Positions 1 to 64,000 of a stretch of 64,000 nt of DNA are shown here, in pieces. The notes beneath the pieces were generated by a model that saw only the letters and a program-made list of their open reading frames with translations, did no database searches and had not been told where the DNA came from. Position 1 is the first letter of the stretch. Each line of letters begins with the position of its first letter. The position numbers and the translations under genes were made by a program. Origin of the DNA: Spirosoma endbachense (GTDB lineage: Bacteria > Bacteroidota > Bacteroidia > Cytophagales > Spirosomataceae); contig NZ_CP045997.1 in NCBI RefSeq assembly GCF_010233585.1, positions 9,632,775 through 9,696,774 of the forward strand. The letters run 5' to 3'.

Positions 1-3000
1 GATCCCGTACTGAACGCCCTTCGCGCACAGCTACAAAAGGCCGGATCGAACAGTTCCCTGATTCTGTTAGGTGACAATATATACCAATTTGGATTGCCGG
101 ATGCCGATAATCCGAACCGGCCGGACGCTGAACGCCGGATGCGCGACCAACTCGATTTGCGGACTGCGTTTACGGGTCGGGTTTTTGCCATTCCGGGTAA
201 TCATGACTGGGACAAAAGCGGCCGGGAAGGATGGCAACGGATTAAAAATCAGCAGGATTTTGTGCGCCAATATACCGGCCGGGACGACGTCTTTTTTCCG
301 AATGACGGGTGCCCTGGGCCGGTTGAGGTGCCTTTGTCCGATTCGTTGACGCTGGTGCTGATGGACACGCAGTACTGGCTGCATCCGTGGGACAGACCTG
401 GCGAAGAGTCAGATTGTGGAGCCAAGAGCCTTCCTGAATTTCTGACTCAACTAGACGATATTCTGTACCGCAACCGGCATCGGCGCGTAGTGGTAGCGGG
501 CCACCACCCGATGTATAGCCACGGTGAGCATGGAGGGCATTTTACGCTCAAAGACCACCTGTTTCCATTGACAGACATTCGTAAATGGCTATATGTGCCG
601 CTGCCCGTTATTGGCTCGATCTACCCAATCTATCGGTCGGTGTTCGGAAGCTTACAGGATTTGCCCAACCCCGTATACCGCGAGATGCGGAATGGTATGG
701 TTGCTCTTTTTAAGAAATACCGCAACCTGATTTATACCAACGGCCACGATCATAACCTGCAACTGATCCGGCGTGATAGCCTGAATTATCTGACCAGTGG
801 CAGTGGATCAAAACATACGGCGGTTGCCAAAAAAGCCGAGTCGTTATTTGCGCTTGAAAAGCAGGGATTTGCTAGGCTGGATTTCGGGGTTGGCAACCAG
901 ATGACCATTTCGTTTTTTGCCCCGAGCGATCAGCAGCCAACCGGCGAACTATTGTATCAGACAACGATCCAGCTTCGTCCGGACCCAATTCCGAGCCTAA
1001 TCGAAAAGACCCAGAAACAACCGGATAGTTTGCGGATTGTGCCGGGCGCTGGCTATGCCGCCGGATCGGGTAAGCGGTTCTGGTTCGGTGCCAATTACCG
1101 CGATGTATGGACGAATCCCCTGACCGTTCCTGTGCTGAATATGCAGAAGGCGGGCCTGGTGCCTACTGAGCGGGGTGGCGGTTTCCAGACGTTGTCGTTG
1201 CGGCTTGTTGACCCAAAGAAGCATGAATTTGCGATCCGATCCATCGAAAAATACCCGGAGAAGGCGATTCCGGAAGCGCTACGGAGTGGACTTGCCAACG
1301 ATATCGTACAGGATCAGATCTCGGCTTCGCATCCGTTTGCCGCGTTGGCCATAGCGCCACTGGCCGAGACTGCTGGCGTCTATCATACAAATCCGAAGGT
1401 AGTCGTGATGCCCGATGATACGGCATTGCGCGACTACCAGCATACGTTTGCCAACATGCTCATGTTGCTCGAAGAACGGGCCGACGGTGATTACAAAGGA
1501 ACGGGGCTGTTTGGGAATACGTCAAAGCTTTATAGTACCCCCAAACTCCTTGAGAAACTACAGGACGACAACGACAATCGGGTCGATCAGCGATCTGTGC
1601 TGAGGGCGCGGCTGTTCGATATGTTGATTGGCGATTGGGACCGGCATGACGATCAGTGGCGGTGGGCTAGTTTTAAGTCGAGTAAAGGTTTGCGCTTTAT
1701 GCCTGTTCCGCGCGACCGCGATCAGGCGTTTTTTGTCAATGAAGGTATTCTGCCGAAAATCGTCAGCCGACGCTGGTTACTGCCTAAAATACAGGGATTT
1801 GATTATAAAATCCGGTATGTGCCTGGGTTCAATACCAACGCCCGCTTTTTCGACCGCTCATTTCTGACCGAACCAAGCCGCGCCGACTGGCTGGCGGTGG
1901 CCGATTCACTGCAACGAAGCCTGACCGATGAGGCCATCAATAAAGCCCTGAGTCAGTTACCTGAGCCATCGCGGAGCCTGACCGCCGAAACGATAGCGGC
2001 TAAACTGCGTCAGCGTCGTGCGGATCTGCTGCGTTATGCCGACGAACAATACCGTTTTCTGGCCAAAGCCGTTGATGTAGTGGGTAGCGATAAGGACGAA
2101 CTCTTCGATCTGACCCGGCTACCTGACGGCCAGACAGATGTGGTTGTTTATAAACTCAATAAAGACAAAGAACCAACCCAGGAACTGTATAAGCGCCGAT
2201 TCGATCCGGCCGAAACGCAGGAGATACGGTTGTATGGGTTGGGTGGCGACGACAGATTTGTGCTTCATGGTACGGCCCCGGAAGGCAGTCTGATCCGGAT
2301 TATCGGCGGCAAAGGCGATGATGTCATAACGGATAGTTCATCGGTTCGGGGGCTATCACGCAGAACGTGGGTGTATGATCTACGCAAGAACACGACCATT
2401 TCGGGAGGTTCAGAAACGCGTAATCGCTTGTCGGATAATAAAGATGTCAATAAATACGACCGTACGGCTTTCCGGTATAACCTTACCATGCCGCTGGCCA
2501 CCGTGCAGGCCAACCCCGATGATGGTCTGTTTATTGGCGGAGGTATTTTGCGTCGGACGCAGGGCTTCCGCAAGGAGCCATTCGCTCAGCAACACCGAAT
2601 CATGGTCAGCCATGCGTTTGCAACCGAAGCTTACAATTTTCATTACGACGGAACATTTACAGACTTACTGGGCAAGGCTGATTTGTTACTCAATGCCGAT
2701 ATAAAAGCCCCGAATTTCGTCCAGAATTTCTTTGGCATCGGCAATGAAACGGTATTCAATAAAGAATTGGGCGTCAATTATTACCGGGTCCGATTCGAGA
2801 ACTGGAGCTTAAATGCTCTTTTACAGCATAAATTGGGGAAAGCCACATTTTTCTACGGCCCATCGGTCGAGCGGATTGAAGTGGAAGAAGGCCAGAAGAA
2901 GTTTATTCAGGACTATGCCGCGAGCATTCCAGATGGTCAACGACTCTTCAACTCATTTCTGTATGGAGGATTGAAGGCTGGTTTTACGGTTGATACCCGC

Positions 3001-3525
3001 AATAATCCGTTGCTGACAACGCGTGGATTGCTATGGCGAACATCGCTGACGGCTTACGGAGGGTTGAATGATCAATCGAAATCATTTTCGCAACTACAGT
3101 CTGATCTCTCGTTTTATGCCAGCATTCGGTTACCGGCCATTCTGACCATTGCAACGCGCGTAGGTACCAGCCTGAATTTAAACGATAACTATGAGTTTTT
3201 CCAGGCCAGTACGCTCGGCGGTCTAACGAATCTACGGGGATTCCGGCGGACACGCTTTGCGGGCGAGAACGCCTTCTACCACAACCTGGATCTGCGAATG
3301 CGCCTGTTTACGATTAAAACCTACCTGTTTCCGGCTTATGCCGGGATTCTCGCTTTTAATGATGTTGGACGGGTATGGGTCGATGGCGAAAAGTCAAACG
3401 TCTGGCATCATGGCTACGGTGGCGGCCTCTGGTTATCGCCCTACAATACAGCGGTTATTTCATTGCTCTATGCGGTCTCCCGCGAAGATCGTATCCCAAT
3501 GCTTCGGGTAGGATTTTTCTTCTAA
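1..3525 (+). CDS. Metallophosphoesterase / kinase-like / Omp85-barrel fusion protein, 5' end outside window
   Basis: The reading frame is open from base 1, so the true start lies upstream; 1174 residues are visible. The N-terminal part is a calcineurin-type metallophosphoesterase: GDN at residues 24-26, GNHD at 66-69, GHH at 167-169 and GHDH at 248-251 are the usual metal ligands. A middle region has the motif GDWDRHDDQW (544-553) and then RDRD (D572, D574), which resemble the catalytic and metal loops of CotH/HipA-like kinases (inference). Two glycine-aspartate stretches (LGGDDRF, GGKGDD, around 745-770) look like calcium-binding repeats. The C-terminus is a BamA/TamA-like 16-strand barrel with the family's LRGF motif near residue 1077. 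Probably an outer-membrane protein; the substrate is unknown. It converges with the cyclase gene 14 bp downstream. Confidence 0.85.
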   Translation, partial: DPVLNALRAQLQKAGSNSSLILLGDNIYQFGLPDADNPNRPDAERRMRDQLDLRTAFTGRVFAIPGNHDWDKSGREGWQRIKNQQDFVRQYTGRDDVFFPNDGCPGPVEVPLSDSLTLVLMDTQYWLHPWDRPGEESDCGAKSLPEFLTQLDDILYRNRHRRVVVAGHHPMYSHGEHGGHFTLKDHLFPLTDIRKWLYVPLPVIGSIYPIYRSVFGSLQDLPNPVYREMRNGMVALFKKYRNLIYTNGHDHNLQLIRRDSLNYLTSGSGSKHTAVAKKAESLFALEKQGFARLDFGVGNQMTISFFAPSDQQPTGELLYQTTIQLRPDPIPSLIEKTQKQPDSLRIVPGAGYAAGSGKRFWFGANYRDVWTNPLTVPVLNMQKAGLVPTERGGGFQTLSLRLVDPKKHEFAIRSIEKYPEKAIPEALRSGLANDIVQDQISASHPFAALAIAPLAETAGVYHTNPKVVVMPDDTALRDYQHTFANMLMLLEERADGDYKGTGLFGNTSKLYSTPKLLEKLQDDNDNRVDQRSVLRARLFDMLIGDWDRHDDQWRWASFKSSKGLRFMPVPRDRDQAFFVNEGILPKIVSRRWLLPKIQGFDYKIRYVPGFNTNARFFDRSFLTEPSRADWLAVADSLQRSLTDEAINKALSQLPEPSRSLTAETIAAKLRQRRADLLRYADEQYRFLAKAVDVVGSDKDELFDLTRLPDGQTDVVVYKLNKDKEPTQELYKRRFDPAETQEIRLYGLGGDDRFVLHGTAPEGSLIRIIGGKGDDVITDSSSVRGLSRRTWVYDLRKNTTISGGSETRNRLSDNKDVNKYDRTAFRYNLTMPLATVQANPDDGLFIGGGILRRTQGFRKEPFAQQHRIMVSHAFATEAYNFHYDGTFTDLLGKADLLLNADIKAPNFVQNFFGIGNETVFNKELGVNYYRVRFENWSLNALLQHKLGKATFFYGPSVERIEVEEGQKKFIQDYAASIPDGQRLFNSFLYGGLKAGFTVDTRNNPLLTTRGLLWRTSLTAYGGLNDQSKSFSQLQSDLSFYASIRLPAILTIATRVGTSLNLNDNYEFFQASTLGGLTNLRGFRRTRFAGENAFYHNLDLRMRLFTIKTYLFPAYAGILAFNDVGRVWVDGEKSNVWHHGYGGGLWLSPYNTAVISLLYAVSREDRIPMLRVGFFF

Positions 3526-3539
3526 GAAGAACAGAACGG

Positions 3540-4868
3540 CTAAAACAACTGATACAATTCAATTTCTTCATCGACACCTTTAATGACCGTTGGACCGAGA
3601 GCACGAACTGTTTCGGGCGGGTTTGTCAATGATTCATACACTTCCCGCGATACCAGAAACTGTGTATGAAAGGGTTTATTTAACTGCTCAATGCGGGCAG
3701 CCAGAATCACGACATTGCCCGTTACGGAGTATTGCTGACGGGTTTCGGTGCCAATATTGCCGACTACCGCATCGCCGAGGTGTATGCCAATCCCAATGGT
3801 TGTTGGAATCATTAACTCGTCGGTAACGGCTTTGCGGATTTCTTTTAAAATGGTGAAGCCAGCCTCAACGGCCACCTCGGCTGGATTGTCGACTTCGACC
3901 GGTGCCCCGAATGTGATCATACAGCCATCGCCCAGAAACTGATTGACAACGCCACCATACTGTTCGACGATACGGATGATAATACCGAAGAACGTATTTT
4001 GATAAGCCATTACATCCTCGGGCGTTTCGTGGCTGGCGTATTTGGTGAAATCACGGATGTCGAGAAACATGACCGCAACCCGCATCCGATGACTCTGGTA
4101 GTTTCCTTTTTGCTCCAGTACCGCGCGGGCAATTTCGGGCGATACCTGCTGACCAAAGAGCGTTACGGCTTGCTGCTCTGTTTCGGTTGCGCGAATGGTG
4201 TCGGTAATGCTTTGCCGGATTTGCCGGGACACATAACCGGCGGCCATCCCTGCCAGAATGAGCAGTCCCCCTTTGGCAATAAACATCAGCGGCAAATGCA
4301 GGAACATATCTATTTCCAGATAAGGCTCGACTAGTCCGGGCTTGGCAATCAGGAAGTAAACGCCGATAAATTCAGCTCCGGCAATGAAACCTGTGTAGGC
4401 CGACAGCCATAAGTTAAGCCGTAAGGTAGAGAGAATGATAAAAAACAGATAAATATAGGCCAGCGGGCTGTTCAACACCAGCAACGGATCGCCAAGATGA
4501 CGCGATACAATCAACAGAATGAATGAAATAGACGTAATCTCGAACGTAGCATTGGCAAACTTAAAAAATGTAGGTAAGTCCTGATGGCGCTCCAGCTGTT
4601 GCCTGAATAACCGCCGAATACCCCACTCATAAATACCCATACCCACCAGATAGGGGGCAACTGTGAGCATAATAGGGCCGGGAAGGTACATCAGGTTGTC
4701 GGCCCGCAGAAACGGCTGTAAAAGAGCCAGCATGACCGTACTAAACAGAAACAAAGCCGATAAAACGCCCGCCCGCTGGGCTTCCCGTTTCAGGCTTTCA
4801 TCCGAAAAATGCTCCTGAAAGTAAGATTCTATCGGCGGTTGTTGCGTTGAGCGAAACGGAAATGTCAT
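3540..4868 (-). CDS. Membrane-bound class III adenylate/guanylate cyclase-like protein
   Basis: 442 residues. The first ~230 residues hold about six membrane segments; the rest is a class III nucleotide cyclase domain. Both metal-binding aspartates are present (FLDIRDF and FLGDGCM). The other active-site positions deviate from the usual pattern: the purine-selecting Lys/Glu position is Gln (VNQFLGDG), the second selecting position is Ser (QYSVTG), and the transition-state Asn of the usual VNLAAR segment is Ile (VILAAR), although its Arg is kept. Family membership is clear; whether it makes cAMP, cGMP or nothing is not. Monocistronic, converging on the preceding gene. Confidence 0.85.
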   Translation of the reverse strand: MTFPFRSTQQPPIESYFQEHFSDESLKREAQRAGVLSALFLFSTVMLALLQPFLRADNLMYLPGPIMLTVAPYLVGMGIYEWGIRRLFRQQLERHQDLPTFFKFANATFEITSISFILLIVSRHLGDPLLVLNSPLAYIYLFFIILSTLRLNLWLSAYTGFIAGAEFIGVYFLIAKPGLVEPYLEIDMFLHLPLMFIAKGGLLILAGMAAGYVSRQIRQSITDTIRATETEQQAVTLFGQQVSPEIARAVLEQKGNYQSHRMRVAVMFLDIRDFTKYASHETPEDVMAYQNTFFGIIIRIVEQYGGVVNQFLGDGCMITFGAPVEVDNPAEVAVEAGFTILKEIRKAVTDELMIPTTIGIGIHLGDAVVGNIGTETRQQYSVTGNVVILAARIEQLNKPFHTQFLVSREVYESLTNPPETVRALGPTVIKGVDEEIELYQLF

Positions 4869-4940
4869 TTCATAGTAAACAGGATGATTCGTTAGAATTC
4901 AACACAGACATTTCAGGATTGATTCCTATTGATTACGCTT

Positions 4941-5468
4941 TCAGAATCGATAGGCAACGCCCACACCAATAGCCTGCCGGCCCGTTAGCGGAATTGGCGC
5001 AATGGACATGCCCACACGCGGTTGTCGAAGCATTTCGTTATAACGCGTTACGGCCTTGTTTACGTGGCCATTTCCGATGATCGCTAAGGTAAGTGAAGCA
5101 CCAATAGACGAGCCATAAACGATCCAGTAGGTGCTATTGCGGCCGTTTTTGTTGAAAATTACATAGGCGAGCGTGGCTAATGAAGTGAGCCGGCTGATGG
5201 TCGTTAACGTTCGGAATGCGCGAAAATGGTGGTTAACTGTTGGATCATTGAGTTCGTAAAAGGGTACTTCGAGCGCAAAGGGCGAAGAAAGTCGTTTGCC
5301 CCCGTAGAAATAGACACTACCAAATGATGAGGCAGCCGTGCGCTCAATGGGTAACAGGTGCGCCGGAATGGGAGCGGTACGATAGTGGGATGTATCGTCG
5401 GCGCGTTGAGCGTGGGTAAAACTAGTGAGTGATAAACTGAAAAAAGCGATCAGTAGAAGGGTTTTCAT
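4941..5468 (-). CDS. Secreted or envelope hypothetical protein
   Basis: 175 residues, no recognised family. I chose the internal ATG at 5468 because it opens directly on a signal peptide (MKTLLLIAFFSLSL, cleavage near THAQ); the longer frame to 5558 only adds a non-signal leader. One or two hydrophobic stretches follow in the middle (LTSLATLAYVIF and SSIGASLTLAIIG), and the end (GVGVAYRF) has the alternating pattern and terminal Phe of an outer-membrane strand. It may be a small membrane-associated protein; no function can be given. It lies 72 bp downstream of the cyclase gene's start, on the same strand. Confidence 0.6.
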   Translation of the reverse strand: MKTLLLIAFFSLSLTSFTHAQRADDTSHYRTAPIPAHLLPIERTAASSFGSVYFYGGKRLSSPFALEVPFYELNDPTVNHHFRAFRTLTTISRLTSLATLAYVIFNKNGRNSTYWIVYGSSIGASLTLAIIGNGHVNKAVTRYNEMLRQPRVGMSIAPIPLTGRQAIGVGVAYRF

Positions 5469-5898
5469 ACAAGTAAAACGGAAACAGGGCATAGAAATAA
5501 AAATGATTTTTTTTGCGGTCATATTGCCTTCTTTACACAAAGACTTCATTACTGCCATAAAAGTTTAGTGAGCAGTAGGACCGGTAAATTACAAATCCAA
5601 TTGTTCTGATTTATCAGTTCCGAATTTGGACAAAATTAATTTAATCCACGTCGACTGTCTTTGTTGATCGGTCATTGGGCTTTCGATGGTAAGTAAGTGC
5701 ATCATCTCAATCTGTAACGATTGAGCGTCTGAATCATAGAACCGGAGTTACGCATACTTTTCCTGTTTCTACTCCTGCCAATCGACCCAATAACCAGCCT
5801 TATTAATACAATTTTCTGTTCGTGAAAAATTTATTTTGTCAAGTTTTGTTTGGAAATGACCGATCGGTCAGTTTTCTTTGTGCTATCAATTAGATGAC
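5469..5898. other. Intergenic region upstream of the TetR gene
   Basis: This 430-bp stretch has no convincing gene. It holds a half-site TTGATCGGTCA at 5665-5674 and the complete palindromic operator at 5857-5870 just before the TetR start codon. The divergent hypothetical protein gene is also presumably transcribed from here. Confidence 0.5.
5857..5870. promoter_or_regulatory. TetR-type operator, copy 1
   Basis: The perfect 14-bp palindrome TGACCGATCGGTCA lies 28 bp before the TetR start codon. The identical sequence occurs again at 6505-6518, before the neighbouring dehydrogenase gene. Position and identity suggest that the TetR protein represses both itself and the dehydrogenase (inference). 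Confidence 0.85.
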
Positions 5899-6486
5899 AT
5901 GACTAAAGCAGAGCGAACCCGGCAATTAATTATCAGTAAATCCGCTCCGATTTTCAATACCAAGGGTGTTGCAGGTACGTCGATGAGCGACATACTGGAC
6001 GTCACAAAGTTGGCGAAAGGAAGCTTATACGTACACTTTGAAAGCAAAAAGGAGCTTTCTTATGCCGTGGTCGATTATCAGCTGGCGAAACTGTCGGATG
6101 TGGTTGAAACCGGGCTGAATAAGCACCAGACCGCAAAAGCAAAGCTATTCGCTTACATCGACACATTTATTGACCCACTTGATCCACCACTTGAGGGTGG
6201 TTGCCCTATGCTTAATTTTGGTATGGAAGCCGATGATACAGATGAGGTAATCCGAAAAAAAGTAAATGCCGTTATTGAAGGAGCTCAGCAAACTATTGAG
6301 CGCATTATTCAGGAGGGAATTGCCCTGGGTGAGTTCAAATCGGACTGGGAGCCTGGAGAATTTGCCACCAAACTATTTGCCTTGGTGGAAGGTGGCATCA
6401 TGATGTCACGCATTGCAGGTAATAACAAGTCGATGAAGGTTATTGCCCGCTCATTGAAAAAAGAAATTGAGGAAAAAGAAGTGTAA
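5899..6486 (+). CDS. TetR family transcriptional regulator
   Basis: 195 residues. The N-terminal 50 residues form the TetR helix-turn-helix (TRQLIISKSAPIFNTKGVAGTSMSDI ... KGSLYVHFESKKEL region), followed by an all-helical ligand-binding half. The ATG at 5899 is preferred over the in-frame TTG at 5878, which would add seven residues ahead of a standard TetR start. Identical palindromes sit immediately upstream and downstream of the gene, so it probably autoregulates and controls the short-chain dehydrogenase that starts 78 bp after its stop. The inducer is unknown. Confidence 0.92.
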   Translation: MTKAERTRQLIISKSAPIFNTKGVAGTSMSDILDVTKLAKGSLYVHFESKKELSYAVVDYQLAKLSDVVETGLNKHQTAKAKLFAYIDTFIDPLDPPLEGGCPMLNFGMEADDTDEVIRKKVNAVIEGAQQTIERIIQEGIALGEFKSDWEPGEFATKLFALVEGGIMMSRIAGNNKSMKVIARSLKKEIEEKEV

Positions 6487-6504
6487 TTTTTTTTGATCAG
6501 AAAA

Positions 6505-6518
6505 TGACCGATCGGTCA
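6505..6518. promoter_or_regulatory. TetR-type operator, copy 2
   Basis: Second perfect copy of TGACCGATCGGTCA, between the TetR stop codon and the dehydrogenase start at 6564. It would place the dehydrogenase under TetR control. Confidence 0.85.
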
Positions 6519-6563
6519 TTTTTAAAAGACTTAATCCTATCAATCAGTTAAATTTTAAATGCC

Positions 6564-7412
6564 ATGAAAACCCAGAAAGTATGGTTTATTACGGGAGCTT
6601 CACGCGGTTTTGGCTTCGACATCGCAAAAACTGCCCTGAATTCGGGCGACAAAGTAGTAGCCACCGTTCGGAAAAATCCCGAACAACTTGTTGCCGCGCT
6701 AAATGACAATAGCAATCTACTTGTTGTTGTGCTGGACGTGACCAAAGAAAACCAGGTAAAAGAAGGAGTTCAACGCGCAATTGCCCAGTTTGGCAAAATT
6801 GATATTCTGGTCAACAATGCGGGCTATGGGCTGTTGGGCGCAACAGAAGAGATAACAGATGCGGAAGTTAAAAAGCAGTATGACACCAACGTTTTTGGAT
6901 TATTGAATGTAACCAGAGCCGTTTTGCCCTTCATGCGTAAAGCCAAAGCAGGTCATATTATCAATATTTCCTCGCTCTTTGGTTATGGTGCTTCTGCTCC
7001 AGGCTTCGGTATCTATGGGTCTACCAAATTTGCCGTAGAAGGCATTTCCGAAGGATTATCGCTTGAAGTCAGGCCGTTTGGTATCCATGTGACGGCTGTA
7101 GCACCGGGACTTTTCAGTACCCAGTTTGCCTCCAGTGATTCCTACAATACCTCTGAAATTGTATTGGATGCTTATCAGGATACCGTAGGGAAAATGAGAG
7201 TGGTAATCGGGCATCTGGATGGTAATCAGCCGGGCAATCCTGCCAAATTAGCCCAGGTTATTATCCAGTTAGCAGAAAGCGAAAATCCACCGCTTCACCT
7301 GCCTGTAGGGAAGGATGCCGTGGCTGCTTTCAGAAGCAAAACAGAGCAGATGGAAAAAGAAGTGGCCGAATGGGAGGAAGTTGCTAGTAGTACCGATCAT
7401 CTAAAAGCATAA
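6564..7412 (+). CDS. Short-chain dehydrogenase/reductase, TetR-controlled
   Basis: 282 residues, classical SDR. The cofactor-binding motif TGASRGFG is at residues 10-17, NNAG follows near residue 87, and the catalytic Ser and YGSTK (Tyr-x-x-x-Lys) are in the expected places. This fold reduces or oxidises carbonyl/alcohol groups with NAD(P)H in the cytoplasm; the substrate cannot be read from the sequence. A copy of the TetR operator lies in the 77-bp gap upstream, so expression probably responds to the TetR ligand, perhaps a reactive carbonyl or xenobiotic (inference). Confidence 0.93.
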   Translation: MKTQKVWFITGASRGFGFDIAKTALNSGDKVVATVRKNPEQLVAALNDNSNLLVVVLDVTKENQVKEGVQRAIAQFGKIDILVNNAGYGLLGATEEITDAEVKKQYDTNVFGLLNVTRAVLPFMRKAKAGHIINISSLFGYGASAPGFGIYGSTKFAVEGISEGLSLEVRPFGIHVTAVAPGLFSTQFASSDSYNTSEIVLDAYQDTVGKMRVVIGHLDGNQPGNPAKLAQVIIQLAESENPPLHLPVGKDAVAAFRSKTEQMEKEVAEWEEVASSTDHLKA

Positions 7413-7438
7413 AGCGGCTAACGTATTTTTTTTGCATC

Positions 7439-7462
7439 AATATATACCGTTTGGTATATATT
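7439..7462. promoter_or_regulatory. Perfect inverted repeat, operator-like
   Basis: Arms AATATATACC and GGTATATATT are separated by GTTT. The ACC-N4-GGT core and AT-rich flanks look more like a regulator-binding site than a terminator, and no T-run follows. It lies 26 bp after the dehydrogenase stop and about 130 bp before the AraC gene. Confidence 0.55.
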
Positions 7463-7503
7463 GAATTAGCCAGATCAAAAGTATCTTTGAAGAAGCGTCA
7501 ATG

Positions 7504-7559
7504 AGTCGAACAAAGCAGCTTCTATATTAACCTGCTTTGTTCGACTTCTCTGTACAGAG
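7504..7559. repeat. 15-bp perfect hairpin followed by a 12-bp palindrome
   Basis: AGTCGAACAAAGCAG (7504-7518) pairs perfectly with 7532-7546 across a 13-base loop. Directly after it, CTCTGTACAGAG (7548-7559) is a perfect palindrome. No T-tract follows, so this is not a typical intrinsic terminator. It may end the dehydrogenase transcript or form part of the AraC gene's leader or operator region. Confidence 0.6.
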
Positions 7560-7589
7560 CGTTTAAGCGTACTTTGATTTGTGCAATTT

Positions 7590-8465
7590 ATGCATCAACC
7601 GACACGAATGGATACCAGCCAGTTAATAGGTTTACCGATTAGTCCGATACGCATTGTAAAAATTGAGTCGGATGAATACAAGACGGTGTCCTACAACCGG
7701 CGCGATTATTATAAAATATCGTTTATAACCAGGGGAACCGGGGTCATGCACTTTAGCGGAACCAGGGTGGATATCGATGGGCCCTATCTGCTGTTTTTCA
7801 ATCCACTGCTTTCATACTCCTGGCAACCCACCTCGGCTGTCCATTCGGGCTATACATGTCTTTTTACCGAAGAGTTTTTTCATAACAAAGAGCAATTAGG
7901 TACGCTTGCGCGATCAGCCCTCTTCAGCGCCAACGTGGTGCCTGCCTATCCCGTCAATGAAGAGTTGGGGAACGAATTGACCGCGCTGTTTGAGAAATTA
8001 AGCCATGAAGCTGTTTCTGACTATGCCTACAAAGAAGATGTCATGCGGAACTATGTGAGCCTGATCCTGCACGAAGCACTTAAGCTCCAGGCCAACAGGT
8101 CGCCCGTATACAATCTGGCTGCAGAAAGGCTGACGGATCAGTTTTTCAAATTAATGCAGGAGCAATTCCCAATCCATTCGTCGCAGCAACGGTTGGCCTT
8201 GAAATCACCAGCCGACTACGCCAACGCCCTTCATGTACACGTAAATCATTTGAATCACAGCATTCAGCAGGTTACCGGCAAGCCAACCATTCAGCACATA
8301 CAGGCGCGGGTGGCCAATGAAGCCCGGATGCTATTGCACTATACTGACTGGCCGGTTGCTGACATTGCTTTTTGTCTGGGCTTTGAGTATGCCACCTATT
8401 TCAATCGATTTTTTAAGAAACAGACCGGTCAGACACCGGCCACTTATCGAAAAGCGTCTATTTGA
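7590..8465 (+). CDS. AraC family transcriptional regulator
   Basis: 291 residues from the ATG at 7590; an in-frame ATG at 7608 and a GTG at 7581 are alternatives. The N-terminal ~170 residues are a cupin-like ligand domain, and the C-terminal ~100 residues hold the double helix-turn-helix of AraC proteins (ADIAFCLGFEYATYFNRFFKK and PATYRK at the end). The next gene, a second short-chain dehydrogenase, starts 78 bp downstream on the same strand and is the probable target. Three palindromic elements lie just upstream. Confidence 0.92.
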   Translation: MHQPTRMDTSQLIGLPISPIRIVKIESDEYKTVSYNRRDYYKISFITRGTGVMHFSGTRVDIDGPYLLFFNPLLSYSWQPTSAVHSGYTCLFTEEFFHNKEQLGTLARSALFSANVVPAYPVNEELGNELTALFEKLSHEAVSDYAYKEDVMRNYVSLILHEALKLQANRSPVYNLAAERLTDQFFKLMQEQFPIHSSQQRLALKSPADYANALHVHVNHLNHSIQQVTGKPTIQHIQARVANEARMLLHYTDWPVADIAFCLGFEYATYFNRFFKKQTGQTPATYRKASI

Positions 8466-8543
8466 ATTGTATACATTTTACATTGGAATGTGTTACCATA
8501 CTGCTTTTACTTCGCCGGAACTTTGTCCTGAACTAAGAATAGT

Positions 8544-9443
8544 ATGTGGACAAAAGAAAACATCAGGAATCAGAGCGGTAAAACGGTCGTTGTTACCGGC
8601 GCGAATGCCGGTATTGGGTATGAAACAGCACTGGCCTTCTATGAGGCTGGGGCGCATGTAGTGGTTGCCAGTCGGGATGAGAATAAAGCCCAGAATGCCA
8701 TTGTCAGCCTAAACACACATGCTGGAAATGGCACGCTGGAAGCGGGGGTAGTCGATTTGGCTAGCCTGGTTTCAGTAAAGCAGTTTGCCAACCATTTTTT
8801 GCAACACCATTCCAGACTTGATGTACTCATCAACAATGCCGGGGTTATGGTGCCTCCGGCGTCAGTAACCGCCGATGGCTTCGAATTGCAATTCGGGGTA
8901 AATTTTTTAGGGCATTTTGCACTGACGGGCTATCTGTATCCCTTGTTAAAACAGACAACTAATGCTCGGGTAGTAACGCTTACCAGCCTTGCCTATCGCT
9001 ACGGAACGATCGATTTTGATAACCTGCGATCAGAAAAAGGATACGACGCCATGCGCGAATACAGCCAGAGCAAACTGGCTGATTTACTGTTTACTATTGA
9101 ACTCCAGAAAAGAATTACAACGGCTCATGACAGCGTTCTGTCAGTAGCTGCCCATCCCGGCGTAACTAAAACCGACCTTTCCCGTAATATGGACAAGGCG
9201 GCCATAGAAGCAGCAACCCAACGGCTTGGTGCCCTTATGGAAACGGCGCAGGGAGCCTTGCCCAGCCTGTATGCTGCCGTATCGTCAGAGGTTGAAGGCG
9301 GCTGTCTCTACGGCCCCGACCAGAATGGGGGTCTGAGAGGTTATCCGGCAAAGGCCGAACTAGACGTTGTTGCGCTGAATTCTAGTCTTGCAGCTCACCT
9401 TTGGCAAACGGCTGAACGACTAACGGGGGTTATATACCCTTAA
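8544..9443 (+). CDS. Short-chain dehydrogenase, retinol-dehydrogenase-like
   Basis: 299 residues, classical SDR with TGANAGIG (residues 18-25), NNAGVM and the catalytic YSQSK segment. Its length and pattern match the retinol dehydrogenase/WW-domain oxidoreductase-like branch, which in bacteria acts on varied carbonyl compounds with NADP(H). It is probably controlled by the AraC-type regulator upstream. It shares only the SDR fold with the dehydrogenase at 6564 and does not look like a recent duplicate. Confidence 0.92.
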   Translation: MWTKENIRNQSGKTVVVTGANAGIGYETALAFYEAGAHVVVASRDENKAQNAIVSLNTHAGNGTLEAGVVDLASLVSVKQFANHFLQHHSRLDVLINNAGVMVPPASVTADGFELQFGVNFLGHFALTGYLYPLLKQTTNARVVTLTSLAYRYGTIDFDNLRSEKGYDAMREYSQSKLADLLFTIELQKRITTAHDSVLSVAAHPGVTKTDLSRNMDKAAIEAATQRLGALMETAQGALPSLYAAVSSEVEGGCLYGPDQNGGLRGYPAKAELDVVALNSSLAAHLWQTAERLTGVIYP

Positions 9444-9511
9444 GATGACAGGTATGCGTAACTGGGCGAAAGTCTTAGGCGGTTAACTAATTTGGCTGTT
9501 CGAGCTAGGTA

Positions 9512-9853
9512 TCAACCAATCCGCTGGCCATTAGTCGTCGGACGTTCGGTTTGCAATAACGTAACGGTGCCATCGTCGGCTACGGCTCCCAGCACCAGAC
9601 ACTCGCTCATGAACGTCGCGATTTGTTTCGGAGGAAAGTTAACAACAGCCACGACCTGCTTACCAATCAGGTCGTCCATCTGATAGAGTTTAGTAACTTG
9701 AGCGGACGTACGTCTGGTGCCAAAATCACCAAAATCAATGGTAAGTTTGTAGGCTGGTTTGCGAGCCTGCGGAAAAGCTTCTACCGAAATAATGGTACCA
9801 GTACGGATTTCAACTTTTTCGAAATCCGACCAGGTTAGTAGTTCATTACTCAT
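9512..9853 (-). CDS. csaA: CsaA-type tRNA-binding domain protein
   Basis: 113 residues, the full usual length of CsaA. The OB-fold tRNA-binding segments are visible: FEKVEIRTGTI near residue 11, KLTIDFG, and QVVAVVNFPP...MSECLVLGA near the C-terminus. CsaA binds tRNA and has been described as a secretion-related chaperone in Bacillus; in most bacteria its role is unclear. It is transcribed convergently with the dehydrogenase before it and divergently from the quinoprotein gene after it. Confidence 0.9.
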   Translation of the reverse strand: MSNELLTWSDFEKVEIRTGTIISVEAFPQARKPAYKLTIDFGDFGTRRTSAQVTKLYQMDDLIGKQVVAVVNFPPKQIATFMSECLVLGAVADDGTVTLLQTERPTTNGQRIG

Positions 9854-9900
9854 GCCGCAAATTAGTCATCCAATGGCTTTATAAGCCAAAAACTTTTGTG

Positions 9901-9914
9901 AACGACGCGTCGTT
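9901..9914. promoter_or_regulatory. Perfect 14-bp palindrome between divergent genes
   Basis: AACGACGCGTCGTT is a perfect palindrome in the 99-bp gap between csaA and the quinoprotein dehydrogenase, 38 bp before the latter's start codon. It is a plausible operator for an unidentified dimeric regulator. A weaker repeat (TGGCTT-TAT-AAGCCA) lies at 9874-9888. Confidence 0.55.
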
Positions 9915-9952
9915 ACACGCATGATAACACTTCCTACAATCAAATTACTATC

Positions 9953-11311
9953 ATGAAATCAACGTTACTGTTGCTGGCTATGACCGCAACTGTTGCTTTT
10001 ACCGGTCGACATGACGGGTCTCCTGTCAAAACGGGGAATTCGAAATCACCCCAGAATGCGGTAACCCTGCCTGCGCCAGATCCCGACAACGGTGGTATTA
10101 AACTTGCCAGTGGTTTCCGGGGGCTCGTATTTGCCGACAATCTTGGTAAAGCCCGCCATATCGCTGTCGATCAGGCTGGCACGGTATTCGTGAAATTAGA
10201 GAAACTCAATGATGGGAAAGGGATTGTTGAACTGAGCGATAATAACGGCGATGGTCGCGCCGATCAGACTGTCATGCTCGGCAACAACACGGGCACCGGC
10301 ATGGCTATTTACAACGGCTATGTTTATGCGTCATCCGATACGTCGGTTTATCGCTATAAACTGACCAATGGCAAAGTAATGGAAACGTCACCCGCCGAAC
10401 CGATTGTTTCGGGATTGACCCTCCAGCGTCAACATGCCAGTAAATCATTGGCTATCAGTCCAGACGGTAAGTTATTCGTGAACTTTGGCGCACCCTCCAA
10501 TGCCTGTCAGGAGAAAGACCGGCAAAAAGGATCGAAAGGAATGGACCCCTGCCCGATTCTGGAAGAGTACGGCGGAATCTGGCAGTTCGATGCCAACAAG
10601 CTCAACCAGCACAAAGCAGATGGCAAACGGTATGCAACCGGTATTCGGAATGCCGTTGCCCTCGACTGGAACACGGCGACAAACACCCTGTATGCACTGC
10701 AACATGGCCGCGACAATCTCAATAACTGGGGTGGTGTGTTTACCGATGAAGTGAGTGCTGAACTGCCATCCGAAGAGTTTCTGATGGTAAAAGAAGGTTC
10801 TGATTTTGGCTGGCCTTATTGTTACAACGATCATTATAAAAATCAGAAATTCTTAGCGCCCGAATACGGTGGTGATGGCTCGAAAATAGACCGTTGTGCT
10901 GGAAAAGATAAGCCAATTATGGCGTTTCCAGGGCACTGGGCACCCAACGACTTACTGTTCTACACGGGCAGTCAATTTCCGGCGCGTTACAAAAATGGTG
11001 CATTTGTCTGTTTCCATGGTTCCTGGAACCGTGCTCCACTCAAGCAGGGAGGCTACTTTGTTGCTTTCATCCCTTTTGGGAAAGATGGTCGCCCGTCGGG
11101 TAAATATGAAGTATTTGCCGAGAATTTCGCGGGGGTAGCCGAACTAGGTAAACCTGGTACCGATGTTAACGCGGGTAAACTCGACCTGGCTAGCCCAGGT
11201 GATGCTAAAGCCCGTCCCGTAGGACTGGCTCAGGGCCCGGATGGATCGCTTTATATTTCTGATTCGGTGAAGGGTAAAGTATGGCGTGTTATGTACACGG
11301 CGAAGAAGTAA
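9953..11311 (+). CDS. Quinoprotein glucose/sorbosone dehydrogenase-like protein
   Basis: 452 residues with an N-terminal signal peptide (MKSTLLLLAMTATVAF). The rest is a six-bladed beta-propeller of the PQQ-dependent glucose/sorbosone dehydrogenase family, which oxidises sugars or similar alcohols in the periplasm and passes electrons to the respiratory chain. The segment DNNGDGRAD is a calcium-loop-like motif, and SDFGWPYCYND is a conserved family segment. The substrate is not predictable. A strong hairpin follows the stop codon. Confidence is high for the family and moderate for PQQ dependence. Confidence 0.85.
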   Translation: MKSTLLLLAMTATVAFTGRHDGSPVKTGNSKSPQNAVTLPAPDPDNGGIKLASGFRGLVFADNLGKARHIAVDQAGTVFVKLEKLNDGKGIVELSDNNGDGRADQTVMLGNNTGTGMAIYNGYVYASSDTSVYRYKLTNGKVMETSPAEPIVSGLTLQRQHASKSLAISPDGKLFVNFGAPSNACQEKDRQKGSKGMDPCPILEEYGGIWQFDANKLNQHKADGKRYATGIRNAVALDWNTATNTLYALQHGRDNLNNWGGVFTDEVSAELPSEEFLMVKEGSDFGWPYCYNDHYKNQKFLAPEYGGDGSKIDRCAGKDKPIMAFPGHWAPNDLLFYTGSQFPARYKNGAFVCFHGSWNRAPLKQGGYFVAFIPFGKDGRPSGKYEVFAENFAGVAELGKPGTDVNAGKLDLASPGDAKARPVGLAQGPDGSLYISDSVKGKVWRVMYTAKK

Positions 11312-11321
11312 AAAAAAGAAA

Positions 11322-11370
11322 AACAGAAGTGGTTAAGGGCATGCAGTACATGCCCTTAACCGCTTCTGTT
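11322..11370. terminator. Long hairpin after the quinoprotein gene
   Basis: A 22-bp stem (11322-11343 with 11349-11370; one G-T wobble) with a 5-base loop begins 10 bp after the stop codon. No immediate T-run follows, but position and strength suggest a transcription terminator or an RNA 3'-end stabiliser. Confidence 0.65.
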
Positions 11371-11443
11371 ATAGTGAAATTACTTTTTTAATCGTGTCAA
11401 TATTTTCAATAGCCACTTTGCCATTTCCGTATTGTCATAACTT

Positions 11444-11605
11444 TCATGCATAATCTTGATTGGAGCATTGTATGACAATACTCTTCAAATCCAGTTTGGC
11501 TGGATCGCCATCAGGAACGCCCGCTTTTTGCATTGTCGTCAGAAATTCGTGAGCGATCAGCCCATGCGCAATGGCAGTCGGATGCAGCCTGACCGCAAGG
11601 TTCAT
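11444..11605 (-). pseudogene. C-terminal remnant of an SGNH-hydrolase-like gene
   Basis: A 53-codon frame not covered by any full gene. Its peptide contains LHPTAIAHGLIAHEF, which resembles the block carrying the catalytic histidine (D-x-x-H-P) near the end of SGNH/GDSL esterases, followed by a short tail and a stop. The expected preceding ~200 residues, including the GDS motif, are absent, and the Asp before the His-Pro is not preserved. Its ATG overlaps the TonB receptor's stop codon. It is probably what remains after a deletion fused to the end of the receptor gene. Confidence 0.4.
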
Positions 11606-14172
11606 TCCAGCACGTTTAGTACCACTGTTGCGTAATAAAAACCACCTACGGCAGGGCCAGCGGTAAACGTAGTGTACGGTCGGTTTAAGAGATTGGTAGC
11701 GCCAATTTTAAAGGAAAGCGATCCAAAGGTTCGGTTGGGTAATGCATAGCTGACCTGGGCATCGAAGGTATTGATGGCCGGAACCGTACCCGTTGCCAGC
11801 GACGACTGCCACAGAAATGAACTCTGGTATTTATAATTGACCGAAAAGCCAATGCCTTGCCAGATGTCGGTATTTGATACACCCAGGTTTGTTATCCATT
11901 TCGGTGTGTTAAAGGCTTCTTCAAGGCCATCGCCCTGATCGGTCCGGTCGAGCCGTGCCAGCGATGCATTCCCCGAAAGTACCCAGTTGCGACCCGCCGA
12001 ATACCGGATGCCCAGGCTGGAGCCGTAGTTATAGACCGTTGTTTTAGAATTGGTCCAGAGTCGGTATCGATCCTGCTGGTTGCGGTCGGCCAGGTAATAG
12101 GCGAGCGAGTCCCGATTGGTGCCTCTGGGGATATTGGCTTCAACCTGCGCAATGAAATTCCGATAGACATTATAGTAAAAATCGATGTCTACATACAGCT
12201 TCTTGGTAAAAAATAGCCCTTTATACCCCACTTCGATACTGTTGACCTGCTCGGGTTTCAGATAGGTATACGTATTGGGCTTCAGAAGACCCTTGTTTTT
12301 CTGGATAGCCTGATCAGTCGTTAACTTATAGGTATTGACATCGGTGTTAATGGCTGCCTGAAACGCGTCGATAGACGTACGGAAATAGGAGTTTTCGAAA
12401 ATGCCCTGCGACATGATTTTTAGACCGCCTACGCGCTTCACTCCGCCGGAATTGACGTTGGAAAAAGCCTCAAACAGCGACGGGAATCGGTATCCTGTTT
12501 GATAGGACGCCCGAAAATTATGATTCTCGGTTGGCGAAAACACAAGCGATAGTCTGGGATTTACGCGCGGATCGAAATAGCGGTTTTTATCCACACGCAA
12601 CGACCCACGAAGGCTCAGCCGATCGCTGAAAAACGACCGTGATGCCTGAACGAAGCCACCGGTTTTGTCGTAAATGAGGTTATGATCCGTTCGGTCAGGA
12701 TTGATGAAGTAGTTGCCATCTGGATAAACAATGTATTGCCTATAGTCGAATCCAGCCAGCAGGTCGATTCCGGTTTTCTGCCGAAAGCCTGACCATAAAA
12801 CGCGCGTCGGCTCTACCTGCCCTTCCACATGATACATCCACGATTTTACGCGCAGAGCCGCACCAATGTCCCAATTGTTAATATCACGGAGCTTGGCCAC
12901 CTGATTATTGAATACTTCTGAACCCGGTTGTGGCCGGCCAAAATCGGCAAGTTTGCGGGCGTTCTGTAGTGCCTGCGTAACCGCCTGACCCGCTGTGATG
13001 CTATTGGTGAATTGAGTCGTAAAATCGGCAAACCATTGGTTATCTGACTTGAAAGACTTGTCGATATTCTCGGCCATTGAGCGGATGTTGTAGGAGTCGC
13101 CGGTGTTTTCGCGGGTTCGGTAGGCCCGAATTTGAACGGATGGTGATTCGAGCGTCAGACCATGCTGATCGAGCACATAATTGTCGAGCCGGAATCGATT
13201 GGTGCGTTGGTAGACATTATCGAGCGTAGCGGCTTTGTAACGGTACGACACGGTCAGCGTGGGTCGGATTCGCCAGAAAACAGCTACATCGCCCCGAAGA
13301 TTATTCAGGCTCAGATCGGTCGTTTCATTTTCAAAATAGCCGGTACGCGATACTACATATTTTTTGCCATCAATGGTCAACGTACGGCGGTTGGCCGATT
13401 CGTCTCCGTAATTATTGACCAGATCACTGCCCGGATTACTGGTGCCGGTCAGGCCAAGTGATGCGTTGGCATTCGGGTTCAGATCCGACGCGTCGCGGGC
13501 AATCCAGTCGTAGCCACGCTGATAGGTCAGGTTCACTTTAAAAGCCAGCCGGGAGCCAATCGTCTGGGCATAACGTAAACTAGTTTCGCTAAATACTTTT
13601 GCGGAACTGAGCGGATCGCTGACATGGTTAACCCCGGTTTTTTGACTGATACTTAGCCCTGGTGACGAAAACGGATCTTTCGTAATGAGTTGTGCCAATC
13701 CATTCAGTGCATTCAGACCGTAAAGTGCCGAAGCTGCTCCCGGCACAATCTCGACCCGCTGAATATCCAGATCCGACGGAGCCAGCGCATTGGCAATGGG
13801 CCCGCCAATGTGTGGGGCCTGGTTATCCATGCCATCTACCAGTTGAACAAACCGAACATTGGTGGGATTAGCGAAACCACGTGTGTTATATACCTTGAAC
13901 CCAAGGCTGGGTGTCAGTAACTGAACACCTTTGAGGTTTTCGATGGCATCAAAATACGAAGGCTGAGCCGAAAGTCGAATTTGCCGCGCATCGAGTACTT
14001 CAATACTAACGGGCGATTTTAACACATTTTCGGATATGCGGGAAGCCGTAACAACGATTTCACTTAGCTGAATTTTACGCAGCGAATCGGTTGGATTGAT
14101 GGTACTGTCGGGCAGGTTAGCCGCTAATAGGGCAGGACTTGTTAAAAAAAACAGCAGGAACAGGTGTTTCAT
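11602..14172 (-). CDS. TonB-dependent outer-membrane receptor, probably ModE-regulated
   Basis: 856 residues. Signal peptide MKHLFLLFFLTSPALLAA, then a plug domain (SEIVVTASRISENV ... VEIVPGAASALYG), then a 22-strand barrel. There is no SusC-type N-terminal carboxypeptidase-like extension, so it resembles a siderophore/vitamin/metal-type receptor rather than a polysaccharide one. It lies 92 bp downstream of a ModE-like regulator gene, and two tandem ModE-like half-sites sit at 14179-14228. It may import molybdate, tungstate or a related complex with energy from TonB/ExbBD (inference). Confidence 0.9.
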   Translation of the reverse strand: MKHLFLLFFLTSPALLAANLPDSTINPTDSLRKIQLSEIVVTASRISENVLKSPVSIEVLDARQIRLSAQPSYFDAIENLKGVQLLTPSLGFKVYNTRGFANPTNVRFVQLVDGMDNQAPHIGGPIANALAPSDLDIQRVEIVPGAASALYGLNALNGLAQLITKDPFSSPGLSISQKTGVNHVSDPLSSAKVFSETSLRYAQTIGSRLAFKVNLTYQRGYDWIARDASDLNPNANASLGLTGTSNPGSDLVNNYGDESANRRTLTIDGKKYVVSRTGYFENETTDLSLNNLRGDVAVFWRIRPTLTVSYRYKAATLDNVYQRTNRFRLDNYVLDQHGLTLESPSVQIRAYRTRENTGDSYNIRSMAENIDKSFKSDNQWFADFTTQFTNSITAGQAVTQALQNARKLADFGRPQPGSEVFNNQVAKLRDINNWDIGAALRVKSWMYHVEGQVEPTRVLWSGFRQKTGIDLLAGFDYRQYIVYPDGNYFINPDRTDHNLIYDKTGGFVQASRSFFSDRLSLRGSLRVDKNRYFDPRVNPRLSLVFSPTENHNFRASYQTGYRFPSLFEAFSNVNSGGVKRVGGLKIMSQGIFENSYFRTSIDAFQAAINTDVNTYKLTTDQAIQKNKGLLKPNTYTYLKPEQVNSIEVGYKGLFFTKKLYVDIDFYYNVYRNFIAQVEANIPRGTNRDSLAYYLADRNQQDRYRLWTNSKTTVYNYGSSLGIRYSAGRNWVLSGNASLARLDRTDQGDGLEEAFNTPKWITNLGVSNTDIWQGIGFSVNYKYQSSFLWQSSLATGTVPAINTFDAQVSYALPNRTFGSLSFKIGATNLLNRPYTTFTAGPAVGGFYYATVVLNVLE

Positions 14173-14178
14173 GAACGT

Positions 14179-14228
14179 CGTTATTTCCTCCGAAAGATAA
14201 CGATCGTTCTATTTGTTCGAAAATAACG
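14179..14228. promoter_or_regulatory. Two tandem ModE-like operators before the TonB receptor
   Basis: CGTTAT-N12-ATAACG at 14179-14202 and CGTTCT-N12-ATAACG at 14205-14228, offset by 26 bp. The outer hexamers and 12-base spacing match the outer parts of the E. coli ModE consensus (CGNTATATA-N6-TATATANCG). On the minus strand, a sequence resembling a TAnnTTTG -7 box (TATTTTCG, 14218-14225) falls in the upstream site, so binding would block transcription of the receptor. Seen directly: spacing and arms. Inferred: the regulator. Confidence 0.6.
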
Positions 14229-14264
14229 ATGCCGTTTTGTTATGAATGGGCTAGCTGGCAGTTG

Positions 14265-14612
14265 TTAAGCCGGAAGATTGGCCAACTCATCGGCCAGGAA
14301 TTTCTCGAACCGTTCGTGCAAAGCCCGGTAATGACTGAGGTATTTTTCTCCCTCAGCCGTTATAATGGTTCCACCCCCTTTTTCGCCCCCGGTCTGGGTC
14401 GTTACCAGTGGTGAATCAGCCTGCGTATTCATCGAATGGACCAGCTCCCAGGCCCGTTTGTAAGACATATTCATGGCTTTTGCCGCCTGGTTAATCGAAC
14501 CAGTACGCTGAATATGACCGAGCAATTCCAGTCGACCAATACCCATAAACCGTTCGGTGCCGTCGGTGGAGGCTGTTTCGAGCCAGATACGGCCGTTAAT
14601 GCGAAGGTTCAT
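14265..14612 (-). CDS. ModE-like winged-helix regulator without a Mop domain
   Basis: 115 residues, matching only the N-terminal DNA-binding domain of ModE: RLELLGHIQRTGSINQAAKAMNMSYKRAWELV is the typical LysR-like helix-turn-helix of that group, and GGEKGGGTIITAEGEKYL is the wing and dimer segment. E. coli ModE is about 262 residues with two C-terminal molybdate-binding domains that are missing here. Any molybdate sensing must be in another protein or be absent. It probably controls the TonB receptor gene downstream on the same strand. Confidence 0.85.
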   Translation of the reverse strand: MNLRINGRIWLETASTDGTERFMGIGRLELLGHIQRTGSINQAAKAMNMSYKRAWELVHSMNTQADSPLVTTQTGGEKGGGTIITAEGEKYLSHYRALHERFEKFLADELANLPA

Positions 14613-14760
14613 GTTGAAAGAAATTTGTTTGGGGGCGAATGTACAACAAGGTTGGATTTTTGCAGAATAGGGCTAAGATTCCATAGGCCATTTCTCAAAG
14701 GTCTGGTCTATGGAATCCTACAAAAACTGGAAACTAATCGCCTGAAAGGTAGCCGAATAC

Positions 14761-16809
14761 CTAGTTCGTCACGCGTTTTACACCTAATCGACCGAATGCG
14801 CTCTTTAGCCGCACCAACTCTTTATTTTTCAGGCTGATTGAGTCTTTCGCCTGTTGACTAATGCTACGGGCAACGCTGTCGGAGAGGAACCAGCCCAGCG
14901 GATATTTATCGTTATAAGCCAGTCGGAGGGTGAGATAGTTTGTTCGGGGGTTGGTAAAACGATCCATAAAGGAGTTGAACATATTGTCGCGGGTGGTCGA
15001 GCCGTTGTCCCAGGCATTGAAAAAAGCCAGCAACGGAATCTGTACTTCCTGCAATATGGACCGCTTCTGTGGTAGACTGCCAATCGTATTGCTGTTCTGA
15101 ATAAAGAGGATGTAGGGAATGATGGTGACTCGTTCGGCCGTATCCAGCCGTCGAATGGAAGGGACAAGGTTGTTTAGAAGCTGAATGCAGGTTTCGACGC
15201 CCGAATTATCAAAATAACCGCCATCGACCACGTGCCCGCCATATCGCTGTTTTTGGCCATTACCCACGAGCGTATCTTTCTGAACCAGACCACCATTGGT
15301 CACTACCGGAAAGCGACTGCATAACGAGGCCGCCGTTTTGAGCGGCACATCCGCTCCAAGTACATCCAGTGTCGACACCACATTCTTGAAATAATGCGGA
15401 TCGAGTTGCAGATTCGAGGTAATGATTTTCTGGCCCGATTCGGCAAGGGTTCCGTTTAGCAGTAGAGAAGGTAAGTTGTAATTGTAGCCACTGGACGTAT
15501 AATACAATTGAGTCAGTGAGGAGTCGAGCGTACGTAGGCCCAGATTGTCGCGGTAGGAGCCAGACCAGGAGTCTTCCAGCCATTTGGCGCGTTCGAGAGC
15601 CGGTAGGGGGAAAGGCACAAGCCGTTGTATGGATTCCGGAAATAACAGAGCGGCCGATACGCCGGATAAATAATCGTCTCGGATTACTTTTCTGAATTGC
15701 CCAAATCGGTTATTGCGGTCAGCCTCGGCAACATCGCGCAGAAAAGCGGTGTAAAAAACCGTTCCAACGCCCCCGCCCGACACGCCACTGAGCGCGTATA
15801 CATGACGACTGAAGCCCGGAATAATCGAGTCGAGCCGGATGAGTGTTTCGGCAGTCCAGTTCAGTGCGCGAATACCTCCACCTTCGGCGGCAACCAGCAC
15901 CAGCGGAATCGTGTCGCCTTCTTCCTGCCTGCGGGCGGCAACCCATTGGGCAAAGTGTGCTTCCACCGTTGGGCGTTGCGAAATCGGGGGTATTGACGAG
16001 TCTGTGGCCTCTCTAACGGTTGTGTTGTCATTAAACGCACTAATCACGATCAGGTAGACGAATACCATCAACATGAGTGGACGGTACCGGTAATCGTTGA
16101 AATACACCACCAGACTTCCCGCAAAAGTGTAGAGCGTGATTCCGAAAATAATGATGGCTGTAGGGCGAAAGCTTCGGGCAATTCCCCATTCGACGGGTAA
16201 GCTGAACACAAGAGTCAGAACAATACTGAACACGAGCCCACCCGTAACCACGACCCGCCCGAGCGGATTCCGCCAAAGAGCGCGTATATTCTGCGTGAAG
16301 TTGGTATAGCGTTCCGAAAATTTCCAATGAACGGGTAAGGCAAAAACCGGTACGTATTGCTCGACCACCAGAAATAGGCCTAGCAAAAGGCCACTTTGGA
16401 ATACCAGGAGGTAAGGCTGCCAGTGGTTGGGCTTCCAGAAGGAATAGGCCAGAATCAACGCCGGAATCATACCGCCTAGTTTGGGTAACCATCGGAGCAG
16501 GAGATCGCATTCTTTGTTAAGCCGTAGGCCAACCGGCGAAATATGCAGAATCATGCGTGTGCAGCCATAAACTATCCAGCTCCATATGAATGTGCTGAGC
16601 AGAATATATTGGAATAGGCGGCTAAAGACACCTTCGTCAGTGACCGCATTGACCATGTCGTCGGCCTGATCGGGCACGGTGAGCACGTAGAGCGCAACGA
16701 GTAGCGTAATGATAATGACAAACGCCTTGCGCTGCGTCTGATAAAACGCAATGATGTAATTTTTAATCTGGTGCTGAAAGGATCGGGGTTCGGCAGGTTG
16801 CACAAGCAA
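14761..16809 (-). CDS. Membrane-anchored patatin-like phospholipase
   Basis: 682 residues. The first ~260 residues carry about seven membrane segments. The C-terminal half is a patatin-like lipase: glycine-rich oxyanion loop EGGGIRAL, nucleophile elbow SGVSGG, and catalytic aspartate in VVDGGYFDNSG. Such proteins hydrolyse acyl esters of phospholipids or lysophospholipids. No ATG precedes the membrane region; the frame opens with TTG (16809) right after a stop, and a GTG at 16803 is an alternative. It sits upstream of the ModE-like gene on the same strand with a 148-bp gap. Confidence 0.8.
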   Translation of the reverse strand: MLVQPAEPRSFQHQIKNYIIAFYQTQRKAFVIIITLLVALYVLTVPDQADDMVNAVTDEGVFSRLFQYILLSTFIWSWIVYGCTRMILHISPVGLRLNKECDLLLRWLPKLGGMIPALILAYSFWKPNHWQPYLLVFQSGLLLGLFLVVEQYVPVFALPVHWKFSERYTNFTQNIRALWRNPLGRVVVTGGLVFSIVLTLVFSLPVEWGIARSFRPTAIIIFGITLYTFAGSLVVYFNDYRYRPLMLMVFVYLIVISAFNDNTTVREATDSSIPPISQRPTVEAHFAQWVAARRQEEGDTIPLVLVAAEGGGIRALNWTAETLIRLDSIIPGFSRHVYALSGVSGGGVGTVFYTAFLRDVAEADRNNRFGQFRKVIRDDYLSGVSAALLFPESIQRLVPFPLPALERAKWLEDSWSGSYRDNLGLRTLDSSLTQLYYTSSGYNYNLPSLLLNGTLAESGQKIITSNLQLDPHYFKNVVSTLDVLGADVPLKTAASLCSRFPVVTNGGLVQKDTLVGNGQKQRYGGHVVDGGYFDNSGVETCIQLLNNLVPSIRRLDTAERVTIIPYILFIQNSNTIGSLPQKRSILQEVQIPLLAFFNAWDNGSTTRDNMFNSFMDRFTNPRTNYLTLRLAYNDKYPLGWFLSDSVARSISQQAKDSISLKNKELVRLKSAFGRLGVKRVTN

Positions 16810-16913
16810 TTACGATAAATAAACGTACACGGCATAGTTTAAACTTCTGCCGGGGGTATACGGTTTTATAGACATAAATTTACTGGATCTATTGCTTCTA
16901 AACCTTTACACGT

Positions 16914-17213
16914 ATGAAGGCGAATTTCCTCTTTTTTGCACTGCTACTTTCGTATGGTAGTTTTGCTCAGCAGGCCGATTCGGCAAAAGTTCAGCCGAAA
17001 GAATCGAAAAATCCATCTGGTTTGGCGAAATATAAAGAAAATGGTCGTTTCCAGAGCCAGCTTAACGTAGGTAGTTCGACGGCTACATCTGGCCAGACAC
17101 CCGCATTGGGTATTGAAAAGCCTAAAAACCAACGTGTTGAATCGTCCTACCAATACGACAATGGCCGAGTTACGGGCGGTAAGACAACCCTTAAGTTTGG
17201 TAAAAAGCACTAA
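16914..17213 (+). CDS. Small secreted hypothetical protein
   Basis: 99 residues. Signal peptide MKANFLFFALLLSYGSFAQQ, then a mature part of about 80 residues rich in Lys, Ser, Gln and Asn with no hydrophobic segments. No recognised family. The signal peptide and normal codon use support a real gene. It lies alone between the divergent phospholipase gene and cydA. Confidence 0.6.
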   Translation: MKANFLFFALLLSYGSFAQQADSAKVQPKESKNPSGLAKYKENGRFQSQLNVGSSTATSGQTPALGIEKPKNQRVESSYQYDNGRVTGGKTTLKFGKKH

Positions 17214-17454
17214 GAATCAACCAAACTTTTATCGAGACAAGAGCCGGTTTCCCGACCGGTTGAACGATTGTGCGGCCATCAATGGTCAGCGAGAATAACC
17301 GATGCCTTAGTTTTCTGGTAAAATATACTAGATAAACGTCCGCTGTTTCAGCATCCGGTTGTACCTTTCGGGCGATAGTTTTCTCGCCCTGTTCGCCCCT
17401 AATCGCATTGACTGTCTGCGACCTCGGCGATCTGTCCCCGCTATCGTTCTGGTT

Positions 17455-18828
17455 ATGGACAACGTAGAATTACTCTCCCGGATTCAGTTCGCTTTCACCA
17501 TCGCATTCCATTACATCTACCCGCCCCTTAGCATTGGCCTAGGCGTTTGCCTGGTGGTGATGGAAGGACTGTATCTGAAAACAAAAAACAAAGTTTACGA
17601 AGAACTAACCCGTTTCTGGGTCAAAATTTTTGCGCTCATTTTCGGTATTGGCGTTGCCACCGGCATTGTCATGGAGTTTGAATTTGGCACGAACTGGGCC
17701 ACCTACTCGCGTTATGTCGGCGATATTTTTGGATCGGCGCTGGCAGCTGAAGGTATTTTTGCGTTTGCGCTGGAGTCGGCTTTCCTGGGTATTCTGCTGT
17801 TCGGCTGGAATAAAGTAAGCCCACGGGTACACTTCATGGCAACGGTACTCGTTGCGCTGGGTTCTATTTTTTCGGCCCTCTGGATTGTGGTCGCGAACTC
17901 ATGGCAGCAAACGCCCTCCGGTTATCGCATTGAAGGAAAAGGCATGCATGCCCGCGCTATTGTGACCGACTTCTGGGCAATGGTCTTCAATCCTTCGTCG
18001 ATTGAGCGGTATTCACATGTGTTGATCGGTGCGTTGCTGGCCGGATCGTTTCTGGTACTGAGCGTTAGCGCATGGTATATCCTTAAAAAACAGTATATTC
18101 TTCATGCCCAGGCTGCGTTTCGGATCGCGTTGTGGGTAGCAGCTGTATCATCGCTGGCACAATTGTTCACCGGTAGTAAGTCGGCAGAAGTGGTCACAAA
18201 ATACCAGCCAGCAAAACTCGCTGCCATGGAAGGCCATTTTGACAAGTTAGCGCCTGCCGATATGTATCTGGTGGGTTGGGTTAATGCGAAAGAGCAGAAA
18301 ACCACGGGCATTAAAATTCCCGGTGGTTTGTCGTTTTTAGTACATCAGGATTCGAAAGCGCCAATTCCCGGCCTCAATAGCATTAGACCAGAAGACCGCC
18401 CGACGGCCGTTAACTTCGTGTTTCAGACCTATCACCTGATGGTTGCCATTGGCATCACGCTAATCGGGCTAACGCTGTTCAGTTTGTTCATGCTTTACCG
18501 AAAAAAACTGTTTGAAACCCGTTGGCTGATGGGCATTTTTGTGTTCTCGGTGTTGCTGCCGCAGATTGCCAATCAGGTTGGCTGGTATACGGCAGAGGTA
18601 GGTCGGCAACCGTGGGTTGTCTATGGCCTGCTCAGAACGTCAAATGCGTTGTCGCAGGCGGTTAAAGCAGAACATGTCCTGGCCTCATTAATTCTGTTTA
18701 CGTTCATTTACATGATGCTGTTTGGCCTGTTTCTGTACTTGCTGAACAAGAAAATACAGCACGGCCCCGATGTGATAGACTCTGATCAGGAGGAACCTTC
18801 GTCGCGAATGAACCCGGTATTTAACTAA
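17455..18828 (+). CDS. cydA: Cytochrome bd ubiquinol/menaquinol oxidase subunit I
   Basis: 457 residues. The start at 17455 places the haem b595-ligand His at residue 19 (AFHYIYPP), as in other CydA proteins; the longer frame adds a 32-residue non-homologous leader. The GRQPW quinol-oxidase motif is at 383-387. The protein is shorter than E. coli CydA (522 residues), consistent with the short-Q-loop branch. With CydB it oxidises quinol and reduces oxygen to water at high affinity in the inner membrane. cydB starts 63 bp downstream. Confidence 0.96.
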   Translation: MDNVELLSRIQFAFTIAFHYIYPPLSIGLGVCLVVMEGLYLKTKNKVYEELTRFWVKIFALIFGIGVATGIVMEFEFGTNWATYSRYVGDIFGSALAAEGIFAFALESAFLGILLFGWNKVSPRVHFMATVLVALGSIFSALWIVVANSWQQTPSGYRIEGKGMHARAIVTDFWAMVFNPSSIERYSHVLIGALLAGSFLVLSVSAWYILKKQYILHAQAAFRIALWVAAVSSLAQLFTGSKSAEVVTKYQPAKLAAMEGHFDKLAPADMYLVGWVNAKEQKTTGIKIPGGLSFLVHQDSKAPIPGLNSIRPEDRPTAVNFVFQTYHLMVAIGITLIGLTLFSLFMLYRKKLFETRWLMGIFVFSVLLPQIANQVGWYTAEVGRQPWVVYGLLRTSNALSQAVKAEHVLASLILFTFIYMMLFGLFLYLLNKKIQHGPDVIDSDQEEPSSRMNPVFN

Positions 18829-18891
18829 AGAGCGAATGAGCGAACCAGACACGGATCGGTCTTTCACTCTTTCACCATTCACTCATTACTT
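18829..18891. repeat. Intergenic repeat with octamer-like units between cydA and cydB
   Basis: The gap contains GCGAATGAGCGAA at one end and TTCACCATTCACTCATT at the other. These are inverted and related to the GAATGAGT units at 37630-37746. An imperfect hairpin is possible, which could set the cydA:cydB ratio. Confidence 0.45.
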
Positions 18892-19926
18892 ATGGATACT
18901 GTTCTTGGTATTGATCTGCCTACGTGGTGGTTTTTGCTAATTGGGGCGCTGATTAGTGGCTACGGCATTTTAGACGGTTTCGACCTCGGAGCCGGAGCGC
19001 TACACCTGTTTTTCCGTAAAGAAGAAAGTCGCCGGATTGCGCTCAATGCCATTGGGCCGGTTTGGGACGGAAATGAAGTCTGGCTCGTAATTGGAGCGGG
19101 ATCGTTGTTTGCGGCTTTCCCACTCGTATACGGCACGATTTTGTCGGTATTTTATCTGCCCTTCATCCTGTTTTTAGTCGCCATTATTTTCCGGGCAATT
19201 TCGATCGAGTTTCGGAGTAAAGAAAAAATGAAGTGGTGGCGAAAGCTCTGGGATATAAGTTTTTGCCTGTCCAGTATTGCCATTTCAATGCTGTTGGGTC
19301 TGATTCTGGGCAACCTGATTCAGGGTATTCCGCTGAATGCCAACCACGAATTTGTTGGCCGTCTGCGCGATTTCTTCAACCCATATGCCTTACTGGTTGC
19401 CATCACGGTGCTGTCGTTGTTTATGATGCACGGGGCTATGTATCTGATCATGAAAACCGAAGACCGCATCTTTGCCCGGTTGACAATTATTGCCAACAAT
19501 ACCAGTAAGTTTTTTATTCTGTGCTTCATGGCTACCTCGCTGGCAACGCTGATTTACGTGCCTCACATGACAGCCATCTTCAAAGATTATCCAGAACTAT
19601 TTGTCTTACCGATTGGGGCCGTGCTCATAGTGTTGAATATCCGACGGAGTATCGAAAAGCGGCAATATCGGCGTGGTTTTGTATCGTCTTCCGTCACAAC
19701 GGCGTTGCTACTGATCCTGTTTGCAATGGGACTCTATCCCAACCTCGTCCTGTCGAACATTGACCCCAGAGGCCACATTAGCATCTACGAAGCCGCGTCA
19801 TCGGATGGATCCCTGCGGACAATGCTGCTGTTTGCCTTCATCGGTATGCCGCTGGTTGGCATGTACACCGTGTTTATGTTCTGGACATTCCGGGGGAAAG
19901 TGAAACTGGAAGAACATAGTTATTAG
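18892..19926 (+). CDS. cydB: Cytochrome bd oxidase subunit II
   Basis: 344 residues with about nine membrane segments. The start ...PTWWFLLIGALISGYGILDGFDLGAG is the characteristic CydB N-terminus, and GPVWDGNEVWL is also conserved. It forms the scaffold subunit of cytochrome bd with CydA. Its last four bases overlap the end of the convergent endonuclease V gene. No cydX-type small gene was seen after it on this strand. Confidence 0.96.
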   Translation: MDTVLGIDLPTWWFLLIGALISGYGILDGFDLGAGALHLFFRKEESRRIALNAIGPVWDGNEVWLVIGAGSLFAAFPLVYGTILSVFYLPFILFLVAIIFRAISIEFRSKEKMKWWRKLWDISFCLSSIAISMLLGLILGNLIQGIPLNANHEFVGRLRDFFNPYALLVAITVLSLFMMHGAMYLIMKTEDRIFARLTIIANNTSKFFILCFMATSLATLIYVPHMTAIFKDYPELFVLPIGAVLIVLNIRRSIEKRQYRRGFVSSSVTTALLLILFAMGLYPNLVLSNIDPRGHISIYEAASSDGSLRTMLLFAFIGMPLVGMYTVFMFWTFRGKVKLEEHSY

Positions 19927-20618
19927 GCAGATAGGTCGGGTCGTTCTCCCTTCCGAAGTGCATTGACCAGATTGTGTGCCCTGCGGGTAGGTTCGGGAAT
20001 TCGGTAGCCACCATCGCAATCGAGTGTGAGCGAAATGGCCGTTTCGAGATCAATCAAATGACCTGGCGAGACATATACCGGATTGACTTTGTTTTTTGTC
20101 CGCAAGGCTGCCCCAATTACCTCACCATAATGCGTCATGGGTGACCATGAGCCGCGTTCGGGGGCTGGGTCGTTATACTTGCCAACGAGCACCGATTTAC
20201 CACAACCAAACGTCGGGCGGTTCAGAAAAAGTCCGGCATGAGAAGCAATACCGATCCGTCGCGGATGGGCCGTACCGTGACCATCGAACATGACCACATC
20301 GGGTTCGGTTTTTAATCGCGCCCATGCCTGCAACAGCGATGGAATCTCGCGAAACGATAGCAAACCTGGAATATACGGAAACGGAGCTGTGCTGATCACG
20401 CCCGTTTCCTCGATTGTTTCGAGCGTATCGAGTCGGAGTACTACGATTCCGGCATAAACCGTTTCTTCAAATTTATTGAATGAGATGTCGCAGCCTGCAA
20501 TGGTTTTGGGTGGTTCAGCCAATGGCTCAATGCGAATCTGCGAGCGCAGTTGCTGTTGCAGAGCAATGGCTTCGGCGGGTGAAACAGTCCAGTCGTGAAG
20601 AAGTTGGTAATGCGCCAT
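19923..20618 (-). CDS. nfi: Endonuclease V (deoxyinosine 3' endonuclease)
   Basis: 231 residues, full length for the family. The conserved blocks are IAGCDISF (first catalytic Asp), VMFDGHGTAHPRRIGIASHAGL (second Asp plus the substrate pocket) and a late VYVSPGHLIDLETA. The enzyme cuts DNA one nucleotide 3' of hypoxanthine and starts repair of deaminated adenine. It is convergent with cydB and overlaps it by 4 bp. Confidence 0.95.
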   Translation of the reverse strand: MAHYQLLHDWTVSPAEAIALQQQLRSQIRIEPLAEPPKTIAGCDISFNKFEETVYAGIVVLRLDTLETIEETGVISTAPFPYIPGLLSFREIPSLLQAWARLKTEPDVVMFDGHGTAHPRRIGIASHAGLFLNRPTFGCGKSVLVGKYNDPAPERGSWSPMTHYGEVIGAALRTKNKVNPVYVSPGHLIDLETAISLTLDCDGGYRIPEPTRRAHNLVNALRKGERPDLSA

Positions 20619-21049
20619 AGGTAAACAGGGAATGGGTCATTACCTAACGAACAAAACCGGAACAGAGTTTAGGTCAGATCGTTTTTATAACCTAACCACC
20701 CAAAGCGTTTGGTGAACCAGAATTGCCGGGCTGAATTGTAGAAATGGCACTGCTTCCTAAATCGAGTAGTTTGCTTTGGGTTTCGCTGGTGCAAAACAGG
20801 GCAGGCTTCGTGGATGAATTACACTGGGCTTTGGGTATAACCAATGCAGAGAGAAAGGGAAACCGAAAAATCCTCAAATTTAAGGATGCCAAAACCTAGG
20901 ATAAGAGGATAGGAATTAGGGTGATAGGGCAGGAAATTTGCTTAGCGAAAAGTTATAGTAAGACTCGCCTGACTGACTGATTTACCCAGAATTGTATTTG
21001 GGGTATTTATTTGTCAGATTACAGCCGATTTATTTTTATATCCACAGCC
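20619..21049. other. Intergenic region between nfi and the response regulator
   Basis: 431 bp. A 66-codon minus-strand frame (20692-20892) lies here but has no recognised domain or signal peptide, and I do not call it a gene. Near 20897 the repeat AGGATA-AG-AGGATAGG is visible. The promoters of both divergent genes must lie here. Confidence 0.4.
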
Positions 21050-21691
21050 ATGCGTATTCTCGTTGCCGAAGATCACCGAATTCTGCTCGACAGCCTTGCT
21101 ATGCTTCTGTCGAGTATCGACGGTATCGAGGTCGTGTCGAAACACACAAATGGCAAACAGGTATTGACTGCTCTGGACATTGACTCGGATATTACTATGG
21201 TGGTTTCTGACCTGCAAATGCCCATTATGGGCGGTATTGAGCTGACCCTCCAACTCCGCGAACGCTTTCCACACGTAAGGATTTGTTTGCTGACCGTGGC
21301 TGACCAACCCGATGCTATTAAAGAAGCGCTGCGTGCGGGGGCCGATGGTTATGTGCTAAAAAGTGCCGAACGTATCGAGCTGGAAACAGCCCTGGACATG
21401 ATTGCGAAAGGACATAAATATTACAGTGAACAGGTCTTGATGCAATTAGCCATGGAAGCGGGAATGGAGTTAACGCCTGCTATTGACAAACCGCAGAAAA
21501 TCGCCATTACGCAACGGGAACTTGATGTACTAAAACTGATAGCACAGGAGTTCTCCGGTACTCAGATTGCCGAAAAGCTATTTATCAGCCCAACCACCGT
21601 TGAAACGCACCGAAAACACCTGATGCAAAAACTGGGCGTACAGACAACAATTGGACTGGTAAAGTATGCGCTTAAATTTCAACTTGTTTAA
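21050..21691 (+). CDS. NarL/FixJ-type response regulator
   Basis: 213 residues. The receiver domain occupies ~1-120 with acidic pair E7-D8 and the phosphorylated Asp at position 54 (VVSDLQMP). A LuxR-type helix-turn-helix occupies ~148-210 (LTQRELDVLKLIAQEFSGTQIAEKL, then TVETHRKHLMQKLGV). I chose ATG 21050 because the receiver begins there; the earlier TTG would add an unrelated leader. The probable partner kinase is encoded convergently at 21904-23886. A 46-residue peptide gene follows 34 bp later. Confidence 0.95.
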   Translation: MRILVAEDHRILLDSLAMLLSSIDGIEVVSKHTNGKQVLTALDIDSDITMVVSDLQMPIMGGIELTLQLRERFPHVRICLLTVADQPDAIKEALRAGADGYVLKSAERIELETALDMIAKGHKYYSEQVLMQLAMEAGMELTPAIDKPQKIAITQRELDVLKLIAQEFSGTQIAEKLFISPTTVETHRKHLMQKLGVQTTIGLVKYALKFQLV

Positions 21692-21725
21692 TTAAATCGT
21701 TTCATTTTTTAACTCTATTAAACGC

Positions 21726-21866
21726 ATGGCTGATTCTAAAAATCCACCTGTTCGCCCAGAAATTGAGGATGGTATCCTGGAGACTATTGAAGAAAACTCA
21801 TTCGCAGCACTGGAGGCTGAACCTAAAAACCCACCTGTTCGTCCAGAAGAGGAAAGTGCCGACTAA
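21726..21866 (+). CDS. 46-residue acidic peptide with duplicated KNPPVRPE motif
   Basis: An ATG-to-TAA frame of 47 codons, 34 bp after the response regulator stop and probably cotranscribed with it. The peptide is very acidic (Glu/Asp-rich) and contains KNPPVRPE twice, at residues 5-12 and 34-41. The two DNA copies differ only at two silent third positions, which argues for selection on the protein sequence. No signal peptide or hydrophobic stretch is present. No family is recognised; a small regulator of the two-component pair or a modified-peptide precursor are guesses. Confidence 0.6.
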   Translation: MADSKNPPVRPEIEDGILETIEENSFAALEAEPKNPPVRPEEESAD

Positions 21867-21874
21867 CTCGTTCT

Positions 21875-21912
21875 TTAGGGTAATTATTTCTTCTGAGCAA
21901 TAATTACCCTAA
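21875..21912. terminator. Bidirectional hairpin terminator
   Basis: TTAGGGTAATTATT (21875-21888) pairs perfectly with 21899-21912 across a 10-base loop. It lies between the convergent peptide and kinase genes and overlaps the last codons of the kinase. The AT-rich ends give U-rich tails in both directions. Confidence 0.75.
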
Positions 21913-23886
21913 TTTATACGTACTGGAATGCTCATTGATCCTAATCGTTTCAATGGGGATTTTTATTACTATCCGAGTGCCCTTTTCTTCTGGCAAATTA
22001 GTGTCAAACGTTCCTCCAAGTGATTCTAGTCGGGTTACTATATTTTTCAATCCGATACCTCGTTTGTCATGACTTTGGCCTAATCCTATCCCATTATCAG
22101 TAACTGAGAGGTGAATGCCTGATTCGGTACGGCATAGACTGATGCCTACGGTGGTCGCCTTTGCATGTTTAATGACATTATTGATCAGTTCCAGAACAAT
22201 AGTATATACATTGAATTCAATTCCTATCGGAAGGCGTTCGGCTAAATGTTCGATAGTGAGAAGAAACTGTAGTGGAGAGTTCTGGTTCAATTTGCCAACA
22301 AGCGCCGTTAGTGTTTTGACAAGCCCTTCTTTTTCGAGTTCGGCCGGGAGGATATTATGCGAAATGTTTCTGACTTCAGCGTAGGCATTTTGAATAAGCA
22401 GTTTTACGTTTTGATAAACGGATTGTTCCGACTCTGATAGGTTTTTGGGATTAAGGTATTGGATACTCATGTTCACTGCACTGAGCAAGCTACTCAGATT
22501 GTCGTGGAGTTCGATCGCTACTCGCTTACGTTCAATAGTTTGGCCTTTAAAGAGGGCTTCTTTAATTTCTTCATTTTTGGTGGTCAGCTCGCGATTGGCA
22601 TTAACGAGTTCCAGAGTACGTTCTTCTACCCTCGTTTCCAGAGTTTTATTGATCTCTGCAAGCTGTTTTCTGGCGTTTTCGAGTAAGGCACTTTGGCGAT
22701 TAATTTCCTGGTTTTTTGTTTGTAGCCGTCGATTATTCCAAAAGAGCAAAGCCGCAATAAACAATACCGCAGCTATCCCTAAAAACAACCCATTGCGTGT
22801 CGTCGCCAATTGTTGATTCTGGTTTTGCTGGGCCAGTAGTTGTACTTGCTGCTTCTGTAAAGTATTCTCTTTCTGTACGTTATCGTACTGAGCTTGCAAG
22901 GATTCGATTCGTTGCTTTGTCCGTTCTTTCGACAAACTATCTTTTAGGGAGGCAAAATTTTCATGGGCTTTTAGCGCTTTGGCAGACTCGCCGGTATTCT
23001 TGTAAATTTTATACAGCAGCTCTTCCGCTTCTACCACAACACTGCTATTATTTACCTGAAGTGCTCGTTGTTTAGCGAGCCTGCTATACCTTAAAGCGGC
23101 CTGCCAGTTGCTTTGACGGATGTATAAATCACTGATATTAAGTAGTATACTTCCTTCCAGATCGATACTCCCAATTTTTCGGGATAAGGCCAGGGCTTTT
23201 TGAAAATGGTCAAGAGCTTTAGGCATGTCGCCCATGGCCTTATACACCCACCCGAGTGCATGTAAGCCCTGGGATTCAGTCCATTCATCACCGTTTGCCT
23301 TAGCTAGTTCATACAGCTCCTGATTGGTTTTTAAGGCATCCTTTAACTTACCCTGATCCCGATATACCGACCCCAGTACATTTAAAATAGATTGTCTGGC
23401 ACGTGCATCCGGGTGCATTTTAAGGACTGATAGCCCTTGTTTAGAAAGTACCGTTGCTTTACTATACTCTTTAAGGCTGGCATAGGCATGAGCTAATGAT
23501 CCATAGGACATGGCCAACCGGTTGTATTGTTTTAATTTTTCGGCCAGTAAAAGTGCTTTATAGTGAAATTCTATGCTCTGATAATGATCTCCTTTTACTT
23601 CATAAAGAAAGCCTGCGAACTGGTAAGCATAGATCAGTTCTTTTTGTAACGTTGGTGCCCTGCAGAGTTTAATCATCAGGGTATTGTAATGGACCGACGA
23701 GTCTAGGTTTACATCGACATAGTCGTTCATAACGACTTTTATCATCCTGTAGATGAGCGTGTCTTTGGCATACCCATCGGGCTGTTTCTGCAATTCCCCC
23801 AACTCTTTTTTGAGACTGTCGAGCCGATGCGTCTGGGAAAAGCCTACCTGAGCGACTAAACAGAAGAAAAGTAGCAGGTTTTTCAT
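21904..23886 (-). CDS. TPR-containing membrane sensor histidine kinase
   Basis: 660 residues from the ATG at 23886, which opens on a signal peptide (MKNLLLFFCLVAQVGFS). Residues ~40-370 are tetratricopeptide repeats in the periplasm, followed by one membrane helix (LFLGIAAVLFIAALLFW), a coiled coil, and a HisKA_3 dimerisation domain with the phosphorylated His at 461 (ELHDNLSS). The HATPase domain has DNGIGLG and GIGLKNIV. This architecture pairs with NarL-type regulators, and the neighbouring regulator is the natural partner. GC content is visibly lower than in the flanking genes. Confidence 0.93.
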   Translation of the reverse strand: MKNLLLFFCLVAQVGFSQTHRLDSLKKELGELQKQPDGYAKDTLIYRMIKVVMNDYVDVNLDSSVHYNTLMIKLCRAPTLQKELIYAYQFAGFLYEVKGDHYQSIEFHYKALLLAEKLKQYNRLAMSYGSLAHAYASLKEYSKATVLSKQGLSVLKMHPDARARQSILNVLGSVYRDQGKLKDALKTNQELYELAKANGDEWTESQGLHALGWVYKAMGDMPKALDHFQKALALSRKIGSIDLEGSILLNISDLYIRQSNWQAALRYSRLAKQRALQVNNSSVVVEAEELLYKIYKNTGESAKALKAHENFASLKDSLSKERTKQRIESLQAQYDNVQKENTLQKQQVQLLAQQNQNQQLATTRNGLFLGIAAVLFIAALLFWNNRRLQTKNQEINRQSALLENARKQLAEINKTLETRVEERTLELVNANRELTTKNEEIKEALFKGQTIERKRVAIELHDNLSSLLSAVNMSIQYLNPKNLSESEQSVYQNVKLLIQNAYAEVRNISHNILPAELEKEGLVKTLTALVGKLNQNSPLQFLLTIEHLAERLPIGIEFNVYTIVLELINNVIKHAKATTVGISLCRTESGIHLSVTDNGIGLGQSHDKRGIGLKNIVTRLESLGGTFDTNLPEEKGTRIVIKIPIETIRINEHSSTYKLG

Positions 23887-24248
23887 ACATGTGTGGGTTT
23901 GAGGCAAACTTACATAGTCTCCTTTTATTTCCAAGCCTTCCTGCCGGGTGCATAGCTGTTGTAATATCCTTAAATTCTAGGATGCAAAATCATCAGGATC
24001 AGGGATTTCCGGATAGAAACCACGTGCCGACCTTTGAGGTGTTGATTCTGGCCAAACTATTAAGAGTAACCCTGGTCGTCTTGAAGTTGCTGTTTACGAT
24101 GCTTGATTTTCCTCTGCTCTGAAAACCTGCTCACTCATCCAACTGAGCGGGCGTTGAGGTAAGTGGCGTTGGCAACTTAGAGTAATAGACAACACACACC
24201 TAGTGATTCCGACTCTATTCGCACCATTTTTCAAAACCAAACAAACGA
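23887..24248. other. Intergenic region between kinase and PQQ-repeat lipoprotein
   Basis: 362 bp between divergent genes. A 77-codon frame starts at 23889 but has no start context, signal peptide or domain that I recognise. A weak GCTCA/TGAGC repeat lies near 24130. Otherwise I see nothing. Confidence 0.4.
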
Positions 24249-25775
24249 ATGAAAACGCGATTCTCAGTTCTATCTACCCTGTTTTGCCTATTGCTGTTGT
24301 GGTTCGTCTCCTGTAAGAAAACCGACGATCCCGTTGTAATACCCGGTAGCACTACTGGCCCTGGCTCAAATACCAGCACGACGGGTACCAAAAGCTCAGC
24401 CAAAACCATTACTGCCTTTACGTTGGCGGCCCTCAGTCCAGCCGTAAATGCTACAATTGATGCTACAGCAAAAACCATTTCGGCTACTGTCGCGTTGGGC
24501 ACGGACGTGACGAAATTGGTGCCTACCATCACCATCGCTGACAAAGCGACGGTTTCGCCAGCATCAGGCGTAGCCCAGGATTTTTCGAGAGCTGTTACTT
24601 ATACAGTGACTGCGGAAGATGGCAGCACGCAGGCGTACACGACTACCGTGACCGTCGATAAGCCGGTCGTAAATACGTCGGATCAGATACTGTTTGCTGC
24701 ATCCCCAAACAGTTCAAAACCAACTTTTGCATCTTATGATTTAGTGACTGGAAATAAATTGATTGACTATGCTGATCAAAATCAGATTGTCTCCGGGATC
24801 AGTATGCCTGTAGTGTATAATGGGATATTATACACTACTCGAGCCAGTGGGACTCCCGGTTCGAGTTCAGCCGACATGAGGGCTGTTGAGATCAAGACAG
24901 GAACAGTAAAATGGCAATATAATAAAGACGTTAAAGACATACCGCTTGGTGTTCCAATACTCTCAAACGGGTTGCTGTATTTTCAGGATGGGGGAAAACA
25001 ATATGGCGGAAATGAAAAGTTGATAGCCTTAGATGCGAACACTGGTGAAAAAAAATGGGAATATCAGGAAAGCGGAGCTACAACAATAAGGGCTATGACG
25101 GCCATGAACGGAATCGTGTATTTTAACGCTGATAAACAGAGCAGACTCGTAGCGTTAGATAACACGGGTAAAAAAATATGGAGTAAAGATGGTTTTAATA
25201 CCGTCTCGATAACTGTCGTAGGAAATATAATTTATGTTAGTAATTACGATGCTCTCTACGCTCTGGATGCGGCAACTGGTACACAAAAGTGGAAAGTAGC
25301 TAATTTATCGGATGACCAGTATGCACTTTCCCGAGTTTGTACAGTTGGTGATGGCCTTTTATATATAGGCGGCAAAAAAATGTATGCTTTTGATGCAGCT
25401 ACAGGTATCAAAAAATGGGAGTTTTCGCCGGAACTGGGTGTAAGTACAAGCCCTTACCTAACCGATGGTATCGTTTATTTTGGTGATGATGGTATGACCA
25501 AACACGGTGGAAAATTTTACGCCCTTGATGCGAAAACGGGAGCTAGGAAATGGGATTTTGCCTTCAATAATCCAGTCAGTGCCTCATCTGGTTACGCTAT
25601 CAGCGCTCCCATTGCAGCGAATGGGATTGTATACATAGCGTCTAAAAATGGTCTATATCAATTAGATGCCATAGCCGGAACTCAAAAAAGTCTTTTTGCT
25701 AACCTTGGTTCTCCAGAAGTGATCGCTATCAAAGACAAAGTGTATTACCCAACTTCATCGGGTATGCAGCAGTAA
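24249..25775 (+). CDS. Lipoprotein with DUF5018-like and PQQ-like propeller domains
   Basis: 508 residues. The signal ends in a lipobox (LLWFVSC), so it is probably a lipoprotein. Residues ~45-140 resemble the DUF5018/bacterial Ig-like repeats of Bacteroidota surface proteins (TITAFTLAALSP ... GVAQDFSRAVTYTVTAEDGS). The remaining ~350 residues are PQQ-type beta-propeller repeats (LDANTGEKKWEYQ, LDAATGTQKWKVA, FDAATGIKKWEFS, LDAKTGARKWDFA). Such propellers bind proteins or cofactors; no enzyme function is implied. The second half is more AT-rich than the first. Confidence 0.85.
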   Translation: MKTRFSVLSTLFCLLLLWFVSCKKTDDPVVIPGSTTGPGSNTSTTGTKSSAKTITAFTLAALSPAVNATIDATAKTISATVALGTDVTKLVPTITIADKATVSPASGVAQDFSRAVTYTVTAEDGSTQAYTTTVTVDKPVVNTSDQILFAASPNSSKPTFASYDLVTGNKLIDYADQNQIVSGISMPVVYNGILYTTRASGTPGSSSADMRAVEIKTGTVKWQYNKDVKDIPLGVPILSNGLLYFQDGGKQYGGNEKLIALDANTGEKKWEYQESGATTIRAMTAMNGIVYFNADKQSRLVALDNTGKKIWSKDGFNTVSITVVGNIIYVSNYDALYALDAATGTQKWKVANLSDDQYALSRVCTVGDGLLYIGGKKMYAFDAATGIKKWEFSPELGVSTSPYLTDGIVYFGDDGMTKHGGKFYALDAKTGARKWDFAFNNPVSASSGYAISAPIAANGIVYIASKNGLYQLDAIAGTQKSLFANLGSPEVIAIKDKVYYPTSSGMQQ

Positions 25776-25791
25776 ATTCCCTGAACAGACA

Positions 25792-25822
25792 GACCTATAA
25801 GGTTTTGAAAACCTTATAGGTC
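25792..25822. terminator. Perfect 15-bp hairpin terminator, repeated family
   Basis: GACCTATAAGGTTTT and its exact complement flank one base, between the convergent lipoprotein and S41 peptidase genes; the stem covers the peptidase stop codon. The core ACCTATAAGGT / ACCTTATAGGT recurs at 39308-39340, so it belongs to a dispersed hairpin family. Confidence 0.8.
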
Positions 25823-27340
25823 TCCCATGCTATCCCGAATGAGTTTCTTGATGAACTCAAGCTGGTTATCGGTGTGATTTAAAATAGAATCAATGCTGAT
25901 CGGAACGTCATAATCCGGCATCGTTCCGCGTCCGGTTTGAGTGGGTTTTCCGACGGCGTTATTGTAATAGACTAAGGGCGTACCTATGTATATCCTGGAA
26001 TGGGGTAGCTCAAGGTGAATATAACTCCCACCATTACCACCTTCATAAGCTCCGCCAGATTCATCACCCACAAAGATGCCGATTCGGTTGGCATGTGCCA
26101 CGGCCAAAAATTCGGAGGTTGTTGAACCGCTGCGTCCATTCATCAGCATATAGACCTGACCCTTAAATCGATTTGGCTTGGGATACTGGAGTTTCAGTTC
26201 CCGGCTGTTATCGTCTTCCTTGACGGTGAACGTACCGTCTTTTTCGGGGATTAACTCAGTTTTGACATTTTTTAGATCCTCGGCTGACAGGTCCGAAAAT
26301 TTCAGAAACTCGGAGCTGTCTGTAACAGTGTGCTGGTGAGCATAATAACGAACAGCCGAGTCCGACTTCATCAGATACGTGAACAGTTCTACGCCCTGAA
26401 TATCCCAGCCACCCGGATTGCTCCTGAGGTCAATAATCAGATGGCGGGCTTTCTTCTTCTCGATTTTCGCCAGACTCTCATCCATAAATGTTCTGAAGCG
26501 GGCTGCTGCCGTTTCGCTGCTGTTGGCTCCTTTGCCACCGAAGCTATCGATTCGCAAATAGGCAGTCTGGGTCGTATCCTTCAGAAACGATAAACGCCAG
26601 GGGTGTTTCGATTGATTTTTGCCATACCAGGCCAGCATCTGCGTATTGACCGGGTTTTTCTTATAGGCTGCCATAGAACCCGAAAAGGTTTGCGCGGGTC
26701 CATCGACCTGTACCGTATCGCCCGTCAGACTCCTGAATGTTAGTCGAAACGTATCCGGCTGATCAATGAACCAGTAATAAAACAAGGCGAAAAGCTGGCC
26801 CTGTAAGGCTGCCTGTTTCGATGTTTGATTATAGCCATCGGCCCAGTGATAGCGGTAAAATACCTGCCTGATACTGTCCATCGATTGCCCGTTGATACTG
26901 AGCAAATCGAACCCTGGTTTGATCCGCTGGTCGGTTGTGCCATTGAACAGAACATAGGAATGATTTTGCACAGGAAACAGAAAGAAAGGAAGTGTTTTCC
27001 AATGGACTGTAAAGAGTTTTTGCCAGTTTTTTGTCGGAAGGGAATGCGTATGGGCACAGCGAATGTCGGCAATGAGCGCTTCAATTGTCCTGTAAAACTC
27101 GTAGAAAGGGAGCGGGTTTGTTAATGTCGCGGCAATACTGTCCAGCTTAGCCTGCATGATGGGTTTAGACGTATAGCGGTATAGCCCCGGATGTGTTTCT
27201 TCCAGCAGTCGGCGCAAATACCGGAAGTCGGCCTGCATATCGGCGGGTTGTAGGACTTTAGTTTTTAGGGTATCAACACCCGGTTGAGCGCTGAGTGTGA
27301 ACGAACACAGGACAATAAGAAAACCGTAAAGGAGCTTCAT
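25814..27340 (-). CDS. S41 family peptidase
   Basis: 508 residues with signal peptide MKLLYGFLIVLCSFTLSAQ. The C-terminal half is an S41 (tail-specific/tricorn-like) protease domain: LIIDLRSNPGG, then the nucleophile segment GRSGSTTSEF and VGDESGG. An N-terminal helical region of ~150 residues precedes it, with no clear PDZ domain. It probably works in the periplasm or is secreted; its substrate is unknown. The AraC-type regulator gene ends 45 bp upstream, so the two are likely cotranscribed. Confidence 0.9.
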   Translation of the reverse strand: MKLLYGFLIVLCSFTLSAQPGVDTLKTKVLQPADMQADFRYLRRLLEETHPGLYRYTSKPIMQAKLDSIAATLTNPLPFYEFYRTIEALIADIRCAHTHSLPTKNWQKLFTVHWKTLPFFLFPVQNHSYVLFNGTTDQRIKPGFDLLSINGQSMDSIRQVFYRYHWADGYNQTSKQAALQGQLFALFYYWFIDQPDTFRLTFRSLTGDTVQVDGPAQTFSGSMAAYKKNPVNTQMLAWYGKNQSKHPWRLSFLKDTTQTAYLRIDSFGGKGANSSETAAARFRTFMDESLAKIEKKKARHLIIDLRSNPGGWDIQGVELFTYLMKSDSAVRYYAHQHTVTDSSEFLKFSDLSAEDLKNVKTELIPEKDGTFTVKEDDNSRELKLQYPKPNRFKGQVYMLMNGRSGSTTSEFLAVAHANRIGIFVGDESGGAYEGGNGGSYIHLELPHSRIYIGTPLVYYNNAVGKPTQTGRGTMPDYDVPISIDSILNHTDNQLEFIKKLIRDSMGDL

Positions 27341-27373
27341 TTTAGGTTGTTTTTTGCCAAAACAGCCTAAAAT
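27339..27373. repeat. Interrupted hairpin in the S41 leader
   Basis: ATTTTAGG-TT-GTTTT pairs with AAAAC-AG-CCTAAAAT around a five-base loop, in the 45-bp gap and overlapping the peptidase start codon. It could mask translation initiation or be a weak terminator of the regulator gene. Confidence 0.4.
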
Positions 27374-27385
27374 CGACGCGCTTAT

Positions 27386-28546
27386 CTACTCAAATCCCGA
27401 TTTGAGAGGTGCTTTCTTCTGTTGGGCGACGTATTCACCCGGCGACATACCCGCCAGTTGCTTGAATGTTCGTTGAAAGGTAGCCTGCGAATTAAAACCA
27501 CAATCGAACGCAATACCAGTCAGTGTGAGGTATTCGTAGGCCGGATCAGTTAGCCGCTGTTTCACTTCGTTAACACGGTGTTCGTTAATGAAGCTATTGA
27601 AATTTTTCCCTACATGCTGGTTCAATACAGCCGAAATGATCTTAGGATGTAATCGGGTATGTTGTCCTAATTTTTCAACGGTCAACTCGGGGTCTAAAAA
27701 AAGACGCTCTGTGTGCATGGCTGTCGAAAGCAGTCCGACAACCTGAGTAATTGTTTCACCAGGTAAATCGGAAGAACTGACTGATTTTGGGGGTAATTTA
27801 CTGGGGGCTTCTGACCGTGTGTTCAGGTAACCTTTTAGCCCCAGCCAATAAATCAGAATAGCGATGGGAATATAAACCGGATACCAGCCTAACTGATCGA
27901 GCAGCGGACCACGCCAGCCCGGTACGATATACGGGATCATGAACAACAGCCAGATTGACTGAAAGAGCAGAAAGGCGTTGATGAACTGACGAAGCCAGCG
28001 CAAACGCTGCTGGACAGCATCTGAATCCTGCGAAGGCGATGATTGCCGGTTCAGCAGGCGTTTGGTCAGAAATAAGTAGATGGTGACCGAAAGCCAGCGA
28101 GGAATATCGACATAGGTATTGTATTCGTCCATGACATGCCCCCAGGTCGGTCCTGCTTTTTGGGGAAAGAAACCCAGGAGTAGACCGCCAATAAATACCC
28201 AACCCATCAGTGGCGCGCCCAGATCCAGAATGACTGAGTAAAAATGCCGTCGTTCCGATTTGCCCAATCGAAAAGCGGGATCAAGAACCGATTTTGTATA
28301 GAAATAGATAAGTGGCCCAATGGGCATGGCCAGAAAGAAGGGAAGGATTTCTATGGCAAGGCTCAACCATCGACTGGAAACAGGTACACCCACCGCAAAG
28401 CTCATCAGCGATAGTGAACCAATGAGTGCCGCCAGCAGCCGATTCGATAATTGCCGACCCTTTCGGTTAGCCCACAGGAGCGTTGCCAGAATAAATCCTT
28501 GAAGGGCACCCAGCAGTAAGATCAGGTCAAAGGGAGAAATAGTCAT
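27386..28546 (-). CDS. Membrane-bound AraC family regulator
   Basis: 386 residues. About seven membrane segments occupy the first ~235 residues (FDLILLLGALQGFILATLLW onward); the C-terminal ~100 residues are an AraC DNA-binding domain (LTGIAFDCGFNSQATFQRTFKQLAGMSPGEYV). This layout suits direct sensing of an envelope or extracellular signal. It lies between a lipoprotein gene (70 bp upstream) and the S41 peptidase (45 bp downstream), all on the minus strand, so the three may form one unit. Confidence 0.9.
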   Translation of the reverse strand: MTISPFDLILLLGALQGFILATLLWANRKGRQLSNRLLAALIGSLSLMSFAVGVPVSSRWLSLAIEILPFFLAMPIGPLIYFYTKSVLDPAFRLGKSERRHFYSVILDLGAPLMGWVFIGGLLLGFFPQKAGPTWGHVMDEYNTYVDIPRWLSVTIYLFLTKRLLNRQSSPSQDSDAVQQRLRWLRQFINAFLLFQSIWLLFMIPYIVPGWRGPLLDQLGWYPVYIPIAILIYWLGLKGYLNTRSEAPSKLPPKSVSSSDLPGETITQVVGLLSTAMHTERLFLDPELTVEKLGQHTRLHPKIISAVLNQHVGKNFNSFINEHRVNEVKQRLTDPAYEYLTLTGIAFDCGFNSQATFQRTFKQLAGMSPGEYVAQQKKAPLKSGFE

Positions 28547-28615
28547 GTAGAAAAGGCCTATCGATACGGGCGCATTTCACTTGATATGCTGGCCTGCTAT
28601 TTCTGGGAAAAGTCA

Positions 28616-29236
28616 CTAATCCACAATTTTTACCCGAATTCGGTGCGGTGCGGGCTGGTTACCACCGAAATAAAGCCCGGTGCTGTAGGCAAATGTTTTG
28701 TCGTGTGTAAACGGAATGGGCGTACCACCGAGTATCTGATAAACCTTCCGGTCGTAATCAATTTTTATGGTCATCCGGGTGGGTTGGTTGATGGCCGTTT
28801 CGGCTACTTTAAAGTCGATTCGTTTGCCCTCCACATACACATAAGCACCCAGATCGATACGACCAGTTTTGGGATTCCACCGCCAGCCTACCCGTGCACC
28901 ATCGACCTGATGGGGTGGTACACCATCGAGCGACTGATCTTTTGACCCAACGAAACCTAAGCCAATAACTTTATTCCAGTCGTCGGCATCAACAGCCCCA
29001 ATATCGTAAATACAGCTACTATCGAAGGTGACTTCAGCCGTTATCTGGCCCGGACTGATCAGCAAACCAACCTTACGTTTGGGCATTGGCTCATGCTCCC
29101 CTTCTTCGATGACAACCCAATCTGGATTTGATAGCAGGAAATCGGGCACGCACGCGCTCATGAACAGGCAAAGGCCCACAAGAAGAGCTTTAGCTGCGAG
29201 TGTCGAAGAGCGTACCGGTGAATCAAAACGAAGCAT
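28616..29236 (-). CDS. Hypothetical lipoprotein
   Basis: 206 residues. A hydrophobic stretch ends in a lipobox (LCLFMSAC), giving a mature lipoprotein of about 178 residues that is rich in beta-strand pattern, Gly and Asp (for example VGWRWNPKTGRIDLGAYVYVEGK). It resembles a single concanavalin/LamG-like sandwich but I cannot assign a family. It is first in the possible minus-strand unit with the AraC regulator and S41 peptidase. Confidence 0.65.
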   Translation of the reverse strand: MLRFDSPVRSSTLAAKALLVGLCLFMSACVPDFLLSNPDWVVIEEGEHEPMPKRKVGLLISPGQITAEVTFDSSCIYDIGAVDADDWNKVIGLGFVGSKDQSLDGVPPHQVDGARVGWRWNPKTGRIDLGAYVYVEGKRIDFKVAETAINQPTRMTIKIDYDRKVYQILGGTPIPFTHDKTFAYSTGLYFGGNQPAPHRIRVKIVD

Positions 29237-29503
29237 AACGATGAAACAGAAAGAGGTAACTTTTGTGCAAATAACGCTATAAATAAACGAATCGGTATCC
29301 CGTTTGATCAGTCAGAAATTATCGATCGGTATAATAATTTTTAGATTACCTAACGAATAAAGATGAGTATATAAATGTATTAGCTTGATTTATAAGAGCC
29401 GTAGGCCAATGAGAATGTTGCCTCATTAGGACTATTTGTAGGTATAAATGACAACCTTTTTGTATTTTTCTGCATCCGTATCCAAACCAATAACTTCCCG
29501 TTT

Positions 29504-30718
29504 ATGCATCCGAATGAGCGCGTAGGCCGCTTACCTACTAATTGGACGTCCAACTACATTTATGCTGTTGTTTTCTCGTCATTCTGTGTAATGATGGGCC
29601 TATTATGGGACATTATGTGGCACATGAGTATCGGTCGCGATGGCCTGTTTGCACCACCCCATGTTGTGATCTACGTCGGAGCGGTCGTGTCCGGCCTGTT
29701 TTCAGCCTACCAGATCCTGAAATTAACACTCACAAAAAATCATCCGGGTAGGGCTCAGGCAGTTCCTTTCTGGGGCGTTTTTTATGGGCCATTGGGGGCC
29801 ATGTTCTGCGTTTGGGGTGCATTGGCTATGCTGACATCAGCACCATTTGACGACTGGTGGCATAATACCTATGGCCTCGATGTTCAGATACTAACCCCAC
29901 CCCACACGATTCTGGCCATTGGTATCATGACCGTACAGTTTGGAGCGATGGTCGGTGTATTGGCTTTACAGAATCAATATCGAAATCAAACCGTAAGTGA
30001 GGTTGCTGGGGGCAATCGGCGCCTTTCGCTACTGAAGTGGTTGTTTGCTATTTCGGCCGGCTTGCTGTTGATGATGCTTTATACGCTGCTTTCCGAGTCA
30101 ATGGGAATGCGCGAATCGCACCATTCCAGCTACTACGTCACCGCGGCCATCATCTTCCCATTTTACCTGCTGGCCGTAGGGCGCGGTTCCATGCTTCGCT
30201 GGCCAATTACAGCCATTACAGCTATCTATATGCTTGGTATGCTAGTGCCAAGCTGGATTCTTCCGTACTTTTCGGCTACCCCGCGGCTTGGCCCCGTTCT
30301 CAATCCGATCACCCATTATCAGCCATTTCTGTTTCCGGTGGTGTTAATTGTTCCGGCACTGGCTCTTGACTGGTTGATGCACCGGTTTGAGCTCCCCGCC
30401 AATGGAAAACGAAAGCTGAATGATTGGGTGCTGGCTGTTCTATATGCTGTGGCATTTATGATCGTACTACTGGCCGTTCAGTGGCCATTCGGCGGGTTTT
30501 TACTTACATCGCCTTATGCCCATAATGGTTTTTTTCTGTCTAATTCCTGGTCATACGATAGCCCTCCCGATTGGGAGTATCGCTATGCATTTGCCCCCTG
30601 GAATATCGAGTCGACCACTGATTTCTGGATTAGCTTCGGTAGGGCTTTAGTATATGCCACGCTGTCGGCCCGTGTTGGTCTACTCTGGGGGAACTGGATG
30701 AAACGGGTAGCGAGATGA
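29504..30718 (+). CDS. Unassigned multi-pass membrane protein with duplicated Trp-His/Pro-Pro-His motif
   Basis: 404 residues with about ten membrane segments. Two related segments stand out: WDIMWH...G.D....PPH at residues 35-53 and DDWWH...G.D.....PPH at 116-134, aligning D36/D116, W39-H40/W119-H120, G44/G124, D46/D126 and PPH 51-53/132-134. The pattern suggests two similar metal-, haem- or quinone-binding half-sites at a membrane surface (inference). Other conserved-looking spots are ESHHSSYY and SYDSPPDWEY. The stop codon overlaps the next gene's ATG (ATGA), so the pair is translationally coupled. No described family is recognised. Confidence 0.75.
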   Translation: MHPNERVGRLPTNWTSNYIYAVVFSSFCVMMGLLWDIMWHMSIGRDGLFAPPHVVIYVGAVVSGLFSAYQILKLTLTKNHPGRAQAVPFWGVFYGPLGAMFCVWGALAMLTSAPFDDWWHNTYGLDVQILTPPHTILAIGIMTVQFGAMVGVLALQNQYRNQTVSEVAGGNRRLSLLKWLFAISAGLLLMMLYTLLSESMGMRESHHSSYYVTAAIIFPFYLLAVGRGSMLRWPITAITAIYMLGMLVPSWILPYFSATPRLGPVLNPITHYQPFLFPVVLIVPALALDWLMHRFELPANGKRKLNDWVLAVLYAVAFMIVLLAVQWPFGGFLLTSPYAHNGFFLSNSWSYDSPPDWEYRYAFAPWNIESTTDFWISFGRALVYATLSARVGLLWGNWMKRVAR

Positions 30719-32436
30719 GTTGCATTCAAACAGAAATAGGTATGACTAAAGATACAAGTAGCGTTTACAGTCGAATAAAGTGGTTTGTGTTTCTGTATAC
30801 GCTCATTCACTTATTGACTCATTCACTCAGTGTAACGGCTCACGTTGGTAGTTCAGGCGTGATTGTGCAAAAACAGGCCGGTAAATATCAGTTATTGATC
30901 CAGATCAGTCCGCCCGATGTGGTGCCCGGAACGGCTAAGGTTACGGTATTTGTTGAGCAGGGGCGGGTCAGTAGTATTGGTGCACGGCCAATTTATTTCC
31001 GTTCGGGCGATAAAGGTGCGCCAACCCACGATGTGCTGACACCGGTAGGCGACAACCGGTATGAAGGTGACCTGTGGCTAATGGCATCAGGCTCGTCGAG
31101 TGTTGAGCTAAGCATCGACGGACCCGATGGAAAGCAGCAAGTTGTTGTACCCGTGATGGCGCTGGCAACGGCTCTGCGTGATATGCCCGCTGGAACAGGC
31201 TGGGGACTGGCTGCTATGGGTCTGTTGCTGGTTGTTATGCTGATCACAATTATTGGAGCGAGCAATGCCGACGGAATCGTGGCGCCTGATCAGCCAATTG
31301 TTGCAGCACTTCGGAAACGGCGACTGCTCGGAATGGGCATTGGCCTGGTCGTGTTAGTGCTGATTTTGGCCGGATGGCGGTCGTGGTGGAACAGCACATC
31401 GGAACAATATCGAACGCAACAACTGTATCAGCCTTTGCCAATTCATGCATCCGTGAACATGGCAAATGGCCAGCGTCAACTGACGATTCAGATTGACACA
31501 ACTGATTTTAGGAAAAATGCGCGTCGGCGGACACTGAGTTATATACTTCCTGATCATGGCAAGCTCATGCACGCCTTTTTAGTCAGAATGCCGGGCCTGG
31601 ATGCGTTCGCGCATTTACATCCTGTTCGGCAGGACACATTGCACTATAACGCGGCACTTCCGCCTTTGCCGGGGGGTAAATACCTGCTTTATGCCGATGT
31701 TGTGTATCGCAGTGGTTTTGCCGAAACCCTGACCGATATAGTAGAAATACCTTCGTTAAAAATTAGCCCCGAAGTTGCTGCCAATGCGAAACCGACGGAT
31801 CGTGATGACAGCTGGCTCGTAACGGAACCGATGGGCGTAAAAGCCAATGCCGTGAATATGCCCCATCTGGATAACGATATGGTCGTATGCGGCAAACCGG
31901 GTGCCAGCATGAAACTGGAGGATGGCTCCAGTATGCTCTGGATGGATAAAGCGTCGCCGGTTCTGGAGGCTGGCAAATTGTATAATCTGAAATTTGCAGT
32001 CGCTGATGCACAGGGAAAAGCGGCCCCATTAGAACCCTATCTGGGGATGGGTGGCCATGCGGTTATCCTGCGATCGGATGGAACTGTATACATTCATCTG
32101 CATCCGGTCGGGACCTATTCAATGGCTGCCGAAGGCTCTCTGGTAGGTCGTATTGCGGATACTGCCCGTACATTTCATTACCCTGATGCGGCCAGGTTCC
32201 GGGATAGTATCGACACCTATGTCGCCAAATTAAACGCACTGCCCGAGGCCGAAAAGAATAAGTTGCTGCAGACAACCATGCCCACGATGAGCCATGCGAT
32301 GAAAACCAACAATATGGTTGAGTTTCCGTATGCTTTCCCACGTGCCGGACACTATCGAATCTGGGTACAGGTGAAACGAAATGGTCGTGTTCTAACGGGT
32401 GTCTTCGATACTCAGGTAAACGAACCGCTATTGTAA
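30715..32436 (+). CDS. Unassigned membrane-anchored periplasmic protein with His-x-His motifs
   Basis: 573 residues, coupled by ATGA overlap to the preceding gene. An N-terminal signal sequence ends at ...SVTA, so signal peptidase could leave H43 as the first mature residue, as in His-brace copper proteins (inference). An Ig-like region (~43-150) is followed by two membrane helices (~162-182 and ~207-228) and a large C-terminal periplasmic part with DHGKLMH (280-286), FAHLHP (H300, H302), MGGHAV (H448) and YIHLHPVG (H461, H463). These motifs look metal-binding, most plausibly copper. I know no named family for the pair. An alternative start is the ATG at 30742. Confidence 0.75.
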   Translation: MSCIQTEIGMTKDTSSVYSRIKWFVFLYTLIHLLTHSLSVTAHVGSSGVIVQKQAGKYQLLIQISPPDVVPGTAKVTVFVEQGRVSSIGARPIYFRSGDKGAPTHDVLTPVGDNRYEGDLWLMASGSSSVELSIDGPDGKQQVVVPVMALATALRDMPAGTGWGLAAMGLLLVVMLITIIGASNADGIVAPDQPIVAALRKRRLLGMGIGLVVLVLILAGWRSWWNSTSEQYRTQQLYQPLPIHASVNMANGQRQLTIQIDTTDFRKNARRRTLSYILPDHGKLMHAFLVRMPGLDAFAHLHPVRQDTLHYNAALPPLPGGKYLLYADVVYRSGFAETLTDIVEIPSLKISPEVAANAKPTDRDDSWLVTEPMGVKANAVNMPHLDNDMVVCGKPGASMKLEDGSSMLWMDKASPVLEAGKLYNLKFAVADAQGKAAPLEPYLGMGGHAVILRSDGTVYIHLHPVGTYSMAAEGSLVGRIADTARTFHYPDAARFRDSIDTYVAKLNALPEAEKNKLLQTTMPTMSHAMKTNNMVEFPYAFPRAGHYRIWVQVKRNGRVLTGVFDTQVNEPLL

Positions 32437-32461
32437 ACAGTAGGTTCGGGCACTTTTCTGG

Positions 32462-32508
32462 TTTAGATGTCATGGTAAACTGTGCCACGGTTTACCATGA
32501 CATCTAAA
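32462..32508. terminator. Perfect 19-bp hairpin after the His-motif operon
   Basis: The 19-base arms (TTTAGATGTCATGG... and its complement) flank a 9-base loop, 25 bp after the operon's stop. The loop-side sequence GTGCCACGGTTT recurs in the large hairpin at 55969-56042. Confidence 0.7.
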
Positions 32509-32534
32509 AATAACCTGCACGATTTCCAACGTTT

Positions 32535-33497
32535 ATGTCCCAATCCGTGACTCGTCGCCAACTGATGGCAACGTTGACCGCTGCCGCTGGCGCGTCCTTT
32601 TCACCTGCTTTGGCATCCTCGCCGTCGGAGCTTCCACTGGCTATACCTGCGGCCACTCCGCCACCTTTCACACTCTGCCTGAATATGAGCACCCTTCGTG
32701 GGCATAAACTTGGCTTTGTCAAAGAGTTGGAAACGGCATCAAAAGCGGGCTTTCAGCATGTTGAAATCTGGATTGAGACGTTGCAGCAATATATTAAATC
32801 GGGTGGGACCGTAGCCGATGCCCGTAAAGTGTTGTCTGATTCGGGCATTCGGGTTGAAAATGCGATTGGATTTGCGCCCTGGATTATTGATGACGATGCG
32901 GCCCGCGCCAAAGGACTCGACCAGATGAAGAGCGAAATGGAACTCCTGGCTCAAATTGGCTGCAAGCGGGTAGCAACGCCGTCGATAGGTGCTCAAACAG
33001 CCGAAGCACCCACCATTGACCTGAAAAAAGCCGCTGAACGCTATCGGGCTATTCTTGAGCTAGGCGACAAAACGGGCGTTGTGCCACAACTGGAAATGTG
33101 GGGCTTCTCGAAAAACCTGAGCCGTGTGAGCGAAGTCATGTACGTGGCTCTTGAAACGGGCCATCCGTCGGCCCGGCTTTTGCTCGACATTTACCATATT
33201 TTTAAAGGTGGTTCCAGCCTCGATAGCCTTCCCTTAATTGGTAAGCCAGCCATTGAGGTCTTTCACGTCAATGATTATCCGGCCAACATGACTCGTCAGG
33301 TCATTACCGATGCCGATCGGGTGTACCCCGGCGATGGCGTTGCGCCGATCAAAGAGACGCTGAAACGAATTAAAGACCCAAACAAATCGATTATCCTATC
33401 GCTGGAAGTATTCAACAAAAGCTACTACGCTCAGGATGCCATGACGGTCGCCAAAACATCTATGGAGAAGATGAAAAAAATGGTGGCCGGTGTGTAA
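32535..33497 (+). CDS. Sugar phosphate isomerase/epimerase (TIM barrel), exported
   Basis: 320 residues. The N-terminus (TRRQLMATLTAAAG) resembles a twin-arginine export signal, so it probably folds before export. The rest is an AP-endonuclease-2-type TIM barrel (xylose isomerase-like), seen from LNMSTLRGHKLGFVKELETASKAGFQHVEIW to GDGVAPIKETLKRI. Family members isomerise hydroxypyruvate, inositol derivatives or sugars using a divalent metal. Candidate metal ligands are E190-region ELGDKTGVVPQLEMW and the Asp/His of LLLDIYHIF and EVFHVNDY. The exact substrate is unknown. Confidence 0.85.
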   Translation: MSQSVTRRQLMATLTAAAGASFSPALASSPSELPLAIPAATPPPFTLCLNMSTLRGHKLGFVKELETASKAGFQHVEIWIETLQQYIKSGGTVADARKVLSDSGIRVENAIGFAPWIIDDDAARAKGLDQMKSEMELLAQIGCKRVATPSIGAQTAEAPTIDLKKAAERYRAILELGDKTGVVPQLEMWGFSKNLSRVSEVMYVALETGHPSARLLLDIYHIFKGGSSLDSLPLIGKPAIEVFHVNDYPANMTRQVITDADRVYPGDGVAPIKETLKRIKDPNKSIILSLEVFNKSYYAQDAMTVAKTSMEKMKKMVAGV

Positions 33498-33514
33498 GGT
33501 GATATAAGTGCAGC

Positions 33515-33564
33515 ATCAAGAGCGAAAAGCGTGAATAACTTATTCAAACGTTTCACTCTTGATT
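33515..33564. terminator. Imperfect bidirectional hairpin
   Basis: ATCAAGAG...GAATAA pairs with TTATTC...CTCTTGAT over about 24 bp with four mismatches, between the convergent isomerase and App1-like genes. Confidence 0.6.
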
Positions 33565-33569
33565 CCTGA

Positions 33570-34697
33570 TTATTCCTTATCGGCGCGCCTGTCGGCCCGG
33601 ATTTCTGGAATCGTATCCGGATCGATCAGTCCCAGTGAGGCCGCATGTTCAGCGGCTTCAACCGTATCGGGAACCAATAGCATCGGTACATCGAAGGCTT
33701 CGGCCGTTCGGATGAGTTCACGAACGGCTTCGTCGCGCCGATCTTCTGAAACATCGCGAATGTAGATTGCCCGTATCCGGCCGGGATTCTCGCGAACTAC
33801 CTGCGTATAAATTTCGGGGTCCTGCTGGCCACTATCGCCGATCAGTACAAAGGGCAACTGCGGATTTACATCCAGCACCTTTCGGATCATGGCCAGTTTA
33901 TGGGTGTGATGCGATTGCGACGAAAGCAACTCAGGGCTAAAGCTCAGGTCGCGCAGCAAGATCGGACCTTTGGGAATACCCTGAATCCGGAAGAAATCAA
34001 CGAGGAGATCATATAAATTCCACGGGCTGCTCGATATAAAATAGATCGGATTAAACAGTGTCGTGACGGGGCCGCTCTGCAATGCCCGATAAAAAGCGGC
34101 CACTCCCGCAAAGGGCAGGCGCGTGTAGGCATTACCAAGAAACGTGAGCCGGGCCGTTTGCAGAAGACTGGTAGCTCCCGTTACAAGCACCGTATCATCG
34201 ATATCGGAAATGATCCCAAACTGGCTGTAAAGGGGCGAAACCATCAGGTAGCCATCTTTAATCACCGGTTCGCCGGTTGGCTGCACAATAGCATCCAGCG
34301 AATACCGAATGGGAAACCAGGCCCGGCCGGGTGGCAGAGTGTCAGGTGGGTTGATGGTTACCTCAAAATAACCTTCTTTATCGGTTACGGCCGTGTTCGA
34401 TTTGCCAAAAGCGTCCACCCGTACCGTTACGCCCGGCACTTCGTCGCTCTCAAATCGTTGGTAGGTGGCCAGCAGATTTTGCCAGAATGTGTCGTTGTCG
34501 CTGGGGGTGCTCAGATCGCGCTCGCGCAAAACACGTCCGGTAATCCAAACCGCCGTAGGACTGCCGAAGCCGCGGTAATACACAATTTTATACGGTTTTT
34601 TTGCGTCGAGCCGCCCAAAGAGACGCTCTTTAAGGCGGTTGAACTGGGCTTCAGCGTCGCTAGAGGCACTAACTAAAAAATCTTTCCAGGTCGTCAT
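33570..34697 (-). CDS. App1-like phosphatidate phosphatase (DUF2183)
   Basis: 375 residues from the ATG at 34697; the longer frame to 34769 would overlap the upstream gene by 53 bp. The HAD-type nucleophile motif is DIDDTV, followed by FISSSPWNLYDLL and LIGDSGQQDPEIY, which define the conserved DUF2183/App1 domain. Yeast App1 is a Mg-dependent phosphatidate phosphatase; bacterial members are assumed to be similar. An N-terminal beta-rich region (~1-170) precedes the catalytic part. It follows the glycosidase-like gene by 19 bp. Confidence 0.88.
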   Translation of the reverse strand: MTTWKDFLVSASSDAEAQFNRLKERLFGRLDAKKPYKIVYYRGFGSPTAVWITGRVLRERDLSTPSDNDTFWQNLLATYQRFESDEVPGVTVRVDAFGKSNTAVTDKEGYFEVTINPPDTLPPGRAWFPIRYSLDAIVQPTGEPVIKDGYLMVSPLYSQFGIISDIDDTVLVTGATSLLQTARLTFLGNAYTRLPFAGVAAFYRALQSGPVTTLFNPIYFISSSPWNLYDLLVDFFRIQGIPKGPILLRDLSFSPELLSSQSHHTHKLAMIRKVLDVNPQLPFVLIGDSGQQDPEIYTQVVRENPGRIRAIYIRDVSEDRRDEAVRELIRTAEAFDVPMLLVPDTVEAAEHAASLGLIDPDTIPEIRADRRADKE

Positions 34698-34716
34698 TTG
34701 ATGGTTAAAGCCATTG

Positions 34717-36513
34717 TCATCGTCCGATATAGCGGTAGTTAAAGCGTCGGTCGGGAGCACTGTCTCCATTTATAAAAAACTGGGTAATATCATTTAGCTT
34801 TTCGATATTATCAGCCCAATGAAAATCAAACTTTGGAATTGATGTAAAGTTGAAAACTTTTTTAGGAATGCTTATCTCCATTCGATTGCCAACGGCTTTA
34901 TAGTTGGCCTTACCAATTGACTGCCACCGCCCCTTGCTCCATCGATCAATACTAGTTTGACCATTAGGGCTTACTTGCCGATTAATAATAATATCGTATC
35001 CTTCCCATCCCGTCTTTTTTGATTGATCTACATCAATAAAAAGCAGCATCCAGTTTCGGCCATTTGGCGTTGTAAGGGGCTTAGCTGTTTTGCTATAAAA
35101 ATATATTGAATTTTTGTCATGCGTTGTTCTGGACTCTATTATATCATTTCGACCGGTTATGTTGGTTAATCTCAGTTTGTTATCATAACGAGGCCAGTCT
35201 CTATGGGCCACATCTCCCTGAAGATCGTTAAAGACTGGTTTAACTGATGCCCACTCATCAAATTTCCCATCAATAGACATCGTTCGAGAAGGAGTAGCTG
35301 TTTCTTCGGGGTTCAATCCCTTAAACCGTCGGACATTAGCTACTAACTGGTAATAGTAATTATCAGTATAGCCACCTTTCATAGGTTCAATATCACGATT
35401 AAATTCTTCATTATATTCATCCTGAAAAAAAGTTTCACCATGTTGCATTTTATGGTTGATGAAGCTTTTCAGCACCATACTCCGATCATTTGTATCTGCA
35501 ATAAATCGTTGTGCAATCCACTCATTCCAGCCCGTAACGAATACTACAGATGGGTCAACAGCTAAAGCGCGTTTCCATTGTTCGGCAAAATATAGCCCAA
35601 CATTGGTGGATGTTGTTGTAAGGTACCGATTTAGGGGACGTTGTTGGCCGTTACTTGAACTTTTTCCAACTCCAAATATTGGATGGCTGGCAGCGGCTAC
35701 TGGAATTTCTTCAGGTTTATTGGGGTCATTTACCCAGCCATAATCCTGCGGAGTACTATCAAACCATTGCCAATGACCTGGTTGTGACTTAGCTTCTGTA
35801 AACTGCCAACTAAACCGCCAGGTAAAGAAATTACGTTGTGTCGGTTCACCGATTTCTTCTTGCTTCCCCAAAATTAGTGGCTTACCTTCCCAACGGAACC
35901 AAAGATCGGGATATTGATTTTTTGCATAAAAATTGTTATATAAATCAGCTATAGTTTCTTTCGGATTAGAATTTGTCACGAAACAGATGTAAGGTGTCTT
36001 TTGTCCTTGTCGACGCATGTCGGCCGATATTGCACATAATTTTATTAATGTTTGGAGATAGGTATCCCGGTTTGTAACATCCATAAATAAGATGTCTATA
36101 CCGGCATTTGTTAACATTTGAAGATTACGCCTGATAATCCAGGGATCATCAGCTTTATAATAGCCTGCTTCGGGTTCCCCCCACCAGTGAAAAGCACCTT
36201 TAGGGCCATAGGCAGGATGAACAGGATTTGCTCGTAATAATTTTGAAATATCATAAACTGCCCCTTTGTAGGCACCATGCCATAAAAAATAAAAGATACC
36301 TACATATTTATTCGAACGTGCTGGTCCTGTTTCAACGGAAGTAGGTAATCTTCGTCCCGCTCCATCAGTTGCTACCCAATTATTATTTAAAATTACATGG
36401 CTCGGCGAGTTTTCAGCCATTTGATATTCAGGTTCAAATTTATCGACCAAATAAAGCTTAGAACCTAAGTAGGTAAATACGATAAGAATACCAATAATAT
36501 TAAAATAGCGCAT
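34717..36513 (-). CDS. Glycoside hydrolase-like protein (GH71/GH99-like) with C-terminal sugar-binding module
   Basis: 598 residues. An N-terminal membrane anchor or uncleaved signal (YFNIIGILIVFTYLGSKLYLV) precedes a TIM-barrel domain resembling the GH71/GH99/DUF5010 group: KYVGIFYFLWHGAY, FHWWGEPEAGYY, GIDILFMDVTN, VVFVTGWNEW. The last ~190 residues (IDGKFDEW ... ISIPKKVFN) look like a CBM9-like module. The gene is clearly more AT-rich than both neighbours, which suggests lateral acquisition. The substrate is unknown, perhaps an alpha-mannan or related glycan. Confidence 0.7.
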   Translation of the reverse strand: MRYFNIIGILIVFTYLGSKLYLVDKFEPEYQMAENSPSHVILNNNWVATDGAGRRLPTSVETGPARSNKYVGIFYFLWHGAYKGAVYDISKLLRANPVHPAYGPKGAFHWWGEPEAGYYKADDPWIIRRNLQMLTNAGIDILFMDVTNRDTYLQTLIKLCAISADMRRQGQKTPYICFVTNSNPKETIADLYNNFYAKNQYPDLWFRWEGKPLILGKQEEIGEPTQRNFFTWRFSWQFTEAKSQPGHWQWFDSTPQDYGWVNDPNKPEEIPVAAASHPIFGVGKSSSNGQQRPLNRYLTTTSTNVGLYFAEQWKRALAVDPSVVFVTGWNEWIAQRFIADTNDRSMVLKSFINHKMQHGETFFQDEYNEEFNRDIEPMKGGYTDNYYYQLVANVRRFKGLNPEETATPSRTMSIDGKFDEWASVKPVFNDLQGDVAHRDWPRYDNKLRLTNITGRNDIIESRTTHDKNSIYFYSKTAKPLTTPNGRNWMLLFIDVDQSKKTGWEGYDIIINRQVSPNGQTSIDRWSKGRWQSIGKANYKAVGNRMEISIPKKVFNFTSIPKFDFHWADNIEKLNDITQFFINGDSAPDRRFNYRYIGR

Positions 36514-36563
36514 ACAGGTAGTTTTAGTGAATGAGATGTATTATTTATAATATCACAGGGCAA

Positions 36564-37157
36564 TTATTGTTTGATGGCACGTTCATAATCTTCCCACTCG
36601 TCAATATCTGTTAACTCAGCCAACAGTTCGAAGGTCAGACTGTTTTGCAAAATAGCCAATTCGGTCAGTTGCCGGAGTTCGGGCTGACTCCAGGGCATAT
36701 TTTCGAACAGAAAAGGGAACAATTGCTTCATACCCAGTAAATAATAGCCGCCATCCGTAGCAGGGCCAATCACAACGTCGGCTACCGTAAGAGCATCGAA
36801 AGCCAGTTGGATATGATCTGAGGTAATGTCGAGGCAATCGCTGCCAATGATGACAATACGATCGCCAGGAGAGCCTTCGCTAATCTGTTCGCGGAAAGCG
36901 TTCAGCATACGTTGGCCCAGATCATCACCCTTTTGAAGGCGTTTCCCGTAACCATCCCAACCGTCGCTTGGGTTTATGAAATCGCCGTAGTATACAATTT
37001 TATGATACGGTAGTCCCTGCGTAATATTCTGTGTATGCTGAAGCAGGTGCCGATATACTTGTACGGCCCGTTCATTGCCAACGGTTCGGGCAATGCGCGT
37101 TTTAACCTGACCGGCAATGGGGTTTTTAACGAAGATAATAAGGTGATTCTCGGCCAT
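36564..37157 (-). CDS. TIGR04282 family (DUF2064) glycosyltransferase-like protein
   Basis: 197 residues, full length. The nucleotide-sugar-type fold shows LIIFVKNPIAGQVKTRIA at the start, GDDLGQRM, IVIIGSDCLDI, and GPATDGGYYLLG. These define the DUF2064/TIGR04282 family, members of which are linked to arsenosugar biosynthesis in some bacteria; no arsenic gene is nearby, so that role is not implied. It lies upstream of the glycosidase-like gene with a 50-bp gap. Confidence 0.85.
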   Translation of the reverse strand: MAENHLIIFVKNPIAGQVKTRIARTVGNERAVQVYRHLLQHTQNITQGLPYHKIVYYGDFINPSDGWDGYGKRLQKGDDLGQRMLNAFREQISEGSPGDRIVIIGSDCLDITSDHIQLAFDALTVADVVIGPATDGGYYLLGMKQLFPFLFENMPWSQPELRQLTELAILQNSLTFELLAELTDIDEWEDYERAIKQ

Positions 37158-37265
37158 ACGAGGGTTTGGTGGTAACTTGCGAACGAAATTAGTGATTGGA
37201 GATTAGTCGCCTGGCGTAAATGCCAGCCAACCACTAATCACCAGTCACTAAACACTAATAAAACC

Positions 37266-37634
37266 ATGAGCAAACAAATTGTTTACACTGAACAGGCTCC
37301 CGCGCCGATTGGGCCCTACAGTCAGGCAGTAAAGGTGAAGGATATGTTATTCGTTTCTGGGCAGGTAGCCATTGAATTGGCCCCTATGGGCGACATTCAG
37401 GCCGAAACGCAGAAAGTAATGGAAAACATCGGAGCCATTCTGAAAGCTGCCGGAATGGACTATGTTAACGTTGTCAAGTCTAGTATTTTTGTCAAAGACA
37501 TGAACAATTTCGCGGCTATCAATGAGGTATATGGTCGGTTCTTTACCAGCGAACCACCCGCCCGCGAAACCGTTGAAGTGGCTCGTTTGCCAAAAGATGT
37601 AAATGTTGAAATTTCAGTAATAGCTGTGCAATGA
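37266..37634 (+). CDS. ridA: RidA family reactive intermediate deaminase
   Basis: 122 residues, normal for the family. Conserved segments: APAPIGPYSQAV at the start, LFVSGQVAI, and PPARETVEVARLPKDVNVEIS with the catalytic Arg. RidA hydrolyses reactive enamine/imine intermediates from PLP enzymes and protects them. The octamer repeat array begins at its stop codon, and gltX follows on the same strand. Confidence 0.95.
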   Translation: MSKQIVYTEQAPAPIGPYSQAVKVKDMLFVSGQVAIELAPMGDIQAETQKVMENIGAILKAAGMDYVNVVKSSIFVKDMNNFAAINEVYGRFFTSEPPARETVEVARLPKDVNVEISVIAVQ

Positions 37635-37746
37635 GTGAATGGGCGAATGAGTAAATGAGTGAATGAGTGAATAGCTTACGCGCACCATATACGCTGACCA
37701 GGCTATTCACTCATTCACTCATTCGCCCATTCACTCATTTACTAAT
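37630..37746. repeat. Inverted pair of GAATGAGT octamer arrays
   Basis: Tandem GAATGAGT-like units (variants GAATGGGC, AAATGAGT) run from 37630 to about 37673. A nearly exact inverted copy (ATTCACTC units) runs from about 37703 to 37746, with a 30-base gap. One arm has one extra unit. Related units occur between cydA and cydB at 18829-18891. Confidence 0.75.
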
Positions 37747-37756
37747 TATTACTCCC

Positions 37757-39298
37757 ATGCAAAACACTGTTCGCGTTCGTTTCGCACCCAGTCCTACCGG
37801 TCCGCTGCATATTGGCGGGGTGCGTACTGCGCTTTATAATTACCTGTTCGCCCGGAAAATGGGCGGCAAAATGCTCCTTCGTATCGAAGATACCGATCAG
37901 AATCGCTTTGTGCCGGGTGCCGAAGACTATATTCTGGAAGCACTTCGCTGGGTTGGTATCGAGATCGACGAAGGGCAGGGAACGGGCGGGCCTCATGCGC
38001 CTTACCGCCAGTCGGAGCGTAGAGACATTTACCAGAAGGAAGCTCAGCGATTGGTTGACGAAGGGAAAGCCTACTATGCCTTTGATACGGCAGATGAACT
38101 CGATGCCATGCGCAAACGGCTTGAAGAAGCCAATGCGCCAGCCGCTCAATACAACGCCATTACCCGGATGCAGATGCGGAACTCGCTGACTATGACGCCC
38201 GATGAGGTTCAGGCACGCATAGACGCGGGCGATCCGTATGTTATTCGGCTAAAAACGCCACGCAAAGAGGAGGTCCGGCTGAATGACCTTATTCGGGGTT
38301 GGGTCAATGTACATTCGTCGGCCATCGATGATAAAGTTCTGCTGAAATCGGACGGTTTGCCAACCTATCACCTGGCCAACATTGTAGACGATCACCTGAT
38401 GGGTATTACGCATGTTATTCGGGGTGAAGAATGGTTGCCATCGGCTCCGTTACATGTGCTCTTGTATCGGTATTTGGGCTGGGAGGATACCATGCCGCAA
38501 TTTGCCCACCTGCCGTTGCTTCTTAAGCCTGAAGGCAACGGGAAACTTAGCAAGCGCGATGCCGATTTAGGAGGTTTTCCCATCTTTCCATTGCAATGGA
38601 CCGATCCCTTTACGGGACAGGTTGCGAAAGGATTCCGCGAAGAGGGCTATCTACCCGAAGCTACGGTCAACTTCCTGGCGTTGTTGGGCTGGAATCCGGG
38701 CACCGAACAGGAACTCTTCACCATGGACGAACTGATTGCGAGTTTTGATATTGCGCAGGTTCACAAAGCTGGTGCACGTTTCGATATTCAGAAGGCGCAA
38801 TGGTTCAACCACCAGTATGTTCGGCAACGGCCTGATACAGAGCTGGCTCCAACGGTTCTGCAACAGGCTGAAGCGGCCGGGTTTAGCTGCTCGCTGGAGA
38901 AAGCCGAAAAAATTGTCGCGTTACTGAAAGGACGTGTCAATTTTGCCCACGAAATCTTTACCGAAGCCGGAACGATTTTCAATGCACCAACTACCTATGA
39001 CGAAGCGATTGCTGCGGCCAAATGGAACGACGATGCAATACGGGCTGTGACTGCCTTTCGTGATGCGCTACAAACCTTCGACGGTGAGTTTATTGCCGAT
39101 GACATCAAACACACGCTGGGCGATGCGATGCAGCAGGCTGGTATCAAACAGGGTAAAATTATGCAGGCGATGCGTTTAGCTCTTACAGGCTCTGGCGCCG
39201 GTCCTGACCTGATGCTTACTATGGAAATCATTGGTAAAGACGAAACGATTAAGCGGCTGGAACAGGCATTGAATACGCTGAAGACCACAGTTAGTTAA
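37757..39298 (+). CDS. gltX: Glutamyl-tRNA synthetase
   Basis: 513 residues from the ATG at 37757; the longer frame from 37667 reads through the octamer repeat and is not plausible. The class I signatures are PLHIGG (HIGH type, near residue 17) and GKLSKRDA (KMSKS type). The anticodon-binding C-terminal half is present, and RFAPSPTGPLHIGGVRTALYN is typical of GluRS. It charges tRNA-Glu, and may charge tRNA-Gln if the organism uses the amidotransferase route. A hairpin of the CCTATAAGGT family follows the stop codon. Confidence 0.96.
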   Translation: MQNTVRVRFAPSPTGPLHIGGVRTALYNYLFARKMGGKMLLRIEDTDQNRFVPGAEDYILEALRWVGIEIDEGQGTGGPHAPYRQSERRDIYQKEAQRLVDEGKAYYAFDTADELDAMRKRLEEANAPAAQYNAITRMQMRNSLTMTPDEVQARIDAGDPYVIRLKTPRKEEVRLNDLIRGWVNVHSSAIDDKVLLKSDGLPTYHLANIVDDHLMGITHVIRGEEWLPSAPLHVLLYRYLGWEDTMPQFAHLPLLLKPEGNGKLSKRDADLGGFPIFPLQWTDPFTGQVAKGFREEGYLPEATVNFLALLGWNPGTEQELFTMDELIASFDIAQVHKAGARFDIQKAQWFNHQYVRQRPDTELAPTVLQQAEAAGFSCSLEKAEKIVALLKGRVNFAHEIFTEAGTIFNAPTTYDEAIAAAKWNDDAIRAVTAFRDALQTFDGEFIADDIKHTLGDAMQQAGIKQGKIMQAMRLALTGSGAGPDLMLTMEIIGKDETIKRLEQALNTLKTTVS

Positions 39299-39307
39299 TG
39301 ATTTTTA

Positions 39308-39340
39308 AAACCTATAAGGTCTCAAGGACCTTATAGGTTT
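39308..39340. terminator. Hairpin terminator of the CCTATAAGGT family
   Basis: AAACCTATAAGGTC (39308-39321) pairs perfectly with 39327-39340 around TCAAG, ten bases after gltX. The core is shared with the hairpin at 25792-25822. Confidence 0.8.
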
Positions 39341-39359
39341 GTATCTCGATAGAACACTC

Positions 39360-39650
39360 ATGGCAAAGAAGAAAACGAACCCTGACGAAAACGATAAGCC
39401 ACGCGTTCATAAAGAACTCGAAGGTTTCGATATTCAGATTAACTCGTTTGGAGAAATCACGACGAGTTTTGATATCGACAAGATCAACCAGTTTCTGAAT
39501 AAGACGGTTGACGACAAGAAACTGCGCCATCGAACGGATCTTAACCTCAAAGGTGAGCCGGAGCCAGACGAAACAGATGACGATTCGGACGATGAAAGAC
39601 TCTTCGATGAGACGGATAACGATCTGCCAGACGATATCAACCAACGCTAA
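39360..39650 (+). CDS. Small acidic hypothetical protein
   Basis: 96 residues from the ATG at 39360. The first third is basic (MAKKKTNPDENDKPR), the middle (ELEGFDIQINSFGEITTSFDIDKINQFLNKTVDDKKL) could form a short conserved fold, and the C-terminus is very acidic with Asp/Glu runs. No family is recognised, but the pattern is common in Cytophagales proteins of unknown role. A clear intrinsic terminator follows at once, supporting a real transcript end here. Confidence 0.7.
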   Translation: MAKKKTNPDENDKPRVHKELEGFDIQINSFGEITTSFDIDKINQFLNKTVDDKKLRHRTDLNLKGEPEPDETDDDSDDERLFDETDNDLPDDINQR

Positions 39651-39652
39651 CG

Positions 39653-39688
39653 GCCCGACCCGCAAAAACGCCCGGTCGGGCATTTTTT
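39653..39688 (+). terminator. Rho-independent terminator
   Basis: GCCCGACC pairs with GGTCGGGC (39674-39681) and is followed by ATTTTTT. It begins three bases after the small acidic protein's stop codon. Confidence 0.9.
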
Positions 39689-39800
39689 GTGCCGTTTATA
39701 CGAATAAACGACTGTAAAATGACCGTCTTTCCGTAGTTTTCGTCCATAAATAACCGCACCGGCAATCGGTGACTATACGATAACCATAACCGCTCTCAGT

Positions 39801-40580
39801 ATGTACTCTCACGAGATCGACTACAAAATCATTGGTGAAGACATCCAGATTGTAGAAATTGAACTGGACCCTAACGAAACCGTTATTGCCGAAGCGGGCT
39901 CCATGCTGTTTATGGAAGACGGCATTGAATTTGAGACCAAAATGGGCGATGGCTCCCAGCCGAATCAGGGATTTATGGGTAAACTGCTTCAGGCTGGTAC
40001 GCGCATGATTACGGGCGAATCGCTGTTCATGACGCACTTCACCAACCGGGGCGTAGGCAAACGTAAGGCGGCTTTTGCGGCTCCTTATCCGGGTACAGTA
40101 ATGCCGGTTAACCTGGCTAATATTTTCGGCAATACGCTTATTGTTCAGAAAGACGCCTTCCTGTGTGCGGCTCTGGGTACGAAATTGAGCATTCAGTTCA
40201 ACCAGCGGCTAGGTGCCGGATTTTTCGGTGGTGAAGGCTTCATTCTGGAAAAACTTCAGGGCGATGGGATGGTATTTATCCATGCTGGGGGCGTAGTTAT
40301 CGAACGGACGCTGAATAATGAAACGCTTCGGGTCGATACCGGTTGTGTCGTCGGTTTTGAACCCAGTATTAATTTTGATATTCAGCGGTCGGGTGGCCTG
40401 AAAAGCATGATTTTCGGTGGTGAAGGGCTATTCCTGGCAACGCTTCGCGGAACGGGTAAGGTCTGGATTCAGTCGATGCCAATTTCTAAACTCGTACAGC
40501 GATTAGCGCCTAATGGCGGACAGGCTCATAAAGAAGGCGGTTCCGTATTGGGGCAATTGGGAAATCTGTTTGAAGACTAA
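39801..40580 (+). CDS. AIM24/TIGR00266 family protein
   Basis: 259 residues, normal length. Conserved segments include [57 protein letters not shown] and [18 protein letters not shown]. The family forms a beta-rich trimeric fold of the tryptophan-RNA-attenuator-like type; in yeast Aim24 is mitochondrial, and the bacterial role is unclear. It stands alone with its own upstream region. Confidence 0.9.
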
Positions 40581-40728
40581 CCGGATCGAGCAGCCGATGC
40601 GTGCAGGATTCGTTCGATTTGCCTGATTTACAGAGTTAGACGAAAAAAAATGATTGTTATTTCGGTGTGCTAAGACATTTTTTCGCAAAATCATGTTAAT
40701 CAGTAAAATCCGATAAATCGCCGTCCAG

Positions 40729-41019
40729 ATGGAAGTCATTTGCACAAACGATAATTTCCCCGCGCCTGTACTGGCGTTCTATGCTGAGTTTGGTATTCAG
40801 ATACCCAAACGCGATCAGCTGTATACGATCCGGCAGGTTAAGCGCCATACAACCGGTGATACGGGCGTATTGCTGAATGAGATTCAGAACCCTGAGGTGC
40901 CGGTTAAACATCCGGTTATGGGCGAAGTCTGGTTCGAACCAACGTTTAACATTAACCGCTTCGCTACGCTGCTGGGGCAACCGGTGCGACAGGAAGAATT
41001 AGAAGATGTAAACGCCTGA
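40729..41019 (+). CDS. Small conserved-looking hypothetical protein
   Basis: 96 residues, soluble. The sequence EVICTNDNFP...YAEFGIQIPKRDQLYTIRQVKRHTTGDTGVLLNEIQNPEVPVKH looks like a compact single domain and is not low complexity. I know no named family. A strong intrinsic terminator follows the stop codon by 23 bp, and the AIM24-family gene is 148 bp upstream. Confidence 0.7.
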   Translation: MEVICTNDNFPAPVLAFYAEFGIQIPKRDQLYTIRQVKRHTTGDTGVLLNEIQNPEVPVKHPVMGEVWFEPTFNINRFATLLGQPVRQEELEDVNA

Positions 41020-41041
41020 TTGAGCGTTACAATACATAGTT

Positions 41042-41073
41042 AAAAAGCCCTGCACCAAATCGCCGGGCTTTTT
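41042..41073 (+). terminator. Rho-independent terminator
   Basis: AAAAAGCCC pairs with GGGCTTTTT across a 14-base loop. It ends the small hypothetical gene's transcript just before the REP-like element. Confidence 0.9.
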
Positions 41074-41096
41074 CGTTGTTGTTTTTGTCTTGCTGG

Positions 41097-41178
41097 AACG
41101 CCAGCCCGGTGCCGAAGGAAGCATCTTCCCGTACTTATACAGTCCAGCTACCGAAGATGCTTCCTTCGTCGGCATGAC
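41097..41178. repeat. REP-like dispersed element abutting gldD
   Basis: CGAAGGAAGCATCTTC (41113-41128) pairs perfectly with GAAGATGCTTCCTTCG (41153-41168), and the right end reads GTCGGCATGACAAA. From memory, similar 'GGCATGACAAA ... GAAGCATCTTC' sequences are dispersed repeats in this group. It ends about nine bases before the gldD start. Confidence 0.65.
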
Positions 41179-41186
41179 AAAAAACT

Positions 41187-41774
41187 GTGGTGAAATTCGT
41201 TCTTATTCTGCTCACGGGTTTGTTTACTGCTGCCTGCGGTAGTAATTCATCCGAAAATTACACGCCTAAGCCCAAGGGCTATCCGCGTTTCGATCTGCCC
41301 GAACCGAGTTATCAACTCCTTGAGCCAACGCACCCCTATCAGTTCGAGTACAATAAAATTGCCCGAATTCTGCCCGACACGTTTGCCCGCTCGGAGCCTC
41401 ACTGGATTTTCATTAATTATCCGGCTTATCATGCCAGCGTTCAGTTGACCTATAAGCCGGTTCGCAACGACATCAATCGCTTGCGAGCCATGCTGGAAGA
41501 TGCGTATAAACTGGCAGCCCGGCATAACATTAAGGCATATGCCATTGAGGAGAAGAAAATTCGAATGAAGTCGGGTTTAGAGGCCAGTATCATTGATTTG
41601 TCGGGGGAGGTGCCGAGCCAGGTTCAATTTGTGACGACCGATTCGACGACCAATTTTCTGCGGGGAGCGCTATACTTCAATACCGCCACCGAAAACGATT
41701 CACTACAACCCGTTATTCAGTACATTCGCAAGGACATCGTCCATTTGTTGAATACGCTGAAATGGCGGAAATAA
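41187..41774 (+). CDS. gldD: Gliding motility lipoprotein GldD
   Basis: 195 residues. Lipobox GLFTAAC near residue 17, then the GldD signature segments PKPKGYPRFDLP, HWIFINYPAYHASVQLTYKP and the C-terminal QYIRKDIVHLLNTLKW. GldD is a periplasmic/inner-membrane lipoprotein needed for gliding and type IX secretion in Flavobacterium. Starts are GTG (41187 or 41190); no ATG is in frame nearby. The usual gldE neighbour is absent here. Confidence 0.92.
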   Translation: MVKFVLILLTGLFTAACGSNSSENYTPKPKGYPRFDLPEPSYQLLEPTHPYQFEYNKIARILPDTFARSEPHWIFINYPAYHASVQLTYKPVRNDINRLRAMLEDAYKLAARHNIKAYAIEEKKIRMKSGLEASIIDLSGEVPSQVQFVTTDSTTNFLRGALYFNTATENDSLQPVIQYIRKDIVHLLNTLKWRK

Positions 41775-41870
41775 TAACCGATTTTGGGTACTCAAAAGCT
41801 GATACGACGAAATCTTCACAGGCGTCAGTTACCGAAGACCCTAAACCGAATACGTTAACAACCTGACTCT

Positions 41871-42296
41871 ATGAAACTCCTGATTCTTCTTGTTTGTCTG
41901 TCAACATCAATTGCCGTTGCGCAAACCAAAAAACCAGCCGCTAAAGCAGCGCCTAAACCTGCGGCTGCACCGGCCAAATTACCGGGACAACTTATTTACG
42001 AACAGAACTGTCTAACCTGCCATCAGGCCAATGGGTCGGGAGTTCCTAACCTGAATCCTCCGCTTCGTGGAACGGATTGGGTTAATGGCGATAAAACCCG
42101 GCTCATCAATGTGGTGTTAAAAGGGCTACAGGGGCAGGAAGTTGAAGGCGATGCCTACGATAATGCAATGCCTGCACACGACTTTTTAACCGACGATCAG
42201 ATTGCCGATGTGCTCACGTATGTTCGCAGTAATTTCGGCAATAAAGCAAGTGCGATAACCGCCGATGAGGTGAAAACGGCCCGAGCTGCGAAGTAG
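41871..42296 (+). CDS. Monohaem c-type cytochrome
   Basis: 141 residues. Signal peptide MKLLILLVCLSTSIAVAQ, an Ala/Pro/Lys-rich linker (~20-40), then a class I cytochrome c domain with CLTCH haem motif (residues ~50-54) and probable distal ligand Met in NAMPAHDFLTDDQI. It would carry electrons in the periplasm. It follows gldD by 96 bp, with no sign of a dedicated reductase gene nearby. Confidence 0.92.
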   Translation: MKLLILLVCLSTSIAVAQTKKPAAKAAPKPAAAPAKLPGQLIYEQNCLTCHQANGSGVPNLNPPLRGTDWVNGDKTRLINVVLKGLQGQEVEGDAYDNAMPAHDFLTDDQIADVLTYVRSNFGNKASAITADEVKTARAAK

Positions 42297-42341
42297 CGTT
42301 TTTCGTATTCGGTTTGTCGATTTTCAGCGAATACCAAAAAA

Positions 42342-43952
42342 CTATGTCTGGATCACGCCTACTGAAAATGCCTTCGTAATCGGTGCGTGATTGGCGGCTG
42401 CAATTCCTTCCGACAGGATTTGCCGGGTTTGAAGCGGATCGATGACTGCATCGACCCAGAGCCGGGCCGCTGCGTAATACGGCGAAAGCTGTGCGTTATA
42501 CTGATCCGTAATTTTTTTCAATTGTGCCTGTTCATCCTCAGGTGTCATGAGCTGTCCTTTTGCTTTTTGAGCAGCTACCTGAATCTGGAGCAGTGTTTTT
42601 GCCGCAGAAGCCCCACTCATGACGGCCATCTGCGCCGTTGGCCAGGCCAGCATCAGGCGAGGATCATACGCCTTTCCGCACATAGCATAATTGCCCGCGC
42701 CATAGGAGTTACCTATAACAACAGTAAATTTTGGCACGACTGAATTGGCCATCGCGCTGACCATTTTTGCACCATCTTTAATAATGCCCCCCTGTTCGGC
42801 GCGGCTACCAACCATAAAACCCGAAACGTCCTGCAAAAACACAAGCGGAATCCGTTTCTGGTTACAGTTCATAATAAATCGGGCGGCTTTGTCGGCTGCG
42901 TCACCGTAAATGACACCGCCCATCTGCATTTCGGTTGGCTGTCCGGTTCGACCTTTGGCCTTCACAACCTTGCGCTGATTGGCGACAATACCAACGGCCC
43001 AGCCATCGATTCGGGCATAGCCGCAAATCAGCGATTGACCATAACCCGGTTTATACGCATCGAATGCCGAGTTATCCACAAGTCTATCCACAATTTCCTG
43101 CATATCGTAGGGTTTTACACGATCGATGGGCAGAATTTCATAGATGTTTTCTGGATTTTTGGTAGGCGGGACTGGGGCTATACGATCAAAACCAGCAGTT
43201 TCGTGATGACCAGTTTTATCGAAAATCCGCTTGATCGCATCCAGACAGCTTTTGTCATCGGGGTATTTGTTATCGACAACTCCTGAGATGTCCGTATGTG
43301 TAGATGCGCCACCAAGCGTTTCGGCATCTACATCTTCGCCGATAGAGGCTTTCACTAAATAGGGGCCAGCCAGAAAAATGGAACCGGTCCCTTCCACAAT
43401 GAGCGCTTCGTCGGACATTATGGGCAAATATGCTCCACCGGCTACGCAACTACCCATAATGGCCGCTACCTGTAGAATGCCCATAGCTGAGAGGTGCGCA
43501 TTGTTTCGGAACGTACGGCCGAAATGTTCTTTATCGGCAAAGACTTCGTCCTGCAAGGGGAGGTATACGCCAGCACTGTCGACAAGGTAAATGATGGGCA
43601 GATGGTTCTCCATCGCGATTTCCTGCGCCCTAAGGTTCTTTTTGGCCGTAATCGGAAACCAGGCTCCTGCTTTTACGGTGGCATCATTTGCCACAATCAC
43701 ACACTGACGTCCGGAAACATAACCAATACCAACTACCACACCGCCCGATGGGCAGCCACCATGTTCTGCATACATGCCTTCGCCGGTGAACAGCCCAATT
43801 TCAACAAAAGGACGATCATCATCGATCAGATAAGCGATGCGTTCGCGGGCCGTTAGTTTGCCTTTACGGTGTTGATCGTCAATTTTTTTCTGGCCGCCAC
43901 CCAGTTGGGTCTGGACTGTGCGCTGGTTTAGTTCGTCGATGAAGGCTTGCAT
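42342..43952 (-). CDS. Acyl-CoA carboxylase beta subunit (methylcrotonyl-CoA carboxylase type)
   Basis: 536 residues, the full carboxyltransferase subunit. KLTARERIAYLIDDD, GGVVVGIGYVSGR, VDSAGVYLPLQDEVFADKEHFGRTF and the C-terminal FTVVIGNSYGAGNYAMCG are typical of methylcrotonyl-CoA carboxylase beta, a leucine-degradation enzyme; propionyl- or geranyl-CoA variants are less likely. The biotin-carrying alpha subunit is not in the window. It converges with the cytochrome c gene. Confidence 0.9.
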   Translation of the reverse strand: MQAFIDELNQRTVQTQLGGGQKKIDDQHRKGKLTARERIAYLIDDDRPFVEIGLFTGEGMYAEHGGCPSGGVVVGIGYVSGRQCVIVANDATVKAGAWFPITAKKNLRAQEIAMENHLPIIYLVDSAGVYLPLQDEVFADKEHFGRTFRNNAHLSAMGILQVAAIMGSCVAGGAYLPIMSDEALIVEGTGSIFLAGPYLVKASIGEDVDAETLGGASTHTDISGVVDNKYPDDKSCLDAIKRIFDKTGHHETAGFDRIAPVPPTKNPENIYEILPIDRVKPYDMQEIVDRLVDNSAFDAYKPGYGQSLICGYARIDGWAVGIVANQRKVVKAKGRTGQPTEMQMGGVIYGDAADKAARFIMNCNQKRIPLVFLQDVSGFMVGSRAEQGGIIKDGAKMVSAMANSVVPKFTVVIGNSYGAGNYAMCGKAYDPRLMLAWPTAQMAVMSGASAAKTLLQIQVAAQKAKGQLMTPEDEQAQLKKITDQYNAQLSPYYAAARLWVDAVIDPLQTRQILSEGIAAANHAPITKAFSVGVIQT

Positions 43953-44143
43953 GGAATAGTCATTTTTGTAGAGACGTAAGCATACCGCTGCGGTCTCACG
44001 CGCGTCAGCAACGGTTTGGAGAATCGCACGAAAATTCAGTTCGTAGACGCAAGCATACGAAAATTCTTACTGACTGACGTGCATGTGATTTATTCCAATG
44101 CTGAAACAAGCGACAACATCGGCAGACAGGCAAGTTTACGTGG

Positions 44144-45145
44144 CTACTTAGTCGAATCGGCCGCTATCGGAACGACCGTCGACGTTGTTATTGTCGTGCT
44201 ACCAGCGGGTGTCGTAATAGCTTTGTCTTTCCGGCCAAAGAGCGAGAAATGCACGTATCGTTTGGGGTTCTCACGCAGGTCGGTCAGGAGTTTTTCCAGA
44301 CTGGCCGTGGTTTTATTAACGTTGCTGTAGAGCGCTTCATCGGATGTTAATTTACCTAATGAACCGCGTCCGCTAGTAATGTCACCCAGAATATGTTGCA
44401 GATTTTCGATCGTTTTGTTGACACTGACGAGCGTTTGCTTCAATTGAAGTCCCTGAAGCGAGTCGGCAAACGTGTCAGCTTTGGCCAGAATTGGCTTGAG
44501 TTGCTTCTCGGTTTCGATCAGTGATGCCGACAATCGGTTAACGTTTGCCAGTGTTGCCTGTAAACCAGCTCGGTTCTCGGCAACAGTCAGGCCAAGTGCG
44601 CCAACCGCAGCATTAGCACTCTTCAGCGTTTGGTTAAGCACAACGCCAGTTTGATCGAACTGAGCCACCACCCGATTCAGTTGATAGGTCAGCGAATCGA
44701 CGTTGTTTAATACGGGTAAGGTTTTTTCCCGGATCAGCGAGGAAAGGCCCGATTCTTTAGCTGCAACCAGTTTGCCACCATCTTCTATTTCCGGGGCTCC
44801 GGGATTTATGCTGAGCATGATATTTTTCCCGCCCAGCAAACCATCATCGGCCAGAATGGCTTTTGACCCCTTCGTCACACGAATGTCATCTCGAAGCTCA
44901 AGCGTAACAAGCAATTTGTTGCCCTGGTCCTGTAAAATCTCGATGCGCTTAACCTGCCCAACCGATAACCCGTTGATACGTATTGGGTTGGATGCTGTTA
45001 GCCCATCAATGTTATCGTAAATGACCTGATACTTGCGGGTAGTAGAGAAAAAGTCAGAACCTTTCAAAAATTCGAATCCGAAATACAGCATCATCAGGGA
45101 GATGACCGCAAGCAAACCAACCTTTACTTCCTTAGAAATTTTCAT
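44144..45145 (-). CDS. MCE family (MlaD-like) lipid transport protein
   Basis: 333 residues from the ATG at 45145; the longer frame adds a non-homologous 21-residue leader. One N-terminal membrane helix (VKVGLLAVISLMMLYFGF) and one MCE domain (GLTASNPIRINGLSVGQVKRIEI ... LLGGKNIMLSINPG) are followed by a coiled-coil region. MCE proteins bind and shuttle phospholipids between membranes, usually with an ABC permease and ATPase, neither of which is here. It lies 234 bp after the amidase gene on the same strand. Confidence 0.92.
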   Translation of the reverse strand: MKISKEVKVGLLAVISLMMLYFGFEFLKGSDFFSTTRKYQVIYDNIDGLTASNPIRINGLSVGQVKRIEILQDQGNKLLVTLELRDDIRVTKGSKAILADDGLLGGKNIMLSINPGAPEIEDGGKLVAAKESGLSSLIREKTLPVLNNVDSLTYQLNRVVAQFDQTGVVLNQTLKSANAAVGALGLTVAENRAGLQATLANVNRLSASLIETEKQLKPILAKADTFADSLQGLQLKQTLVSVNKTIENLQHILGDITSGRGSLGKLTSDEALYSNVNKTTASLEKLLTDLRENPKRYVHFSLFGRKDKAITTPAGSTTITTSTVVPIAADSTK

Positions 45146-45379
45146 GCGTGTGAGAAGGAGAACAACCCTTTGGGCCTCGCCAATCAATTTGATTGAAGGT
45201 ATAACCAACTTTAGAGGCCGTTTGTCCCGTGAAGATGGGATTTTCCATGAACGGTTGAAAGTAGGTAATTAGTAGTCTTTTGTAGATGATCTACAGCGGG
45301 TAGTGAGTGGCATTGGTAATCAGCTAATTCGTGTAGACTCCACACGGCTCATTGAAAGCTGTCTACTGCCTGGAATAGC

Positions 45380-46300
45380 CTAGCCCTCCGCTTCAATCTC
45401 CTGCTTATATTGAGCAAAGGCTTTACAGATGGCGGTGGTAATCTCTTCCTGACCTTCTTCTGATCGTAGGTAATCTTCCTCATCTGGATTGGTCAAATAA
45501 CCGCTTTCAATCAGAACACTAGGCATTGTAGTTTTCCAGAGCACGATAAAACCAGCCTGTTTAACACCGTTACTCTTCCGGCTGGCATTCTGGCGGAAAC
45601 TACGCTCCAGCTTTTCGGCAAAATTAATACTGCTGGCTATAAATGCGTGCTGATAATTAGCCAGCATAATCGTTGCTAAGGGTGAGTTCGGATTGAAGCC
45701 CTTATAGGTTTGCTGGTAATTCTTTTCCTGTAAAATTACGGCATTTTCACGCCGTGCCACGTCGAGGTTGCTTTGGGTTCTATGCAGCCCCAGCGTATAG
45801 GTTTCAGTGCCATAGACTCGGCTGCTGGACGGGCTGGCGTTACAGTGAATGGAAATAAATAAATCGGCCCGATTGCGGTTGGCAATGGCACCCCGTTCGT
45901 ATAAATCGACGAAATGGTCCGAAGTCCGCGTATAAATGACCCGCACGTTTGGATACTTATCCTTAATTTTACGCCCTAATTGCAGAATCAAATTTAAGTT
46001 GATCGTTTTTTCTTTGGCGTAACGACCATGAGTACCCGGATCTTTGCCGCCATGCCCCGCGTCGAGTACAATTGTACGAACTTGATTGGGAGCATTGGCA
46101 GAAACTTCGGGTTCCTGCGTACCAGCCCGACGAGCTGTATCCTGATTCAGATCCTGCATTAAAGCAGTAGGAGCAGGAAGTACAGTGAGTGCCAGCAATG
46201 GCAGGGCTACCAACAGTAATGTTGTCACTTTTCCGGGAGTCGGGAACGTGAACCGAACACGTGTTGATTTAATAATTTTTAACAGCTGAAAACGTTTCAA
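45380..46300 (-). CDS. N-acetylmuramoyl-L-alanine amidase (Amidase_3)
   Basis: 306 residues with a TTG start at 46300, chosen because the frame's longer form (to 46612) overlaps the divergent lptD gene; an ATG at 46423 is an alternative with a 65-bp overlap. One membrane/signal helix (VTTLLLVALPLLALTVL) precedes the zinc amidase domain: IVLDAGHGGKDPG, KEKTINL, FISIHCNA and VLIESGYLTN hold the four zinc ligands and the catalytic Glu. It cuts the peptide from the glycan strand of peptidoglycan in the periplasm. The order lptD-amidase-MCE suggests an envelope-biogenesis cluster. Confidence 0.88.
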   Translation of the reverse strand: MKRFQLLKIIKSTRVRFTFPTPGKVTTLLLVALPLLALTVLPAPTALMQDLNQDTARRAGTQEPEVSANAPNQVRTIVLDAGHGGKDPGTHGRYAKEKTINLNLILQLGRKIKDKYPNVRVIYTRTSDHFVDLYERGAIANRNRADLFISIHCNASPSSSRVYGTETYTLGLHRTQSNLDVARRENAVILQEKNYQQTYKGFNPNSPLATIMLANYQHAFIASSINFAEKLERSFRQNASRKSNGVKQAGFIVLWKTTMPSVLIESGYLTNPDEEDYLRSEEGQEEITTAICKAFAQYKQEIEAEG

Positions 46301-46327
46301 GGCGATAGCGGGATAACTGTTCGTGAA

Positions 46328-46335
46328 TACCTTTG
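46328..46335 (+). promoter_or_regulatory. Probable -7 promoter box for lptD
   Basis: TACCTTTG matches the Bacteroidota TAnnTTTG -7 consensus exactly, 24 bp before the lptD start codon and between the divergent amidase and lptD genes. No good -33 TTG box was found at the usual distance, so confidence is moderate. Confidence 0.5.
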
Positions 46336-46358
46336 TAAGCCATGGGTTTAGTACCGCT

Positions 46359-49300
46359 ATGGCAAATATAATTTTTTTGATAAAACTCAAAAAAGGACAC
46401 TTTATTTTACGGTCCCCGCTCATACGAGTTGTAATCTGCTTCCTTTGGACAGTCCTGTCGTTCAGCGCACTGGGGCAGAGCCAGCCGACGCTTAAGCGAT
46501 CGGTTAAAGATACTATACCCACAGGCCCTGCTGCGACAAAACGGAAGCTGGTTTCGCCATCGGTTAAATCAACGCGACCGTTGGCAGCCACCACGACTAC
46601 AGACGCGATCAAAGCAAGTAATTTGAACCGTGCCTTAAACCCATCATCGGCCGTTCTAAATCGGCTGGGGGCTGGTTTGTCACGGTCTGCTTCTACGCAA
46701 GCTACTAAACCTCAGTCGAATACTGCATCGTCGAATACAACTAACCGCGCAACCCGATCGACCAAACTAGTGCGCGATACACTCAAAGGTCGTCAACCAA
46801 ATCGTGTAGCCGTTAAAAAAGATAGCCTACGGTCCCGGTCGATTAAAACGACTCCCGCCGTTCGGGCGCAATCTGTCGGGAGCCAGCAGGTAATACCACC
46901 AGTTACTACGCCTGTGCAGCGCACTGCGGATACACCCGCTGTTGTGCCCACAGGAAGTACGCCCGCAGCGCGCTCATCTGCCAACAATCCAACGGCCGTA
47001 ACACCAACCAGCGCCACCACAACGCCAGCCAGCAAGACGGCAATTGCAACTATTCCCCGTTCGCAGACGGTTCCGGTTGGTAAAACCCAGATCCGTCCGG
47101 GCATCGTGTCGCCCAATATTGTTCGTCCACAGAGCAACACGGTTATTGCGCCTGACTCTGCCCGGATTGCTGCCGGTGACACCGCTAAAGCCGACTCGCT
47201 CAAAAGCGCTGACTCCTTTGCAACCACTGTCAAGTATCAGGCCAAAGATTCAACGATCTATGCTGCCGATGGACAAACGGTCGAATTGTTTGGGGAAGCC
47301 AGCGTTATTTATGGCGATATTTCCCTCAAGGCAGAATACATACGTCTGAATTATATTACTAACGAGGTATACGCTAAAGGTCGGTATGATTCAACGTCAA
47401 AAAAATGGATTGGCCGACCTGTTTTTCAGGATGGGGAAGGGAAATATGATACCAAAGAGATCCGCTATAATTTCAAATCCAAAAAAGGGAAGATACAGGG
47501 CGTTATTACGCAGCAGGGCGAAGGCAACGTTCGCGGGCAGAACGTAAAGAAAGATGCTGAAGATAATTTGTACATCGGTAAAGCGATTTACACGACCTGT
47601 AATCTGGAGACACCGCATTTTCACATCAATGCCAGCAAATTAAAGGTCGTTCATAACAAACAGGTCGTGGCGGGCCCGTTTAATCTGGTCATTAATCAGA
47701 TACCGTTGCCGCTCGGTCTGCCGTTTGGTTTCTTCCCGTTTCCAAAGAAAAAAGACATTGGCGTATCCGGCATCCTGGTGCCGACCTATGGCGAAGAGCC
47801 TAATGGACGGGGGTATTATCTTCGGGATGGGGGGTATTACTGGGCCGTCAGTGAAAATCTTGGTCTACAGTTTAAAGGGCAAATTTATTCCAGAGGAAGC
47901 TGGGGGCTGGGTGTTGCATCAGCCTATAACAAACGCTATCGGTACAGCGGTAGTGTGAACCTGGCCTTTAACCGCAACCGCTCCGGCGACCGGGTGGATA
48001 CAACACAGACGCCCCGGAATGACTTCTCATTTACCTGGTCGCACTCGCCGGTGCCTCGCGGGCGAGGGAGCTTCTCGGCCAATGTTAACGTCAGCAGCAA
48101 CAGCTACAACCAATTTAACTCCGGCACGGGCAGCAACGCTTATATCTCCAATGTGGCGGGGTCGTCGGTGCAGTATAGCCGTCAGTTCGGACAGTATGCG
48201 CGGGCGGGTGCCAACATCCGGGTAAACCAGCAGTTCGGGCAGGTAAACCCACAAACGCTCATTCGCGAAAATGGTAAAACGGATGTGTCGTCGGATTTCA
48301 ACTTCGGTATCAATCAGATTGCGCCCTTTGCACTTAAAGGGGGCACTGGTCGCTGGTATGAAAGCTTCCGCGTTGGGTTAGACGTTAGTGGTTCCATCGG
48401 TATCAGTAACACCATTCGCACGCAGGTCGATACCAGTGGTTTGGGCTTCCCCGTTGTTACAGACCTAAGATCAATCAGCAGTGTTCAACGGGCATTGGAC
48501 AGTATTGCGCGGGCAACGGCTATCCGAAATGGCGAAGTAAGATCCGATCCGAACCTGATTGCGTTTAACATGGCGAACCTGAACCGGATCTGGCAAAATC
48601 GTACCATTCAGGCTAATTACAGCATTCCTATATCGTTGCCGAACTTTAAACTGCTTCGCTACATAAACCTCACACCAGGGTTTTCATTGCAGGGCAGCAT
48701 TTATACCAAGAAGCTCAAGTATACCTATTTAGGCTACCAAAATACAGTAGCAATCGACCCAACTACGGGGCTGTATTTATCGGATCGGAACAAGGTTCGG
48801 ATCGATACGATGCGGGGTTTCTTCCCGTCCTATAATTTTTCGGCTAACGTGAGTATGAATACACGCTTCTACGGTACGTATTTCATCCGGGGAAAGCGTA
48901 TTGAAGCCATTCGTCATACGGTAGCACCTTCCATTTCTTTCAGCTATGTTCCTGACTTTACCAACCCGTCATTTGGCCAGTTTCAGGTTTTATCAGCCGA
49001 AGGAAGCCTCGCCAGTCTGCCCGAATACCGCCGGACGCTATCGGTATTTCGTGGGTTGGGTGGTAGCGGTTCCAGCAGTAGCACTGAGTCGGCGTTTATC
49101 ACGTTTGGTATCGTGAACCAGCTGGAAATGAAAGTGCGCACGCGGGGTGATTCGGCGGGTCAGGACTTTAAGAAGATTCCGATTTTTGATAACATTAGTA
49201 TCAACGGCAGCTATAATCTGCTTGCGCCTGATTATAAACTGTCGCCCATTTCAATCAGTGCCAATACGCAGATTTTCAAGAATGTTAGCTTTAACTTCTC

Positions 49301-49985
49301 GTCTACGTTCGATCCCTATGCATCCCGTCCCTACGGCGGAACGGCCTATTATGCATTGTTAGCCGCTACATCGGGTTCAACGGCGATTCCGCCCGACACC
49401 TATTCGCAATTACTTCTGCGAACAATTGGCTACAGCGATCAGCAGTTTGCTCGTGTGCCAAATCTGTATGCCTTTCAGGATGGGCAGGGGCTGGCACGGC
49501 TAACCAACCTCCAGGCCTATGTGAGTACGCGCCTGGCCCCCAAGCAAGCCGACAAAAAGAAAACCAGCCCCAATGCCACCGACGCGACCCTAAAGTCAAT
49601 CAACAACAATCCCGAATTATACGTTGATTTTACGATTCCCTGGTCGCTCAATATCAGTTATACGTTTGGGCTGACCAAACTGACGCCCGAAATTTCGCAG
49701 GTGATTCAGGCCCTTACCCTGACGGGAGATTTAAGTCTGACACCTAAATGGAAAATTACATTCAACACGGGTTATGATTTCCAGTTCAACAGCCCAACGC
49801 TGACAACCATTGGCATTAACCGTGATCTGCATTGCTGGGAAATGGCCTTTAACTGGACTCCTTATTCGGGCAGTAATATTCGGTCGGGCAACTACTCGTT
49901 TGACCTGCGGGTGCGGTCGGCCATTCTTCAGGAACTGAAACTAAGCCGCCGTCGGAGTTTCTATGACACTGGCGGGTTTAGATAA
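46359..49985 (+). CDS. lptD: LPS-assembly protein LptD-like
   Basis: 1208 residues from the ATG at 46359. Signal/anchor helix (LIRVVICFLWTVLSFSALG), a long Thr/Ser/Ala/Pro-rich linker (~50-270), an OstA-like beta-jellyroll (YQAKDSTIYAADGQTVELFGEASVIYGDISLKAEYIRLNY, ~280-420), and a large C-terminal barrel of ~780 residues. This is the Bacteroidota LptD layout; with LptE it inserts lipopolysaccharide into the outer leaflet. A -7 box lies just upstream. The low-complexity linker is longer than in proteobacterial LptD. Confidence 0.9.
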   Translation: MANIIFLIKLKKGHFILRSPLIRVVICFLWTVLSFSALGQSQPTLKRSVKDTIPTGPAATKRKLVSPSVKSTRPLAATTTTDAIKASNLNRALNPSSAVLNRLGAGLSRSASTQATKPQSNTASSNTTNRATRSTKLVRDTLKGRQPNRVAVKKDSLRSRSIKTTPAVRAQSVGSQQVIPPVTTPVQRTADTPAVVPTGSTPAARSSANNPTAVTPTSATTTPASKTAIATIPRSQTVPVGKTQIRPGIVSPNIVRPQSNTVIAPDSARIAAGDTAKADSLKSADSFATTVKYQAKDSTIYAADGQTVELFGEASVIYGDISLKAEYIRLNYITNEVYAKGRYDSTSKKWIGRPVFQDGEGKYDTKEIRYNFKSKKGKIQGVITQQGEGNVRGQNVKKDAEDNLYIGKAIYTTCNLETPHFHINASKLKVVHNKQVVAGPFNLVINQIPLPLGLPFGFFPFPKKKDIGVSGILVPTYGEEPNGRGYYLRDGGYYWAVSENLGLQFKGQIYSRGSWGLGVASAYNKRYRYSGSVNLAFNRNRSGDRVDTTQTPRNDFSFTWSHSPVPRGRGSFSANVNVSSNSYNQFNSGTGSNAYISNVAGSSVQYSRQFGQYARAGANIRVNQQFGQVNPQTLIRENGKTDVSSDFNFGINQIAPFALKGGTGRWYESFRVGLDVSGSIGISNTIRTQVDTSGLGFPVVTDLRSISSVQRALDSIARATAIRNGEVRSDPNLIAFNMANLNRIWQNRTIQANYSIPISLPNFKLLRYINLTPGFSLQGSIYTKKLKYTYLGYQNTVAIDPTTGLYLSDRNKVRIDTMRGFFPSYNFSANVSMNTRFYGTYFIRGKRIEAIRHTVAPSISFSYVPDFTNPSFGQFQVLSAEGSLASLPEYRRTLSVFRGLGGSGSSSSTESAFITFGIVNQLEMKVRTRGDSAGQDFKKIPIFDNISINGSYNLLAPDYKLSPISISANTQIFKNVSFNFSSTFDPYASRPYGGTAYYALLAATSGSTAIPPDTYSQLLLRTIGYSDQQFARVPNLYAFQDGQGLARLTNLQAYVSTRLAPKQADKKKTSPNATDATLKSINNNPELYVDFTIPWSLNISYTFGLTKLTPEISQVIQALTLTGDLSLTPKWKITFNTGYDFQFNSPTLTTIGINRDLHCWEMAFNWTPYSGSNIRSGNYSFDLRVRSAILQELKLSRRRSFYDTGGFR

Positions 49986-49988
49986 ACA

Positions 49989-50043
49989 GTGTGCAGTTCT
50001 CAGTAAGCAGCCTATAATGAACTGCTTTCTGAGAACCGCACAC
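49989..50043. terminator. Bidirectional hairpin after lptD
   Basis: GTGTGC-A-GTTCTCAG-T-AAGCAG pairs with its complement at 50022-50043 over 22 positions with two mismatches, between the convergent lptD and ribBA genes. Confidence 0.65.
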
Positions 50044-50046
50044 TAC

Positions 50047-51333
50047 TTATTGTTCTTCATTAATAGGCTCATTCATGATCGTGTGGCCCATCTTGTCACG
50101 CTTGGTGCGTAGATACCGCTCGTTGTAGGGGTTGGATGGAATTTCAATCGGAACCGTGTCAACGATCTCCAGACCATAACCCATTAAGCCCGCCCGTTTT
50201 TTAGGGTTGTTCGAGATAAGCCGGAGCTTACGGATGCCCAGATCACGTAGTATTTGTGCCCCAACGCCGTAATCGCGGGAATCCATTGGCAGACCAAGTT
50301 CGAGGTTAGCCTCAACGGTATCGCGGCCCATTTCCTGTAGTTTGTAGGCCTTGAGCTTATTGAGCAGGCCAATTCCCCGGCCTTCCTGAAACATATAGAC
50401 CACAACGCCCTTGCCTTCGGCTTCAACCATTTCCATAGCTGCGTGAAGTTGCTGACCACAATCGCAGCGGCACGAACCAAAAATGTCGCCCGTAACACAG
50501 GACGAGTGGACACGTACCAGAACGGGTTCATTAGGCTCCCAACTGCCTTTTACCAGGGCAAGGTGTGTGTCGCCCGTATTGCTTTGTTTGTAGGCAATCA
50601 GATCAAAGTGGCCCCATTCCGTAGGCATATCCACGCCAATTTCGCGTCGAATCAGGGTCTCGGTTCGCAGCCGGTATTCAATTAAATCCTGAATACTAAC
50701 CAGTTTCATGCCAAAACGGTCGGCCATCACACGCAACTGCGGCAGGCGGGCCATAGTGCCGTCTTCGTTCAAAACTTCAATCAGAACGCCTGCCGGTGCC
50801 AGCCCTGCCAGTCGGGCCAGATCGATGGCGGCTTCGGTATGGCCTGCCCGGCGAATGACTCCTCCTTCGGCCGAGCGCAACGGAAAAATGTGCCCTGGTC
50901 GACCCAGATCTTCGGGTGTCGTGGCTGGATCAACCAGCGCCCGGATGGTCTTGGCGCGATCGGAGGCCGAGATGCCAGTCGTACAGCCATGACCCAGTAA
51001 ATCGACAGATACGGTGAATGGTGTCGTATGAACAGAGGTGTTGCTGGTCACCATCATGTCTAATCCAAGTTCATCGCAACGCTCCTGAGTAAGAGGAGCG
51101 CACATAAGGCCGCGACCTTCACGAACCATGAAATTGACCATTTCAGGCGTGATCATTTCAGCCGCGCAAATCATATCGCCTTCATTTTCGCGATCTTCGT
51201 CGTCCACTACCAATACGATTTTGCCCGCCTTAATATCGGCGATAGCATCTTCAATACGATCCAGGCGAATAGCATCCGGTTCGGGTTGATTCCCTGGTTC
51301 GGTTCCGGTAATGTTGGTATTATTATTGCTCAT
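50047..51333 (-). CDS. ribBA: Bifunctional DHBP synthase / GTP cyclohydrolase II
   Basis: 428 residues from the ATG at 51333 (the frame's 12-residue extension lacks homology). The N-terminal half has [10 protein letters not shown] and GHTEAAIDL of 3,4-dihydroxy-2-butanone-4-phosphate synthase; the C-terminal half has the zinc motif [16 protein letters not shown] and [16 protein letters not shown] of GTP cyclohydrolase II. Both supply the two precursors of riboflavin. The other rib genes are elsewhere, and I found no FMN riboswitch upstream. Confidence 0.95.
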
Positions 51334-51566
51334 TGGTTTGGTCGATGCGTGTAGGCGGAACTGTGCCAACTTTTAGCATATGCGTTTATAGTTCTGGATT
51401 TTTTAGTCTATTGAATGCCCAAAACTACTTACTTTTATGCTCAAAACTGTTTTTGGGAAAGATACGTTTCGCTGGACGCGAAAATGTCCGTTATGACGTT
51501 TTTAGGAATAGAAACCGTCAGATCATTATCATTGAAAAAAACTCTACCCTTGTGCGAATTTTACGA

Positions 51567-53552
51567 ATGTGGCCGATTGAAATTGGGGTGAAAGCCAGAT
51601 GGCTATCCGCTTTCTGGACCGGCTTGTTTTTGGTTGTAGGTTTAGTGGCACAGGCACAGGACCCTAACAATAACTACTGTGTAGACCGAAAAGGAACAGC
51701 CGAAGGTGGATTCACTCTGGAAAAAGACAGGATCTGTCTTGGAGAGACAGTTAGAATAACAGCCGTACAGCCGAATGTTGTCAATGCCGGATATAATTAT
51801 GATTACAGCGGAAAAGGTATACCGCTGACTCCTACTAATATTACTAGTTATTCAGGTTATACTAAACCAGGCTCCTACACGATTATACAGGTTGGTAGTG
51901 CTGGCTCAGGGTCAATTGCCTGTAAAGTCGTTACGGTATTGGCCGTTGACCCGGTTAAGTTTACGGTTAAATTATGTTCAGGGCGGAAAGCTGTTGTTGT
52001 GCCTGATGAAACTACGCTTGGGCAATACGATAAATATGAAGTATACTGGGGTGATGGTGTACGGGAACAAAAAACACGCGCCGAGATGGTTGCCCAGCCT
52101 TCTCATACCTATACCAATAGTGGTGCCGGATCATCTTATGTCGTAACTGTCCAGGGGCTTTATAATGCACCAGTTGCGTGTCAACCACCCAAAGAAAATG
52201 TTTCCATACGGCCCGTATCTACTCCGTCGGCACCTTTAATTACGGAACTAACAACAACGAGCGATAACTCAATATCAATAAAGTATCAGTCTGATGTTAG
52301 TATACCTATTCAACTACGTCAGAAAGACGCATCGGGCATTTACACGGTAACTGGGCAAACGGGTACAGGTTCTGGCACGTTTACCGTTCAGACGGATGCT
52401 AAGCAAGTTCAGTGTTTTGATTTACAGTATCAGGATGCTTGTGATAACTCGAACATAATTAAATCAGATCAAGTCTGTAGTCTCGTGCTTAATGCCAAAG
52501 CCGGTAATAAGCAAAATGACTTGACCTGGCAACAGTATTCAGGAAGCGCTCCCGTCCGGAGGTATCAGATTATTAGAGGAAGTGCCCCCATTGGATCGAC
52601 GTTTAGCCAGACTACAACTTCCTATACTGACAATAACAAGATTGAGTGCGGAGTCCAATATTGTTATTCGATCGAAGCTACGATTACGGGAACTGCACAA
52701 ACCATTGTTCGGTCTGCACAGACCTGCGTAATAGGAACGAATACCGAAAAACCGGGGAATTTTGGCGATATTTTAGTTACCGTTCAAAATAACCACCCTT
52801 TTTTGATTGCGGCCTTGCCCACTACCAATACATCGACTAGTTATACAATGACAATAAGCCGGGCAAGTAGTCCGTCAGGTCCATTTCAGGTCGTTGGGAC
52901 AGCCTCTAAAAATACATTTACTGATGAGAGTGCCGATGCGTCGGCAGGGTCTTATTGTTATCAGTTGACTTATCAGAATAACTGTGGGCAGGTATCGGCT
53001 CCGTCGGAAACTGTTTGTTCGGTCTTTTTATCGTCGCAGTCGCCAACGGGTCTTGACTGGACAACTGGCTCGCCCTTTTCTCCGGGCAACGTAGCCAGCT
53101 ATTCGCTTGAAGTAGTCGATTCTGTCAATAACATAAGTAAGACAATCATACTTGGCGGTAATACGCATTATGAACCTGACCCGAACGATCCAAACCTGCA
53201 ATCGCAGCAATACCGGGTCGTTGCTCAATCGGCTGATGGAGTGGTTAGTTATTCGAATTTCTTTACATTAAGGCGAGACCCTAAAATCTTTGCGCCCGAT
53301 GCCTTTACACCCAATGGAGATGGCGTTAATGATACGTTTCTGATAAGAGGTACTTTCTTTGATAAATTCAGATTGACAATTTTCAGTCGATGGGGCGAGC
53401 CAATCTATACAACGACCGATCGAAACCAGGGGTGGGATGGTATGGTTAACGGGCAACCAGCCAATGCCGGGCAATATATGTACCGGGTTGAAGTAATAGA
53501 TTTTACCGATCAGAAAACTGTCCGTAACGGTGCGTTGTTATTAGTACGTTAG
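51567..53552 (+). CDS. Secreted protein with gliding-motility-associated C-terminal domain (type IX secretion)
   Basis: 661 residues from the ATG at 51567; the frame is open back to 51333, but the signal peptide (WLSAFWTGLFLVVGLVAQAQ) begins here. The middle contains PKD/fibronectin-like repeats (QYDKYEVYWGDG, LTWQQYSGSAPVRRYQIIRGS, and others). The last ~90 residues (APDAFTPNGDGVNDTFLI ... GWDGMVNGQPANAGQYMYRVEVID) are the CHU_C/T9SS type B sorting domain. It is exported by the type IX system and attached to the surface. More AT-rich than its neighbours. Confidence 0.9.
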   Translation: MWPIEIGVKARWLSAFWTGLFLVVGLVAQAQDPNNNYCVDRKGTAEGGFTLEKDRICLGETVRITAVQPNVVNAGYNYDYSGKGIPLTPTNITSYSGYTKPGSYTIIQVGSAGSGSIACKVVTVLAVDPVKFTVKLCSGRKAVVVPDETTLGQYDKYEVYWGDGVREQKTRAEMVAQPSHTYTNSGAGSSYVVTVQGLYNAPVACQPPKENVSIRPVSTPSAPLITELTTTSDNSISIKYQSDVSIPIQLRQKDASGIYTVTGQTGTGSGTFTVQTDAKQVQCFDLQYQDACDNSNIIKSDQVCSLVLNAKAGNKQNDLTWQQYSGSAPVRRYQIIRGSAPIGSTFSQTTTSYTDNNKIECGVQYCYSIEATITGTAQTIVRSAQTCVIGTNTEKPGNFGDILVTVQNNHPFLIAALPTTNTSTSYTMTISRASSPSGPFQVVGTASKNTFTDESADASAGSYCYQLTYQNNCGQVSAPSETVCSVFLSSQSPTGLDWTTGSPFSPGNVASYSLEVVDSVNNISKTIILGGNTHYEPDPNDPNLQSQQYRVVAQSADGVVSYSNFFTLRRDPKIFAPDAFTPNGDGVNDTFLIRGTFFDKFRLTIFSRWGEPIYTTTDRNQGWDGMVNGQPANAGQYMYRVEVIDFTDQKTVRNGALLLVR

Positions 53553-53627
53553 ATACAACGGCAGTTGACTGGTTTGGCAGTCTGACGTCAAAATTTCAAC
53601 GCCCAGAACCCCTTAAAAGATACCGCT

Positions 53628-53960
53628 ATGATGGATATGTTCGGAAAAATGAAGGAAGTGCAGTCCCGGATGCAGGATGCTCAACAGAGCCTTAGCGCCG
53701 TTACCGAAACTGGTGAATCGGGGGCTGGGCTGGTTAAAGTTACGGTCAATGGCTTAAAAAATGTTCTGAAAATTGAGATCGATCCTGATCTGATCAAGTC
53801 TCCGGCCGAAGACCGGGAAATGCTACAGGATTTGATCGTAGCTGCCACCAATAAGGCAATGGCCAATGTAGAAGTCAAAGCCCGTGAACACCTCCGGAAA
53901 GCTACTGAAGGATTATTACCAAATATTCCCGGCCTCAATCTGGACGGGCTAATGGGGTAA
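53628..53960 (+). CDS. YbaB/EbfC family nucleoid-associated protein
   Basis: 110 residues. MKEVQSRMQDAQQSLSAVTETGESGAGLVKVTVNGLKNVLKIEIDPDL is the typical YbaB start and core; the C-terminal LLPNIPGLNLDGLMG is a common tail. The family binds DNA as a dimer and is often encoded by dnaX-recR, neither of which is in the window. An inverted repeat separates it from the glycosyltransferase gene. Confidence 0.93.
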   Translation: MMDMFGKMKEVQSRMQDAQQSLSAVTETGESGAGLVKVTVNGLKNVLKIEIDPDLIKSPAEDREMLQDLIVAATNKAMANVEVKAREHLRKATEGLLPNIPGLNLDGLMG

Positions 53961-53968
53961 AGTGTTTA

Positions 53969-54033
53969 AGTTTGCAGTTTACAGTCGGCTTATTTCCTGC
54001 AACTGTAAAACTGCAAACTGCAAACTGCAAACT
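53969..54033. repeat. Inverted repeat with CTGCAAA tandem units
   Basis: AGTTTGCAGTTTACAG (53969-53984) pairs with CTGTAAAACTGCAAACT (54003-54019, one bulge), and CTGCAAA repeats three times up to the next start codon. It sits right before the glycosyltransferase's TTG start. Confidence 0.65.
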
Positions 54034-54037
54034 AATT

Positions 54038-55087
54038 TTGGATACCCTCGCAATTGTCATTCTTAATTATAACGGTCAATCTTTCTTAGCCAAGTTTCTT
54101 CCGATAGTGCTTACCTATGCTGAAGGGTACCCGGTTTATGTCGCCGATAGTGCCTCTACAGATCATTCCGTAGCATATGTTCGGGCTACTTTCCCCAACG
54201 TTCGGCTTATTGAACTACCTTATAACGGCGGCTACGCTGGTGGTTACAATATGGCTCTTGACTACATTCGGACTCACTACGGTGGAGCCCGGTACTATGT
54301 TCTCCCTAATTCTGACATTGAAGTTACACCTGGCTGGATCCCGCCCGTATTGGCGCTATTGGAGGCTAATCCACAGATTGCAGCGTGTCAGCCCAAAATC
54401 CGTTCGTATAGCCAGCGCGACCAGTTCGAACATGCAGGGGCGGCTGGTGGCTTTGTCGACTGGCTTGGTTACGTTTTTTGCCGGGGGCGTATTTTTGCTA
54501 CCTTCGAAACCGATCATGGGCAATACGACGACAATCGACAGGTTTTCTGGGCAACGGGCGCCTGTCTGTTCATACGGGCTGATTTGTTTCATCAGGTTGG
54601 CGGTTTCGATGCATCGTTCTTTGCCCACATGGAAGAAATAGACCTATGCTGGCGATTGCAACGACTAGGTTACCATGTTTGGGCATGCGGCCAATCGACA
54701 GTTTATCATGTGGGTGGTGGCACGCTCCATAAATCGAATCCCCAAAAAACCTACCTGAATTACCGAAACAGCCTGTTCATGTTGTATAAGAACTGGCCTG
54801 CCGATGGCTGGCTGTGGGGCAAATTTCTACTACGGCTCGTATTGGATGGCGTGTCGTCGTTGCTTTTCCTGAAGGTGGGGCAATGGCGTGATGTGCTGGC
54901 CATTATCCGGGCGCACTTTGCTTTTTATCGCCATTTGCCGGAGTTGCACAGACAACGCAGGGCTTTAATGCAGCAACAGAAAGCCGATGCAGTTCTGTAT
55001 CCGCACAGCATTGTCTGGTCCTACTTTATGAAAGGGGAGAGGCTATTTAAGGAGATGCGCGATGTGGCGTCAGTTTCTCAAAACTGA
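54038..55087 (+). CDS. Family 2 glycosyltransferase (rhamnosyltransferase-like)
   Basis: 349 residues with a TTG start at 54038; the frame upstream is inverted-repeat sequence. GT-A fold: AIVILNYNG, ADSASTDHS, YNGGYAGGYNMAL, VLPNSDIEV (DxD position) and WATGACLFIRADLF...GFDASFFAHMEEIDLCWRLQ. It adds a sugar, often rhamnose or similar, to a lipid- or polysaccharide-linked acceptor at the inner membrane. No O-antigen cluster surrounds it. Confidence 0.92.
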   Translation: MDTLAIVILNYNGQSFLAKFLPIVLTYAEGYPVYVADSASTDHSVAYVRATFPNVRLIELPYNGGYAGGYNMALDYIRTHYGGARYYVLPNSDIEVTPGWIPPVLALLEANPQIAACQPKIRSYSQRDQFEHAGAAGGFVDWLGYVFCRGRIFATFETDHGQYDDNRQVFWATGACLFIRADLFHQVGGFDASFFAHMEEIDLCWRLQRLGYHVWACGQSTVYHVGGGTLHKSNPQKTYLNYRNSLFMLYKNWPADGWLWGKFLLRLVLDGVSSLLFLKVGQWRDVLAIIRAHFAFYRHLPELHRQRRALMQQQKADAVLYPHSIVWSYFMKGERLFKEMRDVASVSQN

Positions 55088-55129
55088 CATTGGTTAGGGC
55101 CGTTCGGGAAACTGAAACTACTCAGTAAT

Positions 55130-55351
55130 TTACAACTCCCAAATGGTCGGATGGGCATGCCGACGAAGATGCTTGTTCATTTCCATCCAGAAGGCCAGAA
55201 TTAGATAGAGGACAACCGGCGATCCTAACGTTAGAAACGAGGTGTAGATAAAGTACAGCCGGATGCTGCTGGCCGAGATGTTCATTTTCTCTCCCAGTAA
55301 CGTGCAGACCCCAAATGCCTGTTTCTCGACAAAATACCTAAGTTTATCCAT
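55130..55351 (-). CDS. PspC domain protein
   Basis: 73 residues, a single PspC domain: GVCTLLGEKMNISASSIRLYFIYTSFLTLGSPVVLYLILAFWM contains its short N-terminal helix and one or two membrane segments. PspC proteins respond to envelope stress. It is short, has no partner pspA/B in the window, and lies between the glycosyltransferase and cold-shock genes. Confidence 0.88.
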   Translation of the reverse strand: MDKLRYFVEKQAFGVCTLLGEKMNISASSIRLYFIYTSFLTLGSPVVLYLILAFWMEMNKHLRRHAHPTIWEL

Positions 55352-55697
55352 ACTAGTTCAGTTGGCGTATGGCTCTAAAAGTTTATACGCTATTACTGCT
55401 ATGACAAAGCTAACGAACGAAATCAATAGATTGTTTGCCGTTTACACAGAAAAACGCAACATATCGGGTAAAACTACCTAAAAATAGGTGGTTTTCGCCT
55501 TGAATTTGGAACAAATTTATTTACTTTGTGTTGTAGCGTGGGCAGTGGTTATTTAAACTACTGGCTTGCTATTGTCAACAAAGTCCGTTGAGTTTCAGCC
55601 AAGTATTATCTCTGCTGTATGCTTTGGTGCCTGTTTCGCGTCCTTTGTTACTCTCTGTCCCTTTGTATGTTTAATTAGTTTAATTTTTTTTAGTTTT

Positions 55698-55904
55698 ATG
55701 CAAACAGGTGTAGTAAAGTTTTTCAACGAAAGCAAAGGCTACGGGTTTATCGTTGAGGATGATTCCAATCGTGACATTTTTGTCCACATTACGGGTCTCA
55801 ATGGTATCACCATCCGCGAAAAGGACCGGGTGCAGTTCGAAGTTGTTGATGGCAAAAAAGGCCTCAACGCCGTAAAAGTGAAAAAAATTGAGTCAGATTA
55901 TTAA
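55698..55904 (+). CDS. Cold-shock (CspA-like) protein
   Basis: 68 residues from the ATG at 55698. MQTGVVKFFNESKGYGFIVEDDSNRDIFVHITGLNG holds the RNP1 and RNP2 motifs (KGYGFIV, DIFVHI), and the family's usual length is ~65-70. It binds single-stranded RNA/DNA and acts as an RNA chaperone. The frame is open another 132 bp upstream, but that part is non-homologous and rich in hydrophobic residues; it is likely a long 5' leader, common in cold-shock genes. A strong terminator follows. Confidence 0.95.
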   Translation: MQTGVVKFFNESKGYGFIVEDDSNRDIFVHITGLNGITIREKDRVQFEVVDGKKGLNAVKVKKIESDY

Positions 55905-55930
55905 ACCTTCTCCTCTGACCACGGAATAAC

Positions 55931-55962
55931 AAACCCCGCCCAATATCTGAGCGGGGTTTTTC
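55931..55962 (+). terminator. Rho-independent terminator of the cold-shock gene
   Basis: AAACCCCGC pairs with GCGGGGTTT across an 11-base loop and runs into TTTTTC, 26 bp after the stop codon. Confidence 0.92.
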
Positions 55963-55968
55963 AATTAG

Positions 55969-56042
55969 GCCTTTCGCAGAGAAGCGTGCCACGGTTTTTA
56001 TGAGCTCGATTAAGAACCGTGGCACGCTTCTCTGCGAAAGGC
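55969..56042. repeat. Perfect 28-bp inverted repeat
   Basis: The 28-base arms (GCCTTTCGCAGAGAAGC... and complement at 56015-56042) flank an 18-base loop. It lies between the cold-shock terminator and the lysS stop codon. The segment GTGCCACGGTTT is shared with the hairpin region at 32462-32508, so the element may be dispersed. Confidence 0.8.
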
Positions 56043-56072
56043 TTATCTATAACTCTGGTAGTGCCGGTTTGT

Positions 56073-57842
56073 TTATTGCCCCGTCCAGCTACGAACGTCG
56101 GCGATGTTCGGCATCGGAACTTCTAGTTTGAGCTTTTTGCGTACACCCCCCAAATCGTTAAAGAGTTTGTTGGGGTTCGCCGTGCGGAGTTGCTCAACGG
56201 TCAGGAAACCAAGCTTTTGTACCGCCGGTACCCATTCTGCCGGAACGCCAGCCGCAACAAAATCACTCTCATCCGATTGCTCCAGTTTCTTTTCGGGGCG
56301 CATCTGTGGAAAAAAGAGTACATCCTGAATGGAGGGCTGGTTGGTCATGATCATCGTTAGCCGATCGATGCCCAGGCCAACGCCCGCTGTTGGCGGCATT
56401 CCATATTCCAGAGCCCGCAGAAAATCTTCATCCAGGGCCATCGCTTCTTCATCGCCCCGTTCGGCCAGTCGCAATTGCTCCTCGAAGCGTTCGCGCTGGT
56501 CCAGCGGGTCGTTTAGCTCAGAATACGCATTGGCAATCTCCTTCCCATTACAGATAGCCTCGAAACGTTCGACCAGTCCTGGCTTGCTCCGGTGCTTTTT
56601 GGTTAAGGGCGACATTTCAACCGGGTAGTCGGTAATGAATGTCGGCTGAATCAGGTTGGGTTCGCAGGCGTCGCCAAAGAGTTCATCGATCAATTTCGAT
56701 TTGCCCATTGTGCTGTCGACCTTTATTCCGCGACCTTCGGCTACCTGCCGGAGTTCCGCTTCTTCCATTTCCGACACATCAACACCCGTATATTCCTGAA
56801 TGGCCTCGAACATAGTCAGGCGTTTCCAGGGGCGTTTGAAGTCGATAACGTTGTCGCCAACGGTCACTTTCGTCGTTCCGGCCACGTCTAATGCCACTTT
56901 TTCGACCATTTCCTCGATGGTGTCCATCATCCAGAGATAATCTTTGTAGGCAACGTAGAATTCCACCTGCGTAAATTCCGGATTGTGGGTTCGGTCCATT
57001 CCCTCATTCCTGAAATCTTTCGCGAATTCGAATACGCCGTCGTAGCCGCCTACAATGAGCCGTTTCAGGTACAACTCGTTGGCAATCCGCATGTAAAGCG
57101 TCATGTCGAGCGAGTTGTGATGCGTACGGAATGGCCGTGCCGCTGCTCCGCCATGAATTGGCTGAAGAATTGGGGTTTCGACCTCCAGATAACCTTTCTG
57201 GCTCAGGAACTGACGAATTGAATTGACCAGCTTGGTCCGTTTTACGAACACATCGCGCACGTGCGGGTTCACGATCAGATCAACGTAGCGCTGCCGGTAG
57301 CGTTGTTCGGCGTCGGTAAAAGCGTCGAAGGTTTCCTTTTCGCCTTTCTCGTTCACCACTTCTTTTACAACGGGCAGGGGCCGCAGCGACTTATTCAATA
57401 CCTTGAACTCGTTCACGTAAACCGACAGTTCGCCGGTTTTGGTCGAGAAAACATGCCCACGGACACCAATAATATCGCCGATGTCAAGCAGTTTCTTAAA
57501 TACCGTGTTATACAGCGTTTTGTCTTCGCCAGGGCAAATGTCATCGCGCCGGAAATAAAACTGAAGCCGTCCGGTAGAATCCTGAATTTCGGCGAAGGAT
57601 GCGCTTCCCATAATACGAAAACCCATCAGCCGACCAGCCAACTGAACGTTTCCCCAGCGTTCGTCGCCAGAAAGGTCCATTTCGGGGGCAATCTCAGTTC
57701 CTGGGCCCTTGTCGAAAGCAGCGCGGATATCGGCAATGGTCGTTGTTACATCGAATAATTCAGCAGGATAGGGATCAATACCCATCCGTATTAATTCTTC
57801 GCGTTTTTGTCGGCGGTTTATCTCTTGTTCGCTCAGTAGCAT
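56073..57842 (-). CDS. lysS: Lysyl-tRNA synthetase with C-terminal extension
   Basis: 589 residues from the ATG at 57842. Class II synthetase: an N-terminal OB anticodon-binding domain, motif 2 [20 protein letters not shown] and motif 3 [15 protein letters not shown]. The catalytic domain ends near [11 protein letters not shown]; a further ~70 residues ([34 protein letters not shown]...) form a helical extension of the kind seen in many Bacteroidota LysRS proteins. It loads lysine onto tRNA-Lys. The upstream region is divergent with the esterase gene at 58114. Confidence 0.95.
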
Positions 57843-58113
57843 GATAGTCAATGTGTCGGTCGGCCAACTGAATGGGCTGACCACTATTTGAGGGCGCAAA
57901 AATAGTGAAAAGGATTGGCGTTTACAGGTATAAGGTTGAATAGACTATAGCCGAAAAGGGCTTTATGTGTTTTGGCGTGAGCGAAGGTGACAAAGCCGGG
58001 ACGGTGAATTTTGAGGAAATAGATCGGGACGAGTCACTTTATACGAAAATCACTGCTCCTTGCTATGCCATCTCTAGTTTAATTTAGCAACTCATTTTGT
58101 AAACCTTAACACA

Positions 58114-58944
58114 ATGCATTATCTGCGTACGCTGCTGGCTTTAGGAATTCTGTTTTTAGTAAATCAATCGGTACAGGCGGCTAAAATTGATACGGTAGAA
58201 ACCTATAGCACGTCGATGAAGAAGTCGATCAAGGCCGTTATCATGACCCCGGATACCTATACAAATGATAAGGAACTGCCTGTTTTATACCTGCTGCACG
58301 GCTATGGCGGTAATTATAGTGACTGGGTCAAAAAAGCAGCTTCTATTCGCAATGCCGCCGATCTGCACCAGATGATTATTGTGTGTCCTGATGGTAATAT
58401 TGGCAGCTGGTATTTCGATAGTCCTGCCGATCCTTCCTTCCGGTACGAAACCTACGTAGCCAGTGAACTCGTAACCTGGGTCGATAGCCATTACAAAACG
58501 ATTAAAGATCGGTCGGGCCGGGCGATTACGGGGCTTAGCATGGGCGGACATGGCGCTTTGTATCTCGCATTCCGGCACCAGACCGTTTTCGGGGCTGCCG
58601 GAAGCATGAGTGGCGGTGTCGACATCCGGCCATTCCCCAACAATTGGGATATGGCCAAGCGACTGGGAACGTACGCCCAGTTTCCGGAACGTTGGGAGCA
58701 AAATACGGTCATTAATCTGCTTCATTTGCTTACGCCGGGTGCTCTATCGCTGATTATTGATTGTGGTAGTGACGATTTTTTCTTTCGCGTCAATAACAAT
58801 CTGCACGAGAAGCTTCTGGAACGCAACATTGCGCATGATTACATTGCCCGGCCCGGTAGTCATAACTGGGCCTACTGGAACAATGCAATAAACTACCAAT
58901 TGCTATTCATGCGGCAGTACTTTGACCGACAGAAGCCCAATTAG
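58114..58944 (+). CDS. Secreted esterase, alpha/beta hydrolase (CE1-like)
   Basis: 276 residues with signal peptide MHYLRTLLALGILFLVNQSVQA. The catalytic Ser is in GLSMGGHG, Asp in DCGSDDFF, and His in GSHNWAYW; LLHGYGGNYSDW is the oxyanion loop. The pattern is that of the esterase-D / feruloyl-acetyl esterase (CE1) group. It probably removes acyl groups from polysaccharides or small esters outside the cytoplasm. It is followed by a second esterase gene 86 bp downstream. Confidence 0.9.
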   Translation: MHYLRTLLALGILFLVNQSVQAAKIDTVETYSTSMKKSIKAVIMTPDTYTNDKELPVLYLLHGYGGNYSDWVKKAASIRNAADLHQMIIVCPDGNIGSWYFDSPADPSFRYETYVASELVTWVDSHYKTIKDRSGRAITGLSMGGHGALYLAFRHQTVFGAAGSMSGGVDIRPFPNNWDMAKRLGTYAQFPERWEQNTVINLLHLLTPGALSLIIDCGSDDFFFRVNNNLHEKLLERNIAHDYIARPGSHNWAYWNNAINYQLLFMRQYFDRQKPN

Positions 58945-59030
58945 ACGCATAGATAAGCAAGAATAATGGCCGATTGGGTAAGAAAGACGGATGGCGTCCT
59001 TGTGCATAAATAGACCTTCATTACTGAATT

Positions 59031-60464
59031 ATGACTTCTCATTTTTCGCGTCTGTTCGTTTTTATTAGCTGCTTTCTGTTGTCATATTCTGTAGCGGTTG
59101 CTCAGAAAAAAATACGGATTGCCTGCGTTGGCAATAGCATCACCTACGGGAGCGGACTAGAGAATCGGGAACAAAATTCGTATCCCAGCCAATTGCAGAA
59201 CCTGTTAGGCAGCCGTTATGAAGTATTGAATTTTGGTGTGAGCGGCAGAACAGTAATTCGCCAGACGGGTAATTCGTACATGGCGACTCCGGCCTATAAA
59301 GAAGCCTTGCAGAGTAGCCCTGATCTGGTTTTTATCAAGCTCGGAACAAATGATAGCCGGTTGCCCTACCGTTTGCAGATCGATAGCTTCGCCACCGATT
59401 ATAAAACCCTGATTCGGTCTTTTAAGGGGCTGCCGACAAATCCACGTATTGTCCTGTTACTGCCGGTGGCGTCGTTTTTGACCGACACGACCCGACAAAC
59501 CGATCAAGCCATAACCAAGCTGATCATGCCGCGAATTCGTCAGGTAGCCTTCGACGAAAAGTGTGAACTCATTGATTTGCATTCGCTTTTTGTCGATCAC
59601 CCGGAGCTATTTCCGGATAAACTGCACCCCAACTCGTCGGGCGCAACAATTATCGCAAAACGATTGTACGAAGCCATAAATGCGCAGGAAGAGAATGGCT
59701 TCGATTTCTTTCCGAAAATAAAAGGAGAGTACAGCGTTTCCTCCTTCTATGGCTACGACTGCGCTGATTTTTCCTTTGAAGGAAGAGCCTGTAAAGTAGT
59801 TAAACCACGACGACCAGCGAAAGGCCTGCCCTGGGTCTGGCGTGCCCGATTCTGGGGGCATGAACCACAAACAGATATTGCCCTGCTGGATCGTGGCTTT
59901 CATGTTGTTTACTGCGATGTGGCCGAGCTATTCGGTAATGCTCAGGCGGTGTCAATCTGGAATCATTTTTATGCGTTTGCCCAACAGGCGGGATTAGCTA
60001 AAAAAGTAGCACTGGAAGGATTGAGTCGCGGGGGTGTTTACGCGTATAACTGGGCCGCCGAAAATCCGGAGAAGGTAGCTTGTGTATACGTCGATGCGCC
60101 CGTACTCGATCTGAAAAGCTGGCCGGGAGGCAAAGGGCAGGGCAAGGGTAGCCCGAGCGATTGGGAGATTTTTAAAAAAGATTTCGAGCTGACAACCGAC
60201 GAGCAGGCAATGGCCTTTAAAGGAAATCCGATGGATAAAGTTGCCGATATAGTAAAAGGCCATTATCCACTCCTGCACGTGGTGGGAGACGCTGACGATT
60301 TGGTTCTGGTGAGCGAGAATACGGCCCCTTTTGAGCAGAAAGTCAGGGAGAGTGGGGGTGACATTCAGGTAATTCACAAACCGGGCATCGGCCACCATCC
60401 GCATAGCCTACCCAATCCAACACCGATCGTTGAGTTCATTCTCAAGGCAACAACCGGGCGTTAA
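59031..60464 (+). CDS. SGNH hydrolase fused to an alpha/beta hydrolase
   Basis: 477 residues with signal peptide ending near SVAVAQ. Residues ~22-220 are an SGNH/GDSL esterase: GNSITYG (Ser), GVSGRT, GTNDS, and DKLHPNSSG (Asp, His). Residues ~240-477 are a second, alpha/beta hydrolase-like domain with GLSRGG (nucleophile Ser) and GIGHHPHS (His). Both sets of active-site residues look complete. Such double esterases may deacylate complex carbohydrates or bile-like substrates; the substrate is not known. Confidence 0.88.
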   Translation: MTSHFSRLFVFISCFLLSYSVAVAQKKIRIACVGNSITYGSGLENREQNSYPSQLQNLLGSRYEVLNFGVSGRTVIRQTGNSYMATPAYKEALQSSPDLVFIKLGTNDSRLPYRLQIDSFATDYKTLIRSFKGLPTNPRIVLLLPVASFLTDTTRQTDQAITKLIMPRIRQVAFDEKCELIDLHSLFVDHPELFPDKLHPNSSGATIIAKRLYEAINAQEENGFDFFPKIKGEYSVSSFYGYDCADFSFEGRACKVVKPRRPAKGLPWVWRARFWGHEPQTDIALLDRGFHVVYCDVAELFGNAQAVSIWNHFYAFAQQAGLAKKVALEGLSRGGVYAYNWAAENPEKVACVYVDAPVLDLKSWPGGKGQGKGSPSDWEIFKKDFELTTDEQAMAFKGNPMDKVADIVKGHYPLLHVVGDADDLVLVSENTAPFEQKVRESGGDIQVIHKPGIGHHPHSLPNPTPIVEFILKATTGR

Positions 60465-60551
60465 TGATTGCCCCTAATGCTCAACAAACTCCTGTTTTTG
60501 TAAAAATTGCCACTAGAAACAATCCCTAAAAAGCTGTTTCTTTGTAGTACT

Positions 60552-61343
60552 ATGCAATTGTTTATTACCTCCTTAAATTCGGGCAGCAACGGAAACTGCT
60601 ATTATGTTGGAAACGAGCAGGAGGCTGTTTTAATCGATGCCGGAATTTCCTGTCGGGAGACTGAACGGCGAATGCTGCGCCTGGGCTTGTCTATGCATAC
60701 CGTAAAGGCCATTTTTATTTCCCACGAACATACCGACCATATCCGCGGAGTTGCGCAACTGGCTAAGAAATATCAATTGCCTGTTTTCATTACACCCCGC
60801 ACGCTCAACAATTCAAGAATACCCCAACGCGATTTTCCTGTCAAACCCTTACGAGGGTATGAACCCGTCTGGATTGGTGAACTTTGCGTCACTGCTTTCC
60901 CCAAGCAGCATGATGCTTCCGATCCGCATAGCTTCCTTGTTACGTATAAAGGTATCAATATAGGGGTACTTACCGATATTGGCGCGCCATGCGAACACGT
61001 TATCAACCACTTTAGTCAATGTCATGCCGCCTTTCTGGAGGCTAATTATGATGATGAGTTACTAGAGAAAGGAAGCTATCCTTATTATCTAAAACGTAGA
61101 GTTCGCGGGGATAAAGGGCATCTCTCTAATCAGCAGGCACTGGATTTATTTAAAAACCATAAGCCTTCGTTTATGAGCCATGTCTTGCTGTCTCACTTGT
61201 CAAAAGACAATAATTCGCCAGACCTGCTTCGGGACTTATTTACTCCTCATATGCAGAACACCCAGCTTATTGTAGCTTCCCGGTATGAGGAAACGCCTGT
61301 TTACAGGATCGGTATAACTCAGGAAGTCCTCCAGTTGCAGTAG
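60552..61343 (+). CDS. MBL fold hydrolase (YycJ/WalJ-like)
   Basis: 263 residues from the ATG at 60552 (the upstream 15 codons are non-homologous). The metallo-beta-lactamase motif HEHTDH is near residue 58, preceded by LNSGSNGNCYYV, the usual YycJ start, and followed by FPKQHDASDPHSF and a conserved EANYDDELL. WalJ/YycJ proteins are exonuclease-like and linked to DNA repair/cell wall stress. No WalRK operon is nearby. Confidence 0.9.
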   Translation: MQLFITSLNSGSNGNCYYVGNEQEAVLIDAGISCRETERRMLRLGLSMHTVKAIFISHEHTDHIRGVAQLAKKYQLPVFITPRTLNNSRIPQRDFPVKPLRGYEPVWIGELCVTAFPKQHDASDPHSFLVTYKGINIGVLTDIGAPCEHVINHFSQCHAAFLEANYDDELLEKGSYPYYLKRRVRGDKGHLSNQQALDLFKNHKPSFMSHVLLSHLSKDNNSPDLLRDLFTPHMQNTQLIVASRYEETPVYRIGITQEVLQLQ

Positions 61344-61665
61344 TTTAAGTAAAGGCTAAAAGTAGCGCAGAAAGCGATGAACTTTTGAGTCGCTGGCTTT
61401 ATTTAGGCTGCCTGACTATCAGGTGGCTCTCTTCTCTAATTCTACCCCATTTTATTCGGTTAATTTATAACAATCAGCCACAAATTTACTTGTGAGCCAG
61501 ACCATTGTTGCCAGGCCACTTGCTGGTTGAGTTGCTGGCTGCCATTTTAGTGAGCCTATCATTAAACATAACCGTTCGTACAAAAAGTGGCTGAAAATCA
61601 ACAACGGATAGGCTACTATTGTACTATCAAAATGATATCATTTCCTGGCCTTAGATTTTACGGTT
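61344..61665. other. Intergenic region before the Band 7 gene
   Basis: 322 bp with no gene I support. It contains only loose AT-rich stretches and a repeated GCTGGC/GCCAG theme near 61500-61550. The 82-codon frame that begins at 61587 overlaps the Band 7 gene out of frame and is spurious. Confidence 0.4.
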
Positions 61666-62514
61666 ATGCAAGAGAAAAAGCTTACATCGATTTCGGGTTA
61701 TCTGTTTTTACTACTGGGTTTAGGCTGTTTTGGATTAGCCGTCTTTCTGTTTGCCTACAGCCCCATCCTGGGGGGATTCATGTCTTTGCTTGGCGCTTTT
61801 ATCCTGAAAGGGATTATGATTATTTATCCCAATGAAGGACTGGCGGCTACCTTCTTCGGCGATTATGTCGGAACCATCAAGCAAACGGGCCTGCAATGGG
61901 TGAATCCATTATACAGCAAACAGAAGATTAGCTTACGTGCCCGGAACCTGAATGGACAGACCCTGAAAGTGAACGATAAAATGGGGAATCCGATCGAAAT
62001 TGCGGCTGTCGTTGTCTGGCAGGTATCCGATACGGCAAGGGCATTATTTGATGTCGATAACTACGTAAATTTCGTGCAGATTCAATCCGAAGCGGCCGTA
62101 CGATTTTTGGCGAGTTCGCACGCATACGACAACATAGAAGACGAACACGAAGCAGTTACTTTGCGGGACAATACGGGTCAGATTAACAAATTTCTGGAGC
62201 AGGAACTGGACGAGCGATTGAGCCAGGCGGGTGTTCGCGTTATGGAGGCACGCATTAGTCACCTGGCGTATGCACCCGAAATTGCGGGTGCGATGCTACA
62301 ACGTCAGCAAGCTACGGCCGTTGTGGCGGCCAGGAAGCAGATTGTTGAAGGAGCGGTCGGCATGGTTGAAATGGCACTGATGCGACTGGCCGAAAAAGGA
62401 GTCGTTGAACTGGACGAAGAACGTAAAGCCGCTATGGTGAGCAACCTGCTCGTAGTATTATGTGGTGAAAAATCAGTTAGCCCAGTTGTGAATGCAGGAA
62501 CGCTTTATCAATAA
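61666..62514 (+). CDS. SPFH/Band 7 (stomatin-like) membrane protein
   Basis: 282 residues. Two N-terminal membrane segments ([38 protein letters not shown]) precede a Band 7 domain ([27 protein letters not shown] ... [27 protein letters not shown]). Band 7 proteins form membrane scaffolds that recruit proteases. The next gene encodes an Arc-type DNA-binding protein, a pairing seen in several bacteria. An inverted repeat lies between them. Confidence 0.9.
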
Positions 62515-62520
62515 GTGTAA

Positions 62521-62596
62521 GCAGCAGGCAAGGCGTAATAGGCAGTTGACAGTGTGAATCCCATCCGTGAATTGCCTACTACGCCTTGCCTGCTGC
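62521..62596. repeat. 24-bp inverted repeat between the Band 7 and Arc genes
   Basis: GCAGCAGGCAAGGCGTAATAGGCA-like arm (62521-62544) pairs with 62573-62596 with one mismatch, around a 28-base loop. It starts six bases after the Band 7 stop and ends 24 bases before the Arc start. Confidence 0.75.
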
Positions 62597-62620
62597 CTGC
62601 TCTTATTGCCTATTGAGATT

Positions 62621-62815
62621 ATGGCGGCAGAAAAAAAAGCTTTTGTATTACGTATTCAGCCTGAAACCCTGAAGGAACTGGAGCGTTGGGCACAGGAAGA
62701 ATTTCGGAGTGTGAACGGGCAGATTGAATACCTGCTGAACGATGCCCTTCGAAAACGAAAAAAACGCCCAAAAGACACACCGGAAAGCGGGCCTGAAACG
62801 CCTATGGATAGCTAA
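62621..62815 (+). CDS. Arc family ribbon-helix-helix DNA-binding protein
   Basis: 64 residues from the ATG at 62621. AFVLRIQPETLKELERWAQEEFRSVNGQIEYLLNDALRKR is a ribbon-helix-helix of the Arc type; the basic/acidic tail follows. It probably binds DNA as a dimer. In the same transcript as the Band 7 gene (106 bp apart), it may regulate or be linked to that membrane scaffold. The 14 bases of its end overlap the convergent neighbour. Confidence 0.88.
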   Translation: MAAEKKAFVLRIQPETLKELERWAQEEFRSVNGQIEYLLNDALRKRKKRPKDTPESGPETPMDS

Positions 62816-63503
62816 CAGGAGCGGGCTCCTGCGTGTAGCCAGCTCCTCTGGCTGAAGCCGTTTTGGGATCGTGCTGTACTAAAAAATTGTAATGGTCGAT
62901 CAATACCAGTCGACCAAGCAGTGTATGGTCATTGATGTTATGGCTTATTATGTACTGCCGCATCTCTTCGCCATAAGCGGTTAGCAGAGGCTCGTAGATG
63001 TCCAGATTGAATCGGTCGAATGCTCTCAACTGACCAGCATCGTAGACAAAGTAGTCAAAAAAGTCGTTGGTTTGAGCGAGCGACGGTTGATCGTTGTAAT
63101 AAGCTGGATGGTTGAACAGGCGCTTGAATAAGCCCTGTGACTTTCGTAGTCGACGAACCACGGCTAATGAACCATCCATATAGATTTCAAAAAATGCGGA
63201 TTTCGCTTGTTTATTGACTAAAGTTGGCAGAACGAGAAAGTTTCGTTGTTTATGAAACGAGTAATCAAACCAGCCAAATTGTTGGACCTGAGTAGCGGAG
63301 AAGGCACGGACGCGGCCGTCAGACTGGCGCAATAATACGATCTCTGTTTTCCAGTTATACGATAACTCTCCTTCAAGTGTAACTTTATTGAAGAGCATCA
63401 TCTGGCCCTTATGCCAAACTGAGGATGGTAAAGCCGACGACTTGACAGGCGAAAAGAAAACTATAATTAGTACTATTTTGCTAAATAGATATACGTTTTT
63501 CAT
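62802..63503 (-). CDS. Hypothetical secreted protein
   Basis: 233 residues from the ATG at 63503, where a signal peptide starts (MKNVYLFSKIVLIIVFFSPVKSSA). The mature part has WHKGQMMLFNKVTLEGELSYNWKTEIVLLRQSDGRVRAFSATQVQQF, a short beta-rich domain recalling SH3-like folds, then a mixed helical region. No family is recognised. It overlaps the end of the Arc gene by 14 bp, convergently. Confidence 0.65.
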   Translation of the reverse strand: MKNVYLFSKIVLIIVFFSPVKSSALPSSVWHKGQMMLFNKVTLEGELSYNWKTEIVLLRQSDGRVRAFSATQVQQFGWFDYSFHKQRNFLVLPTLVNKQAKSAFFEIYMDGSLAVVRRLRKSQGLFKRLFNHPAYYNDQPSLAQTNDFFDYFVYDAGQLRAFDRFNLDIYEPLLTAYGEEMRQYIISHNINDHTLLGRLVLIDHYNFLVQHDPKTASARGAGYTQEPAPVSYP

Positions 63504-63883
63504 AACCGCTACTAGTTTGTTGGATAAGACACCTGTTGAGGTATACATCGATCTGAGATGGAAAAATGTACTGACTCTTTAGGCAAGTTAACAAACAGAT
63601 AGATGCCTGAATAGTAGCGGAAAAATTGTCCTATTGGTCTGATTTTGATTATGTTAAGATAGAATAGAATAGATAATGGAAAAATGGGCCGGTATTGGAT
63701 TATTTTCTTTTTTGCTTAAAATGAATCGTGTATAAACATTTATTTTGTGGCTATCGGTTTTTGCGGTTATTTTTATCGACTTGAAATAATACAAAAAAGG
63801 CACCCCGCATGGAGGTGCCTTTTTGTATTATTTGTCGAAATTTTAGTAAAGCTTTATTCGGAAATAGAAAATATTAACTGATG
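63504..63883. other. Intergenic region with terminator
   Basis: 380 bp without a gene. It contains the intrinsic terminator at 63788-63829 and an AT-rich stretch around 63640-63760 that could hold the promoter of the hypothetical secreted protein (minus strand). Otherwise I see nothing. Confidence 0.45.
63788..63829. terminator. Rho-independent terminator, probably bidirectional
   Basis: AAAAAGGCACC pairs with GGTGCCTTTTT around a 9-base loop, with A- and T-rich flanks that extend the stem (one bulged A). It lies 55 bp past the stop of the edge-truncated minus-strand gene. Confidence 0.88.
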
Positions 63884-64000
63884 TTACGCCAACTCCATTT
63901 GTGGATGTTGGCTGAGTTGATTTTTGAGGACGGCCAGTTCCGCAAAAGCCGCTTGCAGGGCTTTGAGGTATAACCGCCCTTTCAAGGCAAAATGATTGGT
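63884..64000 (-). CDS. C-terminal end of an unidentified protein, cut by the window edge
   Basis: 38 residues plus stop in a frame that runs off the right edge. The visible end (LKGRLYLKALQAAFAELAVLKNQLSQHPQ) is helical and Leu/Ala/Gln-rich. It resembles the tail of a coiled-coil-containing protein, or possibly a transposase, but I cannot identify it. An intrinsic terminator 55 bp beyond the stop supports a real gene end. Confidence 0.5.
   Translation of the reverse strand, partial: TNHFALKGRLYLKALQAAFAELAVLKNQLSQHPQMELA

What the first reader, a model, noticed from the sequence alone, without database searches (positions are those of the whole stretch)
29504..32436. Two-gene His/Asp-motif membrane system with no named family
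Seen: an ATGA-coupled pair. The first protein repeats a D..WH...G.D....PPH motif (D36/W39-H40/D46/H53 and D116/W119-H120/D126/H134) in a multi-pass membrane protein. The second is membrane-anchored, may start with His after signal cleavage (H43), and carries FAHLHP, DHGKLMH, MGGHAV and YIHLHPVG. Inferred: together they could move or oxidise a metal ion, most plausibly copper, or handle haem at the inner membrane. Classical copper genes (copA, copZ, cus) are not adjacent.
Basis: partly seen in the sequence, partly recalled or inferred. Interest (0 to 1): 0.72.

Follow-up and report, generated by a model that had tools for sequence, protein, structure and literature searches.

The report
Methane-monooxygenase-like copper membrane pair
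Two adjacent genes of unknown function in a heterotrophic bacterium appear to encode a distant cousin of the copper enzyme that oxidises methane and ammonia, and they still show a doubled copper-site motif that is hardly recognisable in the famous enzyme; what they do is not yet known.

The parts
29504..30718 (+). Gene A: multi-pass membrane protein, apparently fused PmoC-like + PmoA-like (404 aa)
29543..29983 (+). A residues 14-160: PmoC-like half, two repeated helix-loop-helix hairpins
   Evidence: AF2 model; hhalign with PmoC/AmoC; internal repeat
29609..29662 (+). Hairpin 1 (D36, H40, R45, D46, H53), equivalent of the PmoC CuC site D156/H160/H173 with Arg165
   Evidence: same spacing; 9 of 18 residues identical to M. 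capsulatus PmoC; 101 of 101 rows
29849..29905 (+). Hairpin 2 (D116, H120, D126, H134), collinear with the PmoC CuD site N227/H231/H245, Asp in place of Asn
   Evidence: same spacing, 4 of 19 identical; in register in the full-length hhalign, but not recovered when the relatives' hairpin 2 is compared alone
29990..30715 (+). A residues 163-404: PmoA/AmoA-like fold (predicted model)
30715..32436 (+). Gene B: signal helix, N-terminal beta domain, two transmembrane helices, two C-terminal beta domains (573 aa)
30841..31161 (+). B residues 43-149: N-terminal beta domain, H43 at the predicted mature N-terminus (Ala at -1 in 84 of 95 rows, H43 in 93 of 95)
   Evidence: (residues 38-45 have pLDDT < 50); weak match to the C-terminal domain of the actinobacterial relatives (hhalign E 0.0059, probability 6%)
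31189..31422 (+). B residues 159-236: two transmembrane helices (159-186, 197-236)
31441..31749 (+). B residues 243-345: beta domain with DHGKLMH (H281, M285, H286) and FAHLHP (H300, H302)
31900..32418 (+). B residues 396-568: beta domain with MGGHAV (M445, H448) and YIHLHP (H461, H463); fold like CrdA, FetP and PmoD

Best explanation
A-B is a deep branch related to the copper membrane monooxygenases (pMMO/AMO). A joins a minimal PmoC (two tandem copper hairpins) to a PmoA-like bundle; B is the periplasmic partner with PmoB-like layout and His/Met-rich, copper-protein-like domains. Shown by computation: ligand spacing and invariance, homology of hairpin 1 to the PmoC CuC hairpin, internal duplication of the hairpins, PmoA-like fold (predicted model), coupling of A and B, copper-protein-like fold of the last B domain. 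Inferred: both A sites bind copper through Asp-His-His, and B collects periplasmic copper and passes it to A. Most likely working: copper is held and redox-cycled at these sites (copper oxidation, storage or supply to cuproenzymes) rather than used to hydroxylate methane-like substrates, because the residue in the place of the catalytic Asn227 is Asp, and the Phe cage (F177, F240, F248) falls, by counting positions, on Y57, I129, L137. I put the homology and architecture at about 0.85 and this functional reading at about 0.5.
Confidence: 0.5

Rival explanations
1. A-B is a true copper membrane monooxygenase with an unknown substrate: O2 is activated at the hairpin-2 copper and a hydrophobic substrate or a small amine is oxidised, as in pMMO/AMO.
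For: Same ligand spacing at both sites, PmoA-like second half, C-A-B order; R45, in the place of Arg165, kept in 101 of 101 rows (PMC12576850 passages).
Against: Asp in place of Asn227 in 101/101 A rows and 39/40 relatives, one gap; Phe cage not kept; no oxidation-pathway gene recurs as a neighbour in most loci: the commonest neighbour families are in at most 41 of 101 sources and, where named, are general.
Confidence: 0.3
2. A-B is a copper acquisition or tolerance device whose resemblance to pMMO is only in the metal-binding hairpins; the PmoA-like half is a generic helical bundle.
For: Homology is firm only for hairpin 1; PmoA similarity lacks sequence support; copper or metal genes near three actinobacterial relatives.
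Confidence: 0.12
3. Convergence: the Asp-His-His pattern arose independently and there is no relation to CuMMOs.
For: No match of A or B over any curated threshold; no individually significant PDB sequence match.
Against:: shuffled controls do not reach the real scores for the full profile or for hairpin 1; all PDB sequence matches of the relatives are PmoC/AmoC.
Confidence: 0.06

Closest known systems
PmoC/AmoC (PF04896), subunit C of pMMO/AMO
   Same: D-x2-W-H-x4-R-D...P-x-H hairpin (CuC) and a second set at CuD spacing, in the same order
   Different: Below the Pfam cut-off; about 90 residues shorter in front of the first site; Asp for the CuD Asn; fused to the PmoA-like half; the two hairpins are recognisably alike, which they are not in PmoC
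PmoA/AmoA (PF02461)
   Same: Fold of residues 163-404 in the predicted model
   Different: No detectable sequence similarity; not a separate gene
PmoB/AmoB (PF04744)
   Same: Signal peptide, AxA-His-type mature N-terminus, beta domain, two TM helices, C-terminal beta domain(s); gene directly after C-A
   Different: No sequence or fold match found; HxHP lies in the two C-terminal domains, not in the first; one extra domain
CrdA / FetP / PmoD soluble copper proteins
   Same: Fold of B residues 396-568
   Different: Here one module of a membrane-anchored protein coupled to A; no sequence match
Unnamed actinobacterial family (e.g. Leifsonia WP_185279132, Streptomyces WP_024126299)
   Same: Homologous to A with both hairpins; C-terminal domain weakly like the first domain of B (E 0.0059)
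   Different: That domain is fused behind an internal AxA-His; three of five fetched loci near copper or metal genes

Membership tests
Copper membrane monooxygenase (xmoCAB, CuMMO) | CuC ligand set Asp-x3-His-x12-His in subunit C | tested here: met
   D36/H40/H53, 101/101 rows; ligands from PMC12576850 passages
Copper membrane monooxygenase (xmoCAB, CuMMO) | CuD ligand set with Asn first (Asn-x3-His-x13-His) | tested here: not met
   Spacing met (D116/H120/H134), but Asp replaces Asn in 101/101 rows
Copper membrane monooxygenase (xmoCAB, CuMMO) | Pfam AmoC, AMO and Monooxygenase_B over their cut-offs | tested here: not met
   AmoC 10.6 bits against 26.7; AMO no match; Monooxygenase_B no match, but that control rang nowhere
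Copper membrane monooxygenase (xmoCAB, CuMMO) | Subunit A fold | tested here: met
Copper membrane monooxygenase (xmoCAB, CuMMO) | Three genes in C-A-B order | tested here: inconclusive
   Order C-A then B is kept, but C and A are one gene
Copper membrane monooxygenase (xmoCAB, CuMMO) | PmoB His-brace CuB (N-terminal His plus HxH in the first domain) | tested here: not met
   H43 in 93 of 95 rows, but no conserved HxH in residues 43-149 (alignments)
Copper membrane monooxygenase (xmoCAB, CuMMO) | PmoB fold of the B subunit | tested here: inconclusive
   Not among the rows, which only re-ranks Foldseek's list; hhalign E 0.24 with four PmoB sequences
Copper membrane monooxygenase (xmoCAB, CuMMO) | O2-dependent hydroxylation | not testable with these tools
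   Needs purified protein or a mutant
CrdA-like copper-binding domain | Fold | tested here: met
CrdA-like copper-binding domain | Sequence similarity to a solved member | tested here: not met
   No PDB match for B alone; five weak unrelated ones for the profile

The most novel reading that the evidence does not exclude
A-B and its actinobacterial relatives are a previously unrecognised sister lineage of the methane/ammonia monooxygenases that keeps the ancestral state: two alike Asp-His-His copper hairpins made by tandem duplication, in a copper-handling membrane protein. The CuD active site of pMMO/AMO would then have arisen from the second hairpin by an Asp-to-Asn change, and the famous monooxygenases would descend from (or share an ancestor with) a copper homeostasis protein found in ordinary heterotrophs.
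Probability: 0.4. Interest if true: 0.92.

Novelty: new variant of a known kind. Interest (0 to 1): 0.82.

Why it matters
CuMMOs run the first step of methane and ammonia oxidation, and the location of the pMMO active site was long disputed (PMC12576850, passages). A two-gene relative with a fused C-A subunit, in bacteria that are not known (to my recollection) as methane or ammonia oxidisers, would give a simpler system in which the two copper hairpins can be changed one by one. It could also serve as an outgroup for the origin of CuMMOs; the survey I looked at calls archaeal AMO the logical outgroup (PMC6215863, passage).

Tried and rejected
Pfam and NCBIfam scans gave nothing over threshold for A or B; weak matches of their homologues (amino-acid permease, DUF373, DUF6338 and others) were not pursued. 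PDB sequence searches with A and B, single and as profiles, found nothing credible. Foldseek with A had no E<=0.001 match (AmoC chain 9leg_C at rank 28, E 1.4); with B it listed fibronectin-like and macroglobulin-like folds. hhalign against PmoA and PmoB was not significant; these profiles had four sequences each. PmoB did not appear among the rows for B, which proves nothing. Neighbours in Spirosomataceae: apart from B, the commonest neighbour families are in at most 41 of 101 sources; of ten such families scanned, seven have Pfam names (NlpC/P60, FAA hydrolase, M23, HAD, AhpC/TSA, transketolase, YgbB) and three have none. Evenly drawn Bacteroidota samples found A only in the window's own family (2 of 247; 3 of 296); an order-level sample found it in 15 of 148, six of them in four other families. 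Literature: nine searches, judged from listings and abstract starts, plus passages of six papers (PMC9038741, PMC6215863, PMC6189053, PMC12576850, PMC8262859, PMC11194816), showed no CuMMO homologue of this kind; one search returned mostly surgical papers and says nothing. Subscription papers and preprints were not held.

Full report
WHAT IS THERE. The window lies in a 10,326,072-base, single-contig genome, a Spirosoma or close kin by the names of its nearest protein relatives. Gene A (29504-30718) and gene B (30715-32436) overlap as ATGA. Neither protein has a Pfam or NCBIfam match over threshold.

CONSERVATION AND SPREAD. The protein database gave 2468 relatives of A and 1923 of B at E<=0.001 among about 8000 scored candidates each (120 listed); where a source gives a name it is 'hypothetical' or 'uncharacterized', with one 'VanZ family protein'. 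In 200 genomes of the family (Spirosomataceae, judging by the names), A is in 124, B in 127, both in 123. In 76 of 80 named loci A is followed by B on the same strand. The eight His/Asp of A are identical in 101 of 101 rows; of the eight His of B four are identical in 95 of 95 and four in 93 of 95. Other histidines vary. In an order-level sample 15 of 148 genomes are positive, six of them outside the family.

THE PMOC LINK. PmoC of M. capsulatus binds CuC with Asp156, His160, His173 and CuD with Asn227, His231, His245 (PMC12576850, passages): offsets 0/4/17 and 0/4/18. A has D36/H40/H53 (0/4/17) and D116/H120/H134 (0/4/18). Over hairpin 1, 9 of 18 residues are identical to PmoC, over hairpin 2, 4 of 19. 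An acid at offset +10 is shared too (D46 and D126 in A; Asp and Glu in the PmoC), and R45 stands where Arg165 stands. hhalign with 14 PmoC/AmoC gives E 9e-4 (probability 23%) and aligns both hairpins in register; a mixed alignment of two Bacteroidota and five actinobacterial proteins gives 7e-5 (63%). In 150 column shuffles the best scores were 24.5 and 23.0 against real 34.4 and 43.3. PF04896 over the whole own genome has one match at E<=10, on protein A, but at E 1.16 and with sub-threshold rings in 2 of 14 control genomes, so it is a hint only. A5 against PDB sequences has no match, and AmoC is not among the 25 Pfam families shown for A5 members.

ACTINOBACTERIAL RELATIVES. tblastn of A against plasmids found six records, all actinobacterial; I fetched five. 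A search with the Leifsonia protein found 428 relatives at E<=0.001 (120 listed); the organisms named are actinobacteria and the names 'hypothetical', 'uncharacterized' or 'integral membrane protein'. An alignment of 40 (A11) is homologous to A (E 1.1e-12) and, against all PDB sequences, matches only PmoC/AmoC: 12 of 12 at E<=10, best 0.03. AmoC is the best or second sub-threshold Pfam hit in 5 of 10 and 2 of 4; the others show none. They carry a C-terminal domain behind an invariant AxA-His (40 of 40) that resembles the first domain of B, weakly (E 0.0059, probability 6%). So similar parts seem fused in one phylum and split as A + B in the other.

INTERNAL DUPLICATION. In A11, hairpin 1 and hairpin 2 align to each other at E 1.7e-11, in A5 at 1.1e-5; 0 of 150 shuffles reached either. 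Within PmoC the same test fails (E 0.11, 18 of 150 as good). A11 hairpin 1 matches the PmoC CuC hairpin at 2e-7, and A11 hairpin 2 matches that same CuC hairpin at 0.0013 (0 of 60 each). Against the PmoC CuD hairpin, A11 hairpin 1 gives 0.2 (19 of 60 as good) and hairpin 2 a misaligned 0.0097 (1 of 60). The hairpin 2 - CuD equivalence thus rests on order, spacing and the full-length alignment.

HOW IT MAY WORK. Shown: two invariant Asp-His-His sets at PmoC spacing. Inferred: they bind copper, and B collects or delivers it. pMMO hydroxylation is assigned to CuD, with neutral Asn and three Phe around it (PMC11194816, passages); here, counting positions, these are D116, Y57, I129 and L137, so both A sites resemble CuC. 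The same paper says a carboxylate ligand strongly affects the copper oxidation state. With the CrdA-like domain of B and copper or metal neighbours in three of five actinobacterial loci, I favour copper handling or copper redox chemistry over hydrocarbon hydroxylation, about 0.5 against 0.3. Plasmids are rich in metal resistance genes, so the neighbourhood evidence is biased; in Spirosomataceae the commonest neighbours that have Pfam names are not copper genes.

NOVELTY. It is not a member of the classical CuMMO family: Pfam thresholds, the CuD Asn and the CuB site were tested and not met. It is best called a distant relative that may work with similar copper sites. Nine literature searches, seen as listings, showed no description; in two CuMMO papers searched by term (PMC9038741, PMC6215863) 'bacteroid', 'fused' and 'fusion' do not occur in the main text.

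Noticed in passing
L079, L080 (two genomes of one genus, G277 and G321): A shortened B (388 aa, mainly the two C-terminal domains) stands in genomes where no A was found; three of its conserved histidines are Gln or Arg.
   Followed up: partly
L078 / L119: Two A genes in tandem (each about 63% identical to the window's A) in one MAG; G250, G264, G289 and G359 also have two matches.
   Followed up: no
L254 5850-7022 (Rubrobacter marinus plasmid): The two hairpin motifs of a relative lie in a frame other than the annotated ORF, so this copy may be broken or misread.
   Followed up: no
G551:C10:234290-235500: A relative of A is read in two overlapping open frames (profile 3-231 and 229-410) instead of one.
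   Followed up: no
L251 (Mycolicibacterium vanbaalenii plasmid): The A relative is preceded directly by a CopC gene, near haem-copper oxidase subunit III and CbtA-family genes.
   Followed up: partly
window 94-3525 (+): One ORF with both a calcineurin-like phosphoesterase domain and an Omp85 barrel domain.
   Followed up: no
window 34717-36513 (-): Protein with a sub-threshold match to glycosyl hydrolase family 99 (E 8.4e-7, 28.9 bits against 33).
   Followed up: no
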